Of a DNA stretch of 29,968 bases, positions 1 to 29,968 are shown one piece after another (the first letter of the stretch is position 1; every line of letters begins with the position of its first letter). The notes beneath the pieces were generated by a model that was not told the DNA's origin, made no database searches, and saw only the letters and a list, made by a program, of their open reading frames with translations. The stretch comes from Pelagibacteraceae bacterium TMED65. Its GTDB lineage: Bacteria; Pseudomonadota; Alphaproteobacteria; TMED127. Location: the NCBI GenBank assembly GCA_002167215.1, contig NHDS01000036.1:19147-49114 (forward strand), given 5' to 3'. Made by a program: the position numbers and the translations under genes.

Positions 1-263
1 TTAAAGAAGTGGAGATTTACCTTAACCAAAAAGATTTAGATGCAATTAATAATTATAATAAGGAAAATAATATTACCATATCCTTCAAATTACAACCTGA
101 CCCTAATCTTAAAAGAGGTGATCTTAGAATAAAATCTGGTTCAATTAACTTAGGGGATATCGTCTCTAATAAAATTAATTTTTCTGAGTCTAATGATCTT
201 GATTTAAATTTCGAAAACTTAGATCAAACAACAGATTATCAATCAACTGATCAAAAAAAATAA
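1..263 (+). CDS. fliH: Flagellar assembly protein FliH, C-terminal part (partial at window start)
   Basis: The reading frame is open from base 3 of the window, so this is the 3' end of a longer gene and the GTG at 9 is not a true start. The visible ~86 residues run through 'VEIYLNQKDL' and 'LQPDPNLKRGDLRIKSGSINLGD'. This matches the usual FliH/HrpE C-terminal pattern: a beta strand, then D-x-x-L-x-x-G-D-x-x-I-x-x-G-S. FliH regulates the export ATPase FliI and tethers it to the C-ring. The stop is 5 bases before fliI, as expected for fliH-fliI order. The call rests mainly on position plus this motif; sequence identity in the family is low. Confidence 0.72.
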   Translation, partial: KEVEIYLNQKDLDAINNYNKENNITISFKLQPDPNLKRGDLRIKSGSINLGDIVSNKINFSESNDLDLNFENLDQTTDYQSTDQKK

Positions 264-268
264 ACGAA

Positions 269-1588
269 ATGTTAATTGCAGAAAATATATTAAGAAACAC
301 TGAAAAACATCGTGTTAGCAATAACAGATTTTATACAAGTAAAACCTCAAAATTTGACGGAAAAGTCATTGAATGTGATTCATTCCCCTCCCCGATTGGA
401 ACAGTTTGCGAAATTGAATGCAATGACAAATCTTATGTAACAGGAGAAATAATAGGTTTTAAAGAAAAAAAAAATATAATTGCTGTTCACGAACTTAATG
501 CAAACATCATTCTAGGGTCTAAAATTAAAGTTTTAAATTCGTCTAATGATGTTGCGGTAGGTCAAAATCTTCTAGGTAGAGTTATTGACGCATTTGGAAA
601 GCCAATAGATGGGGGTGAAAAAAATATTGGATTAAATGAACTCTGGCCTATAAATGGAAAAAATATTAATCCCATGAATAGAAAGCCTATTAATGAAGTA
701 TTAGATGTCGGTATAAGAGCAATCAACTCTCTATTTACAGTTGGTAGAGGCCAAAGATTAGGTATTATTGCAGGCTCTGGTGTAGGGAAATCTATTTTAC
801 TGGGAATGATGACTAAATTTACAAATGCTGATGTTGTAGTTGTAGCATTAATTGGAGAAAGAGGGAGAGAGTTAGGTAATTTTATATCAGAAATTTTAAA
901 TGATGACTCTAGAAAAAGAACAGTTACTGTTGCCGTTCCAGCTGACAAATCACCACTTTTAAGAATAAAAGGTGCTGAAAGAGCAACGTCAATTGCAGAA
1001 TATTTCAGGTCAAAAGGAAAAAACGTTTTACTGATAATGGATTCTCTTACAAGAATTGCTCATGCAAAAAGAGAGGTTGGATTGGCACTCGGTGAACAAC
1101 CAACATCAAAAGGCTATCCTCCATCAGTTATTTCCATGATTCCAAACCTAATTGAAAGAACCGGTGCCGGGTCTAAAGATGAAGGAACAATAACTAGCTT
1201 TTACACTATTCTTGCTGACTCTGATGATACTAATGATCCGGTAGTTGATACAGCAAGAGCAATTTTAGATGGTCATATAGTACTATCAAGAGAACTCGCT
1301 CAATTAGGAATTTTCCCCGCAATAGACCTAAACCACTCGCTTAGCAGAGTAATGAATTCAATAGTTTCGGATGAACATCAAAATAAATCTGAAAACGTGA
1401 AGAAGCTATATTCTATATATCAGGAAAATAAAGATCTTGTTTTAATGGGAGGTTATAACCAAGGCCAAAATGCTGATATTGACAGTGCATTGAATAATTG
1501 GCCCAAAATTTGCGAGTTAATTAAACAAAATTATAAAATAAAATCGGAATTTAAAAATAGCTACGAAAGCTTAAACAACATTAACTAA
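269..1588 (+). CDS. fliI: Flagellum-specific type III export ATPase FliI
   Basis: This is the cytoplasmic ATPase that energises flagellar protein export. At 439 residues it has the normal family length. The Walker A motif GSGVGKS lies at residues 169-175, the Walker B strand ends in D258 (NVLLIMDSLTR), and the ATPase signature region includes GEQPTSKGYPPSV. The N-terminal beta barrel (residues ~30-100) and 'GRVIDAFGKPIDGG' are typical of the F1-beta/FliI superfamily. No clear Shine-Dalgarno precedes the ATG, but fliH ends 5 bases upstream, so translation is probably coupled. fliJ starts on the base after the stop. Confidence 0.97.
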   Translation: MLIAENILRNTEKHRVSNNRFYTSKTSKFDGKVIECDSFPSPIGTVCEIECNDKSYVTGEIIGFKEKKNIIAVHELNANIILGSKIKVLNSSNDVAVGQNLLGRVIDAFGKPIDGGEKNIGLNELWPINGKNINPMNRKPINEVLDVGIRAINSLFTVGRGQRLGIIAGSGVGKSILLGMMTKFTNADVVVVALIGERGRELGNFISEILNDDSRKRTVTVAVPADKSPLLRIKGAERATSIAEYFRSKGKNVLLIMDSLTRIAHAKREVGLALGEQPTSKGYPPSVISMIPNLIERTGAGSKDEGTITSFYTILADSDDTNDPVVDTARAILDGHIVLSRELAQLGIFPAIDLNHSLSRVMNSIVSDEHQNKSENVKKLYSIYQENKDLVLMGGYNQGQNADIDSALNNWPKICELIKQNYKIKSEFKNSYESLNNIN

Positions 1589-2002
1589 ATGAAAAAAAAT
1601 AAATACGATACTTTTTTAGTTCTTAAAAAAGTAAAAAAAAATAAATTACTTCATAATTTAAGTACTCTTAATATTGAAAAAAATAAAGTTCAACTAGTAA
1701 GAGAAACTCTCAATGAAATGATAGATTCCACAGACCTTAATAAAGTAGGAGAATCATATGGTTTAGATTTGAAAGTTAATGCAAATTTTAGACAAAGTTT
1801 GATGAATAAGTTAGAAATTTCTTCCAATAGAGCAGCTCATTTGCAAAATGAAATTAACTATAATCTCTCTGAGATTGGAAAGATTGATAAACAAAAGCAA
1901 AAAATAAGAGAAAAAAAAAAACTAACAGATTTAAAAAAAGAAAAACTTCTAGATATGAAAAAAGACAATTATATTAGACCTAAAAATCAAGTTCCTTTCT
2001 AG
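1589..2002 (+). CDS. fliJ: Flagellar export protein FliJ
   Basis: This is a 137-residue, highly charged protein with long heptad-like helices (residues ~5-50 and ~65-130), as expected for FliJ, the coiled-coil stalk that inserts into the FliI hexamer and escorts export chaperones. There is no sharp sequence motif, so the assignment comes from size, coiled-coil character and place directly after fliI (zero spacing) and before fliK. The end of the gene abuts a sigma-54 promoter, so fliJ is likely the last gene of the upstream transcript. Confidence 0.75.
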   Translation: MKKNKYDTFLVLKKVKKNKLLHNLSTLNIEKNKVQLVRETLNEMIDSTDLNKVGESYGLDLKVNANFRQSLMNKLEISSNRAAHLQNEINYNLSEIGKIDKQKQKIREKKKLTDLKKEKLLDMKKDNYIRPKNQVPF

Positions 2003-2004
2003 TA

Positions 2005-2021
2005 GTGGCACTATTATTGCA
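2005..2021 (+). promoter_or_regulatory. Sigma-54 promoter for fliK-fliL-fliM-fliN
   Basis: GTGGCACTATTATTGCA carries GG (2007-2008) and GC (2019-2020) exactly 12 bases apart, and is close to the full sigma-54 consensus TGGCAC-N5-TTGCA. It lies just after the fliJ stop. The predicted start is about 2032, leaving a ~14-base leader with AAGGC before the fliK ATG. Confidence 0.85.
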
Positions 2022-2045
2022 GAATCTGCATAAAAAAAGGCAGTT

Positions 2046-3365
2046 ATGGTTGCAATAAATAATAATTTAACTGAAAAGTTTAAAATACTCTCTTCAAAAA
2101 GTTCATTAGAACAAAATGATGAACTATTTGCCGAACTTTTTGCGTTAATGAATTCAAACGTTGAAAATAATGAAGAAAAGAATCTTCTCAAAAATATAAT
2201 GGTCGAACCAACTGACAAAACAACAGATGAATTGTCAGTTATACCAAATCAAATAAAAGAACAATCAAATCCATCGGAATCTTTTAACACCGATAACGAA
2301 TTAGAATTAGCTAAATCTCTCATCAAAATATTTTACAAAGAATTTGGAATTGACGATTCTGCATCTCAACCGGAGGCAAATGACAATCCAAAAACAATAA
2401 ATCAATTAAACATTAATATTGACGGTATTAAGAAAAAAATAACAAAATCAACCTCACAAAATGAAAAAAACTTTAACGAAATGACAAATCAAAAAAATGA
2501 AAGTGAAAAAGATTTCAAGTTATCAGAAAATATAATTTTGAAAGTTGAAAAGAAAAAATCCACAGAAAGTAAATTTAAACCAGAGAAACTAGATAATTTT
2601 TTCGAATCTAACAAAACAAATAATTTTGATTCCCTAACAAGTCAAAAGAAACAAGAACCCTTTGAAAAAGAAAAAATTAATAAAAATCTAAATGTTATTC
2701 AAAATTCAAGCCTAATTGAAAAAAAAACTAAAAAGAAAAATAAACAACTTAGCAAGACTATTAAAAACACTAATGAGAATTTAAATCTTTCAATAAACGA
2801 GAATAAGAGTTTAATAAAAACTGATAGCAACTTAGTTCAAAAAATACAAAATCCCAGAGAAAATAAAATTTCAGTGAAAAAAGAAACGGTAGAAAAAAAT
2901 GAATTAAAACTTTCAGAAAATAAACAAACATTCTCTAATCAAAATGGAAAAGAATTTTTGAATTTATTAGAAAGTAGTTGGGGTGAGAAGTTTTCTCAAA
3001 TTGTTAAAAACTCTTTAAAAAATGGAATTAATAAATTAGAAATTGAACTAAAACCACACAACCTTGGGAAACTAAATCTAGAGGTGTCACTCAAAAATAA
3101 TAAAACCTTTATTAATATTAGTTCAGAAAATCAGGAAGTAGTAAATATCCTTAACGAAAACCTTCCTCGTTTTACGGAGATAATTGAAAAAGAAAGTAAA
3201 TCGTTTTCAAGCTTATTTAACAACGATGGTCATCAGAATAGTAACTTTAATGGAAATAATAAAAAAGATAATTTAGTGTCTCAAGAAAATCTGAAAAACA
3301 AAAAAGAAGCAAGCGATTCTGAAGTTAATAAAATTAGTAATCATAATATTGATGTAAATGCTTAA
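2046..3365 (+). CDS. fliK: Flagellar hook-length control protein FliK
   Basis: FliK is the exported ruler that sets hook length and switches export specificity through FlhB. Residues ~1-300 are low-complexity and rich in Lys, Asn, Glu and Ser, as in many AT-rich FliK proteins. The conserved part is the C-terminal Flg_hook domain at about residues 300-385: 'NKLEIELKPHNLGKLNLEVSLK', then 'FINISSENQEVVNILNENLPRF'. The L-K-P-x-x-L-G-x-L motif is diagnostic. The length of 439 is normal. It is the first gene after a strong sigma-54 promoter, with fliL 27 bases downstream. Confidence 0.88.
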   Translation: MVAINNNLTEKFKILSSKSSLEQNDELFAELFALMNSNVENNEEKNLLKNIMVEPTDKTTDELSVIPNQIKEQSNPSESFNTDNELELAKSLIKIFYKEFGIDDSASQPEANDNPKTINQLNINIDGIKKKITKSTSQNEKNFNEMTNQKNESEKDFKLSENIILKVEKKKSTESKFKPEKLDNFFESNKTNNFDSLTSQKKQEPFEKEKINKNLNVIQNSSLIEKKTKKKNKQLSKTIKNTNENLNLSINENKSLIKTDSNLVQKIQNPRENKISVKKETVEKNELKLSENKQTFSNQNGKEFLNLLESSWGEKFSQIVKNSLKNGINKLEIELKPHNLGKLNLEVSLKNNKTFINISSENQEVVNILNENLPRFTEIIEKESKSFSSLFNNDGHQNSNFNGNNKKDNLVSQENLKNKKEASDSEVNKISNHNIDVNA

Positions 3366-3392
3366 TTAATCTATTGTATTAAGGAGAAAAAA

Positions 3393-4025
3393 ATGGCAGA
3401 AGAGAATAATCAAGAAAATGAAAAAAAATCCCCATTAAAATTAATTTTAATGATAGTGGGTGGTGTAGTACTTCTAGGTTTAGGTATAGGTTTAGGTATT
3501 TTCTTAGGAGGTGGAGATGATACTGATCCTTCTGCTGAAATATCAAAAATTATAGAAAAAAAAGAAAATCCTGAAAAAGAAGAAAATGATAATAAAAAAA
3601 ATGAAGAAGAACTAGCTGAAGAATGTACAGAAGAGGAAAAAGATGAAGAAGGTAACTGTCCAACTGGACCAAAAAAAATACCAAAAATTACTCCTGAGGA
3701 AGAAATATTCACGACAACATATTATGAGTTTCCAGGAAACTTTACAGCGAATTTAAAAGGCTCCAAAAAATTCCTTCAATTGTCAGTTGGGGTTTCAACT
3801 CAATATGATGAACAAGTTATGGTGAATGTTGAAAGCCATCAATTAGCATTAAGATCAGAAATACTAACTATAATGTCAGAATTCTCATCCGAGGATATTG
3901 CTGGTAAAGATGGAAAATATAATCTTGCGGAGGCATTAAAAGAAGGAATTAATGAGGTTTTAGTTAAAGTTGAAGGATTTGGTGGAATTGAAAATGTACA
4001 TTTCACCTCATTTGTTGTACAATAA
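3393..4025 (+). CDS. fliL: Flagellar basal-body protein FliL
   Basis: FliL is an inner-membrane protein that surrounds the stator and helps torque generation. A single membrane helix lies at residues ~15-41 (LKLILMIVGGVVLLGLGIGL). An acidic linker at ~45-110 holds two Cys (~78 and ~89). The FliL domain follows from ~118: 'YYEFPGNFTANLKGSKKFLQLSVGV' and 'LRSEILTIMSEFSSEDI'. At 210 residues it is slightly long because of the linker. AAGGAG lies seven bases before the ATG, giving a firm start. The long Glu/Lys linker may relate to the enlarged MotB in this window, but that is conjecture. Confidence 0.92.
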   Translation: MAEENNQENEKKSPLKLILMIVGGVVLLGLGIGLGIFLGGGDDTDPSAEISKIIEKKENPEKEENDNKKNEEELAEECTEEEKDEEGNCPTGPKKIPKITPEEEIFTTTYYEFPGNFTANLKGSKKFLQLSVGVSTQYDEQVMVNVESHQLALRSEILTIMSEFSSEDIAGKDGKYNLAEALKEGINEVLVKVEGFGGIENVHFTSFVVQ

Positions 4026-4038
4026 GTAAATTAAGTTT

Positions 4039-5016
4039 ATGAGTGAACCATCAAGAAAATTATCTAGTGACGAAGTAAACGCATTAATGGATGGCCTAAA
4101 GTCTGGTGATCTTAGTGCCTCAACTTCTGTCAGGGACGGAGTTGAAGTTGAATATAAAAAATTTAATTTTGGATCCGATGATTTGTCATTACTCGGCGAT
4201 TATTACGCTTTGAGATTAATTAATGAGAGATTTGCTAGAACAGTTAGAGGAGTGTTTTTGCCTCTACTTAGAGTACAACCTAGAATTAGTTCTTTCCCAC
4301 CTGAAGTAAAATCCTTTGAAGAATACAGTTCAGGATTAGACGCATTTATGAGTCTAACAAATAATAGAATTGATGAACTAAGAGGTTCAATGTTGACGGT
4401 CCTTCCTCCATCGTTTGTTAGTTTGTGTACAAGTAGCAGATACGGTGGAAAACTTGAAGTCAATGATGCGTCTAGAACAGAATTTACGGCAACAGAAGAG
4501 AAAATAATTGAAGTAATTAATAATGGTATTTCAGATGTTCTTGAACAATGCTGGAAAGATTTGACACCCATTACTATCAAGTTTCAAAGTAGAGAACAAA
4601 ATCCACAGTTTGCTGCATTTGTAGAGTCAACTGATTTAGTTATTGTATGCTCTTTTGTAATGCAATTACCAAATATAGATTCAATGTCATTTGATGTTGT
4701 TTATCCATTACAAACATTAAAACCAGTTTCTTCCCTACTAAGATCTAGAGTGCAATCAGATGTTGTGGAGTCGAATATGTCTTGGAGAGATAAATTAGAA
4801 AAAGCTGTTTTGGAGGTACCATTAACAGTTAAAAGTAATCTTTCTGAACCAGTTGTTTCAATGTCAAAATTATTGAGAATGAAATCTGGTGATACGCTCA
4901 CAGTAAATTTAGAGGAAACAGTTGATTTTTATGTCGAAAATCAAAGGTACTTTAAGGCCGAAATGGGAGAATTAAAAGGAAACGCCTCAGTAAAACTTTC
5001 AAAAAGATCAAATTAA
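4039..5016 (+). CDS. fliM: Flagellar motor switch protein FliM
   Basis: FliM is the C-ring protein that binds phospho-CheY and sets rotation direction. The N-terminal CheY-docking peptide is visible as LSSDEVNALMDGL (residues ~8-20). The middle CheC-like domain contains 'RYGGKLE' (the family's GG loop, ~134-140), and a C-terminal SpoA domain runs from ~250 to 325. The length of 325 is typical. It lies 13 bases after fliL and 11 before fliN. Keeping the docking peptide implies that a CheY acts in this cell, although no che gene is in the window. Confidence 0.96.
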   Translation: MSEPSRKLSSDEVNALMDGLKSGDLSASTSVRDGVEVEYKKFNFGSDDLSLLGDYYALRLINERFARTVRGVFLPLLRVQPRISSFPPEVKSFEEYSSGLDAFMSLTNNRIDELRGSMLTVLPPSFVSLCTSSRYGGKLEVNDASRTEFTATEEKIIEVINNGISDVLEQCWKDLTPITIKFQSREQNPQFAAFVESTDLVIVCSFVMQLPNIDSMSFDVVYPLQTLKPVSSLLRSRVQSDVVESNMSWRDKLEKAVLEVPLTVKSNLSEPVVSMSKLLRMKSGDTLTVNLEETVDFYVENQRYFKAEMGELKGNASVKLSKRSN

Positions 5017-5027
5017 GGAGAAAAACA

Positions 5028-5435
5028 ATGAATGCAGAAACAGTTGAACAAGAAAAAAATACCCCAGTAACAGAGAACAAAGATTCGAATGCACCCGAGA
5101 ACTCAAAAGCCTCAGAAAGTGCGTCAGATCAAAATAAAGAAGTTCCTGAAAAAAAAGTAGAAACTAATTCTGCTGCAGTAAGTAACCTTAGGCTTTTGGA
5201 AAATATCGAAGTTAAACTGACAGTTGAAGTAGGAAATACTGAAATCAAGATAAAGGATCTTTTAAGGCTAAATGAAGGCTCAGTTATTGAACTTGACCGT
5301 TTAGCAGGTGATGCACTAGATATTCTCGCAAACGGTACTAAAATTGCCAAAGGTGAAGTAGTAATGGTTGGAGAAAAATTCGGTATTAGGTTCACAGAAG
5401 TTGCAACTCCTGAAGAATTAATGCAAAACTTATAA
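5028..5435 (+). CDS. fliN: Flagellar motor switch protein FliN
   Basis: FliN lines the bottom of the C-ring and docks FliH. The SpoA domain fills residues ~53-135: 'LLENIEVKLTVEVGNTEIKIKDLLRL', 'GSVIELDRLAGDALDILANG', 'GEVVMVGEKFGIRFTEV'. The first ~50 residues are a low-complexity Glu/Asn/Ser/Lys extension, a common feature of alphaproteobacterial FliN. AAGGAG lies just before the ATG. It ends the fliK-N transcript; a sigma-54 promoter for fliO follows. Confidence 0.95.
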   Translation: MNAETVEQEKNTPVTENKDSNAPENSKASESASDQNKEVPEKKVETNSAAVSNLRLLENIEVKLTVEVGNTEIKIKDLLRLNEGSVIELDRLAGDALDILANGTKIAKGEVVMVGEKFGIRFTEVATPEELMQNL

Positions 5436-5437
5436 TG

Positions 5438-5451
5438 TCAGCTATTTGACA
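5438..5451. promoter_or_regulatory. GTCA-N6-TGAC palindrome upstream of fliO (candidate activator site)
   Basis: GTCAGCTATTTGAC is a perfect GTCA/TGAC inverted repeat with a 6-base centre, nested in AATGTCA...TGACATT (5434-5453). It has the spacing of the FleQ box (GTCA-N6-TGAC) known from Pseudomonas. It sits about 78 bases before the -24 element of the fliO promoter, where a sigma-54 enhancer would sit. It could instead be a weak hairpin closing the fliN transcript, but no T-run follows. Confidence 0.5.
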
Positions 5452-5475
5452 TTGATATCTATAAAAAATTATTTT

Positions 5476-5489
5476 GTCAATAAATTCAA
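5476..5489. promoter_or_regulatory. Second FleQ-box-like site upstream of fliO
   Basis: GTCAATAAATTCAA matches 12 of 14 positions of a FleQ box (GTCAATAAATTGAC). Its centre is 38 bases from the palindrome at 5438-5451, and it lies about 40 bases before the -24 element. One half-site is degraded, so this is a weaker call than its neighbour. Confidence 0.4.
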
Positions 5490-5513
5490 TTATTTAGAAT
5501 TAAATATCCCTTA

Positions 5514-5530
5514 ACGGCAAAGTTTTTGCA
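5514..5530 (+). promoter_or_regulatory. Sigma-54 promoter for the fliO-fliP-fliQ-fliR-flhB operon
   Basis: ACGGCAAAGTTTTTGCA has GG at 5516-5517 and GC at 5528-5529, 12 bases apart. The core GGCAAAGTT-x-TTGCA is nearly identical to the bactofilin promoter at 20460-20476. The predicted start is about 5541, giving a ~22-base leader with GAGGG before the fliO ATG. Confidence 0.78.
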
Positions 5531-5562
5531 TCTATCCTCTTAAAATTTAAGAAGAGGGAAAA

Positions 5563-5886
5563 ATGCCAGAATACACAGGACCAAGCTTATCAAATTACTT
5601 ACTAGTTTTAGGGTTCTTAGCATTATTGTTTGTAGGATTCTACTATGTTAAGAAAAACAAACACATCATTTCTAGAACAATTAATTCTAAGCGAAGAATG
5701 AAAGTTTCAGAGGTAACAATCCTTGGTCAGGGAGACAGAGCCTTAATTTTAAATCTAGATGATAAAGATTACTTATTTATTTCTGGAAAAAACTCAGGAT
5801 CTTTGCTTACAGAAATTAAAAGTAAAAACGTTAAAGTAAATAACCTAGAAAAGGTATTTGAAAAAAGGTTGATGAATGAAAAATAG
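5563..5886 (+). CDS. fliO: Flagellar biosynthesis protein FliO
   Basis: FliO helps assemble the FliP ring of the export gate. At 107 residues it has one N-terminal membrane helix (~9-28, SNYLLVLGFLALLFVGFYYV), then a cytoplasmic domain with 'SKRRMKVSEVTILGQGDRALILNLDDKDYLF'. This is the basic-strand pattern of FliO (R-x-x-V-x-x-x-x-x-G-x-x-x-x-L). The family is weakly conserved, but position immediately before fliP and an 11-base overlap with it make the call good. It is the first gene after a sigma-54 promoter. Confidence 0.85.
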   Translation: MPEYTGPSLSNYLLVLGFLALLFVGFYYVKKNKHIISRTINSKRRMKVSEVTILGQGDRALILNLDDKDYLFISGKNSGSLLTEIKSKNVKVNNLEKVFEKRLMNEK

Positions 5887-6619
5887 TATTTTAGCATTTG
5901 TTTTAATTCTTTTACCTTCATTAGCTTTAACCCAAATAGCTCCTCAAGGACTTGAAGCTCTTACAATAACCGAAGCTGCCAACGGTACAAAAACTTATTC
6001 AGTTTCTTTAAAAATTCTGGCATTGATGACTGCCTTAACAATTTTGCCGTCCCTTGTTTTAGGAATGACAGCATTCACAAGAATTATAATTGTAATGTCA
6101 ATTTTAAGGCAGGCACTAGGCACACAACAAACTCCACCCAATCAAATACTAGTTGCTATTTCTCTTTTCTTAACTTTTTTTGTGATGGCCCCAACTTTTA
6201 ACAAAATATATGCAGATGTTTCTGAACCATATAATAACGGTGACATGAATTTAACTGAGGCAGTTGAAAGCGGCGGAGGTGAATTAAAAAAATTTATGAT
6301 CAAAAATACGAGAAAAAACGATTTACTTATGTTTTCTCAAATGGCTAATGAAGGGAAATTCGAGGACAGTTCTCAGGTACCTTTTTACATTGTTCTTCCA
6401 GCTTATATTACAAGTGAGTTAAAAACTGCATTTCAGATAGGTTTTTTACTTTTCTTACCTTTTTTAGTCATTGACATGGTTGTTGCATCAGTTTTGATGT
6501 CACTTGGAATGATGATGTTGTCACCAATGCTTATTGCTCTTCCATTTAAATTATTATTGTTCGTCTTAGTTGATGGTTGGTCTATGACTGTTGGCTCTCT
6601 AGTGGGAACATTTTCTTAA
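5876..6619 (+). CDS. fliP: Flagellar type III export gate protein FliP
   Basis: FliP forms the pentameric core of the export gate in the MS ring. A cleavable signal peptide (~1-19, ending SLALTQ) is followed by four hydrophobic segments. Family signatures are visible: 'MTAFTRIIIVMSILRQALGTQQTPPNQILVAISLFLTFFVMAP' and, near the end, 'IGFLLFLPFLVIDMVVASVLMSLGMMMLSPM'. The length of 247 is typical. The start overlaps the 3' end of fliO, which suggests coupled translation. Confidence 0.97.
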   Translation: MKNSILAFVLILLPSLALTQIAPQGLEALTITEAANGTKTYSVSLKILALMTALTILPSLVLGMTAFTRIIIVMSILRQALGTQQTPPNQILVAISLFLTFFVMAPTFNKIYADVSEPYNNGDMNLTEAVESGGGELKKFMIKNTRKNDLLMFSQMANEGKFEDSSQVPFYIVLPAYITSELKTAFQIGFLLFLPFLVIDMVVASVLMSLGMMMLSPMLIALPFKLLLFVLVDGWSMTVGSLVGTFS

Positions 6620-6637
6620 TTAGGAAAGGTTAATATT

Positions 6638-6904
6638 ATGGGTTTTGATGAAAATGTTGAAATGATAAGGTTGGCTTTTTATCAAGTACTCATTTCTAGT
6701 GGTCCGTTTCTAGGGGCAGCACTCGCAATTGGGTTGATAATTGGTATTGTTCAGGCAGCCACATCAATTCAAGAAATGACATTAAGTTTTGTTCCTAAAA
6801 TTGTAATAGTTATTTTTGCAATTGGCTTTCTTGCAAACTTTCTTTTAGTTAGTTTAACGGATTATTTCAATTTCATATTTGATACAATTTCGGGTATTAA
6901 TTAA
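6638..6904 (+). CDS. fliQ: Flagellar type III export gate protein FliQ
   Basis: FliQ is an 88-residue export-gate subunit with two membrane helices (~17-41 and ~50-78). 'GLIIGIVQAATSIQEMTLSFVPKI' is the family signature. AGGAAAGG precedes the ATG by 9 bases. The last base of its stop codon is the first base of the fliR start (TAATG), so the two are translationally coupled. Confidence 0.96.
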   Translation: MGFDENVEMIRLAFYQVLISSGPFLGAALAIGLIIGIVQAATSIQEMTLSFVPKIVIVIFAIGFLANFLLVSLTDYFNFIFDTISGIN

Positions 6905-7719
6905 TGTTTATACCCCTTCCGTTTTATAATCCCATGGATGCACTTCCAGGTCTTGAATTAAATTCACTACTAGAATATTTATTTAAGTTTTTTATATGCT
7001 CTATTCGGCTTTCTGCATTTTTTATATCAAGCCCTTTTTTTGGATCTAGAGTTATTCCATTAAATGTTAAAATCCTTTTTTCTTTGATAGTCTCTTTTTT
7101 TTATTTTGGTTATCTCTCTGATATCCAGATATCAGAGCAAATACTTGAAAATCTTTTCATTATAATTATTGTTGAAGCACTTATTGGCCTATCACTTGGT
7201 TTAACACTTTCAATTTGGTTCGCTGCAGCAAGCTTAGCTGGAGAAAAAATAGCATCAACAACAGGACTTGGTTTTTCTCAGATGGTTGATCCCGATACGG
7301 GTGGACAGACACCAGTTGTTAGTTTGATAATGGATTTATTTCTTATAACTATTTTCTTGTCACTTAATGGTCATTTAATAGCTATTGAATTTTTATTTAA
7401 AAGTTTTGAAATTTTTAATATTAATAGTGGTCTACCACCTATTGGATTAGTAGGTTTAGGTATCGAAGCTGCAGGAGCTATGTTTTATACTGGGGGGTTA
7501 ATAATGTTACCAGTTGTTGGAGCACTTTTAATGACAAATATTGCAGTTGGCATTATTACTAGAGCCGCTCCGCAGCTAAATATGTTTTCTTTTGCTTTTC
7601 CAGTCACTATGATTTTAGCATTTTTTATAATGTATATTTCTTCTCAATCAATAGGAAATGCATTCGCTGAATTAACCAAAAGTTCACTTGATTCTATTGA
7701 AAATATACTTGTTAAATAG
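6904..7719 (+). CDS. fliR: Flagellar type III export gate protein FliR
   Basis: FliR caps the FliP/FliQ gate. At 271 residues it is slightly longer than usual, with about six membrane segments. 'ISSPFFGSRVIPLNVKILFSLIVSF', 'GEKIASTTGLGFSQMVDPDTGGQTPVVS' and 'ITRAAPQLNMFSFAFPVTM' are typical FliR stretches. It starts at TAATG with fliQ and ends 11 bases before flhB. A perfect 22-base inverted repeat lies inside the gene at 7116-7137. Confidence 0.96.
   Translation: MFIPLPFYNPMDALPGLELNSLLEYLFKFFICSIRLSAFFISSPFFGSRVIPLNVKILFSLIVSFFYFGYLSDIQISEQILENLFIIIIVEALIGLSLGLTLSIWFAAASLAGEKIASTTGLGFSQMVDPDTGGQTPVVSLIMDLFLITIFLSLNGHLIAIEFLFKSFEIFNINSGLPPIGLVGLGIEAAGAMFYTGGLIMLPVVGALLMTNIAVGIITRAAPQLNMFSFAFPVTMILAFFIMYISSQSIGNAFAELTKSSLDSIENILVK
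7116..7137. repeat. Perfect 10-bp inverted repeat inside fliR
   Basis: CTCTGATATC, then CA, then GATATCAGAG: two perfect 10-base arms with a 2-base centre, in the coding frame (S-D-I-Q-I-S-E). It is too tight for an RNA stem-loop with a normal loop, but would suit a dimeric DNA-binding protein. It may be chance. Confidence 0.5.
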
Positions 7720-7730
7720 AGGGTTAACTT

Positions 7731-8882
7731 ATGGCAGAAGATAGAGATGAAAGTCAGGAAAAAACAGAGGAACCAACCCCCAGACGATTAGAAAAAGCGA
7801 AAGAAGACGGTAAAGTTTTATCATCTAAAGAGGCATTTGTTTTTAGTTCAATGCTCATGGGTGTATTATTGATTTATCTAGCGCCAATGCTGATTGATGA
7901 TTTTCTAAAAATTTGTAAATCATTTTTTTCTTTTGGACCGGAAGTCGCTGGAGGTAAATCACCCTTAGAATCAATGGCTGTTGTAGTAAGGTTTCTATTA
8001 CAAGTTTTTTTGATTTTTTCTATACCTTTGTTGATTGTTAGTGTTCTGACTCAGTTTATTGTTGGCGGAATTAATTTTTCTCTTAAATCAGTTTATTGGA
8101 AATTTGAAAAAATGGACCCAATAAAAGGTCTAAAAAGAATTTTTTCAGTAAAAGGGTTAGTTGAATTAGTCAAAGCTATTTTAAAAGTAACACTTCTTGG
8201 CATTGTGTCTTTTTTTGTAATCAGAAATTATCTTCCAGATTTAACAAATTTAACAACTGCAAACATCTTCTCAGCAGTAAACAGGATGACATCTTTTTTT
8301 CCTGAATTGATAATCTCATTACTCGTAGTTCTTGCATTTCTCGCAATATTAGATGTAATTTACCAGAAGTATGATTACATAAAACAATTAAGAATGTCAC
8401 ATCAAGATCTAAAGGATGAATATAAAGAAACAGATGGACAACCCGAAGTTAAACAAAAAATTAGAAAATTACAGGCTGAGGCTGCAACGAAAGGAAGAAA
8501 AGAAGCTTCCTCTATAGAAGATTTAAGCGAAGCGACAGCAATAATTACAAACCCAACACACTTTGCAGTAGCGCTTAAATATGAAGTTGGTGACTCACAA
8601 GCTCCTAAAATTATATCTAAAGGTAAAGGTAAGAATGCAGAATTAATAATTGAAAAAGCTAAAGAATTACAAATTGGAACAATGCAAAGTCCTAAATTAG
8701 CAAGAGCGTTATACTTCACTTGTGAAATTGGAGAGGAAATAATGAGTAAACTTTATAATGCTGTTGCTATTGCCTTAGCCTACATCTATAAAGTTAATAA
8801 TGGAGAGGATATAGAGAAACCAGAAATTGAAATACCAGAAGATATGATTTTTGATGAATTTGGAAGAAAAGATGATAAGTAG
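7731..8882 (+). CDS. flhB: Flagellar export switch protein FlhB
   Basis: FlhB is the export-gate protein whose autocleavage changes substrate from rod/hook to filament type. The cytoplasmic start 'DRDESQEKTEEPTPRRLEKAKEDG' is diagnostic. Four membrane helices follow (~35-55, ~85-115, ~140-165, ~185-208). The autocleavage motif NPTH is intact at residues 274-277 ('AIITNPTHFAVALKY'). The length of 383 is about normal. The 3' end overlaps the next small gene by 11 bases, so the operon continues beyond flhB. Confidence 0.97.
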   Translation: MAEDRDESQEKTEEPTPRRLEKAKEDGKVLSSKEAFVFSSMLMGVLLIYLAPMLIDDFLKICKSFFSFGPEVAGGKSPLESMAVVVRFLLQVFLIFSIPLLIVSVLTQFIVGGINFSLKSVYWKFEKMDPIKGLKRIFSVKGLVELVKAILKVTLLGIVSFFVIRNYLPDLTNLTTANIFSAVNRMTSFFPELIISLLVVLAFLAILDVIYQKYDYIKQLRMSHQDLKDEYKETDGQPEVKQKIRKLQAEAATKGRKEASSIEDLSEATAIITNPTHFAVALKYEVGDSQAPKIISKGKGKNAELIIEKAKELQIGTMQSPKLARALYFTCEIGEEIMSKLYNAVAIALAYIYKVNNGEDIEKPEIEIPEDMIFDEFGRKDDK

Positions 8883-9084
8883 AGAAATTTCGCAAATAAT
8901 TGTAACTATTGCTTTCTTTTATAGTTCAATTATTTGTCATTTTAAGGCTATGGAACTGTTTGAAGAAGATAAATTGCTTTATGCTCTGTTTCTATGGCTT
9001 TGTTCATTTACATCTTTTTGCGGTGGATTGAGATTCCAAATTGCCAAAATTATTTATAAAATTAAAGATTTGAAAAAAAAATGA
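8872..9084 (+). CDS. Small two-helix membrane protein downstream of flhB
   Basis: I do not recognise this 70-residue protein. I chose the ATG at 8872, which overlaps the flhB stop by 11 bases; an upstream ATG at 8851 would overlap flhB more. Two hydrophobic segments are visible (~8-25 and ~38-54, LLYALFLWLCSFTSFCGGL), followed by a basic tail ending KIKDLKKK, which suggests a cytoplasmic C-terminus. Three Cys are present. Its stop overlaps the next start by 4 bases (ATGA). Position in the fliO operon suggests a role in the flagellum or its membrane surroundings, but the sequence shows no function. Confidence 0.65.
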   Translation: MISREISQIIVTIAFFYSSIICHFKAMELFEEDKLLYALFLWLCSFTSFCGGLRFQIAKIIYKIKDLKKK

Positions 9085-9281
9085 AACAAACTAATTGTAA
9101 TAATTGTATCCACTTTTACGTTACATATAAAAGAAGCTTTCCCTACGGTTGTAGAGCATTTGGAATAGTATCTAAAAAAAATCCATATTTGGAAATAAAA
9201 AAAGTTTCTGGCACAAATTGTGCACTATTTTCAAAAAGAATAAAAAATGATAAAATAAATTTTAAAGGAAGAATTGCATGA
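9081..9281 (+). CDS. Four-cysteine small protein (CxxC...C...C)
   Basis: This is a 66-residue soluble protein. The cysteines are spaced as C-x2-C-H-F (residues ~6-9), 'FPYGCRAFGIVSKK' (Cys ~24) and 'SGTNCALF' (Cys ~47), a pattern that could hold a metal. I recall a family of short bacterial proteins of the form CxxC-x-H/Y-F...FP-x-GC-x-A-x-G...C, often mislabelled as uracil-DNA glycosylase. I know of no established function. It is coupled by ATGA overlaps to both neighbours (9081-9084 and 9278-9281), so it is a genuine operon member. Confidence 0.7.
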   Translation: MKQTNCNNCIHFYVTYKRSFPYGCRAFGIVSKKNPYLEIKKVSGTNCALFSKRIKNDKINFKGRIA

Positions 9282-10003
9282 CTCAACAACTTAATGCAAT
9301 GCAAGAAAGCATAAAAATCGCACTAGATGCAGCAGATGCAGCAACTGACGTCACGTCTGAGTACAAAAGAATAAAAAACGAATATTTAAAAACGGAGCAA
9401 AAAATGAAAGAAATTCATAAATATACAACTATCATTTTTTCTGGTTCAATTGCCACAGCGGTTATTGCTATAATTTTGACTGGTTTATTATATTTTAAAT
9501 CATTGTCAGAATTAGAAGAAATGACGAGTACTAGTAGAGAGGCCTTGGTGGTGTTTGCAGAAAATGTTGAAAATGTGAATAAAGCAGTTGATAATATGAA
9601 TTCAAGTCTTGCGAGGCACACTGATCTTTTAAATGCTAGTGAAGAAATGAAATCAAAAATAGAGGATCTTTCTAGTGCTATAAATTCCAATGACAAAAAA
9701 CTAATGATAAACTTATCCAAAGAAATTACAAATCTATCGAGCGGTCTTTCTAAATCAATTAAAAACGAAACTGAAAAGCTTGGAAAATCCATTCAAGAAT
9801 CTGGAGTTATTACATCAGCGAATGTTAATAAAGAAATCGGAAAATTGTTAAAAGACAACAAAAAAAATCAAAATGTTAAACTCTTAAAAGAACTTTCTAA
9901 CAGCACTTCATCACTTAATGCTGCATTAGAGGCAATTTCCAGTCAAAACAAGCTTTTGGTTAAGGAAATTAAAGATCAAAAAGAAAATATTACCTTCCCA
10001 TAA
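9278..10003 (+). CDS. Membrane-anchored coiled-coil protein
   Basis: A 241-residue protein of unknown function. A short N-terminal helical region (1-47) precedes one membrane helix at ~48-70 (TTIIFSGSIATAVIAIILTG). A long Ser/Asn/Glu/Lys-rich helix of ~165 residues follows, with heptad spacing of Leu/Ile/Val and without Pro or Cys until the end. The shape recalls the signalling stalk of chemoreceptors, but I see no HAMP domain or the conserved chemoreceptor tip (E-I-x-x-I-V), so it is not a receptor by sequence. It starts in an ATGA overlap with the preceding gene, within the flagellar operon. A structural or spacer role at the membrane is a guess. Confidence 0.65.
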   Translation: MTQQLNAMQESIKIALDAADAATDVTSEYKRIKNEYLKTEQKMKEIHKYTTIIFSGSIATAVIAIILTGLLYFKSLSELEEMTSTSREALVVFAENVENVNKAVDNMNSSLARHTDLLNASEEMKSKIEDLSSAINSNDKKLMINLSKEITNLSSGLSKSIKNETEKLGKSIQESGVITSANVNKEIGKLLKDNKKNQNVKLLKELSNSTSSLNAALEAISSQNKLLVKEIKDQKENITFP

Positions 10004-10006
10004 ATA

Positions 10007-10792
10007 ATGATGGCTGAAAATAAAGAAGGAAATTTTCTTATAAAAATTGATAAAGTTGTAAATGGAAGTTATGCATTTAAAAACTTCTTAAAACCCAATG
10101 ATGTTATTGTTGCATTAGACAATCAGTTTTATACTTACGGCGAAAAACAACTTACATCAGACCTTAAAGAAATTAAGAAAAATCAGCAAAAAGCTTTTGT
10201 TACAATTCTTCGTGACGACATATTTTTTGAACTTCGCGTTGAAAATAGTTTTGGTTGTAAATTTGTTACAACTACTAAGGATGAAACTGTTAAAATTAAA
10301 TCTGAATACTCCACAAGACAAATTTATGAATTAGATGAGTTAAATGAGTACATAGCAATGAGGGATGTATATAGAAATTACGAAATAATTGAAAATTCAA
10401 ACTCCATATCAGCTGGAATTTTTCCTCCAATGTGGTTAGCCTACAGTCAAAAATGGTGGGTACTCTTTTTATTTGTTGCCATAATGGGAATTTCTCTCAC
10501 TGTAAATATATTTATTTTTTTACTGGGTTGGTTACTTACTTCCATATATTGCTATAAGGCTCAACTTAATTTACTTTTTAGTTTTTCTATGCTTGAAGGA
10601 AAAGTTTTCTGTATGAAAATGGCTGCTAATTCTATGGATGAAGCACAAAAAATAGTCAGAAAACTTGATCCTAAATCTAAGTTTAAATTCACAAGGCTTC
10701 CCAAGCCATTGGTGGAAGAGATTGACGAAAATAAAAAAGATAAAGATAATAAAGAAAACATTGTTGATGAAAAAGAAACTGTAATAGTGTAA
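10007..10792 (+). CDS. PDZ-like domain plus membrane domain protein
   Basis: A 261-residue protein. Residues ~10-85 look PDZ-like: 'FKNFLKPNDVIVALDNQF' resembles the G-L-x-x-G-D-x-I-x-x-V-N-G core, followed by a region with basic/acidic turns and 'AFVTILRDDIFFELRV'. Two close membrane helices lie at ~145-190 (WWVLFLFVAIMGISLTVNIFIF and GWLLTSIYCY), in a 'FPPMWLAYSQKWW...' setting like DUF2628-type proteins. A cytoplasmic tail with 'MAANSMDEAQKIVRKLDP' and a Lys/Asp/Glu-rich end follows. Two ATGs stand in tandem (10007 and 10010). It lies 3 bases after the coiled-coil gene and 9 before the RRF-like gene. Function unknown. Confidence 0.6.
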   Translation: MMAENKEGNFLIKIDKVVNGSYAFKNFLKPNDVIVALDNQFYTYGEKQLTSDLKEIKKNQQKAFVTILRDDIFFELRVENSFGCKFVTTTKDETVKIKSEYSTRQIYELDELNEYIAMRDVYRNYEIIENSNSISAGIFPPMWLAYSQKWWVLFLFVAIMGISLTVNIFIFLLGWLLTSIYCYKAQLNLLFSFSMLEGKVFCMKMAANSMDEAQKIVRKLDPKSKFKFTRLPKPLVEEIDENKKDKDNKENIVDEKETVIV

Positions 10793-10801
10793 TATTATCT
10801 A

Positions 10802-11401
10802 ATGGTTGCTGATAAATACACAATACAGGCAGAAACTCTAATGAAGGCTGCTATCGAAGATTATGTTGAAATTATTGAAGAGGTGAAATCCTCAGATGCC
10901 AATTTAACTACTCTCAAAGGTCTAAGAATCAATATACAAGGAAAACCAAGAAGACTAGTAGATGTTGGTGATATAAAAAAAACTGATAATGAAAATGCTA
11001 TTCAAATTCTTGTTTTTAATACAGATCATATACCTCTATTAAATGAGAAAATTGACGAAGTAGAGTTTAATTATGAAGTCGACGGTCAATTTATAAACAT
11101 TGACCTCCCAGATCCAAGTTACAAACAATTAATGGAAGTGGTTGACGATTTAAATAGAAAACGTAATTCAGCTAATGCAAGGTTAACTAAAGCAAAATCA
11201 GAAGCCACAACAAGGGCTCGTACAGCATTAGAGAATGATTTTATTTCTCAAGGAGTAGCGAATGCAGTTTCAAGAAAATGTTCTGAAATGTACGAATCTT
11301 ATTCATCGAAAATAGACGAATTAACAATGGAAAAAATTAAAAATATTTTAGGGGATGAATATTTTGAAAAATATAAAGCGGAAGAGTTAGATTTAGAATA
11401 A
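10802..11401 (+). CDS. Divergent ribosome-recycling-factor-like protein
   Basis: A 199-residue protein that lines up along most of its length with bacterial ribosome recycling factor (185 residues) from memory of the E. coli sequence. Examples: 'TLKGLRINIQGKPRRLVDVGDI' against the strand starting LLDGIVVEYYG; 'NAIQILVFN' against TLKINVFD; 'INIDLPDPSYKQLMEVVDDLNRKRNSANARLTKAKSEA' against [38 protein letters not shown]. The conserved KIRTGRA motif is replaced by EVKSSDA, and the RNVRRDAN arginines mostly by Lys/Ser. It may therefore keep the fold but not the ribosomal function. It is the last gene of the fliO operon, not in the usual tsf-pyrH-frr setting. I infer a paralogue with a flagellar or unknown task. 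Confidence 0.6.
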   Translation: MVADKYTIQAETLMKAAIEDYVEIIEEVKSSDANLTTLKGLRINIQGKPRRLVDVGDIKKTDNENAIQILVFNTDHIPLLNEKIDEVEFNYEVDGQFINIDLPDPSYKQLMEVVDDLNRKRNSANARLTKAKSEATTRARTALENDFISQGVANAVSRKCSEMYESYSSKIDELTMEKIKNILGDEYFEKYKAEELDLE

Positions 11402-11402
11402 A

Positions 11403-12377
11403 TTAGAGCTTTAGATTAAGACTTGAACCAACATCATTTGACTTGTAATTTAGGTATTCACTTTTTTTTGCATTATTATTGCTTTGAATTCTTGACTTTT
11501 CGAGTATTTCCTTTGGTTTCCAAACAGGATAGTCGAAATTGATTTCTCTAAATTCATTTAATTTATCTTTACTTTCAGTTTGAACAATTCTTTTTGAAAA
11601 TTTACTCTGATAGTTCTTTTTATTTATTAAAGGTTTTAACTCAACAATTTTTTCATTGGGAGAGGAAGTTTTCTTTAACGCTAAAATTGACTTTTTATTT
11701 TCTAAATTAATATACTCATCTTCATATCTTAATTTTTTTTGGGACAACTTTGGCTCTATAATATTTTCTTGTTTTTTACTTTTATCAGACATTAGTTTTG
11801 AGTTAAGAGGATTAGATTGTTTGTTATCTGAGCTATTCGATGAAAGGTTTTTTGACAAACTTGAATTTAATTTACTTCTTTCCCACCATCCCAAAGTTTC
11901 ATTTTTTTTTAAATAACTGACGTTTAGATTTTTTTCATTGGAATTTGCAACATTTTTCTTTTCAAAATCCTCTTCGTCGTTTTTCCATAGATTACTTATT
12001 CCAGTTGCATCAAGTGCGAACTCAGTTGGGGTTTTGTCAAATACTTTATTAAAAACCCAATTACCAAATCCAACTATTGCTCCTATTGGTCCTCCATACA
12101 TAAATCCTCCAAGGCTATTTTGAACCAAATCTCTATCTGATTTATCGTCATCGGAATTAATACTTGAGTATATTCCACTTATGAGAGGGAGGTTTTGTAG
12201 TGGATTAACCAATCCCCTAAACCAATCCCAAAATGAGAATTTGTTAGCGTTATCTAAATTATTATCGTTTTTAACTCTTTTATCATTTGAAATAACAGTT
12301 TGTAAATTCTGGTTATTGTGATTTGTTCGAGCGTGTTGACCCTTTAATGAATGAAATGGACTATCTTGAATATTCAT
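11403..12377 (-). CDS. motAB-linked conserved protein with a Gly-rich membrane-like domain
   Basis: A 324-residue protein starting one base after motB ends. The ordered part is residues ~47-123: 'FSFWDWFRGLVNPLQNLPLISGIYSSI', then 'NSLGGFMYGGPIGAIVGFGNWVFNKVFDKTPTEFALD'. I recall similar 'INPLQHIPVVSTIYR...GGALFGGPIGF' proteins in other alphaproteobacteria, without an assigned role. The remainder is low-complexity (Asn, Lys, Ser) and probably disordered. The Gly-rich stretch could be an amphipathic or membrane-inserting helix pair. Being third in the motA-motB operon under a sigma-54 promoter, it probably acts with the stator; this is inference. Confidence 0.7.
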   Translation of the reverse strand: MNIQDSPFHSLKGQHARTNHNNQNLQTVISNDKRVKNDNNLDNANKFSFWDWFRGLVNPLQNLPLISGIYSSINSDDDKSDRDLVQNSLGGFMYGGPIGAIVGFGNWVFNKVFDKTPTEFALDATGISNLWKNDEEDFEKKNVANSNEKNLNVSYLKKNETLGWWERSKLNSSLSKNLSSNSSDNKQSNPLNSKLMSDKSKKQENIIEPKLSQKKLRYEDEYINLENKKSILALKKTSSPNEKIVELKPLINKKNYQSKFSKRIVQTESKDKLNEFREINFDYPVWKPKEILEKSRIQSNNNAKKSEYLNYKSNDVGSSLNLKL

Positions 12378-12378
12378 T

Positions 12379-13563
12379 TTAATAATTTATTTCTATTTCT
12401 ATTCTTCTATTTTTTGCCCTACCCTGCCTAGTATCATTAGACTCTACAGGTCTAGTCTCACCGTAACTTATAGCTTTCATTCTTTTTGGATCTAATGATT
12501 TATTTGAAGATAACTGCTGAACAACAGAAGCTGATCTAGCTGCTGCTAGATCCCAATTATCTCTATAGTTTGATCCAAACGTCAAAGGCACATTATCAGT
12601 ATGTCCCATTACCAAAATTTCACTTCTCCCTTTTTTATTTTGTTCGGCAATTTTAGACATAATTTCTCTAGCTTTTTTTGTGAGCTCTGCTGACCCTGAT
12701 TTAAATGCACCAGCTGACCCAACCGTAATGACAACTTTGTCCTCTTCTCTATCAACATTGACAAGCCCCTCACCAATTTCTTGTTTTAAAGCAATTTTTA
12801 ATTTATCTTCTGCTAATTCTGCCTTTTTTGCTTCTTCCTTTGCAGATTGACTCATTTCAGATTGACCAATACTATCGCCTTCTTTACCCTCTGCTTCGTT
12901 AATTCCTTGACTAGCAGAAGCTGTTGCTAAATTAGCAAGTTGTTTGTCTAATCCGCCTATTAAAATTTCTGAATCTGACTTCCCTGATGCAGCCTTAACT
13001 GATTCAACTGCATTTAAGGTTTCTTGTAAGAGCTGAGGAAGTTCTTTTTCTTCAGCCTCACTTGGTGTAAAATTAATAACAACTTTATCTCCTAATGCCT
13101 CAACATTAATATCTCCTCTTGCAATTGCTTCTTGAATATTTTTAGCAAGCTCCTTAGCTTCATCTTTTTCACCGTCATCCTTTGTATTATCCTCTTTTTT
13201 TGTTTGAAGCTCAACTTTTGGTTGGTCAACTTCCGTAGTTTGTTGTTTTAGATTATCCTGAACAGCAGGTGTGGGATTAGGACTAAAGTTCAATGACAAT
13301 ATTGTTGTTCCTTTCGGAGGCTCAACAACAGGTATAACTCTTTGAATACCGAAAGCATTTTTCATACTACCACTGATTTGTTTAAATTTTGGCACATTAA
13401 ATTCTGCAAAAGATAAAATTAAAACAAAGAACGCCATTAATAGGGTTGCCATATCTGCAAAGGTTGCCATCCAAGCCGGGGCGCCTTTAGGAGGACATTC
13501 TGGGCATTCATGTTCCTCTTCTTCAGTTGAGGCTTCTTGATTTTCTGCTTTTTCCTCAGCCAT
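12379..13563 (-). CDS. motB: Stator protein MotB, PomB (sodium) type, enlarged
   Basis: This is the peptidoglycan-anchored stator subunit. The N-terminal 'CPECPPKGAPAWMATFADMATLLMAFFVLILSF' and 'KFKQISGSMKNAFGIQ' match Vibrio-type PomB more than H+-type MotB. The ion-binding Asp is D37. The OmpA-like domain lies at ~253-394, with 'ILVMGHTDNVP' and 'GRAKNRRIEIEI'. At 394 residues it is longer than PomB (~315): the extra part is a charged linker (~105-140) and a segment at ~139-206 that looks like a degenerate copy of the start of the OmpA domain (see findings). It is encoded 12 bases after motA. Confidence 0.95.
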   Translation of the reverse strand: MAEEKAENQEASTEEEEHECPECPPKGAPAWMATFADMATLLMAFFVLILSFAEFNVPKFKQISGSMKNAFGIQRVIPVVEPPKGTTILSLNFSPNPTPAVQDNLKQQTTEVDQPKVELQTKKEDNTKDDGEKDEAKELAKNIQEAIARGDINVEALGDKVVINFTPSEAEEKELPQLLQETLNAVESVKAASGKSDSEILIGGLDKQLANLATASASQGINEAEGKEGDSIGQSEMSQSAKEEAKKAELAEDKLKIALKQEIGEGLVNVDREEDKVVITVGSAGAFKSGSAELTKKAREIMSKIAEQNKKGRSEILVMGHTDNVPLTFGSNYRDNWDLAAARSASVVQQLSSNKSLDPKRMKAISYGETRPVESNDTRQGRAKNRRIEIEINY

Positions 13564-13575
13564 AATCTATTGACC

Positions 13576-14346
13576 TTAAGCTGCTTGAGCTTCTAAAAGT
13601 TTTTGTTTTTCTTTTGGAGGTAAGTTGGCCACTAGTTGATCTTGAATATTTCTTGGGCTTTCTCCTCTTGAAATAAATTGTAATCCTGTGATGATCATTT
13701 CTCTATAAGTAGTTTCATATGCTGAATAACCCTTCAATTTTATTACAATAGGCATAAAAATGGTATTAGCTATCATTGCTCCATATAGTGTAGTTAAAAG
13801 AGCAACAGCCATAGCCGGACCAATTGCTTTTGGGTCAGCCATGTTACCAAGCATTGCAACTAGGCCCACTAAAGTCCCAATCATTCCCATCGCAGGAGCT
13901 ATATCAACCCATGATTGAGCACAACCTATATTTTTTTCATGCCGACCTTGCATAGCTTTCAACTCTTTTTTTAATTGAACTGTAAGCTTTGATTCATCAG
14001 CACCGTCGACAAGCATTTGCAAACCGTTATCGAAAAATGGATCAGGCGTTTCTTGACCCTCTAATGCCATCATACCGTCTTTTCTTGCAATTCCAGCTAG
14101 TTCGACTATTCGCTCGATAAGTTCATCCATTTTCTTTACAGGGGGTTTAAATGCTTTTCCAAAAGCCCCAAATGAGCCTAAATACACAGGAAGGGGAGCT
14201 GTATACATGACAGCAAAAAAGGAACCTCCAAAAACGATTAATAATGAAGGAACATCAATATATGATCCTAAACCACCTGCAGAAATCATTGCTCCAGCAA
14301 TCATTCCTAGTGTACCCAAAAATCCAATTAAAGTAGCTAAATCCAT
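13576..14346 (-). CDS. motA: Stator protein MotA, PomA (sodium) type
   Basis: MotA is the ion-channel ring of the stator. At 256 residues, beginning MDLATLIGFLGTLG, it matches the PomA start (MDLATLLGLIGG) closely. Four membrane helices are visible (~5-25, ~30-52, ~150-172, ~182-205), with the conserved TM3-TM4 stretch 'APAMGMIGTLVGLVAML...AMAVALLTTLYGAMIANTIFMPI'. The cytoplasmic loop between TM2 and TM3 carries the charged residues that contact FliG. With the PomB-like partner this indicates a sodium-driven motor, common in marine bacteria. A sigma-54 promoter lies about 50 bases upstream. Confidence 0.95.
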   Translation of the reverse strand: MDLATLIGFLGTLGMIAGAMISAGGLGSYIDVPSLLIVFGGSFFAVMYTAPLPVYLGSFGAFGKAFKPPVKKMDELIERIVELAGIARKDGMMALEGQETPDPFFDNGLQMLVDGADESKLTVQLKKELKAMQGRHEKNIGCAQSWVDIAPAMGMIGTLVGLVAMLGNMADPKAIGPAMAVALLTTLYGAMIANTIFMPIVIKLKGYSAYETTYREMIITGLQFISRGESPRNIQDQLVANLPPKEKQKLLEAQAA

Positions 14347-14383
14347 TTATTTTTCCATTAACAATTCATATTTAAATAGTATT

Positions 14384-14400
14384 TTGGTATGGATTCTGCA
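14384..14400 (+). promoter_or_regulatory. Sigma-54 promoter facing the DUF1566 gene
   Basis: TTGGTATGGATTCTGCA has GG at 14386-14387 and GC at 14398-14399, 12 bases apart. The predicted start is about 14411. Its -12 element shares the TGCA at 14397-14400 with the opposing motA promoter. C in place of the first T of TTGC makes it weaker than its partner. Confidence 0.55.
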
Positions 14401-14413
14401 ACTTTAATACCAA
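14397..14413 (-). promoter_or_regulatory. Sigma-54 promoter for motA-motB
   Basis: On the minus strand TTGGTATTAAAGTTGCA has GG (14411-14410) and GC (14399-14398) 12 bases apart. The predicted start is about 14386, giving a 40-base leader with TGGA before the motA ATG. The two opposed promoters create the perfect 12-base inverted repeat 14379-14390/14407-14418. Confidence 0.75.
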
Positions 14414-14461
14414 AATACAATTTTTTTTTTTAAATTTAATATTTTATTGTAATATAAGAGA

Positions 14462-14935
14462 ATGTTTAAAAGCAAATTATTAATTTTCATTTTACTCTTA
14501 AGTTTCTCTAAATCATTTGCCTCTAATTACATTGATAAGGGTCACTATATAATTGATTTAAGGAATAAAATCGAATGGCTTAAATGTACAACAGGACAAC
14601 AATGGAGTGATAAAGAGAATACTTGTATTGGAAACCCCGTAAAATTAGATTATCCATCTATAGATGAAGCGAACAACCAACTCAACCAACAACTTGAAGG
14701 TAGTTGGCGACTTCCTACTCGTAAAGAATTAGAAAGTCTTATTTGTAAAGATTGTACTGGAGTAAAAATAGATGAAGACTTATTTCCAAATACTCCAGCT
14801 GAACCATTTTGGACATCACAGAGAAATTGGTGGTCTCCAAAATTCTTTTGGTCAGTTAACTTCTTTACTGGTTATTCCTATGGGCGATTTGTTCCGGAAA
14901 AGGAATTATTTGTAAGATTCGTAAAAGATCGTTAG
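14462..14935 (+). CDS. Secreted DUF1566 (Lcl C-terminal-like) protein
   Basis: A 157-residue protein with a signal peptide (~1-20, LLIFILLLSFSKSFA). The rest fits the DUF1566/Lcl-C domain: 'YIIDLRNKIEWLKCTTGQQW', 'IDEANNQLNQQLEGSWRLPTRKELESLI', 'PFWTSQR' and 'VNFFTGYSYG'. Two Cys pairs (~42/56 and ~94/97) could form disulfides in the periplasm. Family members are surface or periplasmic proteins with no agreed biochemical role. It diverges from motA and has its own sigma-54-like promoter, so it may be expressed with the motor. Its 3' end overlaps the next minus-strand gene by 4 bases. Confidence 0.75.
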   Translation: MFKSKLLIFILLLSFSKSFASNYIDKGHYIIDLRNKIEWLKCTTGQQWSDKENTCIGNPVKLDYPSIDEANNQLNQQLEGSWRLPTRKELESLICKDCTGVKIDEDLFPNTPAEPFWTSQRNWWSPKFFWSVNFFTGYSYGRFVPEKELFVRFVKDR

Positions 14936-15132
14936 TCTTTTTGTCTGAAGTATTCAAATAACTTACTAATAAACAAAATAATTCCTAGAAAAAAAATCAA
15001 TTTTACAGCATTCCACGGGGTTACAAATGAAAGATACCCCAATTTTTCCTTAAACATTAATGCTGTGATTATAATTAAAAGAATAAATGCAATAAAAAAT
15101 CTTATATATATACAAATTCTACAATTTTTCAT
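14932..15132 (-). CDS. Small membrane protein coupled to the SPOR-domain gene
   Basis: A 66-residue protein starting MKNCRICIYIRFF. I chose the ATG at 15132 because it forms a TAATG overlap with the stop of the SPOR-domain gene; a start at 15150 is possible but would overlap it by 19 bases. Two membrane helices (~8-28 and ~43-58) and a C-x-x-C at the N-terminus are visible. I do not know its function. Coupling to a septal or peptidoglycan-binding protein hints at an envelope role. Confidence 0.6.
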   Translation of the reverse strand: MKNCRICIYIRFFIAFILLIIITALMFKEKLGYLSFVTPWNAVKLIFFLGIILFISKLFEYFRQKD

Positions 15133-15764
15133 TATTTCAGAATCAAGCAATTTATTTTAATTGATTTGGAAAATTTACATATATTCTTTGCAGTTTTCAT
15201 ATTAACTGAATAATAAAGAACTTTAAAAAGATTATTTTCCGATAAAATTTCTACATTATTTTCAAAATCTGAATATTTCGTCATAATTTCTTTAATGACT
15301 AATCGTTTATGTTTCTCTGCATTATTAATTTTAGAAAAAGCTCCAAATTGAATTTTTATTTTTCTCTCAGAATTAACTTCATCTTTATTTGATAATTCTT
15401 TTTTTTTATCACTAACCTCCAATTCTGTTTTTTTTGTTGTTGATTTTAAATTTTTAGAAATTTCTTGAGAGGAACTGACGCTTTCGTTACCTATTTTTTT
15501 ATTTTTTTGTTTAGGATCAAAAATTTCCTTATCCAATTTATTATCAGTTTTGTTATTAGTTATTAAATTTTCTCTTGCATTTTTAATCTCTTGAAGCTTT
15601 TCATTATTTATTCCAGCCTGATTATGAATTTCATCATCATTAATTTCAGAAATATTTCTATTTTCTTCCATGTTTACATCATTTTTTGATGTCAGATTTT
15701 TAACGTTTAAAAAAACTAGTAAAAAAAATGAGGGTATTAAAATTAACGGAAAAACTTTAATCAT
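15132..15764 (-). CDS. SPOR-domain membrane protein
   Basis: A 210-residue protein with an N-terminal membrane helix (~4-20, FPLILIPSFFLLVFLNV), a long Lys/Asn/Glu-rich linker (~25-135) and a C-terminal SPOR domain (~138-210). 'KIQFGAFSKINNAEKHKRLVIKEI' matches the Q-x-G-A-F/Y-x-x-x-x-N-A pattern, followed by 'NLFKVLYYSVNMKTAKNICKFSKSIKINCLI'. SPOR domains bind glycan strands stripped of stem peptides and so concentrate at the septum. It diverges from rpoN with a 177-base gap. Confidence 0.8.
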   Translation of the reverse strand: MIKVFPLILIPSFFLLVFLNVKNLTSKNDVNMEENRNISEINDDEIHNQAGINNEKLQEIKNARENLITNNKTDNKLDKEIFDPKQKNKKIGNESVSSSQEISKNLKSTTKKTELEVSDKKKELSNKDEVNSERKIKIQFGAFSKINNAEKHKRLVIKEIMTKYSDFENNVEILSENNLFKVLYYSVNMKTAKNICKFSKSIKINCLILK

Positions 15765-15852
15765 ACATAAAATAATAAGATTTATTCAAAAATTTGCCAG
15801 AATTATTAGTATTTCTCAACTTTTTTTTGTTAAGGTTTAAATTAAATTAAAA

Positions 15853-15866
15853 GTCAAATTTCTGAC
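15853..15866. promoter_or_regulatory. GTCA-N6-TGAC palindrome upstream of rpoN
   Basis: GTCAAATTTCTGAC has the same 14-base layout as the site before fliO at 5438-5451. It lies about 76 bases before the rpoN ATG, between rpoN and the divergent SPOR-domain gene. A further palindrome, GACATGTC, follows at 15872-15879. It is a candidate binding site for the same regulator. Confidence 0.45.
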
Positions 15867-15891
15867 TCATCAGACATGTCAAATTAAAGTT

Positions 15892-15920
15892 TTGCATTTT
15901 TAATTAAAAAATTGTGAAAT
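15892..15920 (+). promoter_or_regulatory. Possible sigma-70-type promoter of rpoN
   Basis: TTGCAT (15892-15897), a 17-base spacer, then TGAAAT (15915-15920). Each hexamer matches the consensus at four positions. In DNA this AT-rich such matches arise often, so this is only a suggestion. No sigma-54 site is visible here. Confidence 0.3.
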
Positions 15921-15941
15921 AATCATGAAAGGATATTAATT

Positions 15942-17402
15942 ATGCAAATTTCACAGAATCTAAAGTTAAAGCAAAGTCAATCTTTAGTAATGACTCCGCA
16001 GCTTCAACAAGCTATAAAATTACTTCAACTTAATAATCTTGAGTTAACAAATCTAGTAAACAAAGAACTTGAAGAAAATCCATTTCTTGAGAATGATAGT
16101 GTTGAGATAGATGATCAACACAACTCTGATTTTGAAGAAACAAGTGATATAAGTGATTCATTTGAAAATGGAGAATCCATGGAAGATGAACCAAAAAATG
16201 AAGATTATGAGAATAGATGGGATACGGACACTTCTTATGAGACATTCAAAAAAGGGAATTCCGGAGATTTATCAGATGCAGGTAGCGTAATTGAACAAAC
16301 ATTGAGTAATAAAGTTTCTCTCAAGTCAATCCTTCAAAATCAAGCAGACTTAGAATTTATTTCAAATAAAGAAAAAAATATATCAGAAATTTTAATTGAT
16401 TATATTGATGAAAATGGATGGATTACTGAAAATCTATATAATATTTCTGAATTCAGTGGATTTGATGTATTGGATATTGAAAAAGTTTTAAAAGTTATGC
16501 AAACATTTGAACCTGACGGTGTCTTTGCCAGAAATTTGAAAGAATGCTTAAAGATTCAACTTAAAAATAAGTTAATACTAGATCAGAATAATGAAATAAT
16601 TGTAGACAATTTAGAGATGTTGGGAAATGGAAATATCAAATCACTTCAAAAGTTAACTTCTCTCAAAGAGGAAGAAATTAAAGAACAAATAAGAATTATT
16701 CGTTCTTTAAACCCAAGGCCAGGAAAAAAATATTCAGAAGATAATAAGAATATATTTCATCCCGATGTTATCGTTTCTAAAAACAATGCTGATTGGTCGG
16801 TGGAATTAAATGAAAGTACACTTCCAAAAATTACGATAAATGATGATTACGTAAAAGAAATTGAAAATCTGAATTGCGGGGAATCAGACAAAAAATTCAT
16901 TAATGAATCCTTAAATTCAGCCAAGTGGTTATTAAAAGCAATTCAACAAAGAAACTTAACTACGTTAAAGATTAGTTCTGAAATCGTAAATCAACAAAAA
17001 CTTTTTTTTGAAAAAGGAAAGAAATTTTTAAAACCTATGGTTTTGAAGGATGTGGCCAAGAAAATTAATATGCATGAAAGTACAGTAAGTAGAGTCACTT
17101 CAGATAAACTTATGCTTACTCCAAGAGGAATATTTGAAATGAAATTATTTTTCAGTGCCTCAATTAGTAGTACAAAAAAAGGTGAAACACACTCTGCAGA
17201 ATCTGTTAGAGAGTCACTTAAAAAATTAATAAGCTCTGAGCCTTTAAATAGTCCTCTAAGTGATGAAATGTTGGTAGAAAGATTGCAAGCTGAAGGAATT
17301 GATCTTGCCAGAAGGACTGTAGCCAAATATAGAGAACTCCTTAACATTCCAGCATCCTCTGTAAGAAGAAAGATAATGAAGATTCAAAATATCAATGTAT
17401 AA
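15942..17402 (+). CDS. rpoN: RNA polymerase sigma-54 factor RpoN
   Basis: This sigma factor recognises -24/-12 promoters and needs an AAA+ activator. Region I is clear: 'LKLKQSQSLVMTPQLQQAIKLLQLNNLELTNLVNKELEENPFLE' (residues ~7-50). An acidic region II follows (~52-110), then the core-binding domain (~115-300). The helix-turn-helix lies near 'VLKDVAKKINMHESTVSRVT', and the diagnostic RpoN box ARRTVAKYRE sits at 456-465 (ARRTVAKYRELLNIPASSVRR). The length of 486 is normal. AAAGGA precedes the ATG. The usual downstream hpf and ptsN genes are absent; the window instead carries a minus-strand set of sigma-54 targets. Eight matching promoters within 20 kb suggest this factor serves mainly motility here. 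Confidence 0.97.
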   Translation: MQISQNLKLKQSQSLVMTPQLQQAIKLLQLNNLELTNLVNKELEENPFLENDSVEIDDQHNSDFEETSDISDSFENGESMEDEPKNEDYENRWDTDTSYETFKKGNSGDLSDAGSVIEQTLSNKVSLKSILQNQADLEFISNKEKNISEILIDYIDENGWITENLYNISEFSGFDVLDIEKVLKVMQTFEPDGVFARNLKECLKIQLKNKLILDQNNEIIVDNLEMLGNGNIKSLQKLTSLKEEEIKEQIRIIRSLNPRPGKKYSEDNKNIFHPDVIVSKNNADWSVELNESTLPKITINDDYVKEIENLNCGESDKKFINESLNSAKWLLKAIQQRNLTTLKISSEIVNQQKLFFEKGKKFLKPMVLKDVAKKINMHESTVSRVTSDKLMLTPRGIFEMKLFFSASISSTKKGETHSAESVRESLKKLISSEPLNSPLSDEMLVERLQAEGIDLARRTVAKYRELLNIPASSVRRKIMKIQNINV

Positions 17403-17503
17403 AGTAATAAATTTTATATTATTTTCTTTGTATAATTGACATCTTTTAATACTGATATATTTTACAATATTAATTTCAATTAATTATGATAAACTAATAA
17501 AGC

Positions 17504-17674
17504 CTAGGAATACTTTATATTTTTTATTTCTTTACTTGAATGATCCAAGAAATGTGAAATTGGGTAAACATCAGTTTTTACGTGCTTATCTTTTTCAAAA
17601 TGTGAAATTTTGATCATTGGATTCAATGTTGACAGATTATAATTTTTTTCATTAGCTTTGAATTCTTCTTTCAT
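17504..17674 (-). CDS. 56-residue protein with its own sigma-54 promoter
   Basis: A short gene, 56 residues, beginning MKEEFKANEKNYNLSTLNPM and ending KNIKYS. It has an excellent ribosome site (AAAGGAGA at 17679-17686, 5 bases from the ATG) and a near-consensus sigma-54 promoter 28 bases upstream of the start. These two signals in tandem make it a real gene despite its size. It is hydrophilic, with no membrane helix or Cys. 'ISHF' occurs twice, at ~23-26 and ~39-42 ('MIKISHFEKDK' and 'YPISHFLDH'). I do not recognise the protein. Candidates by context are a flagellar chaperone, an anti-sigma-like regulator or a small scaffold partner; nothing in the sequence decides. Confidence 0.75.
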   Translation of the reverse strand: MKEEFKANEKNYNLSTLNPMIKISHFEKDKHVKTDVYPISHFLDHSSKEIKNIKYS

Positions 17675-17701
17675 ATTATCTCCTTTATATGTCCTTAACA
17701 G

Positions 17702-17718
17702 TGCAATTACCCTGCCAA
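17702..17718 (-). promoter_or_regulatory. Sigma-54 promoter of the 56-residue gene
   Basis: TTGGCAGGGTAATTGCA on the minus strand: GG at 17716-17715 and GC at 17704-17703, 12 bases apart and close to consensus. The predicted start is about 17691, leaving a ~17-base leader that contains the full Shine-Dalgarno. Confidence 0.83.
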
Positions 17719-17728
17719 TTAACTATTT

Positions 17729-18340
17729 TTAGATTCTTTCTTTATCCAAAACATTTTTAAAAAATTCAATTTGATCTCTATTTTTCTCTACAAATTCTTT
17801 TTTAACAACAATCTTTTTTTGTCTTAAATTATTCCAGAAGGAATAAACCTTTTTAAGATATTTTCTTTGTTTATTTGGATGGGAAGAATGATATCTCGAA
17901 ATGGCCTTGTTCCATGACTTATGTCTTTTAAATAATTTGGCCAGAAAAATAGCTGCATACCTTACATTTTCTTCTGGTTCAATCATTTGTGCAAAACTAT
18001 CGAAGTTGCTCAGGTGATATTTTGTGTTAATTTGCATACATCCTACATCTATACTTTTTTTATCTCTATTTTGCTCCAAATAATTGATTACATCTTCCTT
18101 CCTGTCAAAATAGATTGGTTTACCTTCAACATTTAAAGTCCAAGGCCAAGAAGAAAAATTTTTGTTTTCTTTTTTTATTCCTGACTCTACAAGGGAAATT
18201 GATGTTAATAGATTAGTAGGAAGGTTAAACTTTTTTCCAAACTTTTCTGTATAAAAATTACAGGTATTTAAACTTTTTGAACTTAAATCACTACAAAATA
18301 AGATTGCAAATAAGAATAACAGTACTTTATTTTCTCTCAT
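17729..18340 (-). CDS. Periplasmic lytic transglycosylase (SLT family)
   Basis: This 203-residue enzyme probably cleaves the glycan backbone of peptidoglycan. A signal peptide (~1-22, VLLFLFAILFCSDLSS) is followed by the SLT fold: 'FNLPTNLLTSISLVESG' with catalytic Glu E52, the alphaproteobacterial insert 'WPWTLNVEGKPIYF', then 'SIDVGCMQINTKYH' and 'EENVRYAAIFLAKLFKRHKSWNKAISRYHSS'. Enzymes of this subtype are often found with flagellar genes. It has its own sigma-54 promoter, with the predicted transcript start one base before the ATG. No upstream in-frame ATG, GTG or TTG separates the promoter from this start, so the mRNA is probably leaderless. Confidence 0.88.
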   Translation of the reverse strand: MRENKVLLFLFAILFCSDLSSKSLNTCNFYTEKFGKKFNLPTNLLTSISLVESGIKKENKNFSSWPWTLNVEGKPIYFDRKEDVINYLEQNRDKKSIDVGCMQINTKYHLSNFDSFAQMIEPEENVRYAAIFLAKLFKRHKSWNKAISRYHSSHPNKQRKYLKKVYSFWNNLRQKKIVVKKEFVEKNRDQIEFFKNVLDKERI

Positions 18341-18352
18341 ACAACTGTATGA
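18335..18352. repeat. Inverted repeat spanning the transglycosylase start codon
   Basis: On the minus strand CTCATAC-AGTT-GTATGAG: perfect 7-base arms with a 4-base centre. The right arm contains the ATG. It lies directly downstream of the -12 element, so it could be an operator. In a leaderless transcript the left arm would not be transcribed, so an RNA hairpin is unlikely. Confidence 0.5.
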
Positions 18353-18368
18353 GCAAATTAAATGCCAA
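18352..18368 (-). promoter_or_regulatory. Sigma-54 promoter of the lytic transglycosylase gene
   Basis: TTGGCATTTAATTTGCT on the minus strand, with GG at 18366-18365 and GC at 18354-18353. Exactly 12 bases separate the GC from the ATG, placing the predicted start at about 18341. It lies between the M23 gene stop and the transglycosylase start. Confidence 0.8.
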
Positions 18369-18371
18369 TTT

Positions 18372-19748
18372 TTATTTTTTTATTATAGAGCTACTTATTA
18401 AATCTCTTCCTACTGAAATAAAGTCATATGGGTTTACTGATTTTCCATTAACTTTAATTTCATAATGCAGATGCGCACCTACTGCTCTCCCAGTTGAGCC
18501 CATTTTACCAATCACTTGTCCCTCCGTAACATAGGAACCTTTCTTCACGTTTAATCTATGCAAATGACCGTATAATGTTGTAACTCCATGTTTATGAACA
18601 ACCTTTATTGTTTTTCCAAAGGATCCATTTCTTCCAGAAAATGAAACATAACCATCAGCTGGTGCTCTAACTTCCTCTTGCCAAGTTCCCGCCATATCAA
18701 TACCGTGATGCATTTGCTTTCTTTTTGACTTTGGATGTATTCTAAATCCATACGGACTTGAAACATAATAATATTGCATAGGTGGTTTTAGAGGAACAAA
18801 AATTATAGCATCTTTTAAATCTTGAAGAATTTGGAATCTAAGTGAAGTATAATCCAATAATTCCTCGTTATCACTAACATTGATATTTTCTGTTAGCAAA
18901 TTGTTAATCCTAAAAATATCTAATTTTTCTGGTTGTAGTTTTAGCTTTTCAAAAACGTTCATCAACTGAATGATTTCAGAGTCTATTTTTTTTGTAAAAT
19001 TAATAATCTTTAACTTTTTTGTTCGGGGAGCAATAAATGGAATTACTGGCAATTTATTGTAAGCAAATTTATCTTTGTTAATTTTAGTAACTTTTGAATG
19101 TTCCGCTTTACTTTCAAGAGTATGCTCCATTGCGATCATTTCTGGGCTAGCTAGCTTTGAAAATTGTTCAAATTTTATTTCATCTGAATGATTTACATCG
19201 TCAGGAAAATCTATTGCTATGTTCCCCATCATACTTCTTAGATTAGCTAATTTTTGCCTTATTTGGTTTTGGATATTCTTAGATTTATCTTTATTTTGAT
19301 TTAGCTCATCTTCTCTACTGATAACAATTTGTATTTTTTCAGAATTAATATTCTGCTCCAAAATGGCTTTCTCTTTTGCAAGATCTTTCAAAGTTTGAAT
19401 TTCAGTTTTTGTAAAACTTTGATTTGTTATTTCAGTATTCTTATAAGTTAAATATGAAAAAAAAGACGAAAAACCAAAAAAAATCAATTGTAAAGATTTG
19501 AAGACAAAAACTAAAGCCAAAATTAAAGCGGATATATAATGCTTAATATTAAAAACAACTTCTATCGGACCTTTTTTTGTAAAATATAAAAACCTTCTTT
19601 CTTTGAGTAAAAGTCTAAGATTATTGGAAAAAACACTCAAATTTTTTGAAAAAATACTCGTTTCTCCAAATCTTTGACTTGATTTAAAATTACTCAAAAC
19701 ACCGGATTTTATAGTATTAAAAGATATTCTTTTAAAAAATTTATCCAT
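18372..19748 (-). CDS. M23 metallopeptidase linked to bactofilins
   Basis: A membrane-anchored peptidoglycan endopeptidase of 458 residues. One membrane helix lies at ~70-95 (HYISALILALVFVFKSLQLIFFG), a coiled-coil stretch at ~105-165, then the M23 domain at ~325-440. Zinc ligands are visible: H347 and D351 (HHGIDMA) and the HLH at 426-428 (GAHLHYEI), with 'YGHLHRLNVKKGSYVTEGQVIGKMGSTG' between. The N-terminal 'FLYFTKKGPIEVVF' stretch is cytoplasmic. Neighbouring bactofilin and M23 genes are a known morphogenesis pairing (for example BacA-LmdC in stalked alphaproteobacteria). It follows the tail-anchor gene by 5 bases and is probably transcribed with it. Confidence 0.92.
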   Translation of the reverse strand: MDKFFKRISFNTIKSGVLSNFKSSQRFGETSIFSKNLSVFSNNLRLLLKERRFLYFTKKGPIEVVFNIKHYISALILALVFVFKSLQLIFFGFSSFFSYLTYKNTEITNQSFTKTEIQTLKDLAKEKAILEQNINSEKIQIVISREDELNQNKDKSKNIQNQIRQKLANLRSMMGNIAIDFPDDVNHSDEIKFEQFSKLASPEMIAMEHTLESKAEHSKVTKINKDKFAYNKLPVIPFIAPRTKKLKIINFTKKIDSEIIQLMNVFEKLKLQPEKLDIFRINNLLTENINVSDNEELLDYTSLRFQILQDLKDAIIFVPLKPPMQYYYVSSPYGFRIHPKSKRKQMHHGIDMAGTWQEEVRAPADGYVSFSGRNGSFGKTIKVVHKHGVTTLYGHLHRLNVKKGSYVTEGQVIGKMGSTGRAVGAHLHYEIKVNGKSVNPYDFISVGRDLISSSIIKK

Positions 19749-19753
19749 TTAAC

Positions 19754-20332
19754 TTACTTAAGATATAGAACAATAACTAACATCATATTAGTTAGTAATT
19801 GCATAAGCATAATCAATAACATTAGTTTCCAAGAAATTGGGTTGCTTACATTTAAGCTAAATTGAGGAAATGGCTGTTTTTCATCAAGTTTGACAGATTG
19901 CTTGTTCTCATCCACTACTCGATCGTTTTGATAATCATCATATTTTTTAAAGCTCTCTTTATGAGATTTTTTTGTATCAGAATATTGAGTGTAACTAATG
20001 TCTTCATAAGATTTGGCGTTTTCTTCTTTAATTTTTGCGGTTTTATCAGGATGTATTTCTTTTTCAACATTTTGAGTCATAACAGTTTTTATCTTAGAAA
20101 CTTCAATTTCAGATGGTTCTTCTTTTTGAACTCGATTAGGTTTTATGACCTGTTCTTCAAATTTTTGATTTTCTCTAACGGCTTCTCTATGACTTTGGGC
20201 TCGATCTTTAACTTTTGAAAAATCATTTGCTGGATTTTTTTTATCCTTTTGAATTTCTTGTGGATTTGGGACAGTCATTTGATTTCTCATTTTTTCTATT
20301 CTATCTCTTATATCTATAACTTGTTCTGTCAT
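19754..20332 (-). CDS. Tail-anchored hydrophilic protein upstream of the M23 peptidase
   Basis: A 192-residue protein, almost wholly charged (Lys, Glu, Asp, Gln) except for a C-terminal membrane helix at ~168-190 (WKLMLLIMLMQLLTNMMLVIVLY). The start 'MTEQVIDIRDRIEKMRNQM' is a likely amphipathic helix. This shape suggests a cytoplasmic adaptor held at the inner membrane. I do not recognise a family. Its place between a sigma-54 promoter and the M23 gene, divergent from three bactofilins, makes it a candidate linker between the bactofilin scaffold and the membrane enzyme. Confidence 0.72.
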   Translation of the reverse strand: MTEQVIDIRDRIEKMRNQMTVPNPQEIQKDKKNPANDFSKVKDRAQSHREAVRENQKFEEQVIKPNRVQKEEPSEIEVSKIKTVMTQNVEKEIHPDKTAKIKEENAKSYEDISYTQYSDTKKSHKESFKKYDDYQNDRVVDENKQSVKLDEKQPFPQFSLNVSNPISWKLMLLIMLMQLLTNMMLVIVLYLK

Positions 20333-20374
20333 AATAATTTCAAAGTACTATAATTTATTATAAAAGTAAATTTA

Positions 20375-20391
20375 TGCATTTAGTAAGCCAA
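20375..20391 (-). promoter_or_regulatory. Sigma-54 promoter of the tail-anchor/M23 operon
   Basis: TTGGCTTACTAAATGCA on the minus strand, with GG at 20389-20388 and GC at 20377-20376, 12 bases apart. The predicted start is about 20364, with a 31-base leader that lacks an obvious Shine-Dalgarno. The -24 box is good; the spacer-side bases differ from consensus. Confidence 0.68.
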
Positions 20392-20426
20392 AATTAATAA
20401 TAAAAACTTTTTTTTTAATTTTTTTT

Positions 20427-20437
20427 ATGATAATCAT
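20427..20437. promoter_or_regulatory. Short palindrome between divergent sigma-54 promoters
   Basis: ATGAT-A-ATCAT lies in the 68 bases between the two outward-facing sigma-54 promoters. A shared activator could bind here and serve both. A second candidate is GTCAAGTCTTTAAC (20446-20459), which matches GTCA-N6-TGAC at 7 of 8 fixed bases. Both are short and could be chance in AT-rich DNA. Confidence 0.3.
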
Positions 20438-20459
20438 TAATAACCGTCAAGTCTTTAAC

Positions 20460-20476
20460 TTGGCAAAGTTATTGCA
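20460..20476 (+). promoter_or_regulatory. Sigma-54 promoter of the three bactofilin genes
   Basis: TTGGCAAAGTTATTGCA has GG at 20462-20463 and GC at 20474-20475, 12 bases apart, and is close to consensus. Twelve bases separate the GC from the ATG of the first bactofilin, so the transcript is predicted to begin about one base before the start codon. Confidence 0.83.
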
Positions 20477-20487
20477 GTGTCTTTAAA

Positions 20488-20883
20488 ATGTTTTCAAGAG
20501 ATTCCGATAAATCAACAAAAAGTTCTAGTTCATCCAGCGTGATTGGAACTGAAATGCAAATAAGTGGCAATATTAAATGTAATGGAAACCTTATTCTAAA
20601 AGGTAAAGTCAAAGGTAACATTGAATGTGAAAACATGAGCATTTCTGCAGAAGGTAATTTAAAAGGAAATATTAAGGCATTTGAATGTATAATTGGTGGT
20701 AATTTCGAAGGAGATGTTTTCGCTGATTCACTAGCTATCGAATCCGCTGCAAATATCAGAGGTAACATGTATTATAATAACTTAAGGGCTCAACCTGGTG
20801 CAAAGTTAGAAGTTCAATTGTTTAAAGGACTTGAAAAAGAAAAAAAAAGTCAAAACACGCCCAAAAAATCAAAAGGAACATAA
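20488..20883 (+). CDS. Bactofilin 1
   Basis: Bactofilins polymerise without nucleotide into cytoskeletal filaments through a right-handed beta-helix. This 131-residue copy has the usual short disordered tails around a repeat core: 'EMQISGNIKCNGNLILKGKVKGNIECENMSISAEGNLKGNIKA', 'GNFEGDVFADSLAIESAANIRGNMYY'. The start MFSRDSDKS is typical of the family, so I keep the ATG at 20488 although there is no room for a ribosome site after the predicted sigma-54 start. The next Met (residue 23) would remove the N-terminal tail that usually contacts the membrane. The second copy starts 3 bases after its stop. Confidence 0.92.
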   Translation: MFSRDSDKSTKSSSSSSVIGTEMQISGNIKCNGNLILKGKVKGNIECENMSISAEGNLKGNIKAFECIIGGNFEGDVFADSLAIESAANIRGNMYYNNLRAQPGAKLEVQLFKGLEKEKKSQNTPKKSKGT

Positions 20884-20886
20884 TCT

Positions 20887-21255
20887 ATGGCAGATAATCA
20901 ATCTATAATAGGAAGAGACGCAATATTTAAAGGAAAAATTTCAAATGCTTCTACAATTGAAATTAATGGAAGAGTTGAGGCTGATATCAAATCAGAAAAA
21001 GTAACACTAGGTAAAAATGCTTCTTTAGAAGGATCGATCATTTCAGAGTTGGTTGTAATATCAGGAAATTATCAAGGTAAAATAAAGGCAGACTCAGTCT
21101 GGCTTACAGATTCATCTGTTATCACAGGAGAAATTAACTATAAATCATTGCAAATGGACAGAGGCGCTGCACTTAATTGTAAAATTATTCACAATTGGGA
21201 TGAAAAAAAATTAAAAAATAAAAAAAATATTGATAGTGAAGATTCTGATGATTAA
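20887..21255 (+). CDS. Bactofilin 2
   Basis: A second, clearly different bactofilin of 122 residues: 'SIIGRDAIFKGKISNASTIEINGRVEADIKSEKVTLGKNASLEGSIISELVVISGNYQGKIKADSVWLTDSSVITGEINYKSLQMDRGAALNC'. The beta-helix repeat is complete. The C-terminal tail is a short Lys/Asn/Asp-rich stretch. It has no good Shine-Dalgarno and starts 3 bases after bactofilin 1, so translation is likely coupled. Two co-expressed paralogues would allow mixed filaments. Confidence 0.92.
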   Translation: MADNQSIIGRDAIFKGKISNASTIEINGRVEADIKSEKVTLGKNASLEGSIISELVVISGNYQGKIKADSVWLTDSSVITGEINYKSLQMDRGAALNCKIIHNWDEKKLKNKKNIDSEDSDD

Positions 21256-21273
21256 AAATTTAGGAGATTAACA

Positions 21274-21591
21274 ATGAGTGATATAACATACATAAATAAA
21301 GATCTACTGATGGAAGGCTCCCTGGAGTCTAAAGATGGTCAAGTTGTTATAGCTGGTCACTTTAAAGGTAATGTAGTTGCAAGATCAGTAGTAATAGAAC
21401 CTTCCGCATTATTTAACGGCAATATAAATGCTGAACATTTAAAAGTTGAAGGAAAAGTAGATGGAGACATCACTGCCGATCTTCTTGAAGTTTCGAATAG
21501 TGGAGTAATTGACGGAAAGTTAAAGACAAACTCATTATCAGTTGATACTGGTGCACAAATATCAGGAAATGTTGGAAGAATCTCTACTTAA
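21274..21591 (+). CDS. Bactofilin 3
   Basis: The third and shortest bactofilin, 105 residues, almost only beta-helix: 'DLLMEGSLESKDGQVVIAGHFKGNVVARSVVIEPSALFNGNINAEHLKVEGKVDGDITADLLEVSNSGVIDGKLKTNSLSVDTGAQISGNV'. Both tails are minimal, unlike copy 1. It has the best ribosome site of the three (AGGAG, 8 bases before the ATG), so it may be the most abundant. Its 3' end overlaps by 30 bases a convergent minus-strand gene. Confidence 0.92.
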   Translation: MSDITYINKDLLMEGSLESKDGQVVIAGHFKGNVVARSVVIEPSALFNGNINAEHLKVEGKVDGDITADLLEVSNSGVIDGKLKTNSLSVDTGAQISGNVGRIST

Positions 21592-21834
21592 TTCAAATTT
21601 TTTTTGAGTTTCTATACAATCTCTGAAAAAATTCATAGTGTTATCTCGACCATCAAATTTTTCTAAATTTATAGATGCAAACCTACCAGCAGCAAGGGAT
21701 ACTGCCCATAAATCATTTTTATCTAAAGCATATTTACTTAAAATTATTTCTATATCATCTCTTATTTTAACCATTTCTTGTTTTTTTTTTGTAAGTAAAC
21801 AAGGAAACTTAATTACATTATTTAATTTTTCCAT
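21562..21834 (-). CDS. Small conserved-looking hypothetical protein
   Basis: A 90-residue soluble protein: 'NNVIKFP' at the N-terminus (short V-x-R/K-F-P starts are common in alphaproteobacterial small proteins), then 'IRDDIEIILSKYALDKNDLWAVSLAAGRFASINLEKF' and 'NFFRDCIETQ'. This is probably an all-helical fold. The opposite-strand frame 21638-21910 is less protein-like. AGGGT precedes the ATG. It converges on bactofilin 3 (30-base overlap) and diverges from the NHLP-domain gene. I cannot assign a function. Confidence 0.65.
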   Translation of the reverse strand: MEKLNNVIKFPCLLTKKKQEMVKIRDDIEIILSKYALDKNDLWAVSLAAGRFASINLEKFDGRDNTMNFFRDCIETQKKFELSRDSSNIS

Positions 21835-21884
21835 GAATACCCTAACGTCATATTTTTACATTACTTTAATTAATTATTTATTTA

Positions 21885-21911
21885 TTTACATTAACGTTTT
21901 CGATATATAAT
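21885..21911 (+). promoter_or_regulatory. Possible sigma-70-type promoter of the NHLP-domain gene
   Basis: TTTACA (21885-21890), a short 15-base spacer, then a perfect TATAAT (21906-21911), which would place transcription only a few bases before the ATG at 21922. The spacer is shorter than the usual 17, so confidence is low. No sigma-54 site is visible here. Confidence 0.3.
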
Positions 21912-21921
21912 AAAGTTTAAG

Positions 21922-22305
21922 ATGAAAAAAAAAACACCAAATCTTCCAATCAAAGCTAAACAAAATGAAGTGATAACAGTTAATCAAGAAAAATCCAATT
22001 CTTTAGAAATCACTCAAAAACTTCATCATCTAAAAAACAGAGCTGACGTTAGGAAATTTCTTCCGGATATTCTTGGAAGAGTATTAGCTAGAATATGGAT
22101 TGATTCAAACTTTAAAGAAGAGTTTGAGCAAGATCCACAAAAAACACTAGAATTTAATGGGGTCTATTTACCTGAAGATATGTCTATTGAATTTCAAAAA
22201 CCTAATTCTGATAGACCAAGAATTGTTGTCTATGAACAACGACCTAATTCCAGATTCAGATTGAGAGTTCTATACCTCCAACTAATAATGATGGCTGGAA
22301 GATGA
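21922..22305 (+). CDS. NHLP (nitrile hydratase-like leader) domain protein
   Basis: A 127-residue protein. After a Lys/Asn-rich N-terminus (~1-40), residues ~48-105 resemble the nitrile hydratase alpha-like leader of RiPP precursors: 'ILGRVLARIWIDSNFKEEFEQDPQKTLEFNGVYLPEDMSIEFQKPNSDRPRIVVYEQRP', compare A-x-x-D-x-x-F-x-x-x-L-x-x-D-P-x-x-A-L-x-x-x-G-x-x-x-P. The metal motif CTLCSC of true nitrile hydratase is absent. The C-terminal stretch 'RFRLRVLYLQLIMMAGR' has no Cys or Thr, so it is a poor substrate for cyclising enzymes, and no maturase is in the window. It may be a precursor, or the domain may serve another role. The stop overlaps the next start (ATGA). Confidence 0.6.
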   Translation: MKKKTPNLPIKAKQNEVITVNQEKSNSLEITQKLHHLKNRADVRKFLPDILGRVLARIWIDSNFKEEFEQDPQKTLEFNGVYLPEDMSIEFQKPNSDRPRIVVYEQRPNSRFRLRVLYLQLIMMAGR

Positions 22306-22952
22306 AGAGCATCATAAGAATTCTTATCTTTGGACTTTTTTATTCTATTTCCATTGCTAATGATCATAAAAAAGACGAAAATATTGTAAAAGATGATCAG
22401 ACTTACTACAAGGAGGGCGTAACTTATTACGATAATGGTGAGTTTAAAAAATCATTCATAGTTTTTTTTAATCTTTCTGAAAAAGGAGATAAAGATGCTA
22501 TTTTTAACCTATCTAACATGTTTTATGAGGGTATTGGCACCACTCAAGATTTTAGTGAGTCTCTGAAATATACTTGGTTATGCTCACTAAATGGAAATAA
22601 AAGGTGTTTAAAAAAAGTTAAATTTATCGAAGATAAATTGGATAAAGACGAATTTATCAAAATATCTCAAAAAATTCCTGAAATATTAGAAAATGAATTT
22701 GTAAATAATAACGATGAAATTTCAGCATTTAAACTTGGTTATTGGTACGAAAAGATTTCACCAGAAATTGATTTTGAAAAATCATATTTATGGTATTCTG
22801 TATCCGTTAGTGCTGGAGTATACAAAGCTATGAAAATGAGAGACAGGGTTAGTAAGTTGATAGAAAAAAAAAAAATTTTAGCTATTCAGGAAGAGGCAAA
22901 TCAGATCTATACTAAAGATATGTATTTTAATTCAAATAAGGAAAAAAAATGA
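22302..22952 (+). CDS. Secreted Sel1-repeat protein
   Basis: A 216-residue protein with a signal peptide (~1-19, IIRILIFGLFYSISIA). Sel1-like helical repeats start at ~38: 'YYKEGVTYYDNGEFKKSFIVFFNLSEKGDKDAIFNLSNMFYEGIGTTQDFSESLKYTWLCSLNGN', with a further repeat around ~142-180 (AFKLGYWYEK...YLWYSVSVSAG). Sel1 repeats mediate protein contacts, often in envelope or stress pathways. The gene is coupled to both neighbours by ATGA overlaps (22302-22305 and 22949-22952). A run of 12 A at 22864-22875 encodes Lys residues and is a place where sequencing or transcription could slip. Confidence 0.75.
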   Translation: MKSIIRILIFGLFYSISIANDHKKDENIVKDDQTYYKEGVTYYDNGEFKKSFIVFFNLSEKGDKDAIFNLSNMFYEGIGTTQDFSESLKYTWLCSLNGNKRCLKKVKFIEDKLDKDEFIKISQKIPEILENEFVNNNDEISAFKLGYWYEKISPEIDFEKSYLWYSVSVSAGVYKAMKMRDRVSKLIEKKKILAIQEEANQIYTKDMYFNSNKEKK

Positions 22953-23188
22953 TTTTCAAAGTCCACTGGATAATCGATGGTATTGCTGAAATTGATGCAA
23001 AAACTAAAACTGATGCAGAACAAATAGTTCAAGAAGGTTTAGAAAGTTATGTTAAAGATTCAGATGTGCTTATGAATAAATATGTTGCTAAGTCAATTCA
23101 AGGCACAGCATATGAACCAGGAACTGACGAAAAAAAAGAAAATGATGAAAAACAAAATAAAAAAAATCCAAATGAGGAAGATTCTTAA
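22949..23188 (+). CDS. Small hypothetical protein in the NHLP/Sel1 operon
   Basis: A 79-residue soluble protein. Residues 1-60 look folded: 'MIFKVHWIIDGIAEIDAKTKTDAEQIVQEGLESYV' suggests a beta-alpha unit of a small ferredoxin-like fold, and 'AKSIQGTAYEPG' follows. The last 25 residues are Lys/Asn/Glu-rich. It starts in an ATGA overlap with the Sel1 gene and its end overlaps the next gene by 17 bases. Function unknown. Confidence 0.65.
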   Translation: MIFKVHWIIDGIAEIDAKTKTDAEQIVQEGLESYVKDSDVLMNKYVAKSIQGTAYEPGTDEKKENDEKQNKKNPNEEDS

Positions 23189-23459
23189 TTCAATTTTAAT
23201 AATTACATTTCTCATTCCATCTATCTCTATTTCAATACCAAAATCTAAAGGAAGAACATACGCTCCAGAAGAAGGGACTTTCGATAGAAGAAAAAGGATA
23301 GTTATCCAACCAAAATGTAGGTTGATTAGCGAAAGAAAAGTTCCTGGCGATGTTGTATGTACATATCAATCACAAAAAAGAGGAGCAAAAGACAAAGAAA
23401 TTTATTTAGGGTCTCCAGGAAATACCTGTCAAAAAGAAATTACTTGTCCAAAAAAGTAA
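23172..23459 (+). CDS. Small secreted four-cysteine protein
   Basis: A 95-residue protein. I start it at the ATG at 23172, where a clean signal peptide begins (MRKILNSILIITFLIPSISIS); a longer in-frame start at 23082 would put 30 charged residues before it. The mature part is basic with four Cys ('QPKCRLI', 'DVVCTY', 'GNTCQKEITCPKK'), suggesting two disulfides in the periplasm. It is the last of four overlapping genes that include the NHLP-domain and Sel1 proteins; no function is evident. Confidence 0.7.
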   Translation: MRKILNSILIITFLIPSISISIPKSKGRTYAPEEGTFDRRKRIVIQPKCRLISERKVPGDVVCTYQSQKRGAKDKEIYLGSPGNTCQKEITCPKK

Positions 23460-23477
23460 CTCAATAGGAGTTGAAGA

Positions 23478-24386
23478 ATTAATTATAGTAAAATCAGATC
23501 AAGATGTTGGGAATTATTAGAACCAGGCAAAGAAAAGGATTATTATAGTAAGATAGTTGACCTTTTTTTACTTGCTCTAATAACTTTAAACGTATTCTCT
23601 GTTATTCTTGAAACAGTTGACAGTATTTATGTAGATTATGAAATATATTTTTCATATTTCGAATATTTCTCAGTTTTTATTTTCACAATTGAATATCTAT
23701 TAAGACTTTGGTCGTGTATTTCAGATAATACAAAGGATGCAAGTAATTTTGACAAAAGATTCAAATATATTTTCAGTTTTGGAGCAATTATCGATGCTGT
23801 AGCTATTTTACCTAGTCTCATTGCAATTTTTTATCCTTCTATTGATCTAAGATTCATAAGAGCATTAAGAATAATAAGACTATTAAAATTTTCAAGGTAT
23901 TCTGGTTCAATAAATAGCCTTATTTCTGTATTGTGGGATCAGAGAAGATCATTTGGGGCAGCATTTTTTTTACTATTCATTGCATTGATTATTGTTTCAA
24001 GTGGTATGTATCTGGTAGAAAAAGATATACAACCAGATAAGTTTGGAAGTATTCCACAATCTATGTGGTGGGCACTTGTCACACTAACAACTGTTGGGTA
24101 TGGTGACGTTTATCCTATAACACCCTTGGGAAAAATGTTTGGATCAATTAGTATAGTTCTTGGAATTGGTACGGTAGCCTTACCCGCAGGTATAATGGCT
24201 TCAGCATTTACCGAATTTACAAGAAGAAATCAAAAACGCTATGAAGACAAGTTCAAACACATGCTCCAAGATGACATAATTGATAAAGAAGAAAGAGAGG
24301 AGCTAAAATTATTATCAGAAAAATTAAACCTTTCGGATGAAGACATAGGTTCTATCGAGGAACTTTACAAAAACAAAAAAAAGTAA
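23478..24386 (+). CDS. Voltage-gated potassium channel (Kv type), probable ATT start
   Basis: A six-helix potassium channel, 302 residues. S1-S3 cover ~25-120, and S4 carries a basic residue at every third position (R125, R128, R131, R134, K137, R140). The pore filter TVGYGD is at 205-210, and a cytoplasmic tail at ~240-302 has 'DDIIDKEEREELKLLSEKLNLSDEDIG', like a short TerB-type helix pair. No ATG, GTG or TTG precedes S1 in frame after the TGA at 23472. The ATT at 23478 follows AGGAG (23466-23470) by 7 bases and gives the expected N-terminus 'SRCWELLEPGKEKDYYSKIVDLFLL'. The only conventional start, TTG at 23931, would remove S1-S4. An undetected frameshift is the alternative. Confidence 0.8.
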   Translation: MNYSKIRSRCWELLEPGKEKDYYSKIVDLFLLALITLNVFSVILETVDSIYVDYEIYFSYFEYFSVFIFTIEYLLRLWSCISDNTKDASNFDKRFKYIFSFGAIIDAVAILPSLIAIFYPSIDLRFIRALRIIRLLKFSRYSGSINSLISVLWDQRRSFGAAFFLLFIALIIVSSGMYLVEKDIQPDKFGSIPQSMWWALVTLTTVGYGDVYPITPLGKMFGSISIVLGIGTVALPAGIMASAFTEFTRRNQKRYEDKFKHMLQDDIIDKEEREELKLLSEKLNLSDEDIGSIEELYKNKKK

Positions 24387-24393
24387 GAATAGA

Positions 24394-27300
24394 TTAGCCA
24401 ACTGACCCAATAAAATGTGTAATGCCTGTGCTTACTCTTCTTGCGCATTCATACAAAGCCTCAAGTTGTTTAAATATATTTTTTTCTTCTTTAGTATAAT
24501 TTATATTAGTTTCACTTACGTAATTAGACTTATCTGAAAAACCAGAAGTTGAAGTTTTCAGTCTTCCGACTGGAAAGATCTTCCTCAATATACTAACTGC
24601 ATCAATCACATCAAATCTTATTAATTTAGCAATAATTTCATCTCTTGAAGTTCCTGCTTGATCACTAAATTTTGGAACTCTGACTGAAAGTAAAAAAATT
24701 TCATGGAAGATTGCAACTCTTACTCCATGCATCAATAACAACTCGTCTCTTATTTCTTTCTCTATAACCCTGCCTCTACCTACAGCTATTCTGCCTCTTA
24801 ATTTTCTTCCTAAGATCCAATTTCTAATTTCCATATATTCCTGGTGTAGTTTTCTGTAAACTTTATGTAATCTCCAATGTACATCAAACTTCTCAAGTAA
24901 GTTTGCAACTTCTTTCATATTTTCACTTCTATTGGAATCAGCAGTTCTAGTAGACCAAGAAAGCCACATTCCTGGATCAAAACAGTCTATATATGCTTTC
25001 AGAACTTCAATATCGCTGAATGCAAATGCATGCTGAACTATATCCATGATTCTTTTGAAACGTTCAGACGTATTATAATGTTTCATAAATTTATCAGGAT
25101 CTTTTTTCAAATAACTACCTATTCCTCCCAGAGAGTTTGCGAGCATGCCTAGTTGTTGTAATATTGAATTCTGGGGAATAGCCCTTGTTTGACTCGGATG
25201 ATAAACAAGAGTTTTTATTGAATTATCAACATGCCTTTTAACAGATCTTGATCCCGTTGAGTGTGTAAGATTTGATCCAAAAACATTTAATAACGCCGCG
25301 TAATTTGGGTCATCCATTATCTCTGTGTTAAAATTTTTAATTGTATTTACAAATTCAATTCCGAAGTCTGGTGATTCATAAAATGGATCATTTATGATCA
25401 AATTTTCTCTACCGAAACAAAACTCAACTATCCTTGCAATCGAGGCCAAAGCCAAGTCATGATTCATAAAATACTGATAACCATCACCACCTTGAAAACT
25501 TATTTCTTGGATTAAATCAATACTCCAATCCTTGAGTTTTTTTCTGGTGTAACTGCAATTGACATATTTCAATCGGTCACCGAGGGAAACAGGATGCCCG
25601 CCTCTTCCAATTGACTCTCCGTGAGTATTGAATATCAATAGTTTGACATCAGTTAAATTGTTGTCAAAGAGAGCTTTAGCAATCTTTCTTTGTAAATTTT
25701 CAATAGAAAGAACTGCTGCTGATTGTCCTAAATATCTTCCAGCATCAGAGAATCCAGTTTGAACTGTTAGTTTTTTTCTTAAGTTAAGATATTTTTTGAA
25801 ATTATTATTTTTTAATAAAGTTTTTATAACATCATGACCCATCTCAAGCCCTCTTTCTGTTTCAAATAATGGTGAAATATCTATCTTATCTTCAACACCA
25901 AAAAGCTTTGAAAAATACAATGCTGTCATTACAGTTAATGGATAATCACACTCTGCAATAAGAAATCTGATTGGCTGTTTTTCATCAATATATTTTAATA
26001 TCTGCTTTGTAAGCATAAAATATCTTCTAGCATTCATATTTTCTTCAAAAATACTTCCAAAATTAATTTTTACAGGTTTAACTTTGTCTATTAATTTTGA
26101 AATTATATTTAAATAAGTAATTTTATTTGATGGATCATTTGGATCACCAGTCAACCCAATCTCTTTAGAAATTGCATTGTTGAGTTGATTGGCATTCAGC
26201 CTTAAGTGTGTTCGGCCTAAGCCAAGACCAAAATTTATAATTTCAATTCTGGTTATAATAATATTATCAATTACTTTTTGAGATTCATTTATCTCTTTGT
26301 TTTTAATTGATGAAATCAGCTTATCAAGTATTGAAACAATAGGATCAGTATTAGTTAATAATTTAGATTTATTTTGGTGCATAAAATTCGAAATATTTTT
26401 TATAACAGAAAAATTATCAACAAATCCTTTTTCAGAAAAACTAATAAGAGCTTTGTTATTAACAACAATTGAGTCATTGAGAATTTTTATTATTTTTTGA
26501 AGTTCCTTTTTTAAAAATGAAGTTTTAGATTGTTTTAATAATTTGCTTAAACCTTCCTTATATATTTCTAATTGATCAATTTTGACTTTAAGTCGTTTTG
26601 CAAAACTATCATTCCAGAAAATATCTCCTCTACCGTCAACATCATATCCTACCCATGTATGAAGTTTGAAAATTTGTGGTTCTATGTTTTGATAATCGTC
26701 TGGATATTTTTTTTTTGAAACATCCAAAATAACTTTGTATAGAGTTTTTAAAGATTTTTGTAAAAATTTTAATGCTGACATTGACAATTTATGCTCAAAA
26801 TCTAGAGTGATTTTTTTTTCTGGTCTTTGTTCAGTTTTAAAAACCTCTTTTACAATTTTTTTTAGTTCTTTATCTGTTAAATATTTTTCATTTGCTTTAG
26901 ATGTTGCTAGTTTGGCTAGCTCTAACATCATTTGATATGTCATTCCAAAGGTTGGATGGGCAGTTAAAACAATTCCAAAAATTTCTTTTTTTAAGATTGA
27001 ATTATACTCCTCGAATGGAATTAATTTATTATTTCGAGTAGCTAATAACCCAATGTGTTTTGAGATAACATTGATATTTTTTTTGGGGTCGATTGTACCC
27101 ATGTATGATTTCAGTCTGTCAGCTCTTAATCCAAATGATCCAACTGCTAGACGTTGAATGAGAGCCTCTAAAGCAGAATAATTTAATTTATTTTTTTCTA
27201 ATCGTCTCGATATATCTAATGCAAGCATGGTTATGGAGTTAGAAAAGGGATCTTTTTCAGCACCGGATCTAATTCTATCTAAATCCTTCTGAAGGATTTT

Positions 27301-27423
27301 TCTTAACTGTTGAGTGTCAATATCTCTATCAACTGGGAAACAGCTCCATGTTTCAGGTAGTAATGGTTTCCTGTAAAGATCCATTTCTGAATGAGATAGC
27401 TTTCTAATATTAATACTTGTCAT
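24394..27423 (-). CDS. ppc: Divergent phosphoenolpyruvate carboxylase
   Basis: PEP carboxylase makes oxaloacetate from PEP and bicarbonate to refill the TCA cycle. At 1009 residues it is longer than the usual ~880-930. Family landmarks: 'VLTAHPTFG' with H156, 'GRTHLRLNANQL', 'DISPLFETERGLEMG', 'FSDAGRYLGQSAA', 'GSRSVKR' and 'TRAIPQN'. Several positions differ from the classic enzyme: the loop normally reading FHGRGGSIGRGG is FNTHGESIGRGG (599-609), GSRPAKR is GSRSVKR, and the canonical C-terminal RNTG is absent (ends FIGSVG). It is clearly homologous, but activity should not be assumed. It converges on the channel gene with a 7-base gap. Confidence 0.82.
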   Translation of the reverse strand: MTSINIRKLSHSEMDLYRKPLLPETWSCFPVDRDIDTQQLRKILQKDLDRIRSGAEKDPFSNSITMLALDISRRLEKNKLNYSALEALIQRLAVGSFGLRADRLKSYMGTIDPKKNINVISKHIGLLATRNNKLIPFEEYNSILKKEIFGIVLTAHPTFGMTYQMMLELAKLATSKANEKYLTDKELKKIVKEVFKTEQRPEKKITLDFEHKLSMSALKFLQKSLKTLYKVILDVSKKKYPDDYQNIEPQIFKLHTWVGYDVDGRGDIFWNDSFAKRLKVKIDQLEIYKEGLSKLLKQSKTSFLKKELQKIIKILNDSIVVNNKALISFSEKGFVDNFSVIKNISNFMHQNKSKLLTNTDPIVSILDKLISSIKNKEINESQKVIDNIIITRIEIINFGLGLGRTHLRLNANQLNNAISKEIGLTGDPNDPSNKITYLNIISKLIDKVKPVKINFGSIFEENMNARRYFMLTKQILKYIDEKQPIRFLIAECDYPLTVMTALYFSKLFGVEDKIDISPLFETERGLEMGHDVIKTLLKNNNFKKYLNLRKKLTVQTGFSDAGRYLGQSAAVLSIENLQRKIAKALFDNNLTDVKLLIFNTHGESIGRGGHPVSLGDRLKYVNCSYTRKKLKDWSIDLIQEISFQGGDGYQYFMNHDLALASIARIVEFCFGRENLIINDPFYESPDFGIEFVNTIKNFNTEIMDDPNYAALLNVFGSNLTHSTGSRSVKRHVDNSIKTLVYHPSQTRAIPQNSILQQLGMLANSLGGIGSYLKKDPDKFMKHYNTSERFKRIMDIVQHAFAFSDIEVLKAYIDCFDPGMWLSWSTRTADSNRSENMKEVANLLEKFDVHWRLHKVYRKLHQEYMEIRNWILGRKLRGRIAVGRGRVIEKEIRDELLLMHGVRVAIFHEIFLLSVRVPKFSDQAGTSRDEIIAKLIRFDVIDAVSILRKIFPVGRLKTSTSGFSDKSNYVSETNINYTKEEKNIFKQLEALYECARRVSTGITHFIGSVG

Positions 27424-27505
27424 TTGCCGAAAAATTATATATTAGATTTATATCACAGTTTGTAATCATTAATATGGTGTTTTTAAAAGAAAAAAAAATT
27501 ATTAA

Positions 27506-28273
27506 ATGGCTCTATTAAAAGAAAAAGTTACAGAAATTCACCACTGGACTGATAAAACATTTAGTTTTAAAACTACAAGAGATCCTGGTTTTAGATTTAA
27601 AAACGGCGAGTTTGCAATGATAGGACTTGAAGTTGATGGTAAACCATTATTAAGAGCATATTCTGTTGTTAGCCCAAATCATGAAGATCATCTTGAGTTT
27701 TTGAGTATAAAAGTTCCTAATGGTCCACTCACTAGCAAATTACAGCACATTAAAGTAAATGATGAGATAATTATTAATTCCAAACCAACAGGAACACTTG
27801 TTTGTGATTATCTCTTACCAGGTAGAAACCTATTTCTTTTTTCAACGGGTACTGGGCTCGCACCCTTCATGAGTATAGTTAGAGATCCAGAAACGTATGA
27901 AAAATTTCAAAAAATTATTCTTACTCACACCGTTAGAACTCCTAAAGAACTTGCTTATAAGGATCTTCTAGACAACCTCAATAATGATGAAATCTATCGT
28001 GAAGTAACTAATGGAAAATTTATCTATTTTAATACTGTTACAAGAGAAAACTGGGAAAGAAAAGGTCGAATAACAGACTGGATTAAAAATCAAAGTCTTT
28101 GGAATAATGTTGGATCCGAAAAATTTGATCCCTCTCAAGATAGAGTTATGATTTGTGGTTCTGAGTCAATGACATTTGATCTGAAAAAAATATTTGAAGA
28201 TATTGGGTCTCAAGAAGGTTCAACAAAAGTTCAAGGTGGTTTTGTTATTGAAAAAGCGTTTGCAGAAAAATAA
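27506..28273 (+). CDS. fpr: Ferredoxin (flavodoxin)-NADP+ reductase
   Basis: A 255-residue FAD enzyme that moves electrons between NADPH and ferredoxin or flavodoxin. The FAD site 'RAYSVVSP' is at ~51-58, the NADP-site 'STGTGLAPFMSIVRDP' at ~112-127, 'VMICGSESM' at ~215, and the C-terminus 'GGFVIEKAFAEK' matches the bacterial subclass that ends VVERAFVEK. The length fits. No strong ribosome site is visible. The stop and the next start share a base (TAATG). Confidence 0.93.
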   Translation: MALLKEKVTEIHHWTDKTFSFKTTRDPGFRFKNGEFAMIGLEVDGKPLLRAYSVVSPNHEDHLEFLSIKVPNGPLTSKLQHIKVNDEIIINSKPTGTLVCDYLLPGRNLFLFSTGTGLAPFMSIVRDPETYEKFQKIILTHTVRTPKELAYKDLLDNLNNDEIYREVTNGKFIYFNTVTRENWERKGRITDWIKNQSLWNNVGSEKFDPSQDRVMICGSESMTFDLKKIFEDIGSQEGSTKVQGGFVIEKAFAEK

Positions 28274-28911
28274 TGATAGAATTAATCTACTTTGATTTCA
28301 ATTTTTGGAGAGCAGACATATTAAGATTATGCCTTTCTTTAGGAGGTATTCCATTTAAGTACAAAAGATTAGCAAGAAATAGTTGGCCAAAAGAAAAAAA
28401 GAATTTTCCTTTTGGTCAACTTCCAGTATTAGTGATCGATAATCAAATGTATGCACATACCCATACACTTGCTAGATATTGTGCTAAAAAATCTGTTCTT
28501 TACGACACTAATGAAAGAAAAAGTTTAATTATCGATCAAGTTTTAGACTGGGCAAATGAAATAACAAATTTAGTTGCTCCATCAATAAGAGCTGCCATGA
28601 GAGAAAAAAATTTGGAAAAGTCAAAAAAACTAAGAGAGGAATTCGTTAAAAATGATTTGTTAAATTGGTTTACTTATCTAGAAGATTTATTGAATAAATC
28701 TTCAAAAAATAAAAAATTTTTTACTGATAATTTCAGTATCGCAGATATTACAGCGTGGAGGGTAATATATTGGTTTACATCCGGTCGCTTAGATATGGTA
28801 GAAAAATCTTTCATAGATAAGTTGCCAGTTCTTAAAAAATATTATCAGGGTATTAATAATTATGATCCTCTCATAAGGCTTAAGGAATTTAGAGAAATTA
28901 CCTCTACCTAG
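28273..28911 (+). CDS. Glutathione S-transferase-like protein
   Basis: A 212-residue protein with a thioredoxin-like N-terminal domain ('MIELIYFDFNFWRADILRLCLSLGGIPFKYKRL', then 'FPFGQLPVLVIDNQMYAHTHTLARYCAKK') and an all-helical C-terminal domain with 'FSIADITAWRVIYWF'. The cis-Pro in QLPVL is conserved. The usual glutathione-contact 'QSxAI' is 'THTLA' here, so the ligand preference may differ. It resembles sigma-class GSTs. It is translationally coupled to the reductase (TAATG) and its stop overlaps the convergent permease by 8 bases. Confidence 0.85.
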   Translation: MIELIYFDFNFWRADILRLCLSLGGIPFKYKRLARNSWPKEKKNFPFGQLPVLVIDNQMYAHTHTLARYCAKKSVLYDTNERKSLIIDQVLDWANEITNLVAPSIRAAMREKNLEKSKKLREEFVKNDLLNWFTYLEDLLNKSSKNKKFFTDNFSIADITAWRVIYWFTSGRLDMVEKSFIDKLPVLKKYYQGINNYDPLIRLKEFREITST

Positions 28912-29968
28912 CCCTTCCCAATATTTGCATGTTAATAGGAAATCTATCTTTCATCCAAAAAAGTATTATTAAACCTGGTAAACCAAATATTGTTGATATT
29001 ATGAAAAAATTACCCCAACCAAATGATTCAACAATAAACCCAGATGGTGAGGATAATAAGGTTCTTGCCAAACCCATAAAAGAGGAAAGTAAAGCATATT
29101 GTGTTGCTGAATATTCTTTCTTACACAATACTGATAAGTATGCTACAAATGCGGCTGAACCCAAGCCTCCTGAAAAATTTTCTCCTGCAACAGTTATTAT
29201 TAAAAAGGAAAATTCTGGACCAACATTATTTAATAATACATAGAGTAGATTTGATAAAATTTGGAAAACTCCTGAAATAATAAGAGAATTAATTAATCCA
29301 ATTTGCTTTACTAAGTAGCCACCAATGAAAACACCTAATAAAGTCATTATTACACCAAATATTTTACTAGCATTAGCAATATCAATATTCGAAAAACCTA
29401 TTTTTACGTAAAACGGGTTAGCCATTATTCCTGCAACAACATCGCCAAATTTAAAAGAAAAAATGAAAAGTATGATTATCAAGGACTTATAAAAAGTATT
29501 TCTGAGAATAAACTCTTTAAAAGGCGCTAAAAGATTATTACTTTTTTTCTTAATGTTCATTTTGTCTAACTTCACTAAAAAAATTGTACAGATAGACAAC
29601 ATAAAAATTATTCCTGAAATGATTAGAAACACTTCAGGCCATGTGAATATACTTTTTAAATATAGAGATCCAGCACCAGCTAATAGTCCTCCAAATCTAT
29701 ACCCAAATTGAGTTGCTGCTGCTCCCGCACCTTGAAATTCATCATCTAGGATTTCTATTCTAAATGCGTCAATTATAATATCTTGATTAGCAGAAAAAAA
29801 GGCTGTCAACAATGCAAAAAATGCTGTTAAAAATAAATTTTGACTTGGATCACTAAAACCTAACATAATTAATGAAATTATTAAAAAAATTTGACTTATT
29901 AATAACCAAGATTTTCTCATTCCTAGATATTTTGTAAGAAAAGGAATTTTATAAGTATCAACAAAAGG
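28904..29968 (-). CDS. AmpG-like MFS permease (partial, 5' end outside the window)
   Basis: The frame is open to the window edge, so the ATG at 29920 is internal; upstream residues read PFVDTYKIPFLTKYLGMRKSW, the typical loop after TM2 of AmpG-like transporters. About 355 residues are visible, with roughly ten membrane helices. 'ANQDIIIDAFRIEILDDEFQGAGAAATQFGYRFGGLLAGAGSLYL' is the AmpG signature (D-x-x-x-D-A-x-R-x-E-x-L and G-Y-R-x-G). AmpG imports anhydro-muropeptides released by lytic transglycosylases, so it could link to peptidoglycan recycling, but substrate specificity cannot be read here. Confidence 0.85.
   Translation of the reverse strand, partial: PFVDTYKIPFLTKYLGMRKSWLLISQIFLIISLIMLGFSDPSQNLFLTAFFALLTAFFSANQDIIIDAFRIEILDDEFQGAGAAATQFGYRFGGLLAGAGSLYLKSIFTWPEVFLIISGIIFMLSICTIFLVKLDKMNIKKKSNNLLAPFKEFILRNTFYKSLIIILFIFSFKFGDVVAGIMANPFYVKIGFSNIDIANASKIFGVIMTLLGVFIGGYLVKQIGLINSLIISGVFQILSNLLYVLLNNVGPEFSFLIITVAGENFSGGLGSAAFVAYLSVLCKKEYSATQYALLSSFMGLARTLLSSPSGFIVESFGWGNFFIISTIFGLPGLIILFWMKDRFPINMQILGRAR

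Follow-up and report, generated by a model that had tools for sequence, protein, structure and literature searches.

The window, as we call the whole 29,968-nucleotide stretch that was analyzed, comes from a marine alphaproteobacterium of the HIMB59 order. Between positions 17504 and 21591, adjoining rpoN, it contains genes for three bactofilins, a tail-anchored protein (TA192), an M23 peptidase, a lytic transglycosylase (LT), and a small protein (s56). A preliminary description of the sequence had listed these genes, and Pfam and hydropathy analysis bear the list out; it had also set them beside rpoN and near flagellar operons with the same type of promoter, and σ54 counterparts are indeed present in the window at fliK (2006, a perfect match), fliO (5515), and motA (14398). 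That first observation is confirmed. The features are as follows (conservation is given for 19 loci of the order, L001–L019).

15942..17402, plus strand: rpoN, encoding σ54 (NCBIfam NF004596, 508.8 bits, cut-off 499)
17504..17674, minus strand: s56, encoding a protein of 56 amino acids
17703..17717, minus strand: σ54 site of s56, TGGCAGGGTAATTGC, in 19/19 loci
17729..18340, minus strand: LT, a small lytic transglycosylase (SLT protein; PF01464, E = 1e-7)
18353..18367, minus strand: σ54 site of LT, TGGCATTTAATTTGC, in 19/19 loci
18372..19748, minus strand: M23 peptidase, LmdC-like (PF01551, E = 2.3e-30)
19754..20332, minus strand: TA192, with a C-terminal hydrophobic segment (residues 168–192, by hydropathy)
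20376..20390, minus strand: degenerate σ54 site of the TA192–M23 unit, TGGCTTACTAAATGC, three mismatches
20408..20440, plus strand: T-tract and TG-TAA block between the divergent units, kept in the 19 loci aligned
20461..20475, plus strand: σ54 site of bac1, TGGCAAAGTTATTGC, GC element 12 nt 5' of the ATG, in 11/19 loci
20488..20883, plus strand: bac1, bactofilin of 131 amino acids (PF04519, E = 9.4e-22)
20887..21255, plus strand: bac2, bactofilin of 122 amino acids (PF04519, E = 2.2e-21)
21274..21591, plus strand: bac3, bactofilin of 105 amino acids, nearly the core domain alone (PF04519, E = 8.5e-23)

All three bactofilins exceed the PF04519 cut-off (76–81 bits versus 27.9). The product of bac1 begins with MFSRDSDK, which resembles the membrane-targeting peptide of Caulobacter BacA (given as MFSKQAKS in the available text of PMC12448750), and an MFS[RK] start is found in all 21 rows of bac1 orthologues, two of which repeat a genome. 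By this feature bac1 alone would encode a BacA-like membrane-targeting N-terminus; bac2, which is 25–28% identical to bac1, and bac3 are without it. Among TA192 orthologues the N-terminal stretch is conserved, the middle variable, and the C-terminal membrane anchor near-invariant. Pfam matches to TA192 all lie below the cut-off, and none of the 120 matches listed from its 469 homologues has a functional name. The s56 orthologues, 56–59 residues long, share a common motif, and profile searches found no family above cut-off for them.

The M23 peptidase consists of an N-terminal tail bearing ERRFLYFTKKGPIEVVF, a membrane segment, and then the M23 domain; residues 62–97 are hydrophobic. Catalysis by enzymes of this family depends on HxxxD and HxH motifs, and H347, D351, H426, and H428 are invariant in the 22 aligned rows. 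By eye, ERRFLYFTKKGPIEVVF lines up with FPEREFILRTEGRVVYL and similar stretches in homologues from the class, and a low-confidence structure model (mean pLDDT 51.7, on which value the model was left out of the fold search) predicts hairpin strands at residues 51–57 and 60–66. In LmdC such a hairpin is critical for the binding of BacA, which recruits LmdC, so that the partnership of bactofilin and M23 enzyme that the preliminary description had taken as known has a precedent (PMC10945521, as far as its available text goes). The peptidase is thus LmdC-like and, judging by its sequence, retains the hairpin on which BacA binding by LmdC depends. Its gene neighbors the bactofilin genes and is divergent from them, with TA192 in between, and because of this arrangement we call it LmdC-like rather than part of a canonical lmdC–bacA operon. 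We also inspected 28 loci elsewhere in the class, outside the order, which were the best-scoring M23 matches with loci. A bactofilin gene is adjacent in 25 of them, and the hairpin motif is matched in 17. None has a σ54 site with at most one mismatch at 250 nt or less from the M23 gene, a limit stricter than the three mismatches allowed for TA192, so that the comparison is not symmetrical; the flanks, of about 1.5 kb, are too short for judging flagellar neighbors.

The second enzyme, LT, has an N-terminal signal-like segment and an SLT domain, and its Glu52 is invariant (15/15). Its structure model (pLDDT 85) matches lytic-transglycosylase folds. A search of PDB sequences gave no real relative (best E = 0.45), and Foldseek returned nothing at 1e-3 or better, its first match being EtgA (E = 2.2e-3), a lytic transglycosylase of type III secretion systems. 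EtgA serves a related export apparatus by opening the wall for it. In VIA-align, MltF ranked above EtgA, with MltC and Slt level with it, and the matches to LT, including the likeness to EtgA, therefore indicate the lytic-transglycosylase fold only. With its SLT domain, signal-like segment, and predicted catalytic glutamate, LT has the sequence features of a candidate for an SltF-like role. SltF of the Rhodobacter sphaeroides Fla1 system is likewise a small secreted SLT-domain enzyme that serves a σ54 flagellum and has a scaffold-acting FlgJ partner; it is encoded in the flgG operon, whereas LT lies beside bactofilin and M23 genes, and the two are likened here by domain, size, and setting. Six of seven genomes have two SLT proteins, a larger one and LT of the module. 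LT was the sole small SLT protein found when the SLT family was searched; enzymes of other muramidase families, such as glucosaminidases, may also be candidates for the rod muramidase. FlgJ, found as an open frame of 100–110 residues in five of the seven genomes, is rod-binding only.

Conservation of the neighborhood and co-occurrence with fli genes and rpoN had been proposed as checks. Gene order and orientation agree in 20 loci of the order, as far as each reaches, and the agreement extends to pieces of four further genomes (G012, G015, G030, and G023). All seven genes from s56 to bac3 are present in 14 of these 26 loci; in one locus (L010) the bac3 match coincides with bac1 and is a cross-hit, and s56, missed by the synteny search, was recovered by the orthologue search. 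Throughout the order loci seen, the block lies between the rpoN/motAB/fli genes and its other neighbors. Among 32 genomes of the order (0.9–2.0 Mb in the assemblies used), bactofilins, rpoN, FliP, and an M23 orthologue (E below 1e-60) are each found in 24, some M23 match being present in all 32; the bactofilins number three in 22 genomes, two in G017, and four, on two contigs, in G007. The absences are not clean losses. G022, G024, and G032 are alike in being without FliP, rpoN, PEPC, and a true motA; G027 is without FliP, rpoN, and a true motA and has PEPC. The flagellar contig of G019 stops within the counterpart of window positions 9278–10003, in the third gene beyond flhB. In G016 the corresponding contig breaks off within flhB, and in G020 it begins just before motA. 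The sequence of G023 ends directly past bac1, and of the 10,000 bases past M23 in G021 (locus L013), 9998 are N. Conversely, G006, G026, and G031 have the module and no FliP match.

A plain consensus scan of the window yielded 16 σ54 matches where 10.7 ± 3.2 were expected, a count equaled or exceeded in 7 of 100 shuffles and thus not significant; the significance of the sites lies instead in their position and conservation. The preliminary description had staked its case on conservation of the promoters in relatives, and the LT and s56 sites, with zero or one mismatch each in all 19 loci, uphold it. A site is present in every aligned upstream region of LT (17/17), s56 (13/13), and motA (18/18), and in none of those of the control genes at three mismatches (NHLP, 0/18; rpoN, 0/18; fliI, 0/7). 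For this comparison we set aside L033, L034, L037, L038, and L039, whose genomes were already counted, and rows with a BLAST start past residue 15, a low score, or a short upstream stretch. The further claim that each unit has a σ54 promoter of its own holds for LT and s56 and is weakened for the other two units. A good consensus site for TA192–M23 was sought and rejected: there is only the degenerate one, whose GG/GC core is found unchanged in position in 19/19 loci and which comes within two mismatches in three of the 19. The bac1 site is absent from eight of the 19, including the three deepest. Where present, it falls into two separate groups of the tree and at unlike distances from the ATG (12 versus 26–36 nt). 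It probably arose on two or three occasions, and its repeated appearance at differing distances suggests selection for σ54 control. The conserved block at 20408..20440 is a possible σ70 promoter for the bactofilin operon. Since that operon is without a σ54 site in eight of 19 loci, the scaffold is not locked to σ54 throughout; LT and s56 are, and so is the M23 unit through its degenerate site.

The patchiness of the bac1 site bears on the main rival to a flagellar role, namely that the bactofilins and the M23 enzyme set curvature or pole shape, that LT trims glycan to the same end, and that σ54 provides only co-expression with motility. BacA–LmdC governs curvature in Rhodospirillum rubrum and stalk and bud growth in Hyphomonas, according to the available text of PMC10945521, and MreB, found in 7/7 genomes searched, attests to an elongasome that such a module could modulate. 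Yet LT carries a conserved σ54 site of its own, and the block adjoins rpoN/motAB/fli genes in all the order loci seen. We consider a role in cell shape timed with motility a serious candidate, if one we would not bet on.

A second alternative takes its cue from the unequal quality of the sites, which are best and most conserved at LT and s56, degenerate at M23, and patchy at the bactofilins. LT, with s56, might be an ordinary SltF-like flagellar muramidase, such as the separate enzyme SltF of the R. sphaeroides Fla1 flagellum (PMC7277832, available text), standing next to a housekeeping bactofilin–M23 pair whose σ54 sites are of little consequence. The retention of GG/GC in the degenerate site in every locus and the appearance of the bac1 site in two tree groups at different spacings argue against this, and we regard it as unlikely.

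Genome-wide, the module shares its promoter type with flagellar genes, as the preliminary description had proposed. In a relative (G001), a strong upstream σ54 site precedes 17 of 1379 genes called by a simple open-frame caller: nine flagellar genes (one of them, an activator beside fliF, scored as such by position only), three genes of the module, and five sugar-related or other genes. The training set of the position matrix comprised 20 fliK, fliO, and motA sites; since three of these belong to G001 itself, those three of the 17 matches are not independent. Controls gave 0 (reversed), 3 (antisense), and a mean of 0.2 (shuffles). In G001 a divergent pair of σ54 activators, one with a σ54 site of its own, lies directly upstream of fliF; such a pair is present in eight of 11 genomes searched and was not found in G002, G005 (fragment only), and G006. 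A k-mer comparison of 11 flagellar promoters with 400 background regions produced no convincing shared activator motif (best p = 8e-4, uncorrected). glnB and amtB also have σ54 sites, so that this genome probably has an NtrC branch as well, and a further activator of about 480–500 residues, NtrC-like by its length and pairing, is encoded in most of the 11 genomes. Both observations would fit a σ54 control of the module that answers to nitrogen status by way of NtrC and not to the flagellar programme, a reading that we hold to be very improbable given that nine of the 17 clearest sites are flagellar and that the module adjoins the flagellar block.

We now return to a flagellar role. The preliminary description had interpreted the genes as a scaffold for local wall opening or thickening at the flagellar base, switched on with the motor, and this interpretation is partly supported. 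Gene content, synteny, the σ54 sites, the LmdC-type hairpin sequence, the catalytic residues, and the short FlgJ form the basis of our preferred explanation, to which we assign a probability of roughly 45%: an lmdC–bacA wall-remodeling module, widespread in alphaproteobacteria, has been rewired in the HIMB59 order into the flagellar σ54 regulon, where it helps to make an opening in the wall for the rod. The MFSR tail of Bac1 would tether bactofilin filaments to the inner membrane, and Bac2 and Bac3 would contribute as co-scaffolds. By means of its cytoplasmic hairpin the M23 enzyme would be collected by the filaments, and TA192 would be the adaptor. At the onset of the flagellar programme, M23 and the secreted LT would be produced together, the one cutting cross-links and the other, in an SltF-like role, glycan; the wall would be loosened locally, where the new flagellum forms or next to it, to let the rod through or to seat the motor. 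More tentatively still, we propose a cytoskeletal wall-opening machine of the Gram-negative flagellum, in which bactofilin filaments timed by σ54 would bring an LmdC-type endopeptidase to the site of rod insertion along with a dedicated LT, the HIMB59 scaffold operon having been recruited to σ54 more than once. In broader terms, the cell probably uses the module for opening or reshaping the wall during flagellum building.

The module has in common with BacA–LmdC of Hyphomonas neptunium and R. rubrum a bactofilin, a membrane-anchored M23 enzyme with a conserved cytoplasmic hairpin, and neighboring genes; it differs in its divergent units, three bactofilins, additional tail-anchored protein, LT, and 56-residue protein, and in its σ54 sites and position beside rpoN and flagellar genes. 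To our knowledge, BacE and BacF of Bacillus subtilis have no M23 or LT partner gene. These bactofilins are likewise needed for motility and for hook and filament assembly (PMC4627819, available text), and a later paper reports that their effects depend on the strain (PMC9103452). Theirs is a Gram-positive setting, however, and basal bodies seem to be built in their absence, which means that the step affected there differs from wall opening. We found no earlier description of such a module in the open-licence PMC literature; PMC9218911, in which bactofilin, RpoN, and flagell- occur together, does not describe one in its available part. How wall-cutting enzymes are brought to the flagellar site without general damage is an open question, and a review of the R. 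sphaeroides Fla1 system names the localization and control of SltF as a future task (PMC7277832, available text). Recruitment of an endopeptidase by a bactofilin scaffold whose promoters link it to the flagellar programme would, if true, be a concrete and testable answer. It would also take bactofilin–M23 modules beyond cell shape and into machine assembly, in marine bacteria whose genomes are small.

Finally, we note two minor observations. A further match, TGGCACAAATTGTGC near position 9209, has at most two mismatches in 17/17 loci, yet lies inside a small open frame and was not counted. Outside the 19 loci, locus L053 (G023), which is without TA192, also has the bac1 site.

The genes named in the preliminary description, namely three bactofilins (bac1, bac2 and bac3), a tail-anchored protein (TA192) with an M23 peptidase, a small lytic transglycosylase (LT), a 56-residue protein (s56) and rpoN, were all found where it had placed them, the module occupying window 17504–21591. 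Its reported nearness to flagellar genes was likewise borne out, as the rest of the window contains fli, flh and mot genes (fliI, fliK, fliL, fliM, fliN, fliO, fliP, fliQ, fliR, flhB, motA and motB). The genomes closest to the window are those of uncultured marine Alphaproteobacteria, here called the HIMB59 order, and gene order and relative orientation are the same in 20 loci of the order (L001–L019 and L023), to the extent of each locus. A nine-gene order check from motA to bac3, which took in pieces of the deeper genomes G012, G015 and G030 (M23 identity 51–53%) and of G023, found 25 of 26 loci consistent, the single inconsistent one (L010) reflecting a cross-hit of bac3 on bac1. The complete set of seven genes from s56 to bac3 was present in 14 of the 26. 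As to co-occurrence in relatives, proposed earlier as a check, M23 orthologues (E below 1e-60), rpoN, FliP and bactofilins were each detected in 24 of 32 order genomes, counts that are unusable as a test of loss because several gaps fall at contig ends or in masked sequence. Bactofilins numbered three in 22 of the 24 genomes, two in G017 and four, on two contigs, in G007.

Two further genes adjoin the bactofilins in the order loci (window 21922–22952), one for an NHLP leader peptide-like protein (72–92% identity; a weak TIGR03793 match of 30.1 bits, under the cut-off) and the next for a Sel1-repeat protein. A ribosome-recycling-factor domain protein (PF01765, E 1.5e-12; window 10802–11401) lies within the flagellar block of those loci that reach that far.

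Matches to the σ54 consensus are no more numerous in the window than expected by chance (16 observed versus 10.7 ± 3.2), and we therefore used conservation as the criterion for a site. The earlier claim of a σ54 promoter before each unit held for LT and s56, whose sites are present in 19/19 loci (L001–L019) with at most one mismatch in every case, but not for TA192-M23, whose site is degenerate, or for bac1, whose site occurs in 11 of the 19. Among aligned upstream regions a site was found for LT in 17/17, for s56 in 13/13 and for motA in 18/18, as against none for the NHLP-like gene (0/18) or the other two control genes, rpoN and fliI (0/18 and 0/7). The LT site is retained in all three deeper genomes, with one mismatch each, and the s56 site in two of them; in G030, where s56 went undetected, there is a site at the corresponding position. 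Because 12 nt separate the GC element from the ATG at the bac1 and LT sites (window 20461–20488 and 18340–18367), both transcripts would begin at about the start codon and be leaderless. One more candidate was recorded:

Window 9209–9223: σ54-like site TGGCACAAATTGTGC, one mismatch, counterparts in 17/17

It lies within a small open frame, 54 nt upstream of the next gene, where promoter and coding constraint are indistinguishable.

The TA192-M23 site in the window, TGGCTTACTAAATGC, has three mismatches to the consensus; its GG and GC are retained in 19/19 compared loci amid a poorly conserved intergenic region. The history of the bac1 site was traced on a concatenated eight-gene tree, for which we took the three deep genomes as the root. 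The 11 loci with the site form two groups, the window with L001–L006 and L014, and L007 with L018 and L023, and the distance from site to start codon differs between them (12 nt versus 26–36 nt). Two or three gains would be simpler than four or more losses; support is good for the first group and weak (0.288) for joining L018 to L007 and L023, so that the number of gains is only approximate. A T-tract and TG-TAA block, present between the divergent units in all 19 loci, could be a σ70 promoter for the bactofilins.

To place these sites in a genome-wide setting, we scanned the joined contigs of one order genome, G001 (1.318 Mb, 10,690 N), with a matrix trained solely on 20 fliK, fliO and motA sites. 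Of the called genes, 1379 had 60 nt or more of upstream sequence, and 17 of these carried a sense site of at least 16.3 bits within 120 nt. The corresponding count was 0 for reversed sequence and 3 in the antisense direction; over 20 shuffles it averaged 0.2 and never exceeded 1. Of the 17, nine are flagellar: a flgB-like rod gene, flhA, an FlgE/F/G-family gene, flagellin, fliS, fliK, fliO and motA (the last three also in the training set), and a σ54 activator so classed by its position beside fliF. Three belong to the module (bac1, LT and s56), and five encode a nucleotidyl transferase, a TPP enzyme, a glycosyl transferase, a methyltransferase and a TPR fragment. The whole genome holds 34 such sites on both strands, and thus half are not directly upstream of a called gene. 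A simpler pattern gave 27–39 matches per genome in five genomes, versus 1–5 when reversed. Activator matches occurred in 11/11 order genomes searched, with a divergent pair in 8; in G001 the pair is directly upstream of fliF (L033:6869–9273), and one member, for which Pfam gives no Fis-type HTH match, has its own σ54 site.

The simplest interpretation is an lmdC-bacA module (M23 peptidase LmdC with bactofilin BacA) that was split into divergently oriented units, acquired LT and s56 along with a tail-anchored partner, and was put under σ54 beside the flagellar block. Throughout the compared order loci σ54 would control LT, s56 and, through its degenerate site, the M23 unit, and the scaffold only in part. 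We tentatively assign the module a role in wall opening at the flagellum (probability about 0.45), as LT, a short FlgJ and the regulon favor it. The shape roles known for BacA-LmdC and the patchiness of the bac1 site speak instead for control of cell shape timed with motility, a possible though somewhat doubtful explanation. Bacillus BacE/BacF offer a precedent for bactofilins in motility, but basal bodies apparently still form in their absence (PMC4627819). Bactofilin-M23 modules and σ54 flagella were each known already; in the literature searched we found no prior description of the two combined, with conserved promoters ahead of the wall-enzyme genes.

Finally, σ54 sites also occur at glnB (at a contig end) and, more weakly, at amtB, and because of these a nitrogen branch of the regulon probably exists. 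In G001, strong sites precede the nucleotidyl transferase, TPP enzyme and glycosyl transferase genes at 57–71 kb of contig C2 (L090 and L091), which suggests a sugar pathway under σ54, perhaps for flagellin glycosylation.
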